Position numbers and translations under genes: made by a program. A DNA stretch of 64,000 nt from Streptomyces antibioticus (GTDB lineage Bacteria; Actinomycetota; Actinomycetes; Streptomycetales; Streptomycetaceae), in contig NZ_KQ948427.1 of NCBI RefSeq assembly GCF_001514065.1, forward strand, positions 298,474 to 362,473, read 5' to 3'. The notes under the pieces were generated by a model, which saw only the letters and a list, made by a program, of their open reading frames with translations, was not told the DNA's origin and did no database searches. This document shows positions 1 to 64,000 of this stretch, piece after piece (position 1 is the first letter of the stretch; each line of letters opens with the position of its first letter).

Positions 1-312
1 AACCTGGCCCCCGAGACCGACCGCACGGTCATCGTCCAGGCGGGCGCGTTCGCCGAGCACACCATCACCGGCGTCCGGTACACGGCCTGCACGGACGACG
101 GCTGGATCGGCGACATGTACGACTACGGCCACTCCGAGCCGGTGGTCTCCGAGGCCGAAGTCCCGTACAAGAGCCCCTATCTGACGGTCCGTCTGCCAGC
201 GTCCACGCGTATCCGGCTCACCCTGCGGCTGGGGCTTCGTACCCGCACACCCAGCTATCGCTCACCGTTCGACGCGTCCAACTCCCGTGAGACGACAGGG
301 GAATCGGCATGA
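1..312 (+). CDS. C-terminal part of an unidentified protein of the sugar operon
   Basis: The reading frame is open from the first base of the window to a TGA at 310-312, so only the last 103 residues are visible. The sequence alternates short hydrophobic strands (for example RTVIVQAGAF and SPYLTVRLP) and ends in a basic, Thr/Ser-rich tail, which suggests the terminal beta-sandwich of a larger enzyme. I do not recognise the family. Its stop codon overlaps the start of the mutarotase gene (ATGA at 309-312), so it is translationally coupled to the sugar operon. A glycoside hydrolase or another pathway enzyme would fit the context, but that is inference from position only. Confidence 0.6.
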   Translation, partial: NLAPETDRTVIVQAGAFAEHTITGVRYTACTDDGWIGDMYDYGHSEPVVSEAEVPYKSPYLTVRLPASTRIRLTLRLGLRTRTPSYRSPFDASNSRETTGESA

Positions 313-656
313 AGCGCATCGCCCAGACCATCCGGCTCCGCCCCGAGCACCGCGAGGAGTACCTCCGGCTGCACTCGGCGGTGTGGCCCGGCGTCGAGGC
401 CGCCCTGCTCCGGGCGAACATCCGCAACTTCAGCATCTACCTCCACGGTGACGTGCTCTTCTCCTACATGGAGTACATCGGCGACGACTTCGAGGGGGAC
501 ATGGCGTCCATCGAGGCCGACCCCGAGACCCAGCGCTGGTGGAAGCTCACCGACCCGTGCCAGGAGCCCTTCCCCGACCGGGGCGAGGGCCGCCAGTGGA
601 CCGAGCTCCCCGAGGTCTGGCACCTGAGCCCGCCCAGCGACGACGCCACCGCCTGA
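309..656 (+). CDS. L-rhamnose/L-fucose mutarotase family protein
   Basis: This 115-residue protein belongs by eye to the L-rhamnose mutarotase (DUF718) family, small alpha/beta-barrel dimers that interconvert sugar anomers. It has the family pattern: an early RLRPEHREEYLRLHSAVWPG stretch with the conserved His and Trp-Pro, then the NIRNFSIYL strand, and a late WW-x-LTDPCQ segment. Length matches the family. The start ATG overlaps the preceding stop codon. As first gene of the chain leading to an aldose dehydrogenase, it probably supplies the correct anomer of a 6-deoxy or L-configured hexose. The exact sugar cannot be read from the sequence. Confidence 0.85.
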   Translation: MKRIAQTIRLRPEHREEYLRLHSAVWPGVEAALLRANIRNFSIYLHGDVLFSYMEYIGDDFEGDMASIEADPETQRWWKLTDPCQEPFPDRGEGRQWTELPEVWHLSPPSDDATA

Positions 657-674
657 GCCGACTTGGACCCCCTC

Positions 675-1583
675 GTGAACGCACCCCTGCTGGTCGACGC
701 CCACCACCACCTCTGGGATCTCTCCCAACGCCCGCAACCCTGGCTCGACGACCCCGCCGTGGCGTCGATCCGCCGCACCTTCACCCCCGAGGACCTGCGC
801 TCCACCGCCACCCACCCCGTCGCGGGCCGGCGGCTGCACGGCACGGTGGTCGTCCAGTGCATCCCGGACGTGCCCGAGACCGAGGACCTGCTCGCCCTCG
901 CCGAGCGGGAGCCGCTGATCCAGGCCGTGGTCGGCTGGGCCGACCTGACCTCGCCGGCGATCGGTGACGTGCTCGACAAGCTGATCGCCGGGCCGGGCGG
1001 CCGATATCTGCGCTCCCTGCGGCACCTGGTCCAGGGCGAGACCGACCCCAACTGGCTGCAACGCCCAGATGTGGAACGCGGGTTGGGGGCGGCCCGCGAT
1101 CGCGGACTGCGCTACGACGTGCTCGTGCGCGACCACCAGCTCGACCAGGCGATCCGGCTCGCGGAACGCTTCCCCGACCTGCCCCAGGTCCTCGACCATG
1201 CGGGCAAACCGGACCTCGTCCGCCAGGACGTCGCCGACTGGGAACGCGGCATCCGGCGGCTGGCCGCACACCCGCACGTGGTGTGCAAGGTCTCCGGGCT
1301 GATCACCGAGGCCGACCACACCCGCTGGACCACCGCCGACATCCGCCCCGCCTGGGACGTCCTGGTCTCCGCCTTCGGCCCCGAACGGCTGATGTTCGGC
1401 TCGGACTGGCCGGTGGCGAACCTCGCGGGCGGCTGGAACCGCTGGGCCGCCACCGTGGACGAACTGCTCACCGGCTGGAGCGAGAGCGACGTCCACGCGC
1501 TTCTCGCCGGCACGGCGACCGCCTTCTACGGGCTTGCTCCCGTCGCCGGTGCCGGCGACGCGACGACCCGCACGACGACCTGA
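675..1583 (+). CDS. amidohydrolase-family sugar lactonase (L-fucono-/galactono-lactonase type)
   Basis: About 302 residues, cytosolic TIM-barrel metal hydrolase of the amidohydrolase 2 family. The N-terminal LLVDAHHHLWDL motif carries the metal-binding HxH, and the C-terminal ERLMFGSDWPV carries the metal-binding Asp; both are typical of 2-pyrone-dicarboxylate lactonase/L-fuconolactonase-like enzymes. It would hydrolyse the aldonolactone made by the dehydrogenase at 5186. Two starts are possible: GTG at 675 or TTG at 663. Neither has a strong ribosome binding site, and I prefer GTG. The gene follows the mutarotase by 18 bases. Confidence 0.85.
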   Translation: MNAPLLVDAHHHLWDLSQRPQPWLDDPAVASIRRTFTPEDLRSTATHPVAGRRLHGTVVVQCIPDVPETEDLLALAEREPLIQAVVGWADLTSPAIGDVLDKLIAGPGGRYLRSLRHLVQGETDPNWLQRPDVERGLGAARDRGLRYDVLVRDHQLDQAIRLAERFPDLPQVLDHAGKPDLVRQDVADWERGIRRLAAHPHVVCKVSGLITEADHTRWTTADIRPAWDVLVSAFGPERLMFGSDWPVANLAGGWNRWAATVDELLTGWSESDVHALLAGTATAFYGLAPVAGAGDATTRTTT

Positions 1584-1587
1584 CCCC

Positions 1588-1632
1588 GCCACCGCCACCG
1601 CCACCGCCACCGCCACCGCCACCGCCACCGCC
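1588..1632 (+). repeat. hexanucleotide microsatellite (GCCACC)7
   Basis: Seven uninterrupted copies of GCCACC plus a final GCC lie 5 bases after the lactonase stop codon, in the only sizeable gap (118 bases) inside the operon. Read in the frame of the next gene it would encode an Ala-Thr repeat, but that gene has a better start at 1702. Perfect short repeats of this kind are prone to slippage. Confidence 0.95.
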
Positions 1633-1701
1633 GACCCTCGCACCGAACCCGCGCCGGACACCTCGCCACGCACGCTCCGGTCCGCGCCGAAGGGACCCCC
1701 C

Positions 1702-2745
1702 ATGCCACTTGCCGCCCGCTACCTGTCCGCCCGCACCCTCGACACGGCTCCCGCCCCCAGCACGCCACCGGGCCCCGGCGAGGTGGAGCTGGCTCCTGCC
1801 TTTGTCGGTATCTGTGGCACCGACCTGCACATCTTCCACGGCGACATGGACGCCCGGGTCGCCGCGCCCGCCGTCCTCGGGCACGAGATGGCCGGCCGTG
1901 TCGTACGGGTGGGCCCGGACGTCGAGGGCTGGGCACCGGGCGACGCGGTCACCGTGATGCCGCTGCGCTGGGACGACACCTGCCCGGCCTGCCGCGCCGG
2001 TCATCAGCACATCTGCCAGCACCTGGACTTCATCGGCATCGACTCCCCCGGTGCCATGCAGCAGCGCTGGACCGTGCCCGCCGCCACTCTCATACGGCTG
2101 CCCGACACCCTCCCCCTGGACCGGGCCGCCCTCGTCGAGCCCACCGCGGTGGCCGTGCATGACGTGGGGCGGGCGCAGGTCGCCACGGGCGAGAAGGTCG
2201 TGGTGGTGGGCGGCGGTCCGGTCGGCGTCCTGATCGCGCTGGTGGCGCAGGCCGCTGGAGGAGACGTCCGGGTGGTGGAGCTCAGCGCCCACCGGCGTCT
2301 GCTCGCCGAGGAGTTGGGGCTGACCGTGTGGGACCCGGCCGCCGAGGACGTGGCCGAGCTGGTCCGGCAGTGGACCGGGGACGCGGGGGCGGACGTCGCC
2401 TTCGAGGTGTCTGGCGCCGCGGGCGGCGTGGACACCGCGGTCGAGGTGCTCGGCGTGCGCGGCCGGCTCTGTCTGGTCGCGATCCACCCGCGCCCCCGCG
2501 AGGTGAACCTGCACCGGTTCTTCTGGCGTGAACTCACCCTGGTCGGCGCCCGGTTGTACGACCGCTCCGACTTCGAAAAGGCCGTGGCCCTGGTCGCCGA
2601 CGGCACGATCCCGGCCGAGCGGCTGATCAGCAAGGTCGTCCCGCTCACCCAGGCACCCGCCGCGTTCGAGGCCCTGGAGGGCGGCGGAGACGTGATGAAG
2701 ATCCTGGTGGACTGCACCGACGAGGCCCAGGAGGCCGCCGTATGA
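1702..2745 (+). CDS. zinc-dependent alcohol dehydrogenase (sugar-acid 5-dehydrogenase type)
   Basis: This 347-residue medium-chain dehydrogenase has the catalytic zinc ligands in GICGTD and GHEMAG, a structural-zinc loop containing CPACRAGHQHIC, and the Rossmann motif VVVGGGPVGV. It resembles L-idonate, L-galactonate or threonine dehydrogenases and oxidises a secondary alcohol with NAD(P). The start ATG at 1702 has GAAGGGA 7 bases upstream; a longer frame from 1534 would run through the GCCACC repeat and is unlikely. In this operon the best guess is oxidation at C5 of a 2-keto-3-deoxy aldonate or of the aldonate itself, with the following KduD-like SDR reducing the product. It overlaps that gene by ATGA. 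Confidence 0.85.
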   Translation: MPLAARYLSARTLDTAPAPSTPPGPGEVELAPAFVGICGTDLHIFHGDMDARVAAPAVLGHEMAGRVVRVGPDVEGWAPGDAVTVMPLRWDDTCPACRAGHQHICQHLDFIGIDSPGAMQQRWTVPAATLIRLPDTLPLDRAALVEPTAVAVHDVGRAQVATGEKVVVVGGGPVGVLIALVAQAAGGDVRVVELSAHRRLLAEELGLTVWDPAAEDVAELVRQWTGDAGADVAFEVSGAAGGVDTAVEVLGVRGRLCLVAIHPRPREVNLHRFFWRELTLVGARLYDRSDFEKAVALVADGTIPAERLISKVVPLTQAPAAFEALEGGGDVMKILVDCTDEAQEAAV

Positions 2746-3503
2746 CCGCCTTCGACCTGACCGGGAAGCTCGCCGTCGTCACCGGCGCCCGGCGCGGCAT
2801 CGGCCGGGCCATGGCCCGCGCGCTGGCCGAGGCCGGTGCGGACGTCATCGGGGTGAGTGCCTCGTTGGAGGAGTCCGGCAGTGCGGTGGAGAAGGATGTC
2901 ACCGCCGCCGGGCGCACCTTCGAGGCGATCCGTACCGACTTCGCCGACCCGCAGGCGGTGCGGGCGCTGGGCGCCGACCTGGCCGGGCGGGAGCGTGCGG
3001 TGGACATCCTGGTCAACAACGCGGGCACGATCCGTCGCGCCCCGGCCGCCGAACACAGTGACGCGGACTGGGAGTTGGTGCTCCAGGTCAATCTGAGTGC
3101 GCAGTTCGCGCTGACCCGGGCCGTCGGCGCAACCATGGTGGCCCGCGGCCAGGGGAAGGTCATCTTCACGGCCTCGTTGCTCAGCTTCCAGGGCGGCATC
3201 ACCGTGCCCGGTTACACCGCCGCCAAGCATGGCGTCGCCGGTCTGACCAAGGCGCTGGCCAACGAGTGGGCCCCGCACGGGGTGAACGTCAACGCGATCG
3301 CGCCGGGCTACATCGCCACCGACAACACCCAGGCCCTCCAGGACGACCCGGTCCGCAGCAAGGCCATCCTGGACCGCATCCCGGCCGGCCGTTGGGGCAG
3401 CGCCGACGACCTCGCCGGCGCCACCGTCTTCCTCGCCTCCGACGCGGCCGCCTACGTCCACGGCGTCACCCTGCCCGTCGACGGCGGATGGCTGGGCCGA
3501 TGA
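2742..3503 (+). CDS. SDR oxidoreductase of the KduD type (2-keto-3-deoxygluconate 5-dehydrogenase-like)
   Basis: A 253-residue classical short-chain dehydrogenase. The cofactor motif TGARRGIG, the NNAGTIRR strand, the active-site Ser (ASLLSFQGG) and the YTAAK catalytic pair are all present. The segments LSFQGGITVPGYTAAK, NEWAPHGVNVNAIAPGY and RIPAGRWG match KduD/2-deoxygluconate 3-dehydrogenase proteins closely. KduD interconverts D-2-keto-3-deoxygluconate and 2,5-diketo-3-deoxygluconate. Start and stop overlap both neighbours (ATGA), so zinc dehydrogenase, SDR, aldolase and kinase are probably made together. A related role as deoxy-L-fuconate 4-dehydrogenase cannot be excluded. Confidence 0.85.
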   Translation: MTAFDLTGKLAVVTGARRGIGRAMARALAEAGADVIGVSASLEESGSAVEKDVTAAGRTFEAIRTDFADPQAVRALGADLAGRERAVDILVNNAGTIRRAPAAEHSDADWELVLQVNLSAQFALTRAVGATMVARGQGKVIFTASLLSFQGGITVPGYTAAKHGVAGLTKALANEWAPHGVNVNAIAPGYIATDNTQALQDDPVRSKAILDRIPAGRWGSADDLAGATVFLASDAAAYVHGVTLPVDGGWLGR

Positions 3504-4129
3504 CCGCCGACCTCACCGACCTCCTCGCCGAGGCGCGGATCGTGCCGGTCCTGACCGTGCCCGACCCCACCACGGCCGCCCCGTTGGCCGACGCCCTGTC
3601 GGCGGGCGGCGCCCGCTGCGCCGAGGTCACGTTCCGCACTCCGGACGCCGAGCGGGTCGTAGAGGTGATGGCCGCCCAGGGCGACCTGGTCGTGGGCGCC
3701 GGTACGGTGCTCACCGCCGAGCAGGCGGACCGGGCCGTGGCTGCGGGGGCGCGCTTCGTCGTCTCCCCCGGGCTGGATCCCGAAGTCATCGCCCGGTGCC
3801 AGGAGTGGGGAGTGCCGGTGCTGCCGGGCGTCGCCACCGCGACCGAGGTGATGTACGCCCTGCGGGTCGGCCTCAAGGCCGTCAAGCTCTTCCCCGCCGA
3901 ACCGCTCGGCGGCCGGGCGATGCTGCGGGCCCTCGCGGCCCCCTTCCCGGGGTTGCGGTTCATGCCCACCGGCGGGATCGACGCAGCCGCTCTGCCCGGC
4001 TACCTCGCGGAACCCTCCGTGCTCGCGGTCGGCGGCAGTTGGATGGCCACCCCCGCCCTCCTGAAGAGCGGCGCCTACGACGAGATCCGCCGGTTGACCG
4101 CAGAGGCCGTGGAGCGGAGCACGCCATGA
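3500..4129 (+). CDS. eda: 2-dehydro-3-deoxyphosphogluconate (KDPG) aldolase
   Basis: This 209-residue protein is a class I KDPG/KHG aldolase. It has the N-terminal ARIVPVLTV strand, the EVTFRTPDA motif with the conserved Glu, GAGTVLT, the SPGLDPEVI loop, and KAVKLFPAE with the Schiff-base Lys. It splits KDPG into pyruvate and glyceraldehyde 3-phosphate in the cytosol. It overlaps the SDR before it and the sugar kinase after it by four bases each, which fits a final two-step module of kinase then aldolase. Confidence 0.92.
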   Translation: MTADLTDLLAEARIVPVLTVPDPTTAAPLADALSAGGARCAEVTFRTPDAERVVEVMAAQGDLVVGAGTVLTAEQADRAVAAGARFVVSPGLDPEVIARCQEWGVPVLPGVATATEVMYALRVGLKAVKLFPAEPLGGRAMLRALAAPFPGLRFMPTGGIDAAALPGYLAEPSVLAVGGSWMATPALLKSGAYDEIRRLTAEAVERSTP

Positions 4130-5163
4130 CCGACGTGATCGCCCTCGGCGAGGTCATGCTGCGCTTCGACCCCGGTGAGGGGCGCATCCGTACGGCCCGC
4201 AGCTTCCAGGTGTGGGAGGGCGGCGGCGAGTACAACGTCGTCCGCGGTCTGCGCCGCTGCTTCGGACTGCGTACCGCCGTGGTCACCGCCCTGGCGGACA
4301 ACGCGGTCGGACGGCTGGTCGAGGATCTGATGCTCCAGGGCGGCGTCGACACCTCGATGATCTGCTGGGTACCCGACGACGGCATCGGCCGCACCGCCCG
4401 CAACGGTCTCAACTTCGTGGAACGCGGCTACGGCATCCGCGGCGCCCTCGGCGTCAGCGACCGCGCCCACACCGCCGTCTCCCAGCTGCGGAAAGGGGAC
4501 GTGGACTGGGACAGCGTCTTCGCGGCCGGGGTGCGCTGGTTCCACACTGGCGGCATCTTCGCCGGCCTGTCCGACACCACCGTCGATGTCGCCGACGAGG
4601 CGATGGCGGCCGCCCGCCGCCACGGGGTCACCGTGTCCTACGACCCCAACTACCGCGCGAGCCTGTGGGCCGGCCGCGGCGGCGCGGAGGCCGCCCGCGA
4701 GGTCGACCTGCGGCTCGCCCGGCATGCCGATGTCGTGGTGGGCGCCCTCGGTCTGGCGGGCGAGCATCCGGGCGCCCTGCGGTTCTCGGCCGACGAGGTG
4801 CCGGACGCCCTCGCCGCGGTGGCCGACCTGCTGCCCGGCACCCGGGTCCTGGCGACCACCCTGCGCGAGGTGCCCTCGGCGGGCGTGAACGACTGGACCT
4901 CGGCGGCCTGGTCCGCCGAGACCGGCCATGTCACCGGACCCCACATGCCCGGCCTGCACGTCCTGGACCGCATCGGCTCCGGCGACGCCTTCGCCGCTGG
5001 CCTCATCCACGGCCTGCTCACCGGTGCCGGCCTGGAACGCGCCCTCGCCTACGGCACCGCCCACGGCGCCCTCGTCATGACCACCCCCGGCGATGTCTCC
5101 ATGGCCACCCTCACCGAGGTCGAGGCGCTCGTCGCCGGCGGCTCGGCCCATGTCCGACGCTGA
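4126..5163 (+). CDS. PfkB-family sugar kinase, probable 2-keto-3-deoxygluconate kinase
   Basis: A 345-residue ribokinase-family kinase. The N-terminal ALGEVMLRFDP and GGGEYNVVRGL segments and the C-terminal PfkB signature DRIGSGDAFAAGL with the catalytic Asp are visible. KDG kinases share the early GE-x-M-x-R-x-x-P pattern. It would phosphorylate KDG at O6, giving the substrate of the aldolase encoded just upstream. This requires a 6-hydroxyl, which L-fucose-derived acids do not have; that argues that the operon handles at least one non-deoxy sugar. Confidence 0.85.
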   Translation: MTDVIALGEVMLRFDPGEGRIRTARSFQVWEGGGEYNVVRGLRRCFGLRTAVVTALADNAVGRLVEDLMLQGGVDTSMICWVPDDGIGRTARNGLNFVERGYGIRGALGVSDRAHTAVSQLRKGDVDWDSVFAAGVRWFHTGGIFAGLSDTTVDVADEAMAAARRHGVTVSYDPNYRASLWAGRGGAEAAREVDLRLARHADVVVGALGLAGEHPGALRFSADEVPDALAAVADLLPGTRVLATTLREVPSAGVNDWTSAAWSAETGHVTGPHMPGLHVLDRIGSGDAFAAGLIHGLLTGAGLERALAYGTAHGALVMTTPGDVSMATLTEVEALVAGGSAHVRR

Positions 5164-5185
5164 ACGACCCCCTCAGGAGCATCCC

Positions 5186-6154
5186 TTGCACCGCCGGAAG
5201 ATCCCTCACACCCCCGTCGAGCTCACCGAACTCGGCTTCGGCGCCGCGGTGATCGGCAACCTCTACCGGGTGACCGAACCGCAGGACGCTGCGGCCGCCC
5301 TCGCCACCGCCTGGGACGCGGGCATCCGCTACTTCGACACCGCGCCGCACTACGGCCTCGGCCTCTCCGAACGCCGGCTCGGCGCGGCCCTTCGCGACCG
5401 CCCGCGCGACGAATACGTCATCTCCTCCAAGGTGGGCCGCCTCCTCGTCCCCAACGAACACCCGAAGGGCGTCGACGACCAAGGGTTCGTCGTCCGCGAC
5501 GACCTGCGCCGCCAATGGGACTTCTCCCGCGACGGCGTACTGCGCTCCCTGGAGGAGACGTTGGAGCGCACCGGCCTGGACCGCATCGACGTCGTCTACC
5601 TCCATGACCCCGACGACCACTGGCGCCAAGCCGCCGAAGAGGCCATGCCCGCCCTGGCCGAACTGCGCGACCAGGGCGTGATCGGCGCGATCGGCGCCGG
5701 CATGAACCAGTCCGCCATGCTCGCCCGCTTCCTGCGCGAGACCGCCGCCGACGTGGTGATGCTGGCCGGGCGCTACACGCTGCTCGACCAGTCCGCCCTC
5801 GACGACGTCCTGCCCGCGGCGCAGGCCCACGGCAAGAGCGTCGTCGCGGTCGGTGCCTTCAACTCCGGCCTGCTCTCCAAGGACCGGCCCGCCGAGGGCA
5901 TGAAGTACGACTACCAGAACGCCCCGACCGACCTGGTGCGGCGGGCCCAGGCCATCGCCGAGGTCTGCGAGCGGCACGGCACCACCCTGCCGGCCGCCTC
6001 CATCGCCTTCCCCTTCACCCACCCCGCCGTCGTCAACGTCACCCTGGGCATGCGCACCGCGGAACAGGTCCGGCGCAACGTCGAACTGCACGCTCAGCCC
6101 GTCCCCGACGGCCTCTGGGCGGAGCTACGTGAGCAGGGCCTGATCAGGGGCTGA
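5186..6154 (+). CDS. aldo/keto reductase, D-threo-aldose 1-dehydrogenase (L-fucose/L-galactose dehydrogenase) family
   Basis: A 322-residue aldo/keto reductase barrel. The block FDTAPHYGLGLSERRLG contains the catalytic Asp and Tyr, SKVGR has the catalytic Lys, and DVVYLHDPDDH the catalytic His. The wording of these blocks is that of D-threo-aldose 1-dehydrogenases, which oxidise L-fucose, L-galactose or D-arabinose to the lactone. The start is a TTG at 5186 behind AGGAG at 5175-5179; no ATG fits better. It ends the operon and converges on the beta-galactosidase gene with a two-base gap. It supplies the lactone for the amidohydrolase-type lactonase upstream. Confidence 0.88.
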   Translation: MHRRKIPHTPVELTELGFGAAVIGNLYRVTEPQDAAAALATAWDAGIRYFDTAPHYGLGLSERRLGAALRDRPRDEYVISSKVGRLLVPNEHPKGVDDQGFVVRDDLRRQWDFSRDGVLRSLEETLERTGLDRIDVVYLHDPDDHWRQAAEEAMPALAELRDQGVIGAIGAGMNQSAMLARFLRETAADVVMLAGRYTLLDQSALDDVLPAAQAHGKSVVAVGAFNSGLLSKDRPAEGMKYDYQNAPTDLVRRAQAIAEVCERHGTTLPAASIAFPFTHPAVVNVTLGMRTAEQVRRNVELHAQPVPDGLWAELREQGLIRG

Positions 6155-6156
6155 CA

Positions 6157-12055
<5,899 letters not shown>

Positions 12056-12062
12056 GGGAGCG

Positions 12063-12093
12063 AACGTAGGACCTCAAGCGTTGTTGAGGTCAA
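12063..12093 (-). promoter_or_regulatory. SoxR-type (MerR family) promoter and SoxR box of the ABC exporter
   Basis: On the minus strand TTGACC (12088-12093) and TACGTT (12063-12068) are separated by 19 bases, the over-long spacing specific to MerR-family promoters. The spacer holds an 18-base dyad at 12072-12089 whose plus-strand half sites are CCTCAAG and TTGAGG, the same half sites as the established SoxR box. The predicted start of transcription falls at or within a few bases of the ATG at 12055. No soxR gene is in the window. Confidence 0.85.
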
Positions 12094-12181
12094 CGTTCCC
12101 GGAAGAATCACACACCGACCCGGAAGGATCGCTCACCGTACGTCCCCCTCCCCCGTCGCGTCCCCCTCCCCGAAGGATCCG

Positions 12182-13213
12182 ATGACCGTCAGCAATGCCC
12201 CGTCCCCCCTGCCGCAACCCGCAGTTGGTGCGGCGCGGAAAACCTCTCAGGACGTGAGCCCCCGCCGCGTCCCCCTCCCCCTTCCCGGTCGCAGAGTCCG
12301 GCAGATCCTGTGTCTGCTGCCGCTGCTGCTCGTCTCCGTGGTGGCCGTCCAGCACCGCTCGGTGCTCGCCGAGGGCTTCGGTCATCTGCGGTCCGCCGAG
12401 TGGCCGTGGCTGCTGGTCGCCGTCTGTGCCACGTGTCTGACGTGGGTCGCCGCGGCCTGTACCCGGCAAGGTGCGGTGGTGGAGCGGCTGCCGAAGCGGC
12501 GGCTGCTCGCCACGCAGTTCGCGGCCGGCGCCGCCAACCATCTGCTGCCGACCGGGCTCGGCGCGAGCGCGGTCAACCTGCGGTTCATGACGGTGTGCGG
12601 GGTGCCGCTCGCCCGCTCCTCCGCCGCCCTCGCGCTGTATCTGCTCGCGGAGTCGATCGGCCGGCTTGGTCTGCTGGCCGCGCTGCTGCTGGCCTTCCCT
12701 GACGCGCTGAGCCTCGGCTCACTGCTGCCCGAGGAGGCGGTCGGCGCGCTGCTGCCCGCGCTGGGGGCGGTGCTGCTGGTGGCGGCCGGGGTGCTCGTCC
12801 TCGTACGCCGGGTACGGACGGCCGTGGCGGCGTTCCTGCGGACCGCGCTCGGTGAGCTGCGCGAGGTGCACACCCGGCCGTGCCGGGCGCTGGCGCTGTG
12901 GGGCGGGTCGCTGGCCTTTCCCGCGCTCCAGGCGGCGGGGCTGGCCGCGGTGGGGCAGGCCCTGGGGCTGCCGGTGCCGCCGCTGCACATGGCGGTGGCG
13001 TACCTGGCGGCGACGGTCGCGGTCGCCCTGGTGCCGACACCGGGCGGGCTGGGCTCGGTGGAGGCGGCGCTGGTCGTGGCGCTGGTGGCGGCGGGCGGAC
13101 CGGCGGCGGTGGCGACGGCGGTGGTGCTGGCCTACCGGATCATCACCGTGTGGCTGCCCCTGCTGCCGGGGGCGTTGACGCTGGGGGCCCTCGTGCGGCT
13201 GAAGATCATCTGA
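12182..13213 (+). CDS. UPF0104/LPG-synthase-type integral membrane protein
   Basis: A 343-residue protein with a basic, Pro-rich N-terminus and about eight hydrophobic segments. The blocks GAANHLLPTGLGASAVNLRFM and VPTPGGLGSVEAALV are the conserved loops of the lysylphosphatidylglycerol synthase transmembrane domain (UPF0104) family, which includes lipid flippase domains. There is no aminoacyl-transferase domain, so lysyl-PG synthesis is not implied. The ATG at 12182 has GAAGGA upstream. It is transcribed away from the ABC exporter from a 126-base shared region. Confidence 0.82.
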   Translation: MTVSNAPSPLPQPAVGAARKTSQDVSPRRVPLPLPGRRVRQILCLLPLLLVSVVAVQHRSVLAEGFGHLRSAEWPWLLVAVCATCLTWVAAACTRQGAVVERLPKRRLLATQFAAGAANHLLPTGLGASAVNLRFMTVCGVPLARSSAALALYLLAESIGRLGLLAALLLAFPDALSLGSLLPEEAVGALLPALGAVLLVAAGVLVLVRRVRTAVAAFLRTALGELREVHTRPCRALALWGGSLAFPALQAAGLAAVGQALGLPVPPLHMAVAYLAATVAVALVPTPGGLGSVEAALVVALVAAGGPAAVATAVVLAYRIITVWLPLLPGALTLGALVRLKII

Positions 13214-13252
13214 TCGGCCGCGCTGGAAGATCGTCTCCGGTACAACGGCCGC

Positions 13253-13711
13253 ATGGACATCACCGCTCTCTCCGAGGCGCTCGACCAGATCGAGGACAGC
13301 GCCGTCGTGCACCACGGCTTCACCGACTACCTGCGGGACTACGAGGTCGTGGTGTACGTGACCGCAGATCCGCGCACCGGCATCCTCCCGGCCCACCTGC
13401 GCTATCTGTTCCGGTACTGCGTGGCGGCGCGCTGCGAGACGTCCCTGGTCCCCTGGGTGTGGCAGAGGTCGCTGGACGACCGTCTCATCGACCGCGCGAC
13501 GGCCGACGGCCTCGACGGCTGGGTCTGGGGTGCGAAGTGGGCCAACCTGGATAAGGCGCGGGTGCTGCCCGCGTCGGACGCGGCGCGGCGGTGGGCCGGT
13601 GAGCTGGGGATCGACTTCCACACGGTCCGCATCGAGACCCAGGTGCACGACCTCGACCTGGTCTTCTCCGATCTGGAGATCACCGAACTGCCCCCGGACT
13701 GGGAGAAGTAG
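13253..13711 (+). CDS. conserved actinobacterial protein, possibly YxiG-like
   Basis: A 152-residue soluble protein with no signal or membrane segment. The pattern LxxALDQIEDSAVVHHGFTD followed by RDYEVVVYVTADPRTG, a YLFRYCV segment, and a C-terminal HTVRIETQVHDLDLVFSDL resembles proteins annotated as YxiG-like in Streptomyces. The function is not known. It sits between the membrane protein and a crotonase, all in one direction, with gaps of about 40 bases. Confidence 0.75.
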   Translation: MDITALSEALDQIEDSAVVHHGFTDYLRDYEVVVYVTADPRTGILPAHLRYLFRYCVAARCETSLVPWVWQRSLDDRLIDRATADGLDGWVWGAKWANLDKARVLPASDAARRWAGELGIDFHTVRIETQVHDLDLVFSDLEITELPPDWEK

Positions 13712-13746
13712 CCTCGGTCGGGTCCGTCGCCGTCAGGAGGATCACG

Positions 13747-14511
13747 ATGCCCGTCCGGACCGAACGCAAGGGACCCGTCACCACGGTCGTCCTCTCCCGC
13801 CCCGAGGCCCGCAACGCGGTCGACGGTCCGACCGCCGCCGAACTCGTCGCCGCCTTCCGGGAGTTCGAGGCGGACGAGGGGGCGCGGGTGGCGGTGCTGT
13901 GGGGCGAGGGCGGCACGTTCTGCGCGGGCGCCGACCTCAAGGCCCTCGGCACCGAGCGCGGCAACCGGGTCACGGAGGACGGCGACGGCCCGATGGGCCC
14001 CACCCGGCTGCGGCTGTCCAAGCCGGTGATCGCCGCGGTCGCCGGGTATGCCGTGGCCGGCGGTCTGGAGCTGGCGCTGTGGTGCGATCTGCGGGTCGCC
14101 GAGGAGGACGCCGTGTTCGGTGTCTTCTGCCGCCGCTGGGGCGTTCCGCTGATCGACGGCGGTACGGTACGACTCCCCCGGCTGATCGGCACCAGCCGCG
14201 CCCTGGACATGATCCTGACGGGACGTCCGGTCCCGGCCCCCGAGGCCCACGCGTTCGGCCTCGCCAACCGCGTCGTCCCCACCGGCACCGCCCGCACCGC
14301 CGCCGAGGAACTGGCCGCCGAGATCGCCGCGTTCCCCCAAGCGTGTCTGCGGGCGGACCGGGCGTCCGTGCTGGACCAGGAGGGACTGGCCGAACCGGAC
14401 GCCCTGCGCGGTGAACTCGGGCATGGCATGGGTGTGTTGGCGGAGAGCCTGGAGGGCGCGGCCCGGTTCGCGTCCGGGTCGGGGCGGCACGGGGCGTTCA
14501 AGGAGGCGTGA
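13747..14511 (+). CDS. enoyl-CoA hydratase/isomerase (crotonase) family protein
   Basis: A 254-residue crotonase fold. The oxyanion-hole segment GTFCAGADLKAL and the AVAGYAVAGGLELALWCDLRVA segment are clear, as is RLPRLIGTSRALDMILTG. The ATG at 13747 follows CAGGAGG. The acyl-CoA substrate cannot be told; no fatty-acid gene lies next to it. Its last 32 bases form the first unit of a degenerate tandem repeat that runs on for about 270 bases. Confidence 0.9.
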   Translation: MPVRTERKGPVTTVVLSRPEARNAVDGPTAAELVAAFREFEADEGARVAVLWGEGGTFCAGADLKALGTERGNRVTEDGDGPMGPTRLRLSKPVIAAVAGYAVAGGLELALWCDLRVAEEDAVFGVFCRRWGVPLIDGGTVRLPRLIGTSRALDMILTGRPVPAPEAHAFGLANRVVPTGTARTAAEELAAEIAAFPQACLRADRASVLDQEGLAEPDALRGELGHGMGVLAESLEGAARFASGSGRHGAFKEA

Positions 14512-14782
14512 CTGCGGGGGCGGCACGGGCCGTTCAAGGAGGCGTGACTGCGGGGGCGCAACGGCCGTTCCAGGACGCATGATAGCGGTGGGGAGGCATG
14601 GTTCGTTCGCGGACGCATGACCGCGGCGAGGTGGCACGGTTCGTTCGCGGACGCATGACCTCGGCAAGGCGGCGCGGGTCGTTCGCCGACGCATGACCGC
14701 CGCCAGGCCGCACAGTTCCTCCACCTTCAAGGGCGCCTGACCGCGGCGGCATCCCGGGCGGCGCCCGAAGGGCGCATCACCG
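14480..14782. repeat. degenerate tandem repeat spanning two convergent gene ends
   Basis: About eight units of 35-44 bases can be aligned, starting at 14480, 14515, 14551, 14586, 14624, 14662, 14700 and 14744. Each begins with CGG and a purine-rich run, has a GTTC-containing centre and ends GCxTGAxxG. Units 1 and 2 are nearly identical, and units 4 to 6 share a block with GTTCG and GACGCATGAC. Unit 1 is the coding 3' end and stop codon of the crotonase gene; units 7 and 8 lie in the 3' end of the oxidoreductase gene on the other strand. Confidence 0.85.
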
Positions 14783-15671
14783 CGGCGGCGGCCCGCGCAC
14801 CCGAGCGTGCGGCCGTGGCCGCGCTCTCCCCCGGGTGCGTCAGACCTCCGGCGGCGAACACCCCGGGCCGCGAAGTCGTCCCGGCGTCGACGCTCAGCCC
14901 GCCCCGCCGCGCCAGCTCGTTCTCGGGCACGAAGTCGCCGGTGAACACAACCGTGTCACAGGCGAGTTCGGCTGTACGACCGTCCCGGCGCCGGACGCGG
15001 ACGCCCGACAGACGTCCGTGACCGAGGAGTTCGGCGACGGCGGTCCCGGTGAGAAGAGGGACCCGGCGACGCAGGCGGGCGTCCTGGGCGCGGACGAGGG
15101 ACACCTGCGCGCGCTCGGCCTCGGTGACCAGGGCGACGACCTCTGCTCCCGACGCCCGTACGGTGTCGGCGGCCCGGTACGACACCGGCTCCGCGCCCAC
15201 GATCACCGCACGGGTGCCGATCCGCTGCCCGAAGAGGTGCACCGCCTGCTGGAGTTCACCGGTGGTGTAGACGCCGGCGGGACGGGTCCCCGGCACCAGG
15301 CGGGCGGCACGGGGGCGTTCGCGGGCCCCGGTGGCGAGGATGATCGCGCGGGCCTCGACCGTCTCCGGCCCGGCCGGGCCGACGGTGTTCAGGGCGAGGG
15401 GGCCCGCCCAGTCGAGAGCGGTCACGCCGGTCCGTACGACCGCCCCGGCGCTCAGCGCGGTCTCGACGAGCCGTCGGGCGTACGCCGGGCCGGTCAGGGG
15501 GTCCCGCCAGGAGCCGAAGCCGCCGTGCGCGCAGTGCCGTGGCACTCCCCCGGCCCGCTGTTCCCGGTCGAGCACCTCGACGCGTCCGGCGCCGGAGGCG
15601 GCGAGACGGGCGGCGGCGGTGAGCCCGGCGGGGCCCGCGCCGACGACGAGGACGTCGACCTGCCGTGTCAC
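14727..15671 (-). CDS. FAD-dependent oxidoreductase of the glycerol-3-phosphate locus, possibly C-terminally truncated
   Basis: About 314 residues. The FAD-binding VLVVGAGPAGLTAAARLA, the ATGARER segment, a second dinucleotide motif (RAVIVGAEPVS) and the C-terminal PGVFAAGG are present, as in the glpB/HcnB-like subunit that partners GlpA-type dehydrogenases. The start GTG at 15671 overlaps the upstream stop (GTGA). Related proteins usually run on for about 100 more residues after the FAAGG motif; here the frame ends in an Ala/Arg-rich tail inside the degenerate repeat. The C-terminus may therefore have been lost or rewritten by repeat growth. Confidence 0.8.
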   Translation of the reverse strand: MTRQVDVLVVGAGPAGLTAAARLAASGAGRVEVLDREQRAGGVPRHCAHGGFGSWRDPLTGPAYARRLVETALSAGAVVRTGVTALDWAGPLALNTVGPAGPETVEARAIILATGARERPRAARLVPGTRPAGVYTTGELQQAVHLFGQRIGTRAVIVGAEPVSYRAADTVRASGAEVVALVTEAERAQVSLVRAQDARLRRRVPLLTGTAVAELLGHGRLSGVRVRRRDGRTAELACDTVVFTGDFVPENELARRGGLSVDAGTTSRPGVFAAGGLTHPGESAATAARSGARAAAAVMRPSGAARDAAAVRRP

Positions 15672-17059
15672 CCGCGAGCCTCCTCGAACAACTGCCGCAC
15701 CGCGGCCCCGCAGTAGAACCCCTGACAACGCCCGCCCCGCGCCCTGGTCCGGCGGCGCAGTCCGTCCAGACTGCCCGGCGGGACGGTACTGGCGAGGGCG
15801 TCACGGATCTCACCGCGTGACACGCGTTCGCAGTGGCAGACGAGGGTGCCGTACTCCGGGTCGGCGGCGATGAGGTCGGGACGTTGGTACGGGCGCGGGA
15901 ACGCCTCGCCCAGGTTGGGCATGCGTACCGGTTCCAGCTCGCGCGACGGCCCCGACTCCAGTCCGTTCGCGCGGAGTTGTCCGACCACGTACTCGGCGAT
16001 GGCGAGCGACGCCGTCAGCCCGGTCGAGCGGATGCCGCCCACCGCGAGGTACGCCTGCTCGGGGTGGGCCGTGATGCGGTAGTCGTCGTACTCGGTGGCG
16101 GCGCGCAGACCGGCGTAGACGGCGGTGGCCTCCTCGTCCAGGAGCCCGGGCAGGATGCGGCGGCCCAGCTCGCGCAGGCGTGTCAGGCCGTCGGCGGTGG
16201 ACTGGGTGGCCCGTTTGTCGTCGAGGTCCTCGGCGGTGGGGCCGAGCAGGACGTTGCCGTAGACGGTGGGCGCGACCAGGACGCCCTTGCCGAGTGCGGT
16301 CGGGACCGGCAGCAGGATGTGCCGGACGAGGGCGCGGGCGAACTTGTCGAAGACGATGAGCTGGCCGCGACGCGGGGTGACGGTGAAGTCGTGGTGGCCG
16401 AGGTCACGGTCGAGGGTGTCGGCGTGGAGGCCGGCGGCGTTGATCACCCAACGCGTGCGCAGGGGTCCCCGGTCGGTCGACAGCAGTCCCTGACTCACTT
16501 TCCGCACACGGCAGTTGAGGTGCAGGTCCACGCCGTGCCGGACGGCCTGGGTGGCGTAGGCGAGGGTCGTCGTCCAAGGGCAGATGATGCTCTCGCCGGG
16601 GACGTGGAGGGCGCCCAGCGCGCCGGGGCCGAGATGCGGCTCGCGTGCGTACAGGTCGGCCCGCCCCAGCAGGCGGGCCTCCTTGTAGTCGTTGCGCTCG
16701 GCCTTCTCCGCGAGGCGCGGCAGTGCGGCGAGTTGCTCCTCGTCCCAGGCGACGAGCAGGGCGCCGACCGGTTCGACGGGGATGCCCGACTCGGCGGCGT
16801 ACGCGGCGAGTCGGCCGGCCCCCTCCCGGACCAGCCGGGCCTCCAGGGAGCCGGGCACGGCGTCGAAGCCGGTGTGGAGGATCGCGGTGTTGGCCTTGGA
16901 GCTGCCCTGGCCGACATCGTCCTGCGCCTCCACGACCGCCGTGCGCAGACCGGGATGGCGGGCCAGTTGCCGGGCGATGGCACTGCCGACGACTCCGGCG
17001 CCGATCACGATCACGTCGTACGAGGCGCTCGGCAGCGGTCCGTGGGTGGTGACCGTCAT
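15668..17059 (-). CDS. FAD-dependent glycerol-3-phosphate dehydrogenase-like oxidoreductase with BFD-type [2Fe-2S] domain
   Basis: A 463-residue flavoprotein. The N-terminal DVIVIGAGVVGSAIARQLA binds FAD. The middle contains KANTAILHTGFD and TVTPRRGQLIVFDK, typical of the GlpA/L-2-hydroxyglutarate-dehydrogenase-like DAO family. The C-terminal 60 residues hold four Cys in CHCE and CQGFYC contexts, the BFD-like iron-sulfur domain found in GlpA. It should oxidise glycerol 3-phosphate to dihydroxyacetone phosphate and pass electrons to its partner flavoprotein. Its ATG overlaps the kinase stop codon (ATGA), so the three genes form a coupled operon. Confidence 0.85.
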   Translation of the reverse strand: MTVTTHGPLPSASYDVIVIGAGVVGSAIARQLARHPGLRTAVVEAQDDVGQGSSKANTAILHTGFDAVPGSLEARLVREGAGRLAAYAAESGIPVEPVGALLVAWDEEQLAALPRLAEKAERNDYKEARLLGRADLYAREPHLGPGALGALHVPGESIICPWTTTLAYATQAVRHGVDLHLNCRVRKVSQGLLSTDRGPLRTRWVINAAGLHADTLDRDLGHHDFTVTPRRGQLIVFDKFARALVRHILLPVPTALGKGVLVAPTVYGNVLLGPTAEDLDDKRATQSTADGLTRLRELGRRILPGLLDEEATAVYAGLRAATEYDDYRITAHPEQAYLAVGGIRSTGLTASLAIAEYVVGQLRANGLESGPSRELEPVRMPNLGEAFPRPYQRPDLIAADPEYGTLVCHCERVSRGEIRDALASTVPPGSLDGLRRRTRARGGRCQGFYCGAAVRQLFEEARG

Positions 17060-18483
17060 GCCGGGGTCCGGTCGAGGAGGGCGGTGACCTCGGCGCGGAA
17101 GCGGGCGCGGCGGGCGGCGGCCTGGTCGGAGGTGATCCGGGGTGTGTAGACGGCGGACGGCCGCCACTCCGGGAGGACCTCGGTGACCTTCTGCCCCGGC
17201 TCCGTGCCGAGGCGGGCCAGGGCGGCGACGCCGAGAGCGGTGGCGTCGGGCAGGGCGGACACCTCGACGGGGCGTTGCAGCAGGTCGGCCTGGGTCTGCA
17301 TGAGCAGGGCGGAGCGGGTCAGGCCGCCGTCGACGCGCAGGGTCTCCAGCGGGGAGTCCAGGGCGTCCACGAGCTCGGCGACCTGTGCGGCGATCCCCTC
17401 GCACAGCGCCCGCACCAGGTGGCCGGCGGTCGTGTCGAGGCCGAGCCCGGTGAGCGAGCCGCGCAGGTCGCCGCGCCACCAGGGGGCGGCCAGTCCGGCC
17501 AGGGCGGGCACGAAGGTGACCCCACCGCTGTCGGGCACGGAGCCGCCCACCGCGTCGAGGTCCGCGGCGCCCTTGATCACGCCGAGGTCGGTGAGCCAGC
17601 GCACGGCGGAAGCGGCCGTGTACACCTGGCCGTCGAGGCAGTAGCTGGTCCGGCCGGCGAGGTTCCAGGCGATGCAGCTGACCAGTCCGGAGCTGCCGCG
17701 CCTGGGGGCGTCTCCGGTGTGGGCGAGCAGGAACGCACCGGTGCCGTAGGTGCACTTGGCGCCGCCGGGTGCCGTGACGCTCTGGGCGAGGAGGGCCGCC
17801 TGCTGGTCCACGGCCAGTCCGGCGACCGGGATCTCGGGGCCGAACTCCTGTGTCGCGCCGACCGGTTGGGCGTTGCCGACGATCCCCGGCAACCGTTCGC
17901 CGGTGAGTCCGTACAGGTCGAGGGCGCGGGGCGACCACTGCGCGCGGTCGAGGTCGAGGAGCTGGGTACGGCTCGCGGTCGCCGCGTCGGTGACGTAGGC
18001 GCCGGTGAGGCGGTGGACGAGCCAGGCGTCGGTGGTGGTGACGACGCCCTCGCGGGTGAGGTGGCGGCGGATCCACGCCATCTTGGGGGCGGCGAAGTAC
18101 GGGTCGAGCGGCAGGCCGGTCAGTGCGCGCAACTCGCCGGCGTGCGGGGCGAGTTCCGCGCAGACGCTCTCGGCGCGGCGGTCCTGCCAGACGAGGGCCG
18201 TGGTGAGCGGGCGGCCGGTGGCGGGGTCCCAGGCGAGCACGGTCTCGCCCTGGTTGGCCAGACCGAGCGCCACCACGGGTTCGCGGGCCTCGGCGAGGGC
18301 GCGCCGGCCCGCCTCGACGACGGACGAGTGGAGCTCCTCGGGGTCAACCTCGACGAGACCGCCGGACAGGTGCCGCGGGCGCACCTCGGCGAACCCGGCG
18401 CCGATCACTCCGCGTTCGGGGCAGACGACGAGCGCCTTGGTACCGGACGTGCCCTGGTCGACGGCCAACACCGGACCGGTCAT
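17056..18483 (-). CDS. glpK: FGGY-family carbohydrate kinase, probable glycerol kinase
   Basis: A 475-residue two-domain kinase. The N-terminal VLAVDQGTSGTKALVV phosphate loop, the LVWQDRRAE segment, KCTYGTGAFLL and the C-terminal LRVDGGLTRSALLMQ ATP-site motif identify the FGGY family; motif wording and the two downstream flavoproteins point to glycerol. ATG 18483 has GAGGGAGGGG upstream. A longer frame to 18573 lacks a binding site. A related polyol such as erythritol is the main alternative substrate. Confidence 0.82.
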   Translation of the reverse strand: MTGPVLAVDQGTSGTKALVVCPERGVIGAGFAEVRPRHLSGGLVEVDPEELHSSVVEAGRRALAEAREPVVALGLANQGETVLAWDPATGRPLTTALVWQDRRAESVCAELAPHAGELRALTGLPLDPYFAAPKMAWIRRHLTREGVVTTTDAWLVHRLTGAYVTDAATASRTQLLDLDRAQWSPRALDLYGLTGERLPGIVGNAQPVGATQEFGPEIPVAGLAVDQQAALLAQSVTAPGGAKCTYGTGAFLLAHTGDAPRRGSSGLVSCIAWNLAGRTSYCLDGQVYTAASAVRWLTDLGVIKGAADLDAVGGSVPDSGGVTFVPALAGLAAPWWRGDLRGSLTGLGLDTTAGHLVRALCEGIAAQVAELVDALDSPLETLRVDGGLTRSALLMQTQADLLQRPVEVSALPDATALGVAALARLGTEPGQKVTEVLPEWRPSAVYTPRITSDQAAARRARFRAEVTALLDRTPA

Positions 18484-18515
18484 CGAGCCCCTCCCTCGGC
18501 GATCACCACGGCGCC

Positions 18516-18545
18516 AGCCTGCCGTCGCCCGCCGCACCACGTCAA
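18516..18545 (-). promoter_or_regulatory. possible promoter of the glycerol operon
   Basis: Minus strand TTGACG (18540-18545) and CAGGCT (18516-18521) with an 18-base spacer lie about 33 bases before the kinase ATG. The -10 box is a weak match, so this is tentative. Confidence 0.4.
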
Positions 18546-18763
18546 GCGACCCCAGCCGTCGGTGAATCTTCAACCACCATCCCTCTCAACTCCCTTGCAA
18601 ATCAACGGAGTTCGAAGAGATCGGGAAACCGGAAGAGATGCGGAACCTCCCCCTCTATAGTGGGCCGCCGACCGGCACGAGCTCCTCGACCGCCGCCCGG
18701 AGGAGGGCTGTTGTTACTCCACCCTGCCGTCCCGTCCCGCCCGCCGACCGGGACGGACGGCTG

Positions 18764-19741
18764 ATGGCCAGAGAAGGAGCACGCCCCGTATACGACCCCG
18801 CGGGCCAGGACGCCGCCCTGCGGGCCACCCTCCAGGAGGTGCGCACCGGACGCTGGATGTCGATGCGCCGGCTGCTCGGCGAGACGACGGCCTGGTGGCA
18901 GTGGACGCAACGCACCCAGGTCCTCGCCGCGGCCGCCGCGGGCACCGACGTGGTGCGGACCTGGCTCAAGGAGGAGCCGTACAGCGTCCCGGCCACGGTC
19001 ATGCACGCCAGGGTCGCCGTCGAGCGGGCGTTGCGCGCCCACCGCGAGCAGCACGCCAGGACCCTCGACCTGTGGCGGGAGGCCTGGCAGGCGAGCCACA
19101 CGGCGACCCAGGCGGCACCTCAGGACCCGGTCCCGTGGGTGTGCCTGCTGGCGCTGGCCCGGCTCGACCGGGAGCGACGCTGGGAGGAGCACCGGCTGGC
19201 GCCTCCCGGGCCGATGCTGCCGCCGGGACCCTGGGGCCTGCTGGCGGAGGCCGACAAGCGGGACCCGTACAACCGCGAGGCCCACCACCGGATGCTCCAG
19301 TTCCTCTACGAGCACGGCACCTCGGGCCGGCTCGCGGAGGCGGTCGGCTACGCCCACTGGGCCGCCGACACCGCGCCGCCGGGCTCGGCGCTGCACGTCC
19401 TGCCGCTGTACGTCCGGGTCGAACGCTACCGGCGCTCCGGTGGCCGCGACGCCGCGCTCGACCTGCACTGGGTCGCCGAGGACGCCACCCGGGAGGCGGG
19501 GCGGGCGCGGTACGCCTGGTTCGAGCAGACCTTCGCCGCCGAGCGCTCCCCGCTGGACCTGAACCATCTCGCGCACGCTCTGTGGGGCGCGCTGCAATTC
19601 CCGGAGGCGGCCCGGGTGTTCGACGCGCTCGGCCCGTACTGGACGCCCGTGCCCTGGGCGTACCGCAGCCCCGAACCCGGTGACCGCGGGCAGGCCGTGG
19701 AGGTGTTCCTCCAGGCCCGGGCGCGCTGTCGCCCCGCGTGA
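18764..19741 (+). CDS. protein of unknown function, helical-repeat-like
   Basis: A 325-residue soluble protein rich in Arg, Ala and Trp. It reads as a row of helix pairs (for example ATLQEVRTGRWMSMRRLLGE and PYNREAHHRMLQFLYEHG), like TPR-type scaffolds, with no catalytic motif I recognise. The ATG at 18764 is chosen because the upstream 42 codons are low-complexity and overlap a likely promoter area (TATAGT at 18656-18661). It is divergent from the glycerol operon and 36 bases ahead of the permease. Confidence 0.7.
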   Translation: MAREGARPVYDPAGQDAALRATLQEVRTGRWMSMRRLLGETTAWWQWTQRTQVLAAAAAGTDVVRTWLKEEPYSVPATVMHARVAVERALRAHREQHARTLDLWREAWQASHTATQAAPQDPVPWVCLLALARLDRERRWEEHRLAPPGPMLPPGPWGLLAEADKRDPYNREAHHRMLQFLYEHGTSGRLAEAVGYAHWAADTAPPGSALHVLPLYVRVERYRRSGGRDAALDLHWVAEDATREAGRARYAWFEQTFAAERSPLDLNHLAHALWGALQFPEAARVFDALGPYWTPVPWAYRSPEPGDRGQAVEVFLQARARCRPA

Positions 19742-19777
19742 CCCCCCACCACCCCGTTCTCTTCCGGAGGTTTCCGC

Positions 19778-21295
19778 ATGTCCCGTACCAGCAACGGTCC
19801 GTCGAAACCGCACGACGAGGAACAACGCCTGCGGGAACTCGGCTACCGGCCCGTCCTCGCCCGCCGCATGGGCGGCTTCGGCAACTTCGCCATCAGCTTC
19901 TCGGTGATCTCGATCCTGTCCGGCTGCATGACTCTGTACGGCTTCGGCCTCGGTGCGGGCGGCCCCGCGGTGATGCTGTGGGGGTGGGCGGGCGTCGGCC
20001 TGTTCGTGCTCTGCGTGGGCCTCGCGCTCGCGGAGGTCACCAGCGCCTATCCGACCTCCGGCGCCCTGTACTACATGGCCGACCGGCTCGGCGGACGCCG
20101 CTGGGGCTGGTACACCGGCTGGCTCAATCTGCTGGGCCTGCTGGGCGCGATCGCCGGCATCGACTACGGGGCGGCCCTGTTCACCGGGGCGTTCATGAAC
20201 CTCCAGTGGGGCTTCGAGCCGACACCGGAGAAGACGATGCTGATCTTCGTGGTGATCCTGCTGCTGCACGCCGTGCTCAACCTGTTCGGTGTCCGGCTGG
20301 TCAGCCTGCTCAACTCCGTCAGTGTCTGGTGGCATCTGGCCGGTGTCGCCCTGATCGTCGGCGCGTTGGCGATCGTGCCCGACCACCATCAGTCGCCGTC
20401 CTTCGTGTTCACCGAGTTCGTCAACGACACCGGCTGGTCAAGTCCCTTGTACGTGGCGGCGATCGGCCTTCTCCTCGCCCAGTACACCTTCTCCGGCTAC
20501 GACGCCTCGGCCCATCTGTCCGAGGAGACCTCCAACGCGTCGGTGTCGGCGGCGCGCGGCATCGTGCGCTCCATCTGGGTCTCCTGGATCGCCGGTTTCG
20601 TGCTGCTCATGGGGCTGACGTTCGCCATCCAGGACTACGACGCCACCCGGGCCACCGACACCGGGGTGCCGCCGGCACAGATCCTCCTCGACGGGCTCGG
20701 CACGGACGGGGCGAGCGCGCTGCTCGTCGTGGTCATCGTCGCCCAGCTGTTCTGCGGCAACGCCGAGGTGGCCGCCGCCAGCCGCATGGTGTTCGCGTTC
20801 AGCCGCGACGGGGCGCTGCCGGGCTCCGGGCTGTGGCGCAAGGTCAGCGCCCGTACCCAGACGCCGGTCGCGGCGGTGTGGCTGTCGGTGGTGGTCGCGG
20901 GTCTGCTCGCGCTGCCGTCCCTGTACTCGGCGACGGCGTACGGCGCGGTGACCGCCATCAACGTCATCGGCATCACGCCGGCGTACGCCATTCCCGTGCT
21001 GCTGCGGCTGCGCGCGGGGGACCGTTTTCAGCCGGGTCCGTGGAGCCTCGGCAAGTGGAGCAGGCCGATCGGCTGGACGGCCGTGACGTGGGTGGCGTTC
21101 GTGACGGTCCTGTTCTGCCTGCCGCAGTCCTCGCCGGTGACGGTCGACACGATGAACTACGCGTCCGTGGCGCTGGCCGTCGTACTGATCCTGGCCACGG
21201 TGTGGTGGTACGCCGCCCGTCGTACGTACGGAACGCCCACCACCGCCGCCTACTCCGACCAGGAACAGGCCGAACTGGCCGAGGGCATCGTCTGA
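19778..21295 (+). CDS. APC-family amino acid/amine permease
   Basis: A 505-residue inner-membrane transporter with about 12 hydrophobic segments. The N-terminal LRELGYRPVLARRMGGFGNFAISF block and the following GGPAVMLWGW segment are those of the amino acid/choline/GABA branch of the APC superfamily, and AHLSEETSNAS matches the family's conserved loop. CGGAGG precedes the ATG. The substrate cannot be told from sequence. The C-terminus ends in an acidic cytoplasmic tail. Confidence 0.88.
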   Translation: MSRTSNGPSKPHDEEQRLRELGYRPVLARRMGGFGNFAISFSVISILSGCMTLYGFGLGAGGPAVMLWGWAGVGLFVLCVGLALAEVTSAYPTSGALYYMADRLGGRRWGWYTGWLNLLGLLGAIAGIDYGAALFTGAFMNLQWGFEPTPEKTMLIFVVILLLHAVLNLFGVRLVSLLNSVSVWWHLAGVALIVGALAIVPDHHQSPSFVFTEFVNDTGWSSPLYVAAIGLLLAQYTFSGYDASAHLSEETSNASVSAARGIVRSIWVSWIAGFVLLMGLTFAIQDYDATRATDTGVPPAQILLDGLGTDGASALLVVVIVAQLFCGNAEVAAASRMVFAFSRDGALPGSGLWRKVSARTQTPVAAVWLSVVVAGLLALPSLYSATAYGAVTAINVIGITPAYAIPVLLRLRAGDRFQPGPWSLGKWSRPIGWTAVTWVAFVTVLFCLPQSSPVTVDTMNYASVALAVVLILATVWWYAARRTYGTPTTAAYSDQEQAELAEGIV

Positions 21296-21425
21296 AACCC
21301 CGCCGTCCGGCCCCGCACCGGCTACGAACTCCTGTCCCCGATACGGCAGGATGAGCGGTCGCGCCGACCACGGAACCCACACCGTCGGCGCGAGCGCACA
21401 TCCAGCAACTCGAACAGGTGGCAAC

Positions 21426-22508
21426 GTGACGGCATTTCAACGGGATCTCACCATGGACGACCTGGTCGTCGCCGGAATCCCCGTGGTCGCGGGCTTGGTG
21501 GCGGCGTTCCTGCTGCGCATGGTGCTCAAGTGGCTCGGCAAGCACGCCGATCGCACCAAGTGGACCGGTGACGACGTCATCGTGGCCGCGCTGCGGACGG
21601 TGGTGCCCTGGGGTGCGATCGTGGGCGGGATCGCCATCGCGGCGGCGGCGCTGCCGCTGCGGTCGGGGTTCCAGCGCAACACCAACAACGTGCTGACCGT
21701 GCTGATGATCTTCGTGGTCACGGTGGCGGCGGCCCGGCTGGTGGCCGGTCTGGTGCGGACGGTCACCCAGTCCCGCTCCGGGGTCGCGGGCTCGGCCACG
21801 ATCTTCGTGAACATCACCCGGGTGCTGGTCCTGGCCATCGGCTTCCTGGTGGTGCTCCAGACGCTGGGCATCTCGATAGCGCCCCTGCTCACCGCCCTCG
21901 GCGTCGGCGGTCTGGCGGTCGCCCTCGCCCTCCAGGACACCCTCGCCAACCTCTTCGCGGGCATCCACATCCTCGCCTCCAAGACCGTCCAGCCCGGCGA
22001 CTACATCCGGCTGAGCAGCGGCGAGGAGGGCTATGTGGAGGACATCAACTGGCGTCAGACGACCGTGCGCGCCCTCTCCAACAACCTGGTCGTCATCCCC
22101 AACGGCGAGCTCGCCAAGTCGAACATGACCAACTTCATGCGCCCCGAGCAGCAGTTGACGATCCTCGTCCAGGTCGGTGTCGCCTACGACAGTGACCTGG
22201 AGCAGGTCGAGCGGGTCACCTGCGAGGTCGTCACCGAGGTGATGACGCAGGTCGAGGGCGCCGTCCCGGAACACGAACCGCTGGTCCGCTTCCACACCTT
22301 CGGCGACTCCCGCATCGGCTTCACCGTGATCCTCGGCGTCGGCGAGTTCAGCGACCAGTTCCGCATCAAGCACGAGTTCATCAAGCAGCTCCACAAGCGC
22401 TACCGCCAGGAGGGCATCCGCATCCCGGCTCCCGCACGGACGGTGGCGCTCCAGCAGGGCGCGGTGGTGATCCCGCAGCAGCGGGACGCGATCGACATGA
22501 CGCCGTAG
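21426..22508 (+). CDS. MscS-family mechanosensitive channel
   Basis: A 360-residue protein with four hydrophobic segments and then the MscS core. TM3 and the beta domain read LLTALGVGGLAVALALQDTL and AGIHILASKTVQPGDYIRL, followed by GYVEDINWRQTTVRALSNN and VVIPNGELAKS, all diagnostic. It should release solutes during hypo-osmotic shock. The GTG at 21426 has AGGTGG upstream and is preferred to an ATG 25 codons earlier. Only nine bases separate its stop from the convergent lipoprotein gene. Confidence 0.9.
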   Translation: MTAFQRDLTMDDLVVAGIPVVAGLVAAFLLRMVLKWLGKHADRTKWTGDDVIVAALRTVVPWGAIVGGIAIAAAALPLRSGFQRNTNNVLTVLMIFVVTVAAARLVAGLVRTVTQSRSGVAGSATIFVNITRVLVLAIGFLVVLQTLGISIAPLLTALGVGGLAVALALQDTLANLFAGIHILASKTVQPGDYIRLSSGEEGYVEDINWRQTTVRALSNNLVVIPNGELAKSNMTNFMRPEQQLTILVQVGVAYDSDLEQVERVTCEVVTEVMTQVEGAVPEHEPLVRFHTFGDSRIGFTVILGVGEFSDQFRIKHEFIKQLHKRYRQEGIRIPAPARTVALQQGAVVIPQQRDAIDMTP

Positions 22509-22517
22509 CGCTCACCA

Positions 22518-23408
22518 TCAGCCCGGTGGCAGCCGGGTGACGCTCTGCTCCGTCAGGCGTACCGGAAGGGCGCCGGTGCGCAGGTCGGCGGCGAGTGCGC
22601 GTGCCGATGCCTCGGTGAAGGCGCCGGAGATCTCCGCCTCTCCGCCGGTGATCGCCTGGCTGACGGAGGGGGCGGACAGCACGGCCCCGTCGAGGACGAT
22701 CGCGAACTGGTTGGCGGGGCTCTGCTGTTGGGCGAGCCGTCCGGTGACGTCCGCGAACCGCGCGGAACCGGCGGCGCTGAACCGGAGCCGCACCAGCCAG
22801 CCCTGCTGTGTCCGGTCGTCGTACACGGCGTCCGCGTCGGTCACGTCCGTGCCGGGGACCGCGACGGTGTCGAGGGAGTACGTGTAGTGGTCGCCGTCCT
22901 TCTTCTCACAGGCCGTGAGCGGCTCGTCCGGTGAGGCGGTGACGTCGGGACGCGGACAGGCCGCTTCCCCGATCGGCTCGGTGGCCAGCACGGGCCGGAA
23001 GTCCAGCCGCGCCGTGCGACCCAGCGCCCTGAGCCCTTCCTCCTGGCTCCGGTCGCCCGAAACCGTGATCGTCGCGCCCGACCCCTGCCCCGCGACCTGG
23101 ACGTCGACGCCTCTCAGACCCGCGTCGACCGCCCGCCGCCGCATCAGCGCGGCGGTCTCCTCCAGCGCTTGGGCGTCCTGAGGCTCCGCGGGGGTGAACC
23201 CGACGTAGACCTTGCCCTGAGGATCCGGGAGCGAGGACGTCGGCGTGGCACTGCGGGCGACGCCGGTTCCGGCGGCCCCGCCCGGCGATCTCGCCGCCGA
23301 GGCCTGCCGGTCCTGCCCACCGCAGCCACCGAGGACCACCACCAAGGCGCCGACGACGACCAGCGCGCGCCAGGCCCGCCCTGCCCCACCGCTCTCCGCA
23401 ACGACCAT
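22518..23408 (-). CDS. lipoprotein with a SecD-type periplasmic (P1) domain
   Basis: About 296 residues. A hydrophobic leader ends in the lipobox VLGGC. The mature part contains two stretches typical of the SecD P1 head: an N-terminal EETAALMRRRAVDAGL strand-helix and a C-terminal FAIVLDGAVLSAPSV with GALPVRL. The membrane helices of SecD are absent, so this is a stand-alone extracytoplasmic P1-like protein and not the translocase subunit. The ATG at 23408 has GGGGGGA upstream; an ATG at 23441 overlapping the upstream stop is an alternative. It is probably co-transcribed with the gene at 23438. Confidence 0.82.
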   Translation of the reverse strand: MVVAESGGAGRAWRALVVVGALVVVLGGCGGQDRQASAARSPGGAAGTGVARSATPTSSLPDPQGKVYVGFTPAEPQDAQALEETAALMRRRAVDAGLRGVDVQVAGQGSGATITVSGDRSQEEGLRALGRTARLDFRPVLATEPIGEAACPRPDVTASPDEPLTACEKKDGDHYTYSLDTVAVPGTDVTDADAVYDDRTQQGWLVRLRFSAAGSARFADVTGRLAQQQSPANQFAIVLDGAVLSAPSVSQAITGGEAEISGAFTEASARALAADLRTGALPVRLTEQSVTRLPPG

Positions 23409-23437
23409 GTGATCCCCCCGTTCCGTCGCCCCGTCGC

Positions 23438-24121
23438 TCATGCGGGTGTGTCAGGGCCCGCCCACACCGTCACGGCCGCCGCCGCGCTGCTGGTGTCACG
23501 GCCCGTGGACGAGGTCGAGGTGAGGGTGAGCAGGACGATGCGGTCGCGGTCCGTGCGCAGGCAGACGCGGTCGCCGGCCGAGACCGTGAGGCGGTTGGCG
23601 TCGGGGGCGCTCGCGTCGACCAGGTCGCCGCAGGCGACCGGAGTGGGCGGCGCCGCGCCGGCCGGGACCGCCGCCATGGTGTGCGCCTGCCATGCCTTGA
23701 GGTAGACGCCGCCGACGAAGCCGACGACCTGGACATCGGTCCCGCTTCCCTCGGCCGGCGGGAACCGGTCGAAGTTGGTCCAGGTGGCCTCCAAGGTCAG
23801 CACGTCGCTGAACTCGGGGGTCCACCCCTCCGAGGACGGCAGCGAGGTCGCCTGCGGAACACCCGATGTCGCTCCGGGAGTCGCTCCGACGCCCTTCTGG
23901 TCCGGTTCCCGGGTGACGGTCGCCGTGACCGTCACCCGGGCCGTGACCGTCTCCGTCGGCACGCTCGCCGTCGGAGGGGTGGCCACCGCCGGCAGGCCGA
24001 GGTAGCCGATCAGCGCGGCGACGATGGTGCACGCGCCGGCGATGACCGCCCCGTGGACCGTGCGGTCCTTGGGCGGGGCAGGTGGCTGTCGGGGCGGTCT
24101 GACCGCCGTGTTGTCGTCCAT
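23438..24121 (-). CDS. membrane-anchored extracytoplasmic protein of unknown function
   Basis: A 227-residue protein with a Pro-rich cytoplasmic N-terminus, one membrane helix (AVIAGACTIVAALIGYLGLP), a Thr/Val-rich linker (ETVTARVTVTATV) and an outer domain with two Cys. No family recognised. ATG 24121 has GGGGGA upstream. Its stop overlaps a possible start of the SecD-like lipoprotein gene, suggesting that the two act together outside the membrane. Confidence 0.72.
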   Translation of the reverse strand: MDDNTAVRPPRQPPAPPKDRTVHGAVIAGACTIVAALIGYLGLPAVATPPTASVPTETVTARVTVTATVTREPDQKGVGATPGATSGVPQATSLPSSEGWTPEFSDVLTLEATWTNFDRFPPAEGSGTDVQVVGFVGGVYLKAWQAHTMAAVPAGAAPPTPVACGDLVDASAPDANRLTVSAGDRVCLRTDRDRIVLLTLTSTSSTGRDTSSAAAAVTVWAGPDTPA

Positions 24122-24223
24122 TGGGTCCCCCGATCGATGCCTCATGGTGGCACCGACCCGGCTTCAGGACCCTTAAGTTGACATGAATCCACCCCAACCG
24201 GGACGTGCTGTGCTATACGCGCC

Positions 24224-25759
24224 TCAGAGTGTGGCCGAGTTGTCGTGATGGCCGCTCGGGCGGTTCTGCGGGCGGAGCAGCGACGAACTCACCGGCGTCA
24301 CCGTCCAGTCCGGGTGGCCGGGCATGCGCGGGGTCTTCGTGCCGTAGAGCCAGTCCCGCAGGAAGCCGGACTGGTCCTGGCCGGAGATCTCGGAGGCGAC
24401 GGCGATGTAGTCGGCGGTCGACGCCGAGGCGTTGCGGAAGCGGTCGAGGAAGGTGCGCTCGATCGAGGCGAACACCGTCTCACCGACCTGCTGGCGCAGG
24501 GCGTACAGGACCAGGACGCCGCCGAGGTAGCGCTGGCTGTCGAAGAGGTTGGCCTCGTTCGGGGCCGCGACCGGGCCGGAGCTCCGACGCCACAGGTCGC
24601 CCTTGGCGTAGGTGTCCTTCATGCGCGCTTCCATGGTGGTCAGGCCGAGCGAGTCGGTCCAGCCGCGCTCGTAGCGGTAGAGCAGCCCGTAGAAGTCGGC
24701 GTGGCCCTCGTTGAGCCACAGGTCGGCCCAGGTGGCGGGGCTGACGCTGTTGCCGAAGTAGGAGTGCACCAGCTCGTGCATCATGTGCGAGCCGATCTTC
24801 GGCTCGGCCTGGAGCAGGTAGTTCGGCTTGTAGAGGGTCAGGGTCTGGGTCTCCAGGCCCGTGAAGTCGAACGCCGTCGAGGAGTCGTTGTTGCACGGCA
24901 GCAGGCCGTACGTCTCGAACGGGTAGGCGCCGAGCCGCTGCTCGATCCAGCTCACCAGGTTGGGGGTGAGGGCGAGCGCGGGCTCCAGGGCCTCGGCGCG
25001 GGCGACGGGGACGACGTCCCGCAGCGGCAGGCCGTTGGGTCCCTGCCGGTCCTTCACCACGTAGTCGCCGACCGTGAGCTGCACGAGCTCGGTGGCGATC
25101 GGCTCGCGGGAGCGGTAGGTGTACGCGGTCCGGCCGTCGCCGAGGTCCTCGGTACCGGTCAGGCTGCCGCTCGCGACCCCCTTCAGACCGGCCGGGACGG
25201 TGATGCGGACGGTGAAGTCCGCCTTGTCCATCGGGTGGTCGTTGCACGGGAAGACGGTGTGCGCCGAGTTCGGCTGGGGGCAGACCGCGAAGCCGTCCGG
25301 GGTGGGCACCCAGGCGGTGTGCGCGAGGGTGCGGCGCGGGTCCGCGGAGTACGTCACGGTGACGGTGGCCCGGCACCGGGCGGGGAGCAGGCGGGCGGGG
25401 GTGATCCGCAGCTTCTCCCCCGCCTGCTCGAAGGCGGCGTCCCGTCCGCCCACGGTCACCGTGCGTATGTCCAGGCCGAGCGCGTCCAGGGAGAAGCGGG
25501 TCAGGGCCTCGGTGGTGGTGATCCGCAGGGTGACGATGCCGTCGACGAGCCTGGTCGTGGCGTCGTAGGCGAGGTCCAGGTCGTACGACGACACGCGGTA
25601 GCCGTCGTTGCCGAGGGCCGGGTAGACGGGGTCCCCCAGGGTCTCCGGGCCCTCGACGCCGCTCCTGGCGGCGGCCTGCGCCGGGGCTCCCCCGATGGTC
25701 AGGGCAGCGGCGGTACCGATCAGGGCGGCAGGCGCCGTCACTCTGGTGCGATATCTCAT
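24224..25759 (-). CDS. secreted M1-family metallopeptidase
   Basis: A 511-residue protein with a Sec signal ending near APAQAAA. The beta-sandwich N-domain is followed by the catalytic domain with zinc motif HELVH and the third ligand Glu in WLNEGHADF. The usual GxMEN exopeptidase motif is replaced by TGLETQT, as in many secreted actinobacterial M1 proteins. It lacks the C-terminal HEAT domain of larger aminopeptidases. It probably trims extracellular peptides. Confidence 0.9.
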   Translation of the reverse strand: MRYRTRVTAPAALIGTAAALTIGGAPAQAAARSGVEGPETLGDPVYPALGNDGYRVSSYDLDLAYDATTRLVDGIVTLRITTTEALTRFSLDALGLDIRTVTVGGRDAAFEQAGEKLRITPARLLPARCRATVTVTYSADPRRTLAHTAWVPTPDGFAVCPQPNSAHTVFPCNDHPMDKADFTVRITVPAGLKGVASGSLTGTEDLGDGRTAYTYRSREPIATELVQLTVGDYVVKDRQGPNGLPLRDVVPVARAEALEPALALTPNLVSWIEQRLGAYPFETYGLLPCNNDSSTAFDFTGLETQTLTLYKPNYLLQAEPKIGSHMMHELVHSYFGNSVSPATWADLWLNEGHADFYGLLYRYERGWTDSLGLTTMEARMKDTYAKGDLWRRSSGPVAAPNEANLFDSQRYLGGVLVLYALRQQVGETVFASIERTFLDRFRNASASTADYIAVASEISGQDQSGFLRDWLYGTKTPRMPGHPDWTVTPVSSSLLRPQNRPSGHHDNSATL

Positions 25760-25858
25760 GGTCCGCTTTCGCTCGGGCGGCCGGGGTGGTCGGTTCCGGC
25801 CGTCGGATGAGTGTGATCACCCTCCTTGACTCCAAGATCGGGTGCGCGGGTTGCATGA

Positions 25859-28186
<2,328 letters not shown>

Positions 28187-28204
28187 CGCACCCCGCCCAC
28201 TGCT

Positions 28205-28239
28205 CCCGCCCCGGTCGGCAATTGCCCGGCCGGGGCGGG
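28205..28239. terminator. hairpin between icd and the DUF5713 gene
   Basis: CCCGCCCCGG and CCGGGGCGGG form a perfect 10-base stem around a 15-base loop. It lies between two convergent genes and can act on both strands. There is no T-run, as is common in Streptomyces. Confidence 0.75.
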
Positions 28240-28246
28240 CCGCGTT

Positions 28247-28588
28247 TCACCAGTTCCGCCCGGAGATCAGCTCCTCCGAGTCCGCGTCCGCGAAGCCGTA
28301 GGCGTGGGCGATGAACCAGAACTGCTCGCCTATCTCCTCCCGGGCGAAGGTCTCGATCCCGCTGCCCGCTGCGTCGAAAGCCGCCTCGAGGTCGTTGAAC
28401 TCCTGGGTGGCCGCATGCGTCAGCACATACAGCGCGGCAAGATCGGTCGGGTGCTCGGCCTCGATCCGCTCGCACAGGCGCATCAGGATCTCCCGGCCCC
28501 GGTCCAGCACCTGGTCGGGGTAGTAGTCGTCCTCGTAGAGCGCCTTGAGAAACGGGTGTGCGGCCACGAGTGCATTGCCGATCGTCAT
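28247..28588 (-). CDS. DUF5713 family protein
   Basis: A 113-residue acidic, mostly helical protein. The pattern FLKALYEDDYYPDQVLDRGR then LMRLCERIE and a C-terminal FWFIAHAYGF matches the small DUF5713 family. Function unknown. It starts 48 bases from the divergent amidohydrolase gene, so their promoters must overlap. Confidence 0.75.
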   Translation of the reverse strand: MTIGNALVAAHPFLKALYEDDYYPDQVLDRGREILMRLCERIEAEHPTDLAALYVLTHAATQEFNDLEAAFDAAGSGIETFAREEIGEQFWFIAHAYGFADADSEELISGRNW

Positions 28589-28636
28589 GCTGTGATCGTG
28601 CACCACACCACTGACAACGCCCCGGGAGCAGCCCGC

Positions 28637-29425
28637 ATGACCTCCGCCGTGCCGTCCTTCGAGCTCGTGCCCGGGAACGGGGAATCCCCCGTGCTCCTGC
28701 ATGTGCCGCATTCCGCGCGGGAGATACCGGCCGACGTGCGGGCAGGGATCGTGCTGGACGACTCCGCGCTGGAGCGGGAGCTGGACCACATCGTCGATGC
28801 GCACACCGCGGAGCTCGCCGAGCGGGCGGCCGGGATGGCGGCCGTGACGCCGTGGCGGTTCGTGAACCGGCTGTCGCGGCTGGTCGTCGATCCCGAGCGG
28901 TTCCCGGACGAGCGGGAGGAGATGCTCGCCGTCGGGATGGGCGCCGTATACACGCGGACCACCGACCGGGAGGTGCTGCGGCCCGCGGACGCCGACCCCG
29001 AGCCGCTGCTCGCGCGGTACTTCCGGCCGTACGCGCGGGCCATGACCGAGGCCGTGGCCGAGCGGCTGGCCGGGGCGGGGCGGGTCGTGATCGTCGACGT
29101 GCACTCCTATCCGAGCGCGGCCCTGCCCTACGAGCTGCACGGCGACGGGCCGAGGCCCCTCGTCTGTCTCGGCACCGACCCCTTCCACACCCCGCCCGAG
29201 CTGGTCACCGCCGCCCGTGAGGCGTTCGGGGAGGTCGGGCTGGACAGTCCGTTCAGCGGGACGTACGTGCCGCTGGAGTTCTACGGCCGTGATCCGCGGG
29301 TCTCCGCGCTGATGGTGGAGATCCGGCGGGACACCTACATGACCGAGCCGGGCGGGCCCGCCGGGCCGGGGCTCGGACCACTCGCCGCGGCGCTCGCTGC
29401 GCTCGTCGACGCCGTGTCCCGCTGA
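28637..29425 (+). CDS. N-formylglutamate amidohydrolase family protein
   Basis: A 262-residue protein of the FGase (PF05013) family. The N-terminal VLLHVPHSAREIP motif, the RFVNRLSRLVVDPERF block and the IVDVHSYPS strand with metal-binding residues are all typical. The family hydrolyses N-formylglutamate in histidine breakdown, but no hut gene is nearby, so another formyl-amide is possible. ATG 28637 with GGGAG upstream is preferred over far upstream starts. Confidence 0.85.
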   Translation: MTSAVPSFELVPGNGESPVLLHVPHSAREIPADVRAGIVLDDSALERELDHIVDAHTAELAERAAGMAAVTPWRFVNRLSRLVVDPERFPDEREEMLAVGMGAVYTRTTDREVLRPADADPEPLLARYFRPYARAMTEAVAERLAGAGRVVIVDVHSYPSAALPYELHGDGPRPLVCLGTDPFHTPPELVTAAREAFGEVGLDSPFSGTYVPLEFYGRDPRVSALMVEIRRDTYMTEPGGPAGPGLGPLAAALAALVDAVSR

Positions 29426-29483
29426 CCTCCGGCTGGAGCACTCCCGCGCGACACCCGGCCGCACCGCGGTGAGGGTGGATGAC

Positions 29484-30701
29484 ATGACCGAGGAGACCAC
29501 CACGCTCACCGGCCCTCCCGTACGGGAGTGGCCCGCCCTCGACCTGGCCGGGACGGAGTTCGACCCGGTGCTGGCGGAGCTGATGCGGGAGGGGCCGCTG
29601 ACCCGGATCCGGCTGCCGTTCGGAGAGGGGTGGGCGTGGCTCGCCACCCGCTACGAGGACGTCAAACAGATCACCAACGATCCGCGGTTCAGCCGTACCG
29701 CCGGCATGGACCGCCAAGTCACCCGGCTCGCCCCGCACTTCAGTCCGCAACCGGGCTCCCCCGCCTGGGCCGACCAGCCCGACCACAACCGGCTGCGCAA
29801 GGCCGTGGCCGGGGCGTTCACGGTCAGTGCCATGAAGCGGCTCCGGCCGCGCGCGCAGGAACTCCTCGACCCGCTGGTGGCGGGGATCGTACGGGACGGC
29901 CCGCCCGCCGATCTCGTCGAGCGGGTCCTCGAACCCTTCCCGGTGACCCTGATCTGCGAGGTCATGGGGGTGCCCGCGGCCGACCGGCCCCAGATGCACG
30001 CCTGGGCGGCGCAGATCGTCTCCACGAAGGGCGGGGCCGAGGCCTCCGCCGAGGCCAAGAAGGGCATGTTCGGCTGGATCGCGGAGACCGTCCGGGCCCG
30101 CGCGAACAGCGACGGCGACGACGTGTACTCGCTGATCGGCGCGGCCCTGCGGCGCGGCGAGATCAGTGAGAGGGAAGCGGTCGGCCTCGCCGCGCCCCTG
30201 CAGATCGGCGGCGAGGCGGTCACCCACAACTGCGGCCAGACGCTGTACCTGCTGCTGACGCGCCCCGAGCTGATGGAGCGCATGCGGCACCAGCCCGAGG
30301 CCCGTGCGACCGCCCTGGACGAGCTGATGCGCTACATCCCGCACCGCACCGCGGTCGGGCTCGCCCGGATCGCCCTGGAGGACGTCGAAGTGGGCGGGCA
30401 GCTGATCCGCGCGGGCGACCCGGTGTACGTCTCCTATCTGGCCGCCAACCGTGATCCGGACGTCTTCCCCGACCCGGACCGCATCGACCTCGACCGGGAC
30501 CCCAACCCGCACCTGTCCTTCGGCAACGGCGCGCACTACTGCACGGGCGCGGTGCTGGCGCGGCTCCAGATCGAGCTCATGGTCGGCACGCTCCTGGACC
30601 GGCTGCCGGGGCTGCGGCTCGCGGTCCCGGCCGACCAGGTGGCCTGGCGCCGGAAGACGATGATCCGCGGACCGCAGTCCCTGCCCGTGACGTGGGACTG
30701 A
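29484..30701 (+). CDS. cytochrome P450
   Basis: A 405-residue soluble bacterial P450. The haem loop FGNGAHYCTGAVLARLQ carries the axial Cys, the K-helix E-x-x-R is in DELMRYIP, and the I-helix reads LQIGGEAVTHN, with GGEAVT in place of the common AGxxT. The missing acidic/Thr spacing may change oxygen activation. No ferredoxin gene is adjacent, so electron partners must come from elsewhere. It ends one base from the convergent acidic-protein gene. Confidence 0.92.
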   Translation: MTEETTTLTGPPVREWPALDLAGTEFDPVLAELMREGPLTRIRLPFGEGWAWLATRYEDVKQITNDPRFSRTAGMDRQVTRLAPHFSPQPGSPAWADQPDHNRLRKAVAGAFTVSAMKRLRPRAQELLDPLVAGIVRDGPPADLVERVLEPFPVTLICEVMGVPAADRPQMHAWAAQIVSTKGGAEASAEAKKGMFGWIAETVRARANSDGDDVYSLIGAALRRGEISEREAVGLAAPLQIGGEAVTHNCGQTLYLLLTRPELMERMRHQPEARATALDELMRYIPHRTAVGLARIALEDVEVGGQLIRAGDPVYVSYLAANRDPDVFPDPDRIDLDRDPNPHLSFGNGAHYCTGAVLARLQIELMVGTLLDRLPGLRLAVPADQVAWRRKTMIRGPQSLPVTWD

Positions 30702-30702
30702 C

Positions 30703-31191
30703 TCAGACCGTCAGCCAGTCGGTGACGATCGCCTCCCTGCCGGTGCGCAGCCGCAGCGCGAAGGGCCCGGCGGGGGAACCGCCGTACGTGAAGCGCCCCA
30801 TGTCGTCGGTGGTCAGCGGGGCCCCGGTCTGCGGCCCGCTGAGCACCTCGACCGACGCCTGCTGGGGCGGCAGCACCTGCCCCATCAGGCCCTCCCCCGT
30901 GACCTCCACGTCCACGGTGACCTCACCCGCGCGGAAGGTCAGCATCCGCGGCACGTCCGTGGCCCCCCTGACGGGGATGGCGTCCACCACCGAGTCGAAG
31001 GTCAGCTCGGCGATCTTGGCGTCGAGGTCATGTAAGGCATAGGCCTCCACGGCGATCTGCCGCAGCTGGGCCGGTACCGGGTCGAGGATGCCGGCGGCCC
31101 TGCGGAGTTCCTCCTCCAGCAGGTCCGCATCGGCGTCCTGACCGTCGTAGGCCGCCTCGTCGAACGTCTCGTCGTCGTCCATCTCGTCCAT
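30703..31191 (-). CDS. acidic protein at the end of the sigma factor/protease operon
   Basis: A 162-residue protein. The first 30 residues are very acidic (MDEMDDDETFDEAA and onwards). A helical segment with LRQIAVEAYALHDLDAKIAEL follows, then a beta-rich C-terminal domain with a TTDDMGRFTYG turn like carboxypeptidase-regulatory (Ig-like) domains. No signal peptide. It begins nine bases after the sigma factor stop; the ATG at 31191 has GAGG upstream, and a GTG at 31203 overlaps that stop. Its place suggests a partner, inhibitor or protease target for the sigma factor, but no known anti-sigma motif is visible. Confidence 0.75.
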   Translation of the reverse strand: MDEMDDDETFDEAAYDGQDADADLLEEELRRAAGILDPVPAQLRQIAVEAYALHDLDAKIAELTFDSVVDAIPVRGATDVPRMLTFRAGEVTVDVEVTGEGLMGQVLPPQQASVEVLSGPQTGAPLTTDDMGRFTYGGSPAGPFALRLRTGREAIVTDWLTV

Positions 31192-31199
31192 CTCGTACC

Positions 31200-31838
31200 T
31201 CACACCGCCCCCCGTGCCTCGAGTCGGGCCCGCAGCCGGCGCAGACAGCGCTGGCGCAGCGGGCCGATGCTGCCCACCGCGATGCCCAGCGCGGCGGACA
31301 CCTCCTGGTAGCTCGGCGGCGGCGACGCCATCAGGATGCGCAGCAACTGCCTGCACCGGTCGCCGAGTTCCTCGAACTCCTGCCACAGATGCCGGACGCG
31401 TTCGCTCTCCACGGCCGCCTCCTCGGAGTCGAGGAGGGACTGCTCCGGCGTACGGTCCTCGCTGACCCGGTCGAGCAGCTGCGGATCGTCGGTGGGCGTC
31501 AGCCGCCTTAAGCTCTTCAGCACCTTCAGACACTCGTGCCGCGCGGTGCTGGCCAGCCACGAACCCGCCTTCTGCGGTTCCCGGATACGGCCGAGGTGCT
31601 GGGCGAAACGGAACCACACCGTCTGGTACACCTCGTGCGCGTCGGCGTCGCTCAGCCGGTGCGCGCGCACCACCGACCACACCAGTGGGCTCAGCCCCTC
31701 CACGAGCGCCTTCCAGGCCGCCGCGTCGCCGTCGACGGCTGACTGGACCAACGCGCCGACATCTGCTCGGTCCACGTCCCCACCCCTCGTGTACGGCAAG
31801 TCATCGTACGCCGTGGAGGGGGCGAGTTCGGCCCTCAT
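31200..31838 (-). CDS. ECF-type RNA polymerase sigma factor
   Basis: Up to 212 residues. Region 2 reads WSVVRAHRLSDADAHEVYQTVWFRFAQHL and the region 4 helix-turn-helix SYQEVSAALGIAVGSIGPLRQRCLRRL; both follow the ECF pattern (compare the DAEDVVQETF motif of the family). The ATG at 31838 overlaps the subtilase stop (ATGA); a GTG at 31775 behind GAGGGG is an equally good start. No membrane anti-sigma factor is linked, which is unusual; the neighbours are cytosolic proteases and an acidic protein. Confidence 0.88.
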   Translation of the reverse strand: MRAELAPSTAYDDLPYTRGGDVDRADVGALVQSAVDGDAAAWKALVEGLSPLVWSVVRAHRLSDADAHEVYQTVWFRFAQHLGRIREPQKAGSWLASTARHECLKVLKSLRRLTPTDDPQLLDRVSEDRTPEQSLLDSEEAAVESERVRHLWQEFEELGDRCRQLLRILMASPPPSYQEVSAALGIAVGSIGPLRQRCLRRLRARLEARGAV

Positions 31839-33265
31839 GCCCCAGGAGAGAGCTGTACGACCGTCCCCTGGCGCCAGGTGGGCGGAATGAGCGCCGGTAC
31901 GTGCGCCCCGCGCACTTCCGCGAACTCGGTGTTGGCGGCGAGCAGTTGCTTGCGCGCGGCCCGCGGGTCGGTCTCCTTGTTGGCGGTCATGTGGGCCGCG
32001 ACCAGGGCGGCGGCGGCCGGGGTGGCGAAGGAGGTGCCGCTCCAGTGCGCGTACCCGTCGAACATCACCTGGTCCGGCTTGGCGGAGCTGCCGTCGTCGC
32101 TCAGCACGCCCGTGTGGCGGGGGTGTTGGCAGGTGCAGAGGTAGGTGAAGTTGAAGCGGCAGGCGTCGTAGGTGGAGTGCTGGTAGACGTACGGGATCGG
32201 CGCGTCGAAGCCGGTGAGGGTGCTGGTGAGACGCTCGCCGGGGGCGTAGGCGTTGACCCAGGAGCCGTGGTTGCTGAAGCAGGCGCCGTGGTCGCCGTCG
32301 GTGCGCAGGGCGCCGATCGACAGGACGCTGTCCGCGTACTCGGGCAGGGAGGCGTAGGCGGCGGGCCAGAAGGGCGTCGCGCTGGCGTTGTTGCCGGCCG
32401 CGGCGACCAACAGGGTGCGCTGCTGCCGCAGTTCGCGCATGAAGGCGTCCACGCCGAGCAGGCCGTCGGTGCGGCCGTTGGAGGTGCCGGCGGAGAGGCT
32501 GATGATGTCCGGCCAGCCGTCCCGGTCGACGGCGGCGAACAGGGCCTCGCCGAAGTCGGATTCGAGGATCGCGCCGGCGTCGTTGAGGGTGTTGCGCACG
32601 GTGATGTTCGTGTTGGGCCCGACGGCCGCGACGATGCCCGCGATGAACGTGCCGTGCCCGACGTAGATCTTGAGGTTGCCCTGGTCGTCGGTCTCGGTGC
32701 CGTGCAGGTCGCCCTGGACGTGCGAGAGCAGCGGGACCAGCGTGTGGTCGTGGGTGAGGCCGTTGTCGATGACGAGGACGCCGACCGCGGTGCCGGTGTC
32801 GTAACCGGCCTCCGCGGGAGCCGGGTTGGTGCCGCCGGTGAGCGGGGCGGGCACCGGCTCGTCGCCGGGGCAGGAGTTGACGGCGATGGACACCACGTGG
32901 TTGCGGCTGACCAGCCGGCGTCCGGCGCGTCCCTCGGGTTCCCGCATCGCGCGCAGGGCGTTGGCGACGGCCCGGTCGGCGCGGCGGTCGCCGTGGCCGG
33001 GGTCGCCGACCTGGATGCGGGTGATGCCCGAGCGGTTGGTCTGCGGGCCCGCGCGGCGGACCTGGTCGCCGCTGAGGCCGGTCGCCGCGGTGAAGTGGTC
33101 GCGGACGGTGTTCTCGACGAGTGCCGCCTCCTCACCGTCCCGGGCGAGGACCACGCCCTTCTCGTAGATGAACTCGGCCGCGTCGTCCGGTCCCATCGCG
33201 AGGGGGACGTCGGGCATCGAGCGCTGGATCTGGTCGAACTGCTCCGGGAATCGCTGAGGTGCCAT
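31835..33265 (-). CDS. S8 subtilisin-like serine protease without signal peptide
   Basis: A 476-residue subtilase. The triad is Asp167 (VLVIDNG), His204 (GHGTFIAGIV) and Ser412 (GTSFATPAAAALVA), with oxyanion Asn in AAAGNN. The N-terminus is hydrophilic (MAPQRFPEQFDQIQ), so the protein appears cytosolic. About 150 residues precede the catalytic domain and could be a regulatory prodomain. The C-terminal part of the domain has an insertion with four Cys (YDACRF, LCTCQHP). ATG 33265 has GGGAGG upstream. It is divergent from the CHAT protease by 109 bases and overlaps the sigma factor gene. Confidence 0.9.
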   Translation of the reverse strand: MAPQRFPEQFDQIQRSMPDVPLAMGPDDAAEFIYEKGVVLARDGEEAALVENTVRDHFTAATGLSGDQVRRAGPQTNRSGITRIQVGDPGHGDRRADRAVANALRAMREPEGRAGRRLVSRNHVVSIAVNSCPGDEPVPAPLTGGTNPAPAEAGYDTGTAVGVLVIDNGLTHDHTLVPLLSHVQGDLHGTETDDQGNLKIYVGHGTFIAGIVAAVGPNTNITVRNTLNDAGAILESDFGEALFAAVDRDGWPDIISLSAGTSNGRTDGLLGVDAFMRELRQQRTLLVAAAGNNASATPFWPAAYASLPEYADSVLSIGALRTDGDHGACFSNHGSWVNAYAPGERLTSTLTGFDAPIPYVYQHSTYDACRFNFTYLCTCQHPRHTGVLSDDGSSAKPDQVMFDGYAHWSGTSFATPAAAALVAAHMTANKETDPRAARKQLLAANTEFAEVRGAHVPALIPPTWRQGTVVQLSPGA

Positions 33266-33338
33266 GGCGTGTCCTCCCACTTGAGCGACGGTCGTCAGTC
33301 AGAGTCTCGGGGCCATCGATTGATACAGCGCCAAACCT

Positions 33339-33349
33339 GTGTGGCACAC
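33339..33349. promoter_or_regulatory. short perfect inverted repeat in the subtilase/CHAT divergent promoter region
   Basis: GTGTGGCACAC has 5-base arms around one base and lies near the middle of the 109-base region between the two protease genes. A shared regulator could bind here; I see no clear -35/-10 pair. Confidence 0.3.
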
Positions 33350-33374
33350 GACCCGGAGCACTACCATCCGTTGA

Positions 33375-35981
33375 GTGACAGCGGGAAGCGAATCGGTTCT
33401 CGAACTGCTGCCCATGGTGTTCGCCGCGCCCAAGCAGGCGGTGGCGAGGGCAGAGGAAGTACTCGGCTCCGCTCCCTCACCGCTGCACGCCTCCGTGGCC
33501 CACCAGGTGATCGGCATCTGGCAGCGCGACTGGGGCGACATGAAGCTCGCCCTGCACCATCTGCGGCGCGCCCGCGATCTCGCCGTACGCGCCGAGTCGA
33601 CCGACCGCGAGGGCGACGTGCTGGCCGCGCTCGGCGTGGCGCTGGTGACCGCGGGCCGCACCCGGCAGGGCCTGGACGCGCTGGAGCGGGGCGTCACGGT
33701 GAGCAGCGGGCACACCCGCGCACGGGTGCTGTACCGGCGCGCCTACGCCTCATGGGTGCTCGGCCGGCACCGGGAGTCGCTGGAGGACGTACGCCGGGCG
33801 ATTCCCGTGCTGCGACAGATGGACGACGTGATCTGGACGGCGCGGGCGCTGACGCTGCGCGCGACCGTGCATCTGGCGGTCGGTGCGGTGGAGCGGGCCG
33901 AGGCGGACTTCGCGGCGGCCGAGTCGCTGTTCGACACCACGGGCCAGGAGCACGACAAGGCGGACGGGGTGGAGAGCCGGGGGCTGGCCGCGTTCCGGTC
34001 CGGCGACATCCCGGCGGCCCTGCGGCTGTTCGACGAGGCCGGGGACCGGTACGCCAAGCTCGACACGCCCTCGTTCATGCTCTACATCCGGCGCTGCGAG
34101 GTGCTGATGGCGGCCGGTCTCGCGCCGGAGGCGCTGGCCGAGGCGGACGCGGCGATCGCGGTGCTCGACGGGATCGGCGGACAGTCCACCCTCAAGGCCG
34201 AACTCCTGCTGGCGGCGGCGCGGGCGGCCCGTCGCGCGGGCGATCCGCACACCGCGATCGCGCGTGCGGCGCTCGCGGTGCGGCTGTTCGCCGCGCAGCG
34301 CCGGCCCTGGTGGGAGACGCACGCCCGGCTGGTGCTGGTCGAGGCGCGGCTCGCCGCCGGGCGCGGTTCGGGACGGCTGGTCGCCGACGCGGCCGAGGTC
34401 GCCGAACGGCTCGCCGGGTTCGGCGCGCCGGCCGCGCCGGAGGCGTCGCTGCTCGCGGGCCGGATCGCGCTGGGCCTGGGCTGGACGGCGGACGCGGAGC
34501 GGCATCTGGCCGTGGCCGCCCGCAGCCGGCACAGCGGTCCGCCGCTGGCGCGGATGACCGGCTGGGCGGCGCAGGCGCTGCGGGCCCGGGTCGCCGGGTC
34601 GCAGCGGGGTGTGCTGGAGGCCTGTCGCCGGGGCCTGGACGTGCTCGACGACCACCGGATGACACTGGGCGCCTCGGAGCTGCGGGCCCGGGCCACCGAA
34701 CAGGGCGCGGAACTGGCCGCGTTGGCGCAGCAGGCGAGCCTGGACTCCGGCAGCCCGCGCCGGCTGCTGGTGTGGAGCGAGCGCTGGCGGGCCACCGCAC
34801 TGTCGGCGCCGCCGACCCGCCCGCCGGCCGACCCGGCGCTGCTGGGCGACCTGACGGCGTTCCGGGAGATCGCGGCCCGCGCGGAGGCCGCCCGCATGGA
34901 GGGCCGGCCGATTCCGGCGCTGGAGCGTGAACAGCGGCGCCTGGAGCGGGAGATACGCGGCAGGACCCTGCACATCCGCGGGGACGCGCCGGGCTTCGGC
35001 AGCCGCTTCGACCCCGGCAGGCTGCTGAACCGCCTCGGGGACGACGTGCTGCTGGTCGAACTGGCCGTGCTCGACGGGCGTGTTCAGGTGCTGCTGTGCG
35101 GGCAGGGGCGGGTGCGGCGGTTCGAGGCCGGACTGCTCGCCGAGGCGGAGACCGAGGCGGAGCATGTGCAGGCCGGGCTGCGGCGGCTCGCCCACCCCGG
35201 GGCGGATGCGCGGCTGCCAGTGGTGGAGGCCATGGGCCGCCGTCTGGAGGAGCTGCTGCTCGGCCCGGCGGCGGCGCATCTCGGCTCCGGCCCGGTCGTG
35301 GTCGTACCGCCGGGCCGGCTGCACCGGGTGCCGTGGGCGCTGCTGCCGTCGCTGCGGGAGCGGGTGCTCAGTGTGTCGCCGTCGGCGAGCAGCTGGCTGC
35401 GGGCCCGCGAGACCGAGCCGCCGCCCGGGGGGCGCCAAGTGCTGGTGCGCGGGCCGGGGTTGGCGACCGAAGGCGCCGAAGTGCCCGAACTGGCGGGCCG
35501 CTACGGCGGATCGACGGTGCTGGAAGCGGACGAGGCGCGGGTGCCGAGGGTGTTGGAGGAGCTGGACGGGGCGGCGCTCGCGCACATCGCCGCGCACGGC
35601 ACCTTCCGGGCCGACAGCCCGCTGTTCTCCTCGCTGCGGATGGCCGACGGGCCGATCGTCGTGCACGACTTCGAACGCCTCGACCGCAGCCCGTACCGGA
35701 TCATCCTGTCCTGCTGCGACACCGCCCGTTTCGCCTCGGTCGGCGCGGACGAGCTGCTCGGCCTGGTCACCGCGCTGCTGCCGCTGGGCACGGCGGGCGT
35801 GGTGGCGTGCACCGCGCCGGTGAACGACGCGGCGGTGGTGCCGCTGATGCTCGCGCTGCACAAGGGGCTGAGCAGCGGGCTGTCCCTGGCGGAGGCGCTG
35901 CGCGACGCGCGGGCCGCGCTGCCGGGGGATGCGACGCATCAGGCGACGGGGTGGGCGTTCTCGGCGTTCGGCGCCGCATGA
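33375..35981 (+). CDS. TPR-CHAT protein: caspase-like protease with helical-repeat sensor region
   Basis: An 868-residue cytosolic protein. Residues 1 to about 500 are a chain of TPR-like helix pairs (for example HTRARVLYRRAYASWVLGRH and VHLAVGAVERAEADFAAAE). The C-terminal CHAT domain (about 570-868) has the caspase-type dyad: His741 in HIAAHGTFRA and Cys781 in ILSCCDT. CHAT proteases cleave protein targets when the repeat region is triggered. The GTG at 33375 is taken as start; ATG 33414 is an alternative. It is divergent from the subtilase-sigma operon and ends at a bidirectional hairpin. Confidence 0.9.
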   Translation: MTAGSESVLELLPMVFAAPKQAVARAEEVLGSAPSPLHASVAHQVIGIWQRDWGDMKLALHHLRRARDLAVRAESTDREGDVLAALGVALVTAGRTRQGLDALERGVTVSSGHTRARVLYRRAYASWVLGRHRESLEDVRRAIPVLRQMDDVIWTARALTLRATVHLAVGAVERAEADFAAAESLFDTTGQEHDKADGVESRGLAAFRSGDIPAALRLFDEAGDRYAKLDTPSFMLYIRRCEVLMAAGLAPEALAEADAAIAVLDGIGGQSTLKAELLLAAARAARRAGDPHTAIARAALAVRLFAAQRRPWWETHARLVLVEARLAAGRGSGRLVADAAEVAERLAGFGAPAAPEASLLAGRIALGLGWTADAERHLAVAARSRHSGPPLARMTGWAAQALRARVAGSQRGVLEACRRGLDVLDDHRMTLGASELRARATEQGAELAALAQQASLDSGSPRRLLVWSERWRATALSAPPTRPPADPALLGDLTAFREIAARAEAARMEGRPIPALEREQRRLEREIRGRTLHIRGDAPGFGSRFDPGRLLNRLGDDVLLVELAVLDGRVQVLLCGQGRVRRFEAGLLAEAETEAEHVQAGLRRLAHPGADARLPVVEAMGRRLEELLLGPAAAHLGSGPVVVVPPGRLHRVPWALLPSLRERVLSVSPSASSWLRARETEPPPGGRQVLVRGPGLATEGAEVPELAGRYGGSTVLEADEARVPRVLEELDGAALAHIAAHGTFRADSPLFSSLRMADGPIVVHDFERLDRSPYRIILSCCDTARFASVGADELLGLVTALLPLGTAGVVACTAPVNDAAVVPLMLALHKGLSSGLSLAEALRDARAALPGDATHQATGWAFSAFGAA

Positions 35982-35998
35982 GTGCGTACAGAGAGGTC

Positions 35999-36039
35999 GG
36001 CGGCCTGACCCCTCCCCCGATTACGGGGGTCAGACCGCC
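35999..36039. terminator. bidirectional hairpin between the CHAT and LuxR-type genes
   Basis: GGCGGCCTGACCCC pairs with GGGGTCAGACCGCC (13 of 14 bases) around a 13-base loop. It separates two convergent genes. Confidence 0.8.
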
Positions 36040-36054
36040 GGTCGGTGGGTCGGC

Positions 36055-37926
36055 TCAGGCCGACTGGGCGTCGGGCAGTTCCACCAGCCACGGCAGCGCG
36101 CCCCGGTCGTTCGCGCCGAGGCGGGCGTACGCGCTGTAGAGGTGGTTGCCGACGGTGCGGATGGACAGCGTCAGCTTCTCCGCGATCTGCCGGTTGCTCA
36201 GTCCGGCGGCGGCGAGCGTGACGATCTGCCGCTGACGGGCGGTGAGTTCACCGAGGACCAGCCCGGACAGGGCCGGGGTGCGGGCACCCTGGCAGCGGCG
36301 GGCGAGGGCGACCGCGCGGGTGCGTGAGGTGCGGGCGGCGCGTGGGTCGCGGTGGGCGCGCACGGCCTGTGCGTGCGCCTCGGCGGCGAACAGCAGGAAC
36401 CCACGCTCCTCCAGGCGCTCGGCGGCCCGGTCGAGCGCGGGACCGTCGTGGCGGGCGAGCGCGTCGGCGTGCTGCGCGAACACCTCGTCGCCCGGCAGCC
36501 GCCCGGTGGTCCGCCCGGGAGCACCGAGGCGTACGGCGTCGTAGCCGCCGTCCCCGACCGCCGCGAGCGCGGCGTCGAGATCCCCGCGCGCGGCGGCCAG
36601 CCAGGCGGCGGCGCGAGCGTCGGTCGCAGCCAGGTCGGCGTCGAGTTCGGCACGGCGGGGCGCGGCGCCGGAGTCCGCGCCGGTGCCGGAGTCCGCGCCG
36701 GTGCCGGCGTCGAAGACGGCCGTCTCCCCCGACTGCGCAGCCGCCAGAGCGAGTTCGGTACGGCAGGCCGGGTCGCCCGCCGTCTCCCGCAGTCCCTCCC
36801 TCGCCCAGGCCGCCGCCTCCCGCAGCTCTCCGCGCAGCCGCGCGAACCGCGCCCGCACCGCGGCGTAGCGGGCCGGGACCGGCTGCCCCTCCGCCACCAG
36901 CCACTCCCCCACCGGCGCGTCCGCGGCCCGTACGTCGGCCCGCTCGATCCTGGCCGCCAGCGCGGCGGCCTCCGCGGTCAGCGCCGCCGTGCACTGTTCC
37001 GGCCTGCGGGCCAGCCGCCGCGCCCGCAGCCTGCCGGCCGCGGCCCGCAGCACCGGGCCGTGCAGGGGGTGGGCGAGGCGTACGGCCCCGTCGTCGTCGA
37101 CGCGGACCAGTTCGTCGGCTTCGAGACGTTCGAGGGCGGGCAGGTCGAGCCCGTCCATGGGCAGCGGCAACGGCTCGGCGAACGCCAGGAGTTCGAGCGT
37201 CCCCCGGTCCGCGCACTCCAGGACCTGTGCCGTCTGTTCCCGCACGGTCGCCGTCACCGGCACCGGCCCCCGCCACGCCCAGTCGTCGGTACCGGGCAGC
37301 CGCGTGAACAGCCCGCCCTCGCGGACCGCACCGAGCAGATCGCGCAGCAGCCGCAGATCGCCGCGGCACAGCCGGTGCAGCCGGTTGACGGTGAGCGGCT
37401 CAAGACCGCCCCCGACACCGGCCGCGGCGAGCTGGGCGGTCTCCTCCTGCGGCAGCGGCTCCAGCACCAGGCGCGGCAGCAGCTCACCGGTCCACAGCCG
37501 GGAGACCGCCGAGGGCACGGCGGTGCCGTCGGTGGTGACGACCAGCAGCCGGGTACGGCCGTGCACGGCGAGCTGGTGGACGAGGGCGGCCGAGGCGTCG
37601 TCGAGCAGATGGGCGTCGTCGACCAGCAACAGCCTTACGGTGGAGAGGAGTTGGACCGCCCGGTGCAGGGACACCGTCTCGGGCAGCAGATGGGCGAACG
37701 CGGCGAACGGGATGTGCCGGGTCTCGGGCGTCCCGGCCACCCTGGCGCAGTCGGTGCCGCGGACGGCCTCCGTGACCAGCCGGGTCTTGCCGCTGCCCGC
37801 CGGGCCGGTGACCACGATGCCGTGGTGACCGGCCGACGACGACCGGCGGATCAGCTCGAGTTCGTCCTCCCGGCCGGTGAACGGCCAGGGCAGTTCCAGG
37901 GTTTTCGCGTCCCGTTCGAAAGTCAT
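36055..37926 (-). CDS. LuxR-family (LAL-type) regulator with ATPase domain
   Basis: A 623-residue regulator. The AAA-type ATPase has Walker A GPAGSGKTR near residue 40 and Walker B LLLVDDAHLLDD. A helical, Ala/Arg-rich middle follows, then a C-terminal LuxR helix-turn-helix ([20 protein letters not shown], then IAEKLTLSIRTVGNHLYSAY). It is shorter than typical LAL proteins (about 900 residues). An in-frame 18-base duplication encodes a repeated GTGADS. The ATG at 37926 follows TAGGTG; a GTG at 37953 is possible. It lies between the CHAT and metzincin genes and may sense a ligand and control them. Confidence 0.88.
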   Translation of the reverse strand: MTFERDAKTLELPWPFTGREDELELIRRSSSAGHHGIVVTGPAGSGKTRLVTEAVRGTDCARVAGTPETRHIPFAAFAHLLPETVSLHRAVQLLSTVRLLLVDDAHLLDDASAALVHQLAVHGRTRLLVVTTDGTAVPSAVSRLWTGELLPRLVLEPLPQEETAQLAAAGVGGGLEPLTVNRLHRLCRGDLRLLRDLLGAVREGGLFTRLPGTDDWAWRGPVPVTATVREQTAQVLECADRGTLELLAFAEPLPLPMDGLDLPALERLEADELVRVDDDGAVRLAHPLHGPVLRAAAGRLRARRLARRPEQCTAALTAEAAALAARIERADVRAADAPVGEWLVAEGQPVPARYAAVRARFARLRGELREAAAWAREGLRETAGDPACRTELALAAAQSGETAVFDAGTGADSGTGADSGAAPRRAELDADLAATDARAAAWLAAARGDLDAALAAVGDGGYDAVRLGAPGRTTGRLPGDEVFAQHADALARHDGPALDRAAERLEERGFLLFAAEAHAQAVRAHRDPRAARTSRTRAVALARRCQGARTPALSGLVLGELTARQRQIVTLAAAGLSNRQIAEKLTLSIRTVGNHLYSAYARLGANDRGALPWLVELPDAQSA

Positions 37927-37943
37927 CACACCTACAAGAGGCC

Positions 37944-37989
37944 GAGTACTCACTCCTGATACACGGGGACTTGAGTAGCCCTCGACTCA
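37944..37989. promoter_or_regulatory. GAGT/ACTC repeats between the LuxR-type and metzincin genes
   Basis: The 97-base divergent region holds a perfect GAGTACTC palindrome (37944-37951) and a TGAGT...ACTCA inverted repeat (37972-37976 and 37985-37989). They share the GAGT half site and could be two binding sites of one regulator, possibly the LuxR-type protein itself. Confidence 0.4.
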
Positions 37990-38023
37990 GGCGCCCGCAG
38001 GCGGCCGACGGCACTCTTGGCGC

Positions 38024-39109
38024 ATGGCTTCCCGCTACTGCTCCCTCGCGCAGCAGTCGGCCCCCGTCTTCACCCCGGGGTTGACCGCCGAGCGGCTGAG
38101 CGCGCTCGTCAGCGGGAGCCGGATGTGGGTCAACAACACCGTCCTGCACTACTACTTCTTCGACGGCGATTCGGACGCCTCGGTGATCGCGGTTCCCGGC
38201 AGCGGGGCGACCCGGCGGGTGTCGTGGGTCGGCGCGGAGGAGCAGCGGGACGTCGTACGGGAGTGTTTCCTGGAGTGGCAGGACCTCGGCATCGGTGTCA
38301 CGTTCGCCGAGGTGCGCGACCGTTCCGAGGCGGAACTGCGCATCGGGTTCCAGCTCGGTGACGGCTCCTGGTCCACGGTGGGCAAGGACGCCCTCCAGGT
38401 CGGACTGCACGAGCGCACCATGAACTTCGGGTGGGACCTGACCGCGCCGGGGGAGCGCGGGACGGCCCTGCACGAGATCGGGCACGCACTGGGCATGCAC
38501 CACGAGCACCAGAACCCGTTCGCCGGGATCCACTGGGACGACGAGGCCGTCTACGCCGAACTGGCGGGCCCGCCGAACTTCTGGACCCGGGACAAGACGT
38601 TCTTCAACATTCTGCGCAAGCTCGACAGCGCCGAGGTGAGCGGCTCCGCCTGGGACCCCCAGTCGATCATGGAGTATCCGTTCTCGGCGGGGCTGATCCT
38701 GGAGCCGGAGCAGTTCCGCGCGGGGCTGACCCCGCCCGGGACGCTCTCGCCCTCCGACAAGGAGTACGTCCAGCGCTGGTACCCGTCGGTCGGCCCCACA
38801 CTGCCGCCCGCGCTGGTGCCGTTCCGCTCGGCGCCGCTCGGGCTCGGCCCGGGCGAACAGGCGGACTTCACCGTCCTGCCGCCGGAGACCCGCGAGTACA
38901 GCGTGGGCACGTTCGGCGACAGCGACACCGTGGTCGTGGTCTTCGAGGAGCGGGACGGGGAACCCCGCTACCTCGCCGGCCAGGACGACGGGGGAACACC
39001 GCACAACGCCACCGTCAAGGCCCGTCTCGTCAAGGGCCGCCGCTACTTCGTCCGTGTGCGCCTGTACTCCGCGTGGGGTTCGGGGGAAACCGCGGTCATG
39101 TGCTGGTGA
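38024..39109 (+). CDS. metzincin zinc protease without signal peptide
   Basis: A 361-residue protein. The zinc site is HEIGHALGMHH starting at His150 (ligands His150, His154, His160, catalytic Glu151), and the Met-turn is SIMEYPF. This is the astacin/matrixin pattern. After about residue 255 comes a beta-sandwich like pre-peptidase C-terminal domains (GEQADFTVLPPETREYSVGT and the final SGETAVM). The N-terminus MASRYCSLAQQSAP is not a signal peptide, although this class is normally secreted. It is divergent from the LuxR-type regulator and followed by a long hairpin. Confidence 0.9.
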   Translation: MASRYCSLAQQSAPVFTPGLTAERLSALVSGSRMWVNNTVLHYYFFDGDSDASVIAVPGSGATRRVSWVGAEEQRDVVRECFLEWQDLGIGVTFAEVRDRSEAELRIGFQLGDGSWSTVGKDALQVGLHERTMNFGWDLTAPGERGTALHEIGHALGMHHEHQNPFAGIHWDDEAVYAELAGPPNFWTRDKTFFNILRKLDSAEVSGSAWDPQSIMEYPFSAGLILEPEQFRAGLTPPGTLSPSDKEYVQRWYPSVGPTLPPALVPFRSAPLGLGPGEQADFTVLPPETREYSVGTFGDSDTVVVVFEERDGEPRYLAGQDDGGTPHNATVKARLVKGRRYFVRVRLYSAWGSGETAVMCW

Positions 39110-39165
39110 CAGCACGTACGGACCGCACACGGGCGAGGCTGGACCACTGTCCGGCGCCGGGGGAA

Positions 39166-39213
39166 TGGCCGGTCGATCGTCGCCTTCGGGGGAGGGAGAC
39201 GATCGGCCGGCCA
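39166..39213 (+). terminator. long hairpin after the metzincin gene
   Basis: TGGCCGGTCGATCGTC and GACGATCGGCCGGCCA form a 16-base stem (one G-U pair in RNA) around a 16-base loop. It begins 57 bases after the metzincin stop and closes the protease cluster. Confidence 0.8.
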
Positions 39214-39266
39214 CGCGGCGTGCCACGGGGGTCGCGAGGCGCGGCGGCGCGGTCTACGATCCGCTC

Positions 39267-39515
39267 ATGCTTGCGACGGAAGGCAGCACGGTCCCGGAGC
39301 TGGAGCACCAGCTCCGCCTGATCCTCTGGCTGTTGCCGATCACGGCGGTGCTGTGTGCCGCCTTCTGCGTCTCGTCCCTGGGCGCGATGCGACGCTCCCG
39401 GGCCGCCGGCGCGGCTCAGGTCGCCACCGCCAAGAGGCGTCACGCGCTGGCGACCGCGCTGCTGGCAGCGTTCCTGGCGGCGTGCTGGGGTGGCGCCGCA
39501 CTGCTGATTCAGTAA
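39267..39515 (+). CDS. small membrane protein, unknown function
   Basis: An 82-residue protein with two hydrophobic segments (LILWLLPITAVLCAAFCVSS and HALATALLAAFLAACWGGAA) joined by a short basic loop. No family recognised and no strong ribosome binding site. It converges on the LLM monooxygenase operon. Confidence 0.55.
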   Translation: MLATEGSTVPELEHQLRLILWLLPITAVLCAAFCVSSLGAMRRSRAAGAAQVATAKRRHALATALLAAFLAACWGGAALLIQ

Positions 39516-39539
39516 CGGGTGACCGTCCGGCGAGCAGCA

Positions 39540-40673
39540 TCAGCTCGACTGGAAGGAGTGACCCCGCCTGCGCCACTCGGCGGCGAGCAGCTCGTAGGAG
39601 CGCACCCGGTCCGTGTGGTCGTGGGTGATGGTCGTGATGAGCAACTCGTCGGCCTCCGTGGCCTCCTGGAGCTGTTCCAGACGGTCCGCGACCGTGGCCG
39701 GTGAGCCGACGAACTGGGTGTCGAGGCGGTCCTGGACCAGTTCCTGGTCCGCCTCTGTCCAGGGGTGGGCGCGGGCCTCGTCCGGGGTCGGGAACTGGAT
39801 GGCGCCCTCCGCGGTGCGGATGCTGCGCACCCAGGGGCCGTAACCGGTGGCGAGTTCGCGTGCCGTGGCGTCGTCCTCGGCGACCACGACGTCGGCGGAG
39901 ACGCTGACGTAGGGCTTGTCGAGGACGTCGGACGGCTGGAAGAAGGACCGGTAGCCGTCGACGGCTTCCAGGACCGTCGCCGGGCTGACGTGGTAGTTCG
40001 CGGCGAAGCGCAGGCCCCGCGCGCCCGCGACCTCCGCGCTGGTCCCGCCGCTGCTGCCCAGGATCCACACCTCGACCTCGGCGCCCTCGCCCGGCACCAC
40101 ATGCGCCTCGACGCCGTCCAGGGTGCGGTAGGTGCCGGCCAGCAGGGCGAGGAGGTCGTCGATCTGCTCGGCGTACTCCTGCGATTCGGCGCCGGGGAGG
40201 AGGAGCAGCTTGCGCTGGAGGGCGATACGGGGTGAGCCCAGGAGGCGCTCGAAGGAGAAGCGGGGTGGGATGACCAGGCCGTTGGGGGCGTTTCCCGGAG
40301 CGGGCGGCTCGGCGGCCGGCTGTCCCGGCGGGCGGCCGCCCGAGCGGCCGACGCCCAGATCGAGGCGGCCCGGGTGCAGGGCGTCGAGGAGGCCGAACTC
40401 CTCCACGGTGTTCAGCGCGGTGCGGTGGCCGAGCTGTACGGCCCCGGAACCGAGCCGGATCGTGGAGGTCGCGGCAGCCGTCAGGGCGAGGACGACCGCC
40501 GGGGACGTACCGGCCACCCCGGGGTTGAGGTGGTGCTCGGCGAACCAGTAGCGGGCGTAGCCGAGTTGCTCGGCGCGCTGAGCGAGGTCGATGGAGTTGC
40601 GCAGCGCGTCGGCCGCCGTGGAGCCGCTGGAGATGGGCACCAGGTCGAGGATGCCGAGGGGGACGTCAGGCAT
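39540..40673 (-). CDS. LLM-class flavin-dependent oxidoreductase
   Basis: A 377-residue luciferase-like TIM-barrel enzyme. The N-terminal PLGILDLVPISSG, the FAEHHLNPGVAGTSPAVVLAL segment and LDLGVGRSGGRPP are typical of the single-component luciferase-like (MsnO8/alkanal-type) branch. The ATG at 40673 has GGAGG upstream and the gene overlaps the previous LLM gene by eight bases. It is the last gene of a four-gene run of flavin monooxygenases preceded by a sulfur-type leader peptide, which suggests oxidation of an organosulfur compound. Confidence 0.85.
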   Translation of the reverse strand: MPDVPLGILDLVPISSGSTAADALRNSIDLAQRAEQLGYARYWFAEHHLNPGVAGTSPAVVLALTAAATSTIRLGSGAVQLGHRTALNTVEEFGLLDALHPGRLDLGVGRSGGRPPGQPAAEPPAPGNAPNGLVIPPRFSFERLLGSPRIALQRKLLLLPGAESQEYAEQIDDLLALLAGTYRTLDGVEAHVVPGEGAEVEVWILGSSGGTSAEVAGARGLRFAANYHVSPATVLEAVDGYRSFFQPSDVLDKPYVSVSADVVVAEDDATARELATGYGPWVRSIRTAEGAIQFPTPDEARAHPWTEADQELVQDRLDTQFVGSPATVADRLEQLQEATEADELLITTITHDHTDRVRSYELLAAEWRRRGHSFQSS

Positions 40674-41739
40674 GGGTGGACTCCTCCCGTACGGGTCCCC
40701 ACGCGAACGGCGGGTCCGGGATGTCACGTCGGAGCACGGGGGCGACCTCGGACTGGAACAGCTCCAGAGAGTCCCGGTGCTGAGTGTCCGTCAGTCCCGC
40801 GGCGTCGGCGTGCAGATGGAGGACGGTGTGCCCGAACTGCTCGTGGTAGCGGTGCACCTTGTCGATGATCTGCTCGGGGCTGCCGATCAGGGCGGAGCTG
40901 CGCTCGACGAAGTCCTCCAGGGTCGAGAAGACTACGGGCAGGCCCGCCTTCTCGAAGAAGGCCGTGTTCGCCTCGAAGAGCGGCCGGTAGATGTCGAGTG
41001 CCTCCTGGGAGGTGCGGGTCACCAGGAGCCCCGCCGTCCCGGCCCCGATCGCGATGTCCGCGGGGTCGTGCCCGTAGTGCTCCCACCGCTCGCGGTAGTA
41101 CCGGATCAACTCGGCGTACGGCTCTATGGGGTTGGTGACGTTCGCCGAGAACAGCGGGTCGCCGTAGCGGGCGGCCAGGTCCACCGACTCCTTGCTGGTG
41201 GCGCTGCCGTGCCACACCCGGATCGGGTGCTGGTACGGCCGCGGCCACACCTCGGCGTCCTTCAGCGGCGGCCGGAAGCGGGTGTCGGCGGTGACCTTGT
41301 CCTGCCGCCAGATCTGCCGGAACACCTCGTAGCTCTCGGCGTTGCGGTCCCACTGGTCCTCGGGCGTGACCTGGAACAGCTCGCGCTGGGCGGCGCCGTT
41401 GCCCTTGCCGATGATCAGGTCGAGGCGGCCCTCGGAGAGGTGGTCGAGGGTGGCGTAGTCCTCGTAGGCGCGCACGGGGTCGAGCAGGCTGAGGGTGGTG
41501 ACCGCGGTGAACAGACGGATGCGCCGGGTCAGGGCGGCGATGTGGCTGAGGACGACGGTCGGCGAGGAGGAGATGAACGGCCGCTCGTGCCGCTCCCCCA
41601 CGCCGAACCCGTCGAAGCCCAGCTCCTCGGCCAGCACGGCGTTGTCGAGCACCTCGCGGAACCGCTCGTGCGTCGACTTGAGCACGCCGGTGACCGGGTC
41701 CGGTCGGTGCACGATCAGCGTGATCGCGAGGAACTTCAC
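40666..41739 (-). CDS. LLM-class flavin-dependent oxidoreductase
   Basis: A 357-residue luciferase-like monooxygenase. FLAITLIVH at the start, GFGVGERHERPFISSSPTVV, and the LDLIIGKGNG strand identify the alkanal/CE1758-type LLM branch. Start GTG 41739 overlaps the stop of the upstream gene (GTGA), so translation is coupled. The substrate is not readable from sequence; FMN or FMNH2 is the expected cofactor. Confidence 0.85.
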   Translation of the reverse strand: MKFLAITLIVHRPDPVTGVLKSTHERFREVLDNAVLAEELGFDGFGVGERHERPFISSSPTVVLSHIAALTRRIRLFTAVTTLSLLDPVRAYEDYATLDHLSEGRLDLIIGKGNGAAQRELFQVTPEDQWDRNAESYEVFRQIWRQDKVTADTRFRPPLKDAEVWPRPYQHPIRVWHGSATSKESVDLAARYGDPLFSANVTNPIEPYAELIRYYRERWEHYGHDPADIAIGAGTAGLLVTRTSQEALDIYRPLFEANTAFFEKAGLPVVFSTLEDFVERSSALIGSPEQIIDKVHRYHEQFGHTVLHLHADAAGLTDTQHRDSLELFQSEVAPVLRRDIPDPPFAWGPVREESTHA

Positions 41740-43109
41740 GACGCCGCCCGCTCGCCGCGCGCGTGGTCCGGGTGGGCAAGGCCCAGGTGGTCGCGCAGGG
41801 TGGTGCCCTCGTACTCGGTGCGGAAGACGCCCTGTTCCTGGAGGAGCGGGACGACCTTGTCGGCGAAGGTGTCGAGGCCGGTCGGGGTGATGTGCGGGAC
41901 GAGGATGAAGCCGTCGCTCGCGTCGGCCTGGACGTACTCGTTGATGGTCCTGGCGACGGTCTCCGGGGAGCCGACGAAGGTCTGCCGGTTGCCGGTGTTG
42001 ATGACCAGGTCGCGGATGGACCACTTGTTGGCGGCCGCCAGCTCGCGCCACTCGCGAGCGATGGCGAGCGGGTCGCGGTACATGCGGACCTGGGCGCGGC
42101 CCTTCGAGATGTGGTTGTCGCTGACATCGGGGTCGATGTCCGGGAGCGGTCCCTCCGGGTCGTACGAGGACAGGTCCCGGTTCCAGACGAACTCCAGGTG
42201 CTTGAGGGCGGTGGCGCCACTGACCTGCTGGCGGCGCACCTCCTTCGCCAGTTCCTCGGCCTCGGCGTCGGTGTCGCCCAGCGCGAAGGTGGCCGCTGGC
42301 AGGATCAGCAGGTCACCATGGCCGCGGCCGTGCTTCGCGAGGCGGTTCTTGACGTCCGTGTAGAAGGCCTGGCCCTCCTTCAGGGCGGCGTACCGGCTGA
42401 AGATGGCGTCGGCGGCGGAGGCGGCGAACTCGCGGCCCTCCTCGGAGTCGCCCGCCTGGAAGATCACCGGGCGGCCCTGCGGGGAGCGCGGGACGTTGAA
42501 CTGGCCGTGGATGTCGAAGTGTTGGCCGGTGTGGACGAAGGCGCCGGCCTTCGCGTCGCGCAGGAAGGTGCCGGTCTCCTGGTCGGCCACGATCTCGTCG
42601 CCGTGCCAGGAGTCGAAGAGCTCGGTCGCCGTGGCGAGGAACTCCTTGGCGCGGGAGTACCGCTCGTCCTGCGGGAGGAAGCCGCCGCGGCGGAAGTTCT
42701 CACCGGTGAAGGCGTCCCAGGAGGTGACCACGTTCCAGGCGGAGCGGCCGCCGGAGAGGTGGTCGAGGCTGGCGAACTGGCGGGCCACCTCGTAGGGCTC
42801 GTTGAAGGTGGAGTTGATGGTGCCGGTCAGGCCGAGGTGCTCGGTGACGGCGGCGAGCGCGGCGAGGACCGTGAAGGTGTCGGGGCGTCCGACGACGTCC
42901 AAGTCGTATATCTTCCCGCCCTGTTCGCGGAGCCTGAGGCCTTCGGCGAGGAACAGGAAGTCGAACTTGGCGCGCTCGGCGGTCCGCGCGAAGTGGGCGA
43001 AGGAGCTGAACTCGATGTGGCTGCCGGCCTCGGGGTCGCTCCACACGGTGGTGTTGTTGACGCCCGGGAAGTGGGCGGCCAGATGGATCTGCTTCAGCGG
43101 CTTGGTCAT
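41736..43109 (-). CDS. NtaA/SnaA/DszA-type FMN-dependent monooxygenase
   Basis: A 457-residue enzyme of the nitrilotriacetate/pristinamycin/dibenzothiophene-sulfone monooxygenase family. Family blocks are visible: QIHLAAHFPGVNNTTVW, FARTAERAKFDFLFLAEG, NEPYEVARQFASLDHLSGGR, AWNVVTSWD and the GRPVIFQAGDSEEGREFAA segment. Such enzymes cleave C-S or C-N bonds using FMNH2 from a separate reductase. It is the second gene of the leader-peptide-controlled operon. A role in releasing sulfur from organosulfur compounds fits, but a C-N substrate is not excluded. Confidence 0.9.
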   Translation of the reverse strand: MTKPLKQIHLAAHFPGVNNTTVWSDPEAGSHIEFSSFAHFARTAERAKFDFLFLAEGLRLREQGGKIYDLDVVGRPDTFTVLAALAAVTEHLGLTGTINSTFNEPYEVARQFASLDHLSGGRSAWNVVTSWDAFTGENFRRGGFLPQDERYSRAKEFLATATELFDSWHGDEIVADQETGTFLRDAKAGAFVHTGQHFDIHGQFNVPRSPQGRPVIFQAGDSEEGREFAASAADAIFSRYAALKEGQAFYTDVKNRLAKHGRGHGDLLILPAATFALGDTDAEAEELAKEVRRQQVSGATALKHLEFVWNRDLSSYDPEGPLPDIDPDVSDNHISKGRAQVRMYRDPLAIAREWRELAAANKWSIRDLVINTGNRQTFVGSPETVARTINEYVQADASDGFILVPHITPTGLDTFADKVVPLLQEQGVFRTEYEGTTLRDHLGLAHPDHARGERAAS

Positions 43110-43130
43110 GGCTTCTGCGTCCTTCGCGTC

Positions 43131-44315
43131 TCAGGCGGCGGCGTAGCGGTTGGCGGGGCGGGCGAGGCCCAGCAGTCCGCGCAGGGTGTCGGCCTCGTAG
43201 GCCTGCCGGAAGGCGTCTCGGCGCTGGAGTTCGGGGACCAGGCCGCGGGTGATGGCCGGCAGGTCGTGGCCGAGGACGGCGGGCCGCAGCCGGAACCCGG
43301 TCAGGCCGGCCGCCTGCAACTCCTGGAGCAGATCGGCGAGTTGGGCGGGGGTACCGGCGAAGATGCGCGCGTCGCTCTCGTACGGCTCCCCCGCCGCCTC
43401 GTCGAGGCGCTCCCGGCGGGCCGTGGCCGCCGCGGGGTCGTCGTCGAGGAAGACCACCAGGTCGCCGAAGACGTGCAGAGGCTCCTGAGCGCGGCCCGCC
43501 GTCCCCTGCTCGGCGCGGATCTCCGCGACGATCTCGCGGGCGTGCTCGGCGTCGCGCGGCGTCACGTAACCGACGTCGGCCTGGCGGGCCACCAGCCGGT
43601 AGGGCACGGTCTGGTGGGCGAGGGCCGTGACGAGGGGCTGGCCCTGCGGCGGGCGCGGGGTGATGGACGGGCCCTTGACGCTGAAGTGGCGGCCCTCGAA
43701 GTCGATGTAGTGGAGCTTGTCGCGGTCGATGAAACGGCCGGTGGCGGCGTCCCTGATCTCGGCGTCGTCCTCCCAGCTGTCCCAGAGCCGGCGGACGACC
43801 TCGACGTAGTCGGCGGCCTCGTCGAAGAGGTCGGTCACCACCGGGCTGTCGTAGGCCTCGATGCGCGGGATCGTGCGGCGGCCGAAGTGGTCGGCCTCGT
43901 GGGGGCGGGCGGTGATCTGGACGCGGACGCCCGCGCGGCCGGTGCTCACGTAGTCCAGCGTGGCGATCGCCTTGGAGAGGTGGAACGGCTCGGTGTGGGT
44001 GACGACCGCGGTCGGGACCAGGCCGATGTGCCGGGTCAGCGGCGCGATGCGGGCGGCGAGGAGCACGGCGTCGACGCGGCCGCGGACCTGGTCGGTGCGG
44101 TCGTCCGGCGCCAGGTGGTGGGAGGACTGGAGGCCGAGGCCGTCCTCGAACGTGACGAAGTCGAGCAGTCCGCGCTCGGCCTCGGCGACCAGGTCGGCCC
44201 AGTAGGCGGCGGTGAACAGCTCCCGGGGGCGGGCGACCGGCTCACGCCAGGAGGCGGGGTGCCAGCCGGTGCCGTCGAGGGCGACTGCGAGATGCAACGG
44301 GGATGAAGGGGACAC
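43131..44315 (-). CDS. NtaA/DszA-type LLM monooxygenase
   Basis: A 394-residue luciferase-like protein. LHLAVALDGTGWHPASWRE, FVTFEDGLGLQ, KAIATLDYVSTGRAGVRVQI and LTGFRLRPAV are the family blocks found in monooxygenases of sulfur-scavenging loci. The GTG at 44315 has AGGAAGG upstream. It is the first structural gene after the leader peptide at 44396-44464 and starts 21 bases before the next gene's region ends, so the four LLM genes form one unit. Confidence 0.85.
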   Translation of the reverse strand: MSPSSPLHLAVALDGTGWHPASWREPVARPRELFTAAYWADLVAEAERGLLDFVTFEDGLGLQSSHHLAPDDRTDQVRGRVDAVLLAARIAPLTRHIGLVPTAVVTHTEPFHLSKAIATLDYVSTGRAGVRVQITARPHEADHFGRRTIPRIEAYDSPVVTDLFDEAADYVEVVRRLWDSWEDDAEIRDAATGRFIDRDKLHYIDFEGRHFSVKGPSITPRPPQGQPLVTALAHQTVPYRLVARQADVGYVTPRDAEHAREIVAEIRAEQGTAGRAQEPLHVFGDLVVFLDDDPAAATARRERLDEAAGEPYESDARIFAGTPAQLADLLQELQAAGLTGFRLRPAVLGHDLPAITRGLVPELQRRDAFRQAYEADTLRGLLGLARPANRYAAA

Positions 44316-44395
44316 GAGGGGTGCCTTCCTGGAGGTCCGTACGAGAACACCGGCCCGGGCACAGGGCGCGCGGGGCACAGCGGGGTGAAAACGGG

Positions 44396-44464
44396 TCAGG
44401 GGCGACAGAGAGCGCCGGCGACGCGCTGGAGGTCGATGTGCAGGCGGAGGTAGGGGATACACAC
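44396..44464 (-). CDS. leader peptide 1 (HIDLxRV type), upstream of the LLM operon
   Basis: A 22-residue sORF starting with GTG at 44464 behind GGGAGG: MCIPYLRLHIDLQRVAGALC then RP and stop. The core H-I-D-L-Q-R-V-x-G-A-L-C matches the putative leader peptides found ahead of sulfur-assimilation genes in Streptomyces. The stop is 80 bases before the first LLM gene. It shares a 22-base identical stretch (44420-44441) with leader 3 at 49602-49623. Confidence 0.8.
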   Translation of the reverse strand: MCIPYLRLHIDLQRVAGALCRP

Positions 44465-44505
44465 GTCCCCGCCTCCCGTTCTGCCGGCGCGCGCCTCGTC
44501 GTGAC

Positions 44506-45225
44506 TCACAACGCCCGCGCCCCGGCGTCTGTTCCTGGGGTGCGCACCTGAAGGATGGTCGTGCGGCGGCGCAGGGTGAAGCCGAGCGACTCGTAGAGCC
44601 GGATCGCGGTGGTGTTGTGGGCGGCGGCGTGCAGGAACGGGGTCTCGCCGCGTTCCCTGATGCCCGCGGCCACCGCGCGGACCAGCCGGGTTCCCAGGCC
44701 CCGGCCGCGGTGCGCCGGGTCGGTGCACACGGCGCTGATCTCGGTCCAGCCGGGCAGGTGGAGCCGCTCTCCGGCCAGGGCGATCAGCCGGCCGCGGTGC
44801 CGGATGCCGAGGTAGGTGCCGAGGTGGACGGTGCGGGCGAGGTAGGGGCCGGGTCGGGTGCGGGCGACGAGGTCCAGGATGTCGGGGACGTCGTCGGGGC
44901 CGAGCCGTACGGCCTCGGGGTCGGGTTCGGCCCGCAGACGGGTGTCGACGAGCTGGACGCCCTGGCCGCCGCCGACGACGTCCCAGCCGTCGGGGACGCC
45001 GTCGACTCCCTTGATACGGGCGGTGGTTGCCGGGCCGAGCAGCCGGTGCAGGTCGGCCCAGGCGGCCAGGTCGGCCGGGTCGGCGAGCGCGGCGAACGCG
45101 TACATGTCCGCCGGGTAGCGCGCAGCCCGGCCGATCCGTTCGGCGAACCCGGCGTGCGGGCCGTCGAGCGCGGCCCACACGGGGTTGTCCAGCAGGCGGG
45201 TGCCCAGGGCGGTCTGGTGGACCAC
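44506..45225 (-). CDS. GNAT-family N-acetyltransferase
   Basis: A 239-residue protein. The C-terminal half is a GNAT domain with the acetyl-CoA loop HRGRGLGTRLVRAVA and ESLGF near the end (FR47-like). The N-terminal half is variable. The start is GTG 45225 behind GGAAAGG. It lies 22 bases after the substrate-binding protein gene and so is probably the last gene of the transporter operon. The substrate is unknown; an amino acid or thiol derivative would suit the sulfur context. Confidence 0.82.
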   Translation of the reverse strand: MVHQTALGTRLLDNPVWAALDGPHAGFAERIGRAARYPADMYAFAALADPADLAAWADLHRLLGPATTARIKGVDGVPDGWDVVGGGQGVQLVDTRLRAEPDPEAVRLGPDDVPDILDLVARTRPGPYLARTVHLGTYLGIRHRGRLIALAGERLHLPGWTEISAVCTDPAHRGRGLGTRLVRAVAAGIRERGETPFLHAAAHNTTAIRLYESLGFTLRRRTTILQVRTPGTDAGARAL

Positions 45226-45247
45226 GATGGCCTTTCCGGGGAAGCGG

Positions 45248-46270
45248 TCAGGAGTTGGTCAGCGGCAGGCCGGGCGGGTTGATCTCGGACTTGGCGACAG
45301 CCTCGCCGGAGAGGTTCCAGGCCTTGAGCCACTTCGCGTACTGCCCGTTGTCGATCAGGTAGTTGATCGCAGCGGCCAGCGGCTTGGCGAGGCCGCTGTC
45401 CTTCTTGGCGGTCGCGGCGATCAGGCCCTGGAGGGTCTCACCGGCACCGGAGAACTGGCCCGCGATACGGGTCGCCTGGGGCGTCTTCGCGGTCTGCGTG
45501 GTGTGGTACGAGAGGTTGGGGCTGGGGCCGAAGTAGGCGTCGATCTTGCCGCTGTTGAGGGCCAGGTAGAGGCTGTTGGTCTCCTGGAAGTACTTGACCG
45601 TGAGCTTCTTGCCCTCCTTCTCCAGCTTCGCCTTCCACTCCAGGAGGATCTTCTCCTGGTTGGTGCCGTTGCCGACGGAGACGGTCTTGCCGGCGAGGTT
45701 CTCGTAGTTGTTGTCGAAGTTCCAGGTGTTGTCCTTCTTCACCTCGAAGGCGAGGTCGTCCTTGCGGTAGGAGGCGAACTCGTACTTCTGCTTGCGCTCC
45801 TCGGTGTCGGTGACGTTGGAGAACGCCACGTTCACCTTGCCGCTGTCGAGGCCGATGAAGAGGTTCTCCCACGTGGAGCGCTGCACCTCGGCCTTGACGC
45901 CGAGGACGGCGGAGACCAGACGGGCGAGGTCGATCTCGGAGCCGGTGAGGGTCTTCTGGTCGCTGCCGATGAAGCCGAGCGGCGGGGCCCCGGAGGGCAG
46001 GGTGCCGGAGCCGATGACCAGCTTGCCGCTCTTCTTGATGTCGGCGGGGAGCAGTGCGCTGATGGACTTCACCTCGCCGACCTTCAGCGCGGTCTCGGTG
46101 GCCGCGCCGTTGGACAGCCGGCCCACGGTCACCGTGCCTGCCGCGTCGTTGGTCTGGGTGGCGGCGTCGCTGTCGCCCCCGCAGGCGGCGAGCCCGGTGG
46201 CGAGGGTGGCGACGGCGGTGGCCGCGGTGATGCCTCGTATCAGGCTGCGTCGGGTGAGGTGCGTGCGCAT
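45248..46270 (-). CDS. ABC transporter substrate-binding lipoprotein, amino-acid (probably cystine) type
   Basis: A 340-residue family 3 solute-binding protein. The leader MRTHLTRRSLIRG plus a hydrophobic run ends in the lipobox LAAC. The mature part has GFIGSDQKTLTGSEIDLARL, VAFSNVTDTEERKQKYEFAS and LAGKTVSVGNGTNQEK, the usual polar amino-acid-binding pattern. It delivers substrate to the permease and ATPase encoded upstream. The SAM riboswitch and leader peptide ahead of the operon point to cystine or another sulfur amino acid. Confidence 0.88.
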   Translation of the reverse strand: MRTHLTRRSLIRGITAATAVATLATGLAACGGDSDAATQTNDAAGTVTVGRLSNGAATETALKVGEVKSISALLPADIKKSGKLVIGSGTLPSGAPPLGFIGSDQKTLTGSEIDLARLVSAVLGVKAEVQRSTWENLFIGLDSGKVNVAFSNVTDTEERKQKYEFASYRKDDLAFEVKKDNTWNFDNNYENLAGKTVSVGNGTNQEKILLEWKAKLEKEGKKLTVKYFQETNSLYLALNSGKIDAYFGPSPNLSYHTTQTAKTPQATRIAGQFSGAGETLQGLIAATAKKDSGLAKPLAAAINYLIDNGQYAKWLKAWNLSGEAVAKSEINPPGLPLTNS

Positions 46271-46325
46271 GGCTGTCCTTGTCGTGTGAGTGAGAGGTGA
46301 AACGGGAGGAGAAAAGAGAGGGCGG

Positions 46326-47111
46326 TCAGAGGACCTTGCTGAGGAAGTCCCGGGTCCGCTCGTGCTGCGGCTTGTCCAGCACTTCGGAGGGCGGGCCCTG
46401 TTCGACGATCTTTCCGCCGTCGATGAAGACGACCCGGTCGGCGATCTCACGGGCGAACCCGATCTCATGGGTGACGATCACCAGCGTGGTGCCGCTCTTC
46501 GCCAAGTCCTTGATGACGGCGAGGACTTCACCGACGAGTTCCGGGTCCAGGGCGGAGGTGGGTTCGTCGAAGAGGATGACGCCGGGCCGCAGCGCGAGGG
46601 CGCGGGCGATGGCGACGCGCTGCTGCTGTCCGCCGGACAGCTGCCGCGGGTAGGCGGACTCCTTGTCGGCGAGGCCGACCCGGTCCAGGAGTTCGCGGGC
46701 GAGTTTCTGGGCCTCGTCCCGGTCGAGCTTGCCGGTCGCGACCGGGGCCGCGGCGACGTTCTCCAGCACGGTCAGATGCGGGAAGAGGTTGAAGTTCTGG
46801 AAGACGAACCCGATGTTGCTGCGCTGGGCGAGGATGGCCCGCTCGCTGAGCTCCTTGAGGTGGTCGCCCTGCTTGCGTACGCCGATGAGCTCGCCGTTGA
46901 CGCTGACGTACCCGATCTCGGGCTTCTCCAGGTGGTTGACGACCCGGAGCAGGGTGGACTTGCCGGAGCCGGAGGGACCGAGGATGACGGTGACCTCGCC
47001 GGCCCTGACGGTCAGGTCGACGCCGTCCAGGACCCGGTGGGCGCCGTACCACTTGTGCACGTCGTGGACCTCGACGGCGGCCGGCACGATCTGGAGGGTC
47101 TCGGTGCTCAT
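46326..47111 (-). CDS. amino-acid ABC transporter ATP-binding protein
   Basis: A 261-residue ATPase. Walker A is GPSGSGKST, the Q-loop FVFQNFNLFPHLTVLENV, signature LSGGQQQR, Walker B VILFDEPTSALDPELVGEVL and switch THEIGFAREIADRVVF, all as in GlnQ/TcyN-type importers. Its ATG overlaps the permease stop (ATGA). It energises import together with the permease and the lipoprotein. Confidence 0.94.
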   Translation of the reverse strand: MSTETLQIVPAAVEVHDVHKWYGAHRVLDGVDLTVRAGEVTVILGPSGSGKSTLLRVVNHLEKPEIGYVSVNGELIGVRKQGDHLKELSERAILAQRSNIGFVFQNFNLFPHLTVLENVAAAPVATGKLDRDEAQKLARELLDRVGLADKESAYPRQLSGGQQQRVAIARALALRPGVILFDEPTSALDPELVGEVLAVIKDLAKSGTTLVIVTHEIGFAREIADRVVFIDGGKIVEQGPPSEVLDKPQHERTRDFLSKVL

Positions 47112-48094
47112 ATCGCGGTCTCCCTGCGGATGCGGGCGCGCAGGTCGCTGACTCCGGTGCGCAGCTTCTGGAGCGGGGTGGGCGGCAGGCTGCGGGTGGC
47201 GCCCCGGGCGAAGTACCGCTCGACGTAGAACTGGACGACGGAGACGACGGTGGTCAGGATCAGGTACCAGACCGTGACGACCAGCAGCAGCGGCACGATG
47301 TCGCCGGGGTAGGTGGCGCCCATCGTCTGGGCCGCGCCGAAGAGGTCCAGCAGCGACACGTAGAAGACCAGCGAGGTGGCCTTGACCAGGTCGATCAGCT
47401 GGTTGACGTAGTTCGGCGTGATGGAGCGCAGGGCCTGCGGGAAGACGACCTTGCGGAACTGGTAGCCCTTGGGCAGTCCGAGTGCGGCGGCGGCTTCGTG
47501 CTGGCCCTGGTCGACGGAGAGGATGCCACCGCGCACCGCCTCGGCGGCGTACGCCGCCTGGTTCAGGCTCAGGCCGACGACGGCGACCACGATGTCGGTG
47601 GCGAGCCGGGACTCGTCGAAGGTGAAGAAGGCCGGTCCGAAGGGGACGCCCACGCTGAGGGTCTGGTACAGCGCGCTGAAGTTGTAGAGGAAGAGCAGGA
47701 TGACGATCAGCGGGATGGAGCGGAACGTCCAGATGTAGACCCAGCTGACCGCCCGCAGGACGGGGCTCTTGGAGAGCCGGGCCAGGGCGAGCAGGACGCC
47801 GCCGAGGAGACCCAGCACCGCGCTGTAGGCGGTGACTTCGAGCGTGACGACCAGTCCGTCGAGGATCGTCGGCCGCAGGAACCAGTAGCCGAAGCGGTCC
47901 CACTGGTAGAAGGGGTTGGTCACCAGGCCGTGCACGAACTGGGCCGCGAGGACCAGGACGACGGCGGTGGCGATCCACCGGCCGGGGCGGCGCAGGGGCA
48001 GAACGCGCTGGGCCGCGAAGGGCTTTGACGGGGCGTCGGACGCGGGCGGCGGTGCATCGGTGAGAGACACGGCGGCGCCTGGGGGTTCGCTCAT
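47108..48094 (-). CDS. amino-acid ABC transporter permease
   Basis: A 328-residue HisM/GlnP-type permease. After a hydrophilic N-terminus and one helix comes the core with LDGLVVTLEVTAYSAVLGLL, the RSIPLIVILLFLYN segment and the cytoplasmic coupling loop EAAAALGLPKGYQFRKVVFPQALR. The ATG at 48094 has GGAG upstream and is preferred over ATG 48148. It is the first structural gene of the operon behind the SAM riboswitch and leader peptide 2. Confidence 0.9.
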   Translation of the reverse strand: MSEPPGAAVSLTDAPPPASDAPSKPFAAQRVLPLRRPGRWIATAVVLVLAAQFVHGLVTNPFYQWDRFGYWFLRPTILDGLVVTLEVTAYSAVLGLLGGVLLALARLSKSPVLRAVSWVYIWTFRSIPLIVILLFLYNFSALYQTLSVGVPFGPAFFTFDESRLATDIVVAVVGLSLNQAAYAAEAVRGGILSVDQGQHEAAAALGLPKGYQFRKVVFPQALRSITPNYVNQLIDLVKATSLVFYVSLLDLFGAAQTMGATYPGDIVPLLLVVTVWYLILTTVVSVVQFYVERYFARGATRSLPPTPLQKLRTGVSDLRARIRRETAI

Positions 48095-48258
48095 GGAGGG
48101 GCTCCGGCGGGAGTCGATTCCCCGGGTACGGCGAACGCGGCGGGTCACGGCCGTAAGGGGCGTGACTCACGAGGACGTACGGGCACCGGGGCTTGGTGGA
48201 CAACGGCACACCGCGAGGGCGGTGTTCGTCTTCGGGGCGGGGCTGCGGAGGTGGAGAG

Positions 48259-48408
48259 TCAGCCCCGACAGCGGGCACGGCCCGGTGCGGTACACAGTGC
48301 GCTGTTCACGCGGAGCAGATCGACGGCCCGGTCGGCGACGAGCAGGTCCACGTACGGCAGTACGCAGCCGTGGGAGCGGCGCGGGGCCGTCCTGGGAGCT
48401 GCGTACAT
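48259..48408 (-). CDS. leader peptide 2 (VDLLRV type), upstream of the ABC transporter operon
   Basis: A sORF of up to 49 codons from ATG 48408; shorter starts such as GTG are possible. The diagnostic part is RAVDLLRVNSALC followed by a second Cys near the end. It aligns with leaders 1 and 3 (D-L-x-R-V-x-[GS]-A-[LI]). It lies between the SAM riboswitch and the permease gene, 165 bases before the permease ATG. Confidence 0.65.
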   Translation of the reverse strand: MYAAPRTAPRRSHGCVLPYVDLLVADRAVDLLRVNSALCTAPGRARCRG

Positions 48409-48470
48409 GTCCGTCACCGTGTTCTTCCGGCCCGTCGGGGCCCTCGCGCTTACCGATATGTCGTCGGTCC

Positions 48471-48549
48471 GGTCGTCACCTGGGGCACCCCACCGCGGAG
48501 CGAGGGTTGCCGGTCAGCTAGCCAGGGCTTGTCGCTGACGCTCATGACC
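48471..48549 (-). promoter_or_regulatory. SAM riboswitch (SAM-I/IV family) of the transporter operon
   Basis: On the minus strand GGTC at the 5' end (48549) pairs with GACC at the 3' end (48471), enclosing the hallmark sequences ATGAG, CAGCGACAAGCCCTGGCT, CTGACCGGCAACC (CCGGCAACC at 48513-48505) and GGTGGGGTGCCCC (48494-48482) followed by AGGTGACGACC. This order and wording is that of actinobacterial SAM-I/IV variant riboswitches. It would sense S-adenosylmethionine and shut off the sulfur amino-acid importer when methionine is plentiful. Confidence 0.88.
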
Positions 48550-48588
48550 GTTCTGGGGCGTAAGTAAAGACATGCGCCCGAACGGATG

Positions 48589-49455
48589 TCAACGCCGTTC
48601 CACCACGTGGGCGGTGTGCGCGGCCCAGTCCAGGATCTGTACGGCGGATCCGGCGGCCTCCAGGCCACGACAGCGGGCGTGGTGGCGGCGGGCGACGCCG
48701 TCGAGGTCGAGATGGGCGCCGAAGGCGGGATGGGCGGCCAACCGGCGGGCGTACGCCCACAGTTCGGGATGGTCGGCGATCCGCTGCACGGCGGAGGCGT
48801 CCAGGTGATGGCGGTGCACGGTGTCGAGTTGGACGAGCGTGACCCACAACTCGACGTCGGCCGCGGTGATCTGATCGCGGATCAGGTACTCGCGTCCGAC
48901 GAGCCAGCGCTCCAGGGAACCGAGGGTCTCCAGCAGCTTGTCGAGCGCCGCCGGGTCGCCGCCGGCCGTTCCGGCGAGCTGTGCGGCCCGCTCGATGCCG
49001 TCGGCGCACAGCCGCTCGACGGCCTCGCTCTCCGACTCCGAGCCGCACGGGTACAGCGCCGCACGGCCGCCGCCGAAGTGCCGGGCCAGGTCGCGGGTGA
49101 TGTCCGGGGCGTGGGTGCTGACGATGCGGCCCGACCAGTCGTCACTGAGGACCGGTCCGGCGGCCGCTCCGGTGTAGTGGTGCGCGCTCGCCTCGTACAG
49201 CGGGCGCAATGCGGAGTGTCCGCCGTCGGGGCAGTCGGGGACGGCGTCCAGGAAGGTCACGGGGCAGGCCTGGGCGAGGCCGAGCAGGCTGTGCACGACG
49301 GCGATGCGCAGGCCGTCGGGACATGCGGTCGACAGATGGAGCCGGTAGCGGCGCGGCACGGCGTAGTGCCCGCTGCGCGCGTCCCGGCCGATCCGGCCCC
49401 GGAACGCGGGGGTGGGCTGCGTGGTCGGGACGGGGGCGAGCGGTGTGACGGACAT
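48589..49455 (-). CDS. GST-like protein, xi-class (S-glutathionyl-hydroquinone reductase-like)
   Basis: A 288-residue thioredoxin-fold protein with all-helical C-terminal domain. The early block HYAVPRRYRLHLSTACPDGLR matches the Y-x-L-x-x-S-x-A-C-P motif of YqjG/ECM4 proteins, whose Cys is catalytic, though the usual CPW is CPD. The C-terminal LIRDQITAADVELWVTLVQLD is the GST C-domain helix. Streptomyces use mycothiol rather than glutathione, so the thiol partner may differ. GGGGAG precedes the ATG. It sits behind leader peptide 3, which implies expression under sulfur control. Confidence 0.85.
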   Translation of the reverse strand: MSVTPLAPVPTTQPTPAFRGRIGRDARSGHYAVPRRYRLHLSTACPDGLRIAVVHSLLGLAQACPVTFLDAVPDCPDGGHSALRPLYEASAHHYTGAAAGPVLSDDWSGRIVSTHAPDITRDLARHFGGGRAALYPCGSESESEAVERLCADGIERAAQLAGTAGGDPAALDKLLETLGSLERWLVGREYLIRDQITAADVELWVTLVQLDTVHRHHLDASAVQRIADHPELWAYARRLAAHPAFGAHLDLDGVARRHHARCRGLEAAGSAVQILDWAAHTAHVVERR

Positions 49456-49574
49456 GGATCTCCCCGGGGGTGGGCGCGCGGACGTACGCGCGGCGGAAGC
49501 GACGTCGGGCCAGAAGGAGGGGGGCGTACCGGTGCCCGGTGGCAGGGCGGACGCGACAGGGAAGAGCGACCTGG

Positions 49575-49697
49575 TCAGCCGCGGGCGCGGATGGCGCTGC
49601 AGACGCGCTGGAGGTCGATGTGCCGGCGGGAGGTGAGAAGAGGCGACGGCCGAGACGTACGGCTCACGCGGCCGTCGGCCGATTCAAGGCGCCTCAT
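49575..49697 (-). CDS. leader peptide 3 (HIDLxRV type), upstream of the GST-like gene
   Basis: A 40-codon sORF from ATG 49697, or 30 codons from GTG 49667. The C-terminal part is LLTSRRHIDLQRVCSAIRAR plus Gly and stop. RRHIDLxRVxSA is the core of known Streptomyces leader peptides of sulfur genes; here Cys sits inside the motif. The stop is 120 bases before the GST-like start codon. Confidence 0.78.
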   Translation of the reverse strand: MRRLESADGRVSRTSRPSPLLTSRRHIDLQRVCSAIRARG

Positions 49698-49838
49698 GTT
49701 TCCCTACCTGTTCACTAGGATTCCCATCTGGAGTGTCGATCGGCCGTCGCGCGGCGTCAAGAGGGCGTCCACAGGCCGGTCACGGACCGGTGAAGGCCCC
49801 GTCCGGAGGCGCCCGGCGTTCCCGTACGCTGACGCCCC

Positions 49839-50126
49839 ATGGAACTGGTCTTCACCGGTCGGGTGATCGAATGGCGCGGCCCGGCGCCGTACTACTTCCT
49901 CCCGGTGCCGGACGAGGAGTCCGCAGACATCCGTGAGGTGGCGACGGCGGCCTCGTACGGCTGGGGGGTGATCCCGGTCGAGGCGAGCATCGGCGGGACC
50001 GCCTTCACCACGTCGCTCTTCCCCAAGGACGGCCGCTATCTGCTGCCGCTCAAGGCCGCCGTGCGCAAGCCCCGGGGTCTGACGACCGACGCCGACGTGA
50101 CCGTCCGGATGACCGTCCTCCTGTGA
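49839..50126 (+). CDS. DUF1905 domain protein
   Basis: A 95-residue single-domain protein. MELVFTGRVIEWRGPAPYYF and a later GWGVIPVEASIGGTAFTTSLFPKDGRYLLPLK follow the DUF1905 pattern (W-G-x-x-P-V-x-x-x-I-G-G-T-x-F-x-T-S). Function unknown. It converges on the next gene with a 27-base gap. Confidence 0.88.
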   Translation: MELVFTGRVIEWRGPAPYYFLPVPDEESADIREVATAASYGWGVIPVEASIGGTAFTTSLFPKDGRYLLPLKAAVRKPRGLTTDADVTVRMTVLL

Positions 50127-50153
50127 CTCCCGAACGCCTCATGCCGGGTCGGC

Positions 50154-51017
50154 TCAGGCGACGGCTTCGGCCAGCAGGTCGATCTGGTCCAGTCCCGATC
50201 CGGTCGGTACGAAGATGAGCTCGTCGCAGCCGGCCGCCTCGAACGCGGCGACGTACTGCGTGACCATCTCCGGGGTCACCGCCGCGCTCCCCGCGATCTG
50301 CTGGGCGACGTCGCCGAGGAAGCCGTAGTAGTCGAGGAGGTAGCCGTCCGCCTGTGCGCGGGCGTCGGGGCCCAGGGCGAAGTAGGCCAGGGACAGCTTG
50401 CGCGGCGAGCCCGCCCGGCCCGCCTTCTGCCAGGCCGCGTCGACGCCGGCCGCCGCCTCGGCGAACATGTCCGGCGTGCCGCCGCCCATGATCCAGCCGT
50501 CGCCGAACTCGGCGACCCTGCGGAAACTGGCCTCGTTGCCGCCGCCGAGGATCAGTTCGGGACCGCCCTCGCGCACCGGCCGCGGCCCGATCGCCCCGGC
50601 GAACCCACGCTCCTCCCCCGCCCACACCCGCTTCAGCTCACCGAGCTGCTCCTCGAACCGGCGCCCCCGGCCCTTGGTGGACAGACCACTGGCCTCGTAG
50701 TCGTCGTCGCGTCCGCCCAGTCCGAGGCCGAGGACGAACCGGCCCCCCGATATGCGCTCCAGCGAGGCCGCCTGCTTCGCGAGCAGCGCGGTGTTCGTGT
50801 ACAGGGGCGTGAGCAGCACGCTGGTCGTCAGCCGGATGCGGCTGGTCACCGCGGCGGCGGCGGTGAGGGCGATCAGCTCCTCGTAACCGCCGTACACCAG
50901 GCGCCCGATGGTGCCGAGGGTGCTGAACCCGGCGCCTTCCGCGCGCTTCGCCCAGTCGAGGAGGGTCCGTGCCTCGGTGCCGGGCACCGTGTTGGGAAGG
51001 CCGATTCCGATGTCCAT
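50154..51017 (-). CDS. LLM-class flavin (F420- or FMN-) dependent oxidoreductase
   Basis: A 287-residue barrel. MDIGIGLPNTVPGTEARTLL, the SLERISGGRFVLGLGLGGR block and the final DELIFVPTG strand place it in the F420-type LLM group common in actinobacteria. It is a short form. The substrate is unknown. GGAG precedes the ATG. It is divergent from the chitinase and has no leader peptide, so it is probably separate from the sulfur cluster. Confidence 0.88.
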   Translation of the reverse strand: MDIGIGLPNTVPGTEARTLLDWAKRAEGAGFSTLGTIGRLVYGGYEELIALTAAAAVTSRIRLTTSVLLTPLYTNTALLAKQAASLERISGGRFVLGLGLGGRDDDYEASGLSTKGRGRRFEEQLGELKRVWAGEERGFAGAIGPRPVREGGPELILGGGNEASFRRVAEFGDGWIMGGGTPDMFAEAAAGVDAAWQKAGRAGSPRKLSLAYFALGPDARAQADGYLLDYYGFLGDVAQQIAGSAAVTPEMVTQYVAAFEAAGCDELIFVPTGSGLDQIDLLAEAVA

Positions 51018-51142
51018 CTGCGCTCCGTTCCGTGCATAGGGAACACACAGTCGCCGCCATCATGCCTCCGGTCGGGGTGATTCGACCGAGCGGGGTCGGC
51101 AAGTGGTCGGCAACTCCCTTTCCTCAAGGCTTACTTCACCCC

Positions 51143-51171
51143 TTGACGGAACTGGTCCAGACCTTTAGGTT
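51143..51171 (+). promoter_or_regulatory. chitinase promoter with DasR-like (dre) operator
   Basis: TTGACG (51143-51148) and TAGGTT (51166-51171) are separated by 17 bases. The spacer contains ACTGGTCCAGACCTTT (51151-51166), which matches the established dre consensus ACTGGTCTAGACCAGT except at three positions, and contains the TGGTCCAGACCT element known from Streptomyces chitinase promoters. A repressor bound here would block polymerase until chitin-derived amino sugars are sensed. Confidence 0.82.
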
Positions 51172-51249
51172 CCGGGTCAGCAACGGGGCAGCAGACCCCC
51201 GTGTGACGCCCGCTCACCCCCCGACACCCCCCTCAGGAGCGTCCCCGCC

Positions 51250-52365
51250 ATGCCCTTCTCCCTTCGCGCGGCCCGACTCCCGGTCCTCGCCGCGCTGTTC
51301 GCCGTCCTCACCGCACTGCTGACCGTGACCCCGGCGCACGCCGCGAGCGGCTCGATATCCGGGCTCGCCGGCAAGTGCGTCGACGTGGCGGGCGCGAGTG
51401 CCGCGAACGGCACCGCCGTACAGCTCTACGACTGCAACGGCACCGGCGCCCAGATCTGGTCCAACTCCGGTGACGGCACGCTCCGGGCGCTCGGCAAGTG
51501 TCTGGACGTCGTCGACCGCAGCACCGCCGACGGGGCCGCCGTCCAGCTGTGGGACTGCAACGGCGGCGCCAACCAGCAGTGGGTGGTGAGCGCGGCCCGC
51601 GACATCGTCAACCCGGCCGCGAACAAGTGCCTGGACGTCCGCGACAACAACAGCGCCAACGGCACCCGGCTGCAGATCTGGACCTGCGCCGGGACGGCCA
51701 ACCAGAAGTGGAACGCGCCCGCGAGCGGCGGGGGCGGCACCCCGTCCGGGTTCGTGGTGTCCGAGGCGCAGTTCAACCAGATGTTCCCGAACCGGAATTC
51801 GTTCTACACCTACAGCGGGCTGGTCGCGGCGCTGAGCTCCTACCCCGGGTTCGCGAACACCGGCAGCGACACCGTGAAGAGGCAGGAGGCCGCCGCCTTC
51901 CTCGCCAACGTCAACCACGAGACCGGCGGCCTCGTGTACGTCGTCGAGCAGAACACCGCCAACTACCCCCACTACTGCGACTGGAACCAGTCGTACGGCT
52001 GCCCGGCCGGCCAGGCCGCCTACTACGGTCGCGGCCCCATCCAGCTCAGCTGGAACTTCAACTACAAGGCGGCCGGGGACGCGTTGGGCCTCGACCTGCT
52101 CAACAACCCCTGGCTGGTGCAGAACGACGCGTCCGTGGCCTGGAGGACCGGCCTGTGGTACTGGAACACCCAGTCCGGCCCCGGCACCATGACCCCGCAC
52201 AACGCCATGGTCAACCAGGCCGGCTTCGGCCAGACGATCCGCTCCATCAACGGCTCCCTGGAGTGCGACGGCAGGAACCCGGCGCAGGTGCAGAGCCGCG
52301 TCGACGCCTACAACCGGTTCACCTCGATCCTCGGCGTCGCGCCGGGCGGCAACCTCTACTGCTGA
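51250..52365 (+). CDS. secreted GH19 chitinase with ricin-type (CBM13) lectin domain
   Basis: A 371-residue protein: Sec signal ending at THAHAA-like PAHAASG; a ricin-B/CBM13 domain with three QxW repeats (ending GAQIWS, NQQWVV, NQKWNA); a GGGG linker; and a GH19 domain. The catalytic acid is Glu in NVNHETGG, and YYGRGPIQLSWNFNYKAAG is the GH19 hallmark. CAGGAG precedes the ATG. Pairing a GH19 domain with an N-terminal ricin domain instead of CBM5 or CBM16 may direct it to galactose-containing walls. The NLP gene follows after 15 bases. Confidence 0.95.
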   Translation: MPFSLRAARLPVLAALFAVLTALLTVTPAHAASGSISGLAGKCVDVAGASAANGTAVQLYDCNGTGAQIWSNSGDGTLRALGKCLDVVDRSTADGAAVQLWDCNGGANQQWVVSAARDIVNPAANKCLDVRDNNSANGTRLQIWTCAGTANQKWNAPASGGGGTPSGFVVSEAQFNQMFPNRNSFYTYSGLVAALSSYPGFANTGSDTVKRQEAAAFLANVNHETGGLVYVVEQNTANYPHYCDWNQSYGCPAGQAAYYGRGPIQLSWNFNYKAAGDALGLDLLNNPWLVQNDASVAWRTGLWYWNTQSGPGTMTPHNAMVNQAGFGQTIRSINGSLECDGRNPAQVQSRVDAYNRFTSILGVAPGGNLYC

Positions 52366-52380
52366 CAAGGAGCCGTCGTC

Positions 52381-53139
52381 ATGCCCAAGTCGAGACCGCT
52401 CGCCACGGCGCTGCTCGCCGCCCTGGCCCTCGTCGTGACCGTCCCCACGTCCGCCCACGCGAACGTCCTCACCCTGCTCCCGCAGAACGCCGACGGCCTG
52501 GAGCAGACCTTCTCCCCGGCCTACGACTACGACGGCGACGGCTGCTACGCGACCGCCGCGATCGGCGCCGACGGCACCCTCAACCCCGGTCTGAAGCTGG
52601 GCGGCGACGTCAACGGCCACTGCCACGACTACGCCCAGCTCGCCAACGCCAACACCTACTCGCGCGCGAAGTGCAACAACGGCTGGTGCGCGGTGATGTA
52701 CGCCAGCTACTTCGAGAAGGACCAGGCCACCCTCGGCCCGGCGGCCATCGGGCACCGGCACGACTGGGAACACGTCGTGGTGTGGATCAGCGGGGACCAG
52801 GTCCAGTACGTGTCCGTGTCCCAGCACAGCGGGTACCAGGTGGCCGCGCGCTCGTCGGTCCGCTTCGACGGCACGCACCCGAAGATCGTCTACCACAAGG
52901 ACGGTGTGTCCACCCACTGCTTCCGCTTCGCCAACGGCAATGACGAGCCGCCGGAGAACGCCACGGGCGGCTGGTTCTTCCCCCGCCTCGTCGGGTGGAA
53001 CGGCTACCCGGCCGGCTACCGCGACAAGCTCCTGGGCGCGGACTTCGGCTCGGCCACCCTCAAGATCGACGACGGGGACTTCCAGTACGCCCTCGGCATC
53101 TCCAAGCCGTCCGGCATCCCCTTCGACCCGAACGCCTGA
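52381..53139 (+). CDS. secreted NPP1/NLP-family (necrosis- and ethylene-inducing-like) protein
   Basis: A 252-residue protein with a Sec signal ending SAHA. The hallmark heptapeptide GHRHDWE is intact and followed by HVVVW, and the flanking CHDYAQL and SVSQHSGY segments are also conserved. In plant pathogens NLPs bind sphingolipids and lyse dicot plasma membranes. AAGGAG precedes the ATG only 15 bases after the chitinase stop, so both are probably on one mRNA under the DasR-like promoter. A wall- or membrane-active role in competition with fungi or oomycetes is an alternative to plant attack. Confidence 0.93.
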   Translation: MPKSRPLATALLAALALVVTVPTSAHANVLTLLPQNADGLEQTFSPAYDYDGDGCYATAAIGADGTLNPGLKLGGDVNGHCHDYAQLANANTYSRAKCNNGWCAVMYASYFEKDQATLGPAAIGHRHDWEHVVVWISGDQVQYVSVSQHSGYQVAARSSVRFDGTHPKIVYHKDGVSTHCFRFANGNDEPPENATGGWFFPRLVGWNGYPAGYRDKLLGADFGSATLKIDDGDFQYALGISKPSGIPFDPNA

Positions 53140-53151
53140 GAGCGGCAACGA

Positions 53152-53187
53152 GAGGGGCCTCGCGAGCATTCGCCCGCGAGGCCCCTC
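53152..53187. terminator. bidirectional hairpin between NLP and serine hydrolase genes
   Basis: GAGGGGCCTCGCG and CGCGAGGCCCCTC form a perfect 13-base stem with a 10-base loop between convergent genes. Confidence 0.88.
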
Positions 53188-53206
53188 GGTCTGCCGTCGG
53201 CCGATG

Positions 53207-54493
<1,287 letters not shown>

Positions 54494-54624
54494 TCACGCG
54501 GGGTACCAGTCGTTGACGTAGCCGGCACGGCGTCGAAAGGTCATGCGGTGCCCCGTTCAGGTGCGCGGGGGCACAGCGATGGGTGCGGTTGGTCAGCCGC
54601 CACCGTCCCCCGTGGTCGGACACA

Positions 54625-54711
54625 GTCTGTCCACAGACAGGGGCGCGGCCCAGCATTTCGAAGAACTTCAAAGCGCGTTCCGGTCTGCGGCTTTGCCCAA
54701 GGTCTTCGAAA
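54625..54711. promoter_or_regulatory. inverted repeats in the 321-base divergent region upstream of the ArsR-like gene
   Basis: The region 54446-54766 holds no gene. It contains a near-continuous palindrome GTCTGT-CC-ACAGAC (54625-54638) and a pair of oppositely oriented octamers, TTTCGAAG (54656-54663) and CTTCGAAA (54704-54711). These are candidate operators for the divergent serine hydrolase and the ArsR-like regulator. No clear -35/-10 pair was found. Confidence 0.45.
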
Positions 54712-54766
54712 CCTTTGCCGAAACCCGTGCGTCCCAAGAGGTGGTGGTCGTCAACGGGGGGTGTTC

Positions 54767-55750
54767 ATGGCCCGGTTCTCCGAGTTGTGTCTGGGGCCGC
54801 TGGAGACAGTGCCGGTGTCCGTGGTGGCGCAGCCCGGCGTCACTCTGATGTCGCTCGTCGCGGATGCGCTCGGCAGTCGTTCCCAGGGGCTGCACCCCGC
54901 CTGGCGGCGCACGCTGCGCTCCGCGGTGCCCGAGGGCGCGGAGGCGGTGCTGCGGCCGCTGTTCACCCGGGAGTACTCGATGGTTCCCGACTGCCTCACG
55001 CCGACGGCACCGCTGTGGGAGACCGATCTCTCCGTCCAGCTCGAGCGCCTGGCCGACGTCCCGCCCGCACAGCTGTTGCAGGAGCTGGAGGCGGACTTCG
55101 GGGGGACGGTCCCCCGGCAGTGGCAGTCGGTCGTCGACCGGCCGAAAGCCTTCATCCATGCGTACGGCGCCATTCTCGGCGCCGTGTGGGAGGCCTTCGG
55201 ACCGATCTGGACGCGGGCCGGTTCCCTGCTGGCCCAGGAGACCGAACGGGTGGGGGTGGCGGTCGTCAGCAACGCGCTGCCGCTCGTCCTCGCCGGGCTC
55301 GGGCCCAAGATCCGCTTCGCCGGGGAGACGCTGTACGTGCCCGATCCGCACCCCGAGACGTTCGAGCGGGGTACCCGCCGTGTGGTGCTGGTGCCGATCG
55401 TGTCGGGCTACGGCGCCTCGGTGTTCAGCTTCGACCGTTCCGACGCCGTCTGGTTCGGCTATCCCGTGCCCGGCCTGGACACGCTGTGGACCGCCCGGGA
55501 AGCCACCGTCGCCAGAGACCGGCTCAAGCTCGTGGTGGGGGCGCTCAGGGCCGGCATCCTGCGCGAGCTGGCGCGCCCGTGCACCATGGGCTCCCTGGCC
55601 GCCGCACTCGACTGCACGCCGGCGACCGTGACCTACCACTGCGGTCAGCTGGAGGCGGCCGGGCTCATCACCCGCGAGCGACAGGGACAGCACGTGGTGG
55701 CGCGGCACACGGCATCGGGCGGGGCGCTGGTCACCTTGCTGTCGGGGTGA
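54767..55750 (+). CDS. ArsR-like winged-helix transcriptional regulator
   Basis: A 327-residue protein. A large N-terminal domain of unknown fold (residues 1-245) is followed by a winged helix reading TMGSLAAALDCTPATVTYHC and QLEAAGLITRERQGQHVVAR near the C-terminus. The arrangement, with the DNA-binding domain last, is found in a group of Streptomyces DUF5937/ArsR-type regulators. ATG 54767 is preferred; GTG 54761 is possible. It is divergent from the serine hydrolase and lies ahead of the secreted-peptide genes. Confidence 0.82.
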   Translation: MARFSELCLGPLETVPVSVVAQPGVTLMSLVADALGSRSQGLHPAWRRTLRSAVPEGAEAVLRPLFTREYSMVPDCLTPTAPLWETDLSVQLERLADVPPAQLLQELEADFGGTVPRQWQSVVDRPKAFIHAYGAILGAVWEAFGPIWTRAGSLLAQETERVGVAVVSNALPLVLAGLGPKIRFAGETLYVPDPHPETFERGTRRVVLVPIVSGYGASVFSFDRSDAVWFGYPVPGLDTLWTAREATVARDRLKLVVGALRAGILRELARPCTMGSLAAALDCTPATVTYHCGQLEAAGLITRERQGQHVVARHTASGGALVTLLSG

Positions 55751-55888
55751 GCTCACAGCCGGATCCCTTCCGCCACCCTGACATCCGTCAGGACCGCCCG
55801 CCCCCTTCCCCTTTCTAGGGTTCGAGTCGTCTTCCAGGTCCCGGCGGTATCGCGGGGCACCCTCCACCGAAAGGAAGAGACGGCTCCC

Positions 55889-56232
55889 ATGCGCCCGCTC
55901 CGCTCCACTCTCGCCACGGCCGCCGCCTTGACCGTGGTCACCACCGGCGTCCTCGTCGCTCAACCGGCGCAGCCCGCCCACGCCTCGGCCTCGGACTGCG
56001 AAGGCGGCGCACATGGCTTCCGCGACCACCCCGACGACGCCGAGGGCGACACCGACAAGCCCGCCGACTTCAGCCTGGGCAGTGTCCGCATCACGCTGGA
56101 GAAGGGCTCCGCTCGGCCGGGCAGGGCCTGACCACACCGTTCCGCCGCACCAGCACCGACCCGCAGTACCAGTTCCGCGTCTGCGGATCGCTGAAGTCGG
56201 ACGGCGTGATCCGCTGCTCCAACTGGTGGTAG
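55889..56232 (+). pseudogene. small secreted protein gene broken by a one-base frameshift
   Basis: From ATG 55889 (AAGGAAG upstream) a Sec signal (ending QPAHASAS) leads into an acidic mature part, which stops early at 56129-56131. The adjacent frame continues without a gap: GLTTPFRRTSTDPQYQFRVC then GSLKSDGVIRCSNWW and TAG at 56230-56232, a normal-looking end with two Cys. Restoring one missing base near 56120-56124 would join them into about 114 residues. It is either a recent pseudogene, a sequencing error, or less likely programmed frameshifting. Function unknown. Confidence 0.7.
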
Positions 56233-56281
56233 AGCCCGCCCGCCGTTCCCGCTTCCCCGCGTTCACCCGAAAGGCATGACC

Positions 56282-56653
56282 ATGCGCAGGATCCTGCGCG
56301 GCGCCGCCGCGCTCGCTTTCACCGCCGCCGCCGTTCTCACCGGCGCCTCCCAGGCCCAGGCCGAGGGCGGCACATGGGACGGCTGCCCCTACGGCGCCGT
56401 CTGCATCTACCCGCAGAACGTGACCCCGGTCAACAACCCGCACCCGAGCCACATCTTCTACTCCTACGGCTTCCACCCCATCTACAACCAGTACGGCAAC
56501 CACTGGGTCTTCAACAACCAGTACGACGGCGCCCTCGTCGAGCTGTGCAAGTCCGTCAACACGGACTGCCACGAGTCCATCCCTCCGCAGGAGGGCTGGT
56601 ACGTCGACCTCACGCCGATCAACTCGCTCAACCTCAGGGAGCACTACCTGTGA
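56282..56653 (+). CDS. secreted peptidase inhibitor I36-like small protein
   Basis: A 123-residue protein. Sec signal ends SQAQA. The mature part starts EGGTWDGCPYGAVCIYPQN and has four Cys, with many Tyr, Asn and His, resembling the beta-gamma-crystallin-like I36 (SMI) inhibitors of Streptomyces. GAAAGG is well spaced for ATG 56282, better than for ATG 56276. The stop overlaps the GTG of the following serine hydrolase, so the two are translationally coupled. Confidence 0.75.
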   Translation: MRRILRGAAALAFTAAAVLTGASQAQAEGGTWDGCPYGAVCIYPQNVTPVNNPHPSHIFYSYGFHPIYNQYGNHWVFNNQYDGALVELCKSVNTDCHESIPPQEGWYVDLTPINSLNLREHYL

Positions 56654-57795
56654 GGCCCCGAGTTCTCGCTGCCGCCGCCGCGCTGCTGCTGATCGGCGGT
56701 GCGGCGGGCTCCGCCGCCGCGGGCACCCCGGCCGGACAGCCGGCCCGTACCGCCGCCGCGTCCGCCGAGGTACCCGCCGGGGTCAGCGCCGGGGTCGCCG
56801 TCTTCGACCGGCAGACCGGTACCTTCACCGAGCAGCTCAACACGAGCACCCGCTTCCGGTCCGCCTCGGTCGTCAAGCTGCTGCTGGCCCTGGACTACCT
56901 GTGGAACCGGGGCCCCGACTACTCCGTCCCGGCCGCCGACCGGGCGTGGCTGGAGCCGATGCTGCGCGCCAGCGACGACGACGCGGCCAGCACCTACTGG
57001 TCGGACCACGGCGGTACGGCGATCATCACCCGCATGGTCAGCCGCCTCGGCCTCAAGGACACGGCACCGCCGCCCACCGGGTACGAGGGCTACTGGGGCT
57101 ACACCGCGCTCTCCGCCCGCGACACGGTGACGATCTACCGCTACCTCCTGGACTCGGCGCCCGGCCCCGTGCGCGACTTCGTGATGGGCAACCTGCGTCA
57201 GTCCACCCGGTGCGCCTCGGACGGGTTCGACCAGCACTTCGGTGTCGCCGGGGCGTTCGACAGGCAGTGGGCGGTGAAGCAGGGCTGGTCGGGATCGTCG
57301 TACGAGAAGGGCACCTGCGGCCCGACGCGCACCGCGCGCGCGACCGTGGCGCGTGCAGGGAGTCCGGCCGCCGACGTGGATCTGACACGGCCCGCGCTGC
57401 ACAGCACGGGCACCGTGGGCGCCGGTGACCGGTCCATCGTGGCCGTGTTCACCCTGCATCCCGTCGGCACCTCGTACGGGAAGGCGTACACGGACATCGG
57501 CCGGCTGACCCGCTCCCTGAACGTCCCCGGAGCCACGCGGCCCGCGGGATGGTGGTACGGCACGTGGAGCGACCATGTGAACGTCCGCCCCGACCCCGGC
57601 ACGGGCAACACACGGATCACCCAACTCCCCGCGGGCGTCGAGGTGTTGGTGGGCTGCCAGGCCAGGGGCGAGGTGGTGAACGTACCGCCTTACACCAACG
57701 AATGGTGGGCGTACCTCCCCCAGTACAACGGCTGGATCTCCAACATCTACATCAACTCGCCCGACAACAAGATGCCGGACGTCAAGGACTGCTGA
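56650..57795 (+). CDS. secreted class A beta-lactamase-like serine hydrolase with C-terminal SH3-like domain
   Basis: A 381-residue secreted protein. After the signal (AGSAAAG) comes a penicillin-binding fold: S-x-x-K in SASVVKLLLAL, an SDN-like SDD in LRASDDDAAS, and KQG in place of KTG (AVKQGWSG). The altered third motif suggests it is not a resistance beta-lactamase. From about residue 300 follows an SH3b-type domain (HVNVRPDPGTGNTRITQLP then GWISNIYIN), which usually binds cell wall. The GTG start overlaps the I36-like stop codon (GTGA). Confidence 0.85.
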   Translation: MRPRVLAAAAALLLIGGAAGSAAAGTPAGQPARTAAASAEVPAGVSAGVAVFDRQTGTFTEQLNTSTRFRSASVVKLLLALDYLWNRGPDYSVPAADRAWLEPMLRASDDDAASTYWSDHGGTAIITRMVSRLGLKDTAPPPTGYEGYWGYTALSARDTVTIYRYLLDSAPGPVRDFVMGNLRQSTRCASDGFDQHFGVAGAFDRQWAVKQGWSGSSYEKGTCGPTRTARATVARAGSPAADVDLTRPALHSTGTVGAGDRSIVAVFTLHPVGTSYGKAYTDIGRLTRSLNVPGATRPAGWWYGTWSDHVNVRPDPGTGNTRITQLPAGVEVLVGCQARGEVVNVPPYTNEWWAYLPQYNGWISNIYINSPDNKMPDVKDC

Positions 57796-57822
57796 ACGGC
57801 CCTGGGCGAAAGCTCCGCCACC

Positions 57823-59367
57823 TCACCCTCCGTAGTCGGCGAGGTAGCGGAGCACCTTCTTGACGTGGGGCCTGACCTGTTCGGGGACGCCGCGCTCCGT
57901 GATGACCGTGCGGTCGCTCGTGCGGTAGCCGGCCGCCATCAGCGCGGGAAGGTCCTTGGCGGGCAGGTCGGCCTTCTTGAACTGCTGGTCGAGCCAGCAC
58001 ACGTACAGCGACATCGTGGAGATCGCGTCCGGTGCCGACATGTAGTCCTTGTCCCCGTCGCCGTCGCCGTCGACCGCCCAGGCCCGGAACACCGAGGGCG
58101 TCCACATGGCGATGCCGAACTCCTCGGTCTCCGGGCGGGACGCGTTCACGTCGAAACCGCTCTCCGCCTTGAGCATGGCGGCGAGGAACGCGGGCGTGAC
58201 CTCCGCGTCGGTGCAGCGGTGGGCGGCCTTCACGATGACCGGTCGCAGTGCCTCGGGTACGTCGGAGTCCTCCGGGATCTCCCCAGCGGCCGGGCTGTGC
58301 GTGACGATGATGGCTGGTGCACCCCGCCCCGGGTCTTCATCGTCGTCTCCCTCGCCTCCGCCGCCCCCGAGCAGCGCGGCCCCGCCGATGGCGGCGGCCG
58401 AGACCGCGGCGAGCGCCACGGCGGCGACCGGCAGCAGGCGACGCCGGCCACGCGGGCTCGCCAGCTGTTCGATCCGGGCGGACAGGCTCTCGGCGGTGTG
58501 CCGCAGGCGGCCCGCGTGATCGGGCGCCAGACAGTCCTCGACGATCCGGCGCCAGTTGTCGTCGAGCCCGGCGTCCAGACGCAGCGGCGCGGTGCCCCGG
58601 GCGTAGGCCTGCGCGGCGAGCGAGCGGGCGCGGGCGGTGGCGCCGGGGAACGGGTGGAGGCCACCGGTGAGCACCTGGTGGGCCAGGATGCCGAAGGCCC
58701 AGATGTCGGCGGTCGGCCGCACCATCGTCCCCTCCGCCCCGGTGCGCTGGGACCACCACTCGGGCGGCACATGGTCGAGCGTGCCGAGCGGCGGCACGTA
58801 GGCGTGGGTGCCCTCCAGTTCGGTGGCCAGGCCGAAGTCGGCGAGCCAGACCGCTTCGTCCGCGCCCAGCAGCACGTTGGCGGGTTTGAGGTCGCCATGC
58901 ACCCAGCCGGCGCCGTGCATATGGGCAAGTCCGGCGGCGACGCCGCGCAGGACCCGCACGGCGTCCGGGATCGGGCGGCCGGTCGCGGCAGCGTCCAGCA
59001 CCTGACGCAGACTGGCCTCGGCCCGGTCCATGACGAGCGCGATGGCACCGTCCAGCGCGGGCAGGTCCGGCGCGTCCACGGTGCACACCGCGTGGGTCCG
59101 TACCAGGTGCGGGTGGTCCGCCTCGGCACTGAAACGCACCTCGCGCGCGACGAGTTCGCCGAGCGCGGCACGCTGGCCGGGTGCCAGGGCACCGGTCGGC
59201 AGCACCTTCACCGCCACGACCGTGCCGTCGGCGACCGCGCGGGCCTCGTACACGGTCCCCCAGCCGCCCGAACCGATGACGGCGTCCAACTGCCAGCCCT
59301 CGATGCGGAAACCCGCCGGCAGACGCGGCGTTTCGAGAGCGCCCTGTTCGGCGCCTGAGGAGGTCAT
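57823..59367 (-). CDS. membrane Ser/Thr protein kinase with lysozyme-like (transglycosylase) ectodomain
   Basis: A 514-residue receptor-type kinase. The kinase domain (about 30-290) has G-loop IGSGGWGTVYEA, Lys in VVAVKVLP, HGDLKPANVLL in place of HRD, DFG in LADFGLA and PPE in place of APE. One membrane helix (PVAAVALAAVSAAAIGGAAL) follows. The outside part (about 375-514) reads PAFLAAMLKAESGFDVNAS, then EFGIAMWTPSVFRAW and DGDGDKDYMSAPDAI, like SLT-type lysozyme folds with the catalytic Glu in the ESGF position. The ATG overlaps the FHA gene stop. Confidence 0.88.
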   Translation of the reverse strand: MTSSGAEQGALETPRLPAGFRIEGWQLDAVIGSGGWGTVYEARAVADGTVVAVKVLPTGALAPGQRAALGELVAREVRFSAEADHPHLVRTHAVCTVDAPDLPALDGAIALVMDRAEASLRQVLDAAATGRPIPDAVRVLRGVAAGLAHMHGAGWVHGDLKPANVLLGADEAVWLADFGLATELEGTHAYVPPLGTLDHVPPEWWSQRTGAEGTMVRPTADIWAFGILAHQVLTGGLHPFPGATARARSLAAQAYARGTAPLRLDAGLDDNWRRIVEDCLAPDHAGRLRHTAESLSARIEQLASPRGRRRLLPVAAVALAAVSAAAIGGAALLGGGGGEGDDDEDPGRGAPAIIVTHSPAAGEIPEDSDVPEALRPVIVKAAHRCTDAEVTPAFLAAMLKAESGFDVNASRPETEEFGIAMWTPSVFRAWAVDGDGDGDKDYMSAPDAISTMSLYVCWLDQQFKKADLPAKDLPALMAAGYRTSDRTVITERGVPEQVRPHVKKVLRYLADYGG

Positions 59368-60158
59368 GCGTCGCTCTTCTGCGGGGCGGGCCGTCTGTGG
59401 GACGGCAACAGGGCGAGGTGTTCCTCGCGCACCAGGCCGAAGCGCAGGGCGAGGGAGGCCAGTCGGGCGCGCTTGACGCCGGTGCGGCCGCTGCCGTCGG
59501 CTCCCGGCTCGTCGCCGAGGTCCAGGCGCAGCTTGGCGAAGGCCAGGTAGTCGATGTGGTAGTTCACCGCGGAGCGGGTCAGGCCACGACAGCTTTCCAG
59601 CGGGCGCAGTCGCTCCGCGATGTCCCCGGCGCCCGGCAGTACGCCGTCCGATGGGTCGCGCAGCCGCGGCTCGCACAGGGCCACCAGCACCAGGAAGTAC
59701 TTCGCCGTCGCGTCGAGCGCGTAGGGATGCACGGTCAACTCCCCGGCGCCGGGCGAGGACTCCTCGTCCAGATAGGCGTGCTGCGGGGCGAACACCTTGA
59801 AGTCGACGGTCCCGCCCAGCGCGGGCAGGACGACCCTGGAGAACTCGAAGGGCACCGGCGCTCCGAGCCGGCCCGGCGCCACGGTGAGGTATTCGCCGGC
59901 CCCCTCCATGTTCTCGACCACATACGCGGTGTCACGGCTGAAGTTGGACAGCCGCCAGTAGTCCTCGGCCGCCTCCAGCCGTCCCGCCCGACGCGAGATC
60001 CCGGGGTCGGGCAGCACGATGGAGACTGCCCGGCCGCCGGGCGTCCCGCGCCCGAAGTCGGCCACGTCACCCGGTCCCATGTGCAGTAACTCGGGTCTGC
60101 TGATGTCCACTTCGCCCGGCCGTGACGGACCGGGCGGCTGCACAATGATCGTTTCCAT
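59364..60158 (-). CDS. FHA-domain protein coupled to the Ser/Thr kinase
   Basis: A 264-residue cytosolic protein. The N-terminal half is an FHA-like domain (residues about 20-110) with DFGRGTPGG, a DPGISRRAG segment containing the conserved Ser-Arg, and LSNFSRDT. The C-terminal half has a helix-turn-helix-like RGLTRSAVNYHIDYLAFAKL. FHA domains bind phospho-Thr, so it is a likely substrate or adaptor of the kinase, and possibly a DNA-binding output. ATG 60158 has GGGGGAAG upstream. The two genes overlap by ATGA. Confidence 0.82.
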   Translation of the reverse strand: METIIVQPPGPSRPGEVDISRPELLHMGPGDVADFGRGTPGGRAVSIVLPDPGISRRAGRLEAAEDYWRLSNFSRDTAYVVENMEGAGEYLTVAPGRLGAPVPFEFSRVVLPALGGTVDFKVFAPQHAYLDEESSPGAGELTVHPYALDATAKYFLVLVALCEPRLRDPSDGVLPGAGDIAERLRPLESCRGLTRSAVNYHIDYLAFAKLRLDLGDEPGADGSGRTGVKRARLASLALRFGLVREEHLALLPSHRRPAPQKSDA

Positions 60159-60351
60159 ACCGAACTTCCCCCGATGTGGTCGCCAGGATTGTAGGGGCGC
60201 GGGGCGCATCCCTCGGTCACAGTCGCCGCTTCGCCGCCTCGTGAGTCCGCGCCGGCTTCTGGTCAAAAGCCGCACGCGTGACATCGTTATCCACACCGGG
60301 CACCGTGAACGGACCGATTCCAGGGGTGAGAGCACGAGGCACGCCCACTAG

Positions 60352-60369
60352 GACGATCGGCCGATCGTC
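60352..60369. repeat. 18-base perfect palindrome
   Basis: GACGATCGGCCGATCGTC is fully self-complementary. It lies 194 bases upstream of the FHA start and 16 bases beyond the tRNA terminator hairpin. The 9-base half also occurs as the inner stem of the hairpin at 39166-39213. A dimeric regulator site is more likely than a terminator because there is no loop. Confidence 0.85.
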
Positions 60370-60384
60370 TCGGTTCCCCATGCG

Positions 60385-60422
60385 AAAAGGGCCCCCGCAG
60401 GCTCTCGCCCGCGAAGACCCTT
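60385..60422 (-). terminator. hairpin after tRNA-Pro
   Basis: On the minus strand AAGGG...CCCTT forms an outer stem and CGCGGGC/GCCTGCG an inner stem with a GAGA loop, followed by a short T-run. It starts 8 bases after the tRNA. Confidence 0.75.
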
Positions 60423-60429
60423 CGCACCG

Positions 60430-60503
<74 letters not shown>

Positions 60504-60584
60504 GCCGCGATCGCCACGGATGTTCCGTGCGAACGCGCAGGTAAACCCTACCTCACACGCGCGGCCGGTCCGGTTGGCAGGGCG

Positions 60585-62012
60585 TCAGCCCCGGGTGCCG
60601 ACGGTCTCCGCGGGCGCGGGGGCCGGCGCGGTGACCTGCCGCACGGCCCGGCGGACGGGGACGAGCAGCGCGGCCAGGGCCGCGGCGAGCAACAGCAGCG
60701 CCAGCAGGGTGAAGCCGTGGGTGTACCCGGACTCGTAGGGCAGACCGGACGGCTGAAGGTGTCCGGTGACCAGGACGCTGGTGACGGCGGCGCCGATGGA
60801 GCCGCCGATGGTGCGGATGTTGGCGTTCATGCCGGTCGCGGCGCCCGTCTGGTCGGCCGGGACGCTGCCCACGATCAGGTTGGCCATGGAGGCGAAGGCG
60901 AGCCCGATCCCGAGGCCGAACAGGGCGGAGACGAGGGCGACCTGCCACTGCTCGTCGTGCCACAGGGCGAGGAGACCGACGGCCGCCGCACCGAGCGCGG
61001 CGCCCGTCACCAGCAGCGTCTTCGCCCCGAACACCGGCTCCAGACGGCCGCCGAGGACACCGGAGACGAACATCGCCACCAGCATCGGCAGCATCAGGAG
61101 CCCGGCGGCGGTGACGCTCGCGCCGAAGCCGTACCCGGCCGCCGTCGGCGTCTGGACGAAGCCCGGCAGGAAGGACCACAGGGCGTACATGCCCGCGCCG
61201 AACAGCAGCGCCACGGTGTTCGTGGTCCACACGGCGGGCAGCCGCATCACCCGCAGGTCGATGAGCGGGGTCCGGGAGCGGGCCTCGGAGTACAGCCACA
61301 GCGTGAACAGCACGACGGCCAGGGCGAACAGGCCGAGGACGCGCGCCGATCCCCATCCCCAGACGGCGGCCTGGCTGAGCGGCAGCAGCAGCGCGACGAG
61401 CCACGCCGACAGCAGCCCGGCACCGAGCCAATTGACGCTGCCCTCGGCCCGGTTGGGCGACTCGGGCACATACCGTACGGCGATGAGCGTGGCGACCGCG
61501 ACGACGGCGACCGGGATCCAGAACAGCCAGCGGTAGTCGAGCGCGGAGACGATCGGCCCGGCGGCGACGATGCCGACGCCACCGCCGGCGGCGATCACGG
61601 CGGACAGGTTGCTGATGCTCTTGCTCACCTCGGACGCGGCGAACTCGTCCCGGATGATGCCGAAGGACAGCGGGAACAGGGCGCCGCCGACGCCCTGGAC
61701 GACCCGGGCGACGATCAGGACGCCGATGTTCGGCGCCAGCGCGGCCAGCAGACAGCCGGCTGCCACGGTCACCAGGACGGCGACGAGCGTGCGTTTCTTG
61801 CCGATCAGGTCGCCGACGCGGCCGAGGATCGGGGTGAAGATCGACGCGGACAGCAGGTACGCCGTCATCACCCAGGTCACGGTGGACTGCGAGGTGTGCA
61901 GGGCGTGCTGGACGGTCGGCAGGGCCGGCGCGATCAGCGACTGGAGCATGGCGAACACGCCGGCACCGGTCGCGAGGACCGCGAAGGTGAGGCGGGTGGA
62001 AGTGCGGGGCAT
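60585..62012 (-). CDS. MFS drug efflux transporter
   Basis: A 475-residue DHA2-like exporter with about 13-14 hydrophobic segments. Motif A is GRVGDLIGKKRT, and the antiporter motif region reads ARVVQGVGGALFPLSFGIIRD; the N-terminus APALPTVQHALHTSQSTVTW is standard. GGAGAGG precedes the ATG. It is divergent from a TetR gene across a region with three operator copies, so it is almost certainly repressed by that regulator and induced by its own substrate. Confidence 0.92.
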   Translation of the reverse strand: MPRTSTRLTFAVLATGAGVFAMLQSLIAPALPTVQHALHTSQSTVTWVMTAYLLSASIFTPILGRVGDLIGKKRTLVAVLVTVAAGCLLAALAPNIGVLIVARVVQGVGGALFPLSFGIIRDEFAASEVSKSISNLSAVIAAGGGVGIVAAGPIVSALDYRWLFWIPVAVVAVATLIAVRYVPESPNRAEGSVNWLGAGLLSAWLVALLLPLSQAAVWGWGSARVLGLFALAVVLFTLWLYSEARSRTPLIDLRVMRLPAVWTTNTVALLFGAGMYALWSFLPGFVQTPTAAGYGFGASVTAAGLLMLPMLVAMFVSGVLGGRLEPVFGAKTLLVTGAALGAAAVGLLALWHDEQWQVALVSALFGLGIGLAFASMANLIVGSVPADQTGAATGMNANIRTIGGSIGAAVTSVLVTGHLQPSGLPYESGYTHGFTLLALLLLAAALAALLVPVRRAVRQVTAPAPAPAETVGTRG

Positions 62013-62097
62013 GGAGAAGCCTCTCCGAGCACGAGGTGCGGCCGGAGCCTCTTGGGAGCGGTCGCGGAAAGGATGAAGGAGGCACCTCGACTGCTAA

Positions 62098-62166
62098 AGT
62101 GGAGGTACGCCTCCACTCTACCGGAGGCCCACCTCCGCTTCAACCCGTATCGGAGGCATACCTCCG
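62098..62166. promoter_or_regulatory. three GGAGG-N4-CCTCC operators between the MFS and TetR genes
   Basis: Three palindromes share the core GGAGG-N4-CCTCC: 62098-62117 with 8-base arms (AGTGGAGG/CCTCCACT), 62122-62137 and 62151-62166 with 6-base arms (CGGAGG/CCTCCG). Centres are 22 and 29 bases apart. A related CCTCCGGGAGG (62172-62182) overlaps the TetR ribosome binding site. These are almost certainly binding sites of the TetR protein encoded next door. Confidence 0.85.
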
Positions 62167-62187
62167 CTTCACCTCCGGGAGGCGCCC

Positions 62188-62778
62188 GTGACCACCCAGT
62201 CCTTCCCCGTCACCGAGCTCGTCGCGGCGCGCCGCCCCACCCGGAAAGACGCCGCCCGCAACTACGACGCCCTGCTGGACGCGGCGCGGGAGGCGTTCGC
62301 CGAGCACGGCGCCGAGGCGGCCCTGGAGGACATCGCGCGCCGCGCGGGGGTCGGCATCGGCACGCTGTACCGGAACTTCCCGACGCGACGGCACCTTTTC
62401 GAGACGGTCTACGCGGACGAGGTCAACGCGCTGTGCCGGCTGGCACTGGAGGTGGCGGACCGGGAGCCGTGGGAGGCGCTGGCGGTCTGGCTCGACCGGT
62501 TCGCGGGGTACATGGTGACCAAGCGGGCGGTGCGGGAGGCTCTCGACGGGGAGTCGGAGGTCTTCGCCGCGTGCCGTGAGTCGATGTTCGCCGCGGGGGG
62601 TCCGTTGTTCACGCGGGCCCAGGAGGCGGGCGAGGTGCGGCCGGACATGGAGTTCGGGGATCTGCTGCGGATGGTCTCGGGGATCATGGCGACGGCCTTC
62701 GAGGACGACGCGCAGCGGGATCGGGTGCTGGGGATCGCGCTGGACGGCGTACGCGTACGGAAGGACCCGGGCGCCTGA
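62188..62778 (+). CDS. TetR-family transcriptional repressor
   Basis: A 196-residue regulator. The N-terminal helix-turn-helix reads ALLDAAREAFAEHGAEAALE then DIARRAGVGIGTLYRNFPTR, classic TetR. The ligand domain has no recognisable specificity. GTG 62188 has GGGAGG five bases upstream, inside the fourth operator-like palindrome, implying autoregulation. Partner and likely target is the divergent MFS exporter. Confidence 0.93.
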   Translation: MTTQSFPVTELVAARRPTRKDAARNYDALLDAAREAFAEHGAEAALEDIARRAGVGIGTLYRNFPTRRHLFETVYADEVNALCRLALEVADREPWEALAVWLDRFAGYMVTKRAVREALDGESEVFAACRESMFAAGGPLFTRAQEAGEVRPDMEFGDLLRMVSGIMATAFEDDAQRDRVLGIALDGVRVRKDPGA

Positions 62779-62812
62779 AGGCTCGGGCCCTTCGGCCGCA
62801 CGAAATCCCTGG

Positions 62813-63763
62813 TCAGGCGACCGGTGGGGTCCCGTGTGTGTGGAACGACTCGATGGTCTTCAGGCCCCAGGCCTGCCCCTTCTTCCGCTCCTCCTCGGTC
62901 CAGGTGATCAGCGGCCAGTCGGGCGCGAGCACCAGCCGGGTGAGCGGGTTGCACAGCTCGATCCGGTTGCCGCCCGGCTCGTAGACGTAGAGGAAGAACG
63001 TCTGCTGGATGGCGTGCTTGTGCGGCCCCGTCTCGATGAACACCCCGGTGTCGATGGCGAGATCGGCCGCGCGCAGGATGTCCTCGCGGGTGTCGGTCGC
63101 GAAGGCGATGTGGTGCAGCCGCCCGGCGCTCCCGGTCCGGTCCGCGGTGTGGACGACGTCGTACGACTTGTTCGTGTACGTCAGCCAGCGCGCCGCGATC
63201 TTCCCGCTGTCCAGCCGGATCTGCTCCGTCGGCCGGGCGCCGAGGACGTTCTGCTCGAACTCGGCGTTGGCGAGGACGTCGGCGGCGAGGAAGTTGATGT
63301 GGTCGAGCCGCCGTACGCCCACACCCCGGTTCGGTTTGGCCTGCGGCTGGTTCTTCAGCGCGGGCCTGAGCTCCTCGGGCGCCCGGTAGTGCTCGCTCTC
63401 CCAGTAGAGGGCGTGCTCGTGGCCGTCCGGGTCGGTGGTGACGTAGAGCTTCCCGAGGCCGGGTTCGTCCTCGACCCAGGTGCCGGTGCCGCCGGACTCC
63501 TCGACCGCCTTGATACGGCGGTGAAGAGCCTCCTCGCTGGAGGTGCGCAGGGCGAGCCGGCCGAGGCCGGGCCGGCGGCGGGCCGTCAGGACCAGGCTGT
63601 GGTGCTCGTAGTCGTCGAAAGTCCGCAGGTAGACGGTGTCACCGTCCCGGCCGTTGACCGTCAGACCCAGGTAGTCGGTGAAGAAGGCGACGCTGGCGCC
63701 CAGGTCGGGGGTGAACAGCTGGGCGTGGCCGATGTGCGCGATGTCGCCGAGCGGCGGAGTCAT
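62813..63763 (-). CDS. VOC-family type I extradiol dioxygenase (catechol 2,3-dioxygenase-like)
   Basis: A 316-residue two-module enzyme. Metal ligands are the His in RRLDHINFLA, the His in LHHIAFATDT and the Glu in YVYEPGGNRIEL, the last being the extradiol signature. The N-terminal module (HIGHAQLFTPDLGASVAFFTDY) has lost the ligand set, as expected. It would open an aromatic diol ring with Fe(II) and O2. Its ATG overlaps the upstream stop codon, coupling it to a PrpF-like gene of the same pathway type. Confidence 0.9.
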   Translation of the reverse strand: MTPPLGDIAHIGHAQLFTPDLGASVAFFTDYLGLTVNGRDGDTVYLRTFDDYEHHSLVLTARRRPGLGRLALRTSSEEALHRRIKAVEESGGTGTWVEDEPGLGKLYVTTDPDGHEHALYWESEHYRAPEELRPALKNQPQAKPNRGVGVRRLDHINFLAADVLANAEFEQNVLGARPTEQIRLDSGKIAARWLTYTNKSYDVVHTADRTGSAGRLHHIAFATDTREDILRAADLAIDTGVFIETGPHKHAIQQTFFLYVYEPGGNRIELCNPLTRLVLAPDWPLITWTEEERKKGQAWGLKTIESFHTHGTPPVA

Positions 63764-64000
63764 CCGTGACCTCCTCGGGGTCGTGCGGCGGCCCGGGGGA
63801 AGACGGTGCCGTCGAAGATCTTGCGGGCCGTGCGCACCACGGCGGTGCGGCGGGCGGAGGGCAGACCGTCGGGGGTGGTGCCGAGGCTGCTCTCGATGTC
63901 CAGGAAGCCGGTGGGATGTTCTATGCGCATGCGGTCAACGCCGGGAGACAGCTCCGCGAGCTCCGCGCCCACCCCGCCGTCGATCCGCAGCCCGGCGGCG
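63760..64000 (-). CDS. PrpF-like protein (4-oxalomesaconate tautomerase family), C-terminal part
   Basis: The frame is open to the window edge; the last 79 residues are visible. IEHPTGFLDIE followed by a variable loop and AVVRTARKIFDGTVFP is the typical C-terminus of PrpF-family isomerases, several of which act in protocatechuate or gallate meta-cleavage. It overlaps the dioxygenase start (ATGA). The family call rests on a short stretch. Confidence 0.65.
   Translation of the reverse strand, partial: AAGLRIDGGVGAELAELSPGVDRMRIEHPTGFLDIESSLGTTPDGLPSARRTAVVRTARKIFDGTVFPRAAARPRGGHG

Follow-up and report, generated by a model that had tools for sequence, protein, structure and literature searches.

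A candidate CRISPR-free protease-sigma factor switch in Streptomyces with a promoter-like signature common to its operon and absR2

The window analysed here is a stretch of 64,000 nucleotides from Streptomyces antibioticus. The locus of interest within it comprises six genes and two predicted promoters:

30703..31203, minus strand: acidic protein, 166 aa; start at GTG 31203, or at an ATG four codons in.
31200..31838, minus strand: ECF-type sigma factor, 212 aa, ECF54-like by gene context (TIGR02937).
31835..33280, minus strand: S8 subtilase with an intact D/H/S triad; the frame opens at GTG, and ATG 33265 is the likelier start.
33302..33327, minus strand: predicted promoter of the S8-sigma-acidic operon, TGTATCA-N16-CTC (from intergenic alignments and signature searches).
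33375..35981, plus strand: TPR-CHAT caspase-like protease, 868 aa, divergent from the S8 operon.
36055..37953, minus strand: AbsR2, LAL repressor of the SCO6993 type (NF050132); likely true start ATG 37926.
37938..37963, minus strand: predicted absR2 promoter, TGTATCA-N16-CTC (from intergenic alignments and signature searches).
38024..39109, plus strand: AbsR1, myroilysin-like M12A metzincin of the SCO6992 type with an intact zinc motif (NF050131).

A first-pass annotation of this DNA had listed the six genes at these positions with intact catalytic residues, and both points were borne out, as was the gap of 109 nt between the ATG of S8 and the divergent CHAT gene. Its ATGA overlaps within the operon hold for S8 and the sigma gene, but the sigma and acidic genes overlap at GTGA. 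The catalytic residues are D172, H209 and S417 in S8 (167, 204 and 412 from the ATG) and H741 and C781 in CHAT; they are invariant in alignments of nine S8 and eight CHAT sequences, with relatives at 27-48% identity. The metzincin carries HEIGHALGMHH at residue 150 and the Met-turn SIMEY. Pfam profiles matched above their cut-offs for CHAT (97 bits), TPR_12 (33), Peptidase_S8 (70), Sigma70_r2 (39.5), GerE in the LAL protein (47.5) and Astacin in the metzincin (32). Pfam returned no region-4 match in the sigma factor, which passes TIGR02937 over residues 41-206 (68.1 bits, cut-off 42.9), and S8 has a region of about 150 aa N-terminal to its protease domain. The claim that signal peptides are missing agrees with a crude test (19-residue Kyte-Doolittle mean over the first 60 aa, best value 1.19), by which none of the six proteins has an N-terminal hydrophobic stretch. 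The S8 subtilase, ECF-type sigma factor, acidic protein and TPR-CHAT protease form a four-gene core.

The remaining two genes are, by their protein families, absR2 and absR1, whose products in S. coelicolor are SCO6993 and SCO6992. The LAL protein passes the AbsR2 equivalog NF050132 (1038 bits, cut-off 850) and the metzincin passes the AbsR1 equivalog NF050131 (722 bits, cut-off 650), with the same opposite orientation of the two genes as in S. coelicolor. Since the AbsR2 match begins at residue 10, its true start is likely ATG 37926, which would leave a near-leaderless transcript. In S. coelicolor, AbsR2 was reported to repress actII-ORF4 and redD (PMC9628970). AbsR1 resembles myroilysin (E about 1e-31); however, its S. 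coelicolor relative was reported to show no protease activity (PMC9705864): an MBP fusion produced in E. coli JM109 failed to degrade milk or azocasein but had beta-glucuronidase activity, and the vector lane was negative. Hence, of the three proteases proposed by the first-pass annotation, the intact catalytic residues stand, while three active enzymes are not established. Overexpression of SCO6995, a putative intracellular serine protease, was stated to lower antibiotic output (data not shown in that publication), and SCO6996 is annotated in print as "sigma factor"; in S. coelicolor, going by gene order and these annotations, S8 would correspond to SCO6995 and the sigma gene to SCO6996. Unlike here, the absR1/absR2 literature drawn on treats the pair apart from the neighbouring protease-sigma module: the relevant portion of PMC9705864 does not mention SCO6994 to SCO6996, nor does that of PMC9628970 mention SCO6994. 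Neither the AbsR2/AbsR1 identity of the LAL/metzincin pair nor the ECF54 match of the gene context figured in the first-pass annotation.

Joint presence was assessed in 246 Streptomyces genomes, the same draw serving every search, with cut-offs of E up to 1e-60 for S8 and up to 1e-30 for the C-terminal 250 aa of CHAT. Each gene was found in 80 genomes and both in 79; a lone S8 or CHAT occurred in two genomes only (G001 and G176), at a contig edge in each. We therefore counted 81 genomes (the 79 and the two contig-edge singles) as module-bearing and 165 as module-free; the sigma and acidic genes were searched for only in genomes with S8. The 79 fetched S8 loci hold the sigma gene in 79, the acidic gene in 79, CHAT in 78, the LAL gene in 67 and the metzincin gene in 61, each partner keeping one orientation relative to S8. 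Scattered genes that never co-occur would have spoken against a common system; instead, S8 and CHAT are jointly present or jointly absent, and the sigma and acidic genes lie beside S8 in every locus. Joint presence is nevertheless partly synteny, as isocitrate dehydrogenase and FGase genes each flank the block in 73 of the 79 loci, and a single deletion can remove several adjacent genes, so that joint presence is no proof of joint function. The distribution of the module is clustered but patchy: a 70-genome gyrB tree (33 with the module, 37 without) calls for 10 changes, at least six of them on supported branches, against 23.6 with shuffled labels. Orthologues of AbsR1 (at least 68% identity) occur in 67 of the 246 genomes, all 67 module-bearing; six weaker matches (51-58%), one of them in a module-free genome, were taken as paralogues.

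More distant loci extend this comparison beyond Streptomyces. Twenty loci were fetched from other families: the S8, sigma and acidic genes are together in 17, and the remaining three are unlinked S8 genes. Five families are represented among the 17, one of them (f3) by 12 loci, and 15 of the 17 hold all four genes, CHAT being detected by profile search; in L116 and L133 a CHAT match by BLAST runs off the fetched stretch. Here CHAT lies mostly downstream in the same direction, and is divergent from S8 in L114, L115 and L117. Aligned members are 27-36% (S8), 39-46% (sigma) and 35-48% (CHAT) identical to the window proteins, and such low identities suggest that selection, not recent synteny, probably keeps the four genes together across families. 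Over 99 loci (79 from Streptomyces and the 20 distant ones), the sigma and acidic genes were found in the same 96, side by side. Neither absR gene was found in the 20 distant loci.

The operon and absR2 are linked by a promoter-like signature, TGTATCA-N16-CTC, newly described here for both. In intergenic alignments of the window with 78 further loci, TGTATCA precedes S8 on the operon strand in 79 of 79 sequences and the strict form in 77; upstream of absR2 (the window and 61 loci), the counts are 62 of 62 and 61 of 62. This common signature ties absR2 to the operon, as far as DNA can tell, and the sigma factor would read it as its promoter. In S. coelicolor, the TGTATCA half can be read in an upstream deletion primer for SCO6993 printed in PMC9628970, against which the annotated SCO6993 start codon falls inside the predicted spacer. 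A further 80 Streptomyces loci, many likely of the same species as the 246-genome set, hold at least one strict site in 79 cases and at least two in 63. For the distant loci a looser form was used (TGTATC, spacer 14-18); it precedes the operon in 10 of the 17, nine of them in f3, with a spacing of 16 in seven of the 10, against six further matches in 666 kb of strand-positions. In the other seven distant loci it was not found upstream of S8.

Genome-wide, the signature points to a small regulon. The 10.1-Mb genome of the window has four strict sites (none in the reversed control): two at this locus, one within a gene that looks PKS-like by eye and one just before a GAF histidine-kinase gene. 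Genomes with S8 average 3.09 sites (80 genomes) and those without 0.98 (166, G001 included; Mann-Whitney p 1.5e-26), an excess of about the two local sites. A large regulon was considered and rejected, as off-locus sites are near background except for the RNA loci described below. In other genomes the reversed control is nonzero, so that isolated sites elsewhere mean little.

When 20 extra sites were followed up, 11 proved to be intergenic, with repeats of ACGGGGGA-like units and a strong hairpin downstream; the other nine were unlike this, and some sat within or ahead of ordinary genes. The signature coupled to GGGGGA-rich DNA occurs in 47 of the 246 genomes, all 47 module-bearing, and its reversed control gave none in all 246. 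In 10 genomes the coupled pattern is at the S8 promoter only, and in 37 it lies elsewhere, in intergenic loci that we infer to be transcribed as RNAs. These RNA loci thus mark 37 of the 81 module genomes and none of the 165 others (hypergeometric 1.3e-21, kinship ignored). They fall in few chromosomal places and are not 37 independent events: eight lie at one place, 3' of a SigE-like gene, and many others near convergent genes resembling sugar hydrolases (all named by eye). An underpowered independent-pair test of RNA against module gave means of 1.4 pairs going the same way, 0 opposite and 4.6 without difference. The spacing is 16 in all 37 loci, although 15-17 was allowed. GGGGGA units number from 1 to 12. 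In f3, the signature upstream of S8 is itself followed in cis by GGGGGA-rich DNA; in L118 (family f2) it is not. No RNA locus of this kind occurs in the genome of the window, and Rfam gave no match in the window block, in nine of the 37 RNA loci or in five distant loci. GGGGGA repeats alone were rejected as a mark of the module, ACGGGGGA triples occurring in 129 of the 246 genomes with and without it; only the signature-coupled form goes with the module.

The acidic protein has an acidic N-terminus, two helices and a C-terminal beta-sandwich resembling CarboxypepD_reg, with a conserved DPVP, a helix bearing an FxWRxxDAELAxL-like stretch, and GRFxxxxxPAGP in the sandwich. A structure model of moderate quality (mean pLDDT 75, pTM 0.49) places helices at 22-39 and 45-66 (block pLDDT 68-74, dropping to 50 past residue 60) and eight strands in 86-160 (78-96). 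CarboxypepD_reg scored far below cut-off in two members, and 10 of 12 members match it at E up to 1 (best 0.0015). A profile of the family found no solved relative among all PDB chains up to E 5, and no anti-sigma family resemblance appeared in the libraries tried, Pfam, NCBIfam and PDB chains among them. Its position beside the sigma gene, together with the Craspase analogy set out below, makes the acidic protein a candidate soluble anti-sigma factor and protease substrate.

The association of sigma factor, subtilase and CHAT is already in print: ECF54 factors adjoin carboxypeptidase, subtilase and CHAT genes in Actinobacteria (PMC8999054, citing Casas-Pastor et al. 2021 and Huang et al. 2015). 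The support cited there, in the portion drawn on here, is neighbourhood evidence only. The window locus is likened to ECF54 by this gene context, but the "carboxypeptidase" is read here as the small acidic protein with its carboxypeptidase-regulatory-like sandwich, and the promoter signature, the AbsR2 link and the RNA are added. No promoter, target or RNA for the ECF54 context was found in the open-access literature searched.

The closest parallel in kind is Craspase, the type III-E CRISPR system of Cas7-11, the TPR-CHAT protease Csx29, Csx30 and CASP-sigma, in which a protease/sigma-inhibitor/sigma switch was shown experimentally (PMC10028731). Both loci combine a TPR-CHAT protein, a small partner and an ECF-like sigma factor; the parallel is one of kind (TPR-CHAT protease, small sigma-binding protein, release by cleavage), and the window locus differs in its additional S8 subtilase. 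No CRISPR-like repeats were found in window positions 22000-48000, no Cas genes among the 10 neighbours scanned, and no relative of Csx30 was found by sequence. Over residues 747-837, a CHAT profile weakly matched (E about 0.005) solved chains with the name "CHAT domain protein", which we take to be Csx29 of Craspase.

We give an even chance to the reading that the locus encodes a cytosolic, CRISPR-free, Craspase-like switch of protease, anti-sigma and sigma factor, with its output through AbsR2 and the RNA. The acidic protein, built of two helices and a beta-sandwich, would hold the sigma factor. By analogy with Craspase, a signal sensed by the TPR part would switch on CHAT, which would cleave the acidic protein either itself or by way of S8. 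Once released, the sigma factor would raise S8, more sigma factor and AbsR2; by reading the signature it may feed itself, AbsR2 and the RNA alike. AbsR2 would then hold antibiotic production down, a step suggested by the signature together with the published repression of actII-ORF4 and redD. Under a bolder version, the sigma-driven GGGGGA-repeat RNA would itself belong to this Craspase counterpart, in which TPR-CHAT frees sigma from a cleavable inhibitor with AbsR2 as output, serving as ligand, sponge or feedback signal for TPR-CHAT or the acidic protein; we regard this addition as doubtful. Good support exists for the earlier proposal that the block is a single regulated system whose output is transcriptional, the output being deduced from DNA alone.

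A different wiring of the same parts follows the published view of ECF54, in which control by proteolysis without an anti-sigma factor was proposed (PMC8999054, section 3.3). The proteases would target the sigma factor directly and hold its level down, and the acidic protein would be an adaptor or substrate presenter, as its lack of resemblance to the anti-sigma families in the libraries tried might suggest. However, the acidic gene adjoins the sigma gene wherever the two were found (96 of 99 loci), the usual place of a cognate anti-sigma gene, and the CHAT protease of Craspase targets the inhibitor of the sigma factor (PMC10028731). We hold direct proteolysis to be a serious but minority possibility.

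It is rather unlikely that TGTATCA-N16-CTC is an operator, or the promoter of another sigma factor, with absR2 and the RNA co-regulated by something else. The absR2 box does overlap an inverted repeat (TACTCA/TGAGTA), AbsR2 was reported to bind its own promoter region (PMC9628970), and AdpA is reported to control SCO6995. Yet two boxes in one orientation at a fixed 16-nt spacing are promoter-like, the RNA sites go with the module, and the same arrangement precedes the operon in other families.

TPR-CHAT proteins act in defence and cell-death systems, and the first-pass annotation had accordingly proposed a conflict role. As a phage-defence or cell-death system, with CHAT and S8 as effectors, the locus could also draw on the match of S8 to a generic subtilase model in PADLOC and to a phage-protein protease family in PHROGs (E 1e-25). 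PADLOC, however, gave no specific defence family, its other matches at the locus being two CARF models over the LAL helix-turn-helix only; the chromosomal place beside isocitrate dehydrogenase is stable (73 of 79 loci), CHAT matches in PLSDB are partial and confined to two records, and the partner genes are tied to antibiotic control. With nothing specific from the PADLOC, PHROGs and plasmid searches, the conflict role was not supported and we rejected this improbable reading. PHROGs also matched the sigma factor to a phage sigma family (E 5e-7), and both PHROGs matches are expected of such broad families. That absR1 and absR2 are mere syntenic neighbours of an independent four-gene module is most improbable, for although the region is syntenic, a LAL match is absent from 12 and a metzincin match from 18 of the 79 loci (some cut by contig ends) and the distant loci have neither gene, absR2 carries the common signature in 61 of 62 upstream regions and AbsR1 orthologues occur in module genomes only (67 of 67).

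The Craspase-like reading would give the ECF54 context a candidate promoter, a named target in AbsR2 and an RNA partner. If true, it would link the absR region with a particular signalling system, and the release of sigma factors by TPR-CHAT proteases may be a mechanism that bacteria use generally, and not one peculiar to CRISPR.

AbsR1, the SCO6992-type metzincin encoded at 38024-39109 on the plus strand of the window, bears the NCBIfam name beta-glucuronidase, as opposed to its homology to the metalloprotease myroilysin. This enzyme of solved structure is homologous to AbsR1 with an E-value of about 1e-31, and AbsR1 has a complete zinc site and a Met-turn. The block formed by the subtilase, sigma factor, acidic protein, TPR-CHAT and absR2/absR1 genes is adjoined by the following frames, which are neighbored by a GNAT gene and a solute-binding protein gene:

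39540-44462, four luciferase-like monooxygenase reading frames, side by side (Pfam Bac_luciferase)

In seven genomes of the Streptomyces sample (G214, G219, G160, G239, G157, G224 and G116), the match to the caspase-like CHAT domain falls into two pieces with no intervening stop, so that some 20-200 additional residues seem to be inserted close to where the domain begins.

A further copy of TGTATCA-N16-CTC, the promoter-like signature found upstream of the subtilase operon and absR2, was observed in the S. antibioticus genome at C5:600156 (locus L135). Its CTC lies 8 nt upstream of the start codon (ATG) of a histidine-kinase gene with GAF-GAF-HisKA_3 architecture, a possible additional target.

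Repeats of ACGGGGGA, at least three at short spacing, are present in 129 of the 246 Streptomyces genomes, and the reversed control returned almost no matches. This element is not known to have been described. Among 30 inspected loci (L238-L267), the repeats often have a stop codon on one side and a strong inverted repeat on the other, and most lack the TGTATCA box, the signature's first half. They look like a widespread Streptomyces element comprising several subtypes.
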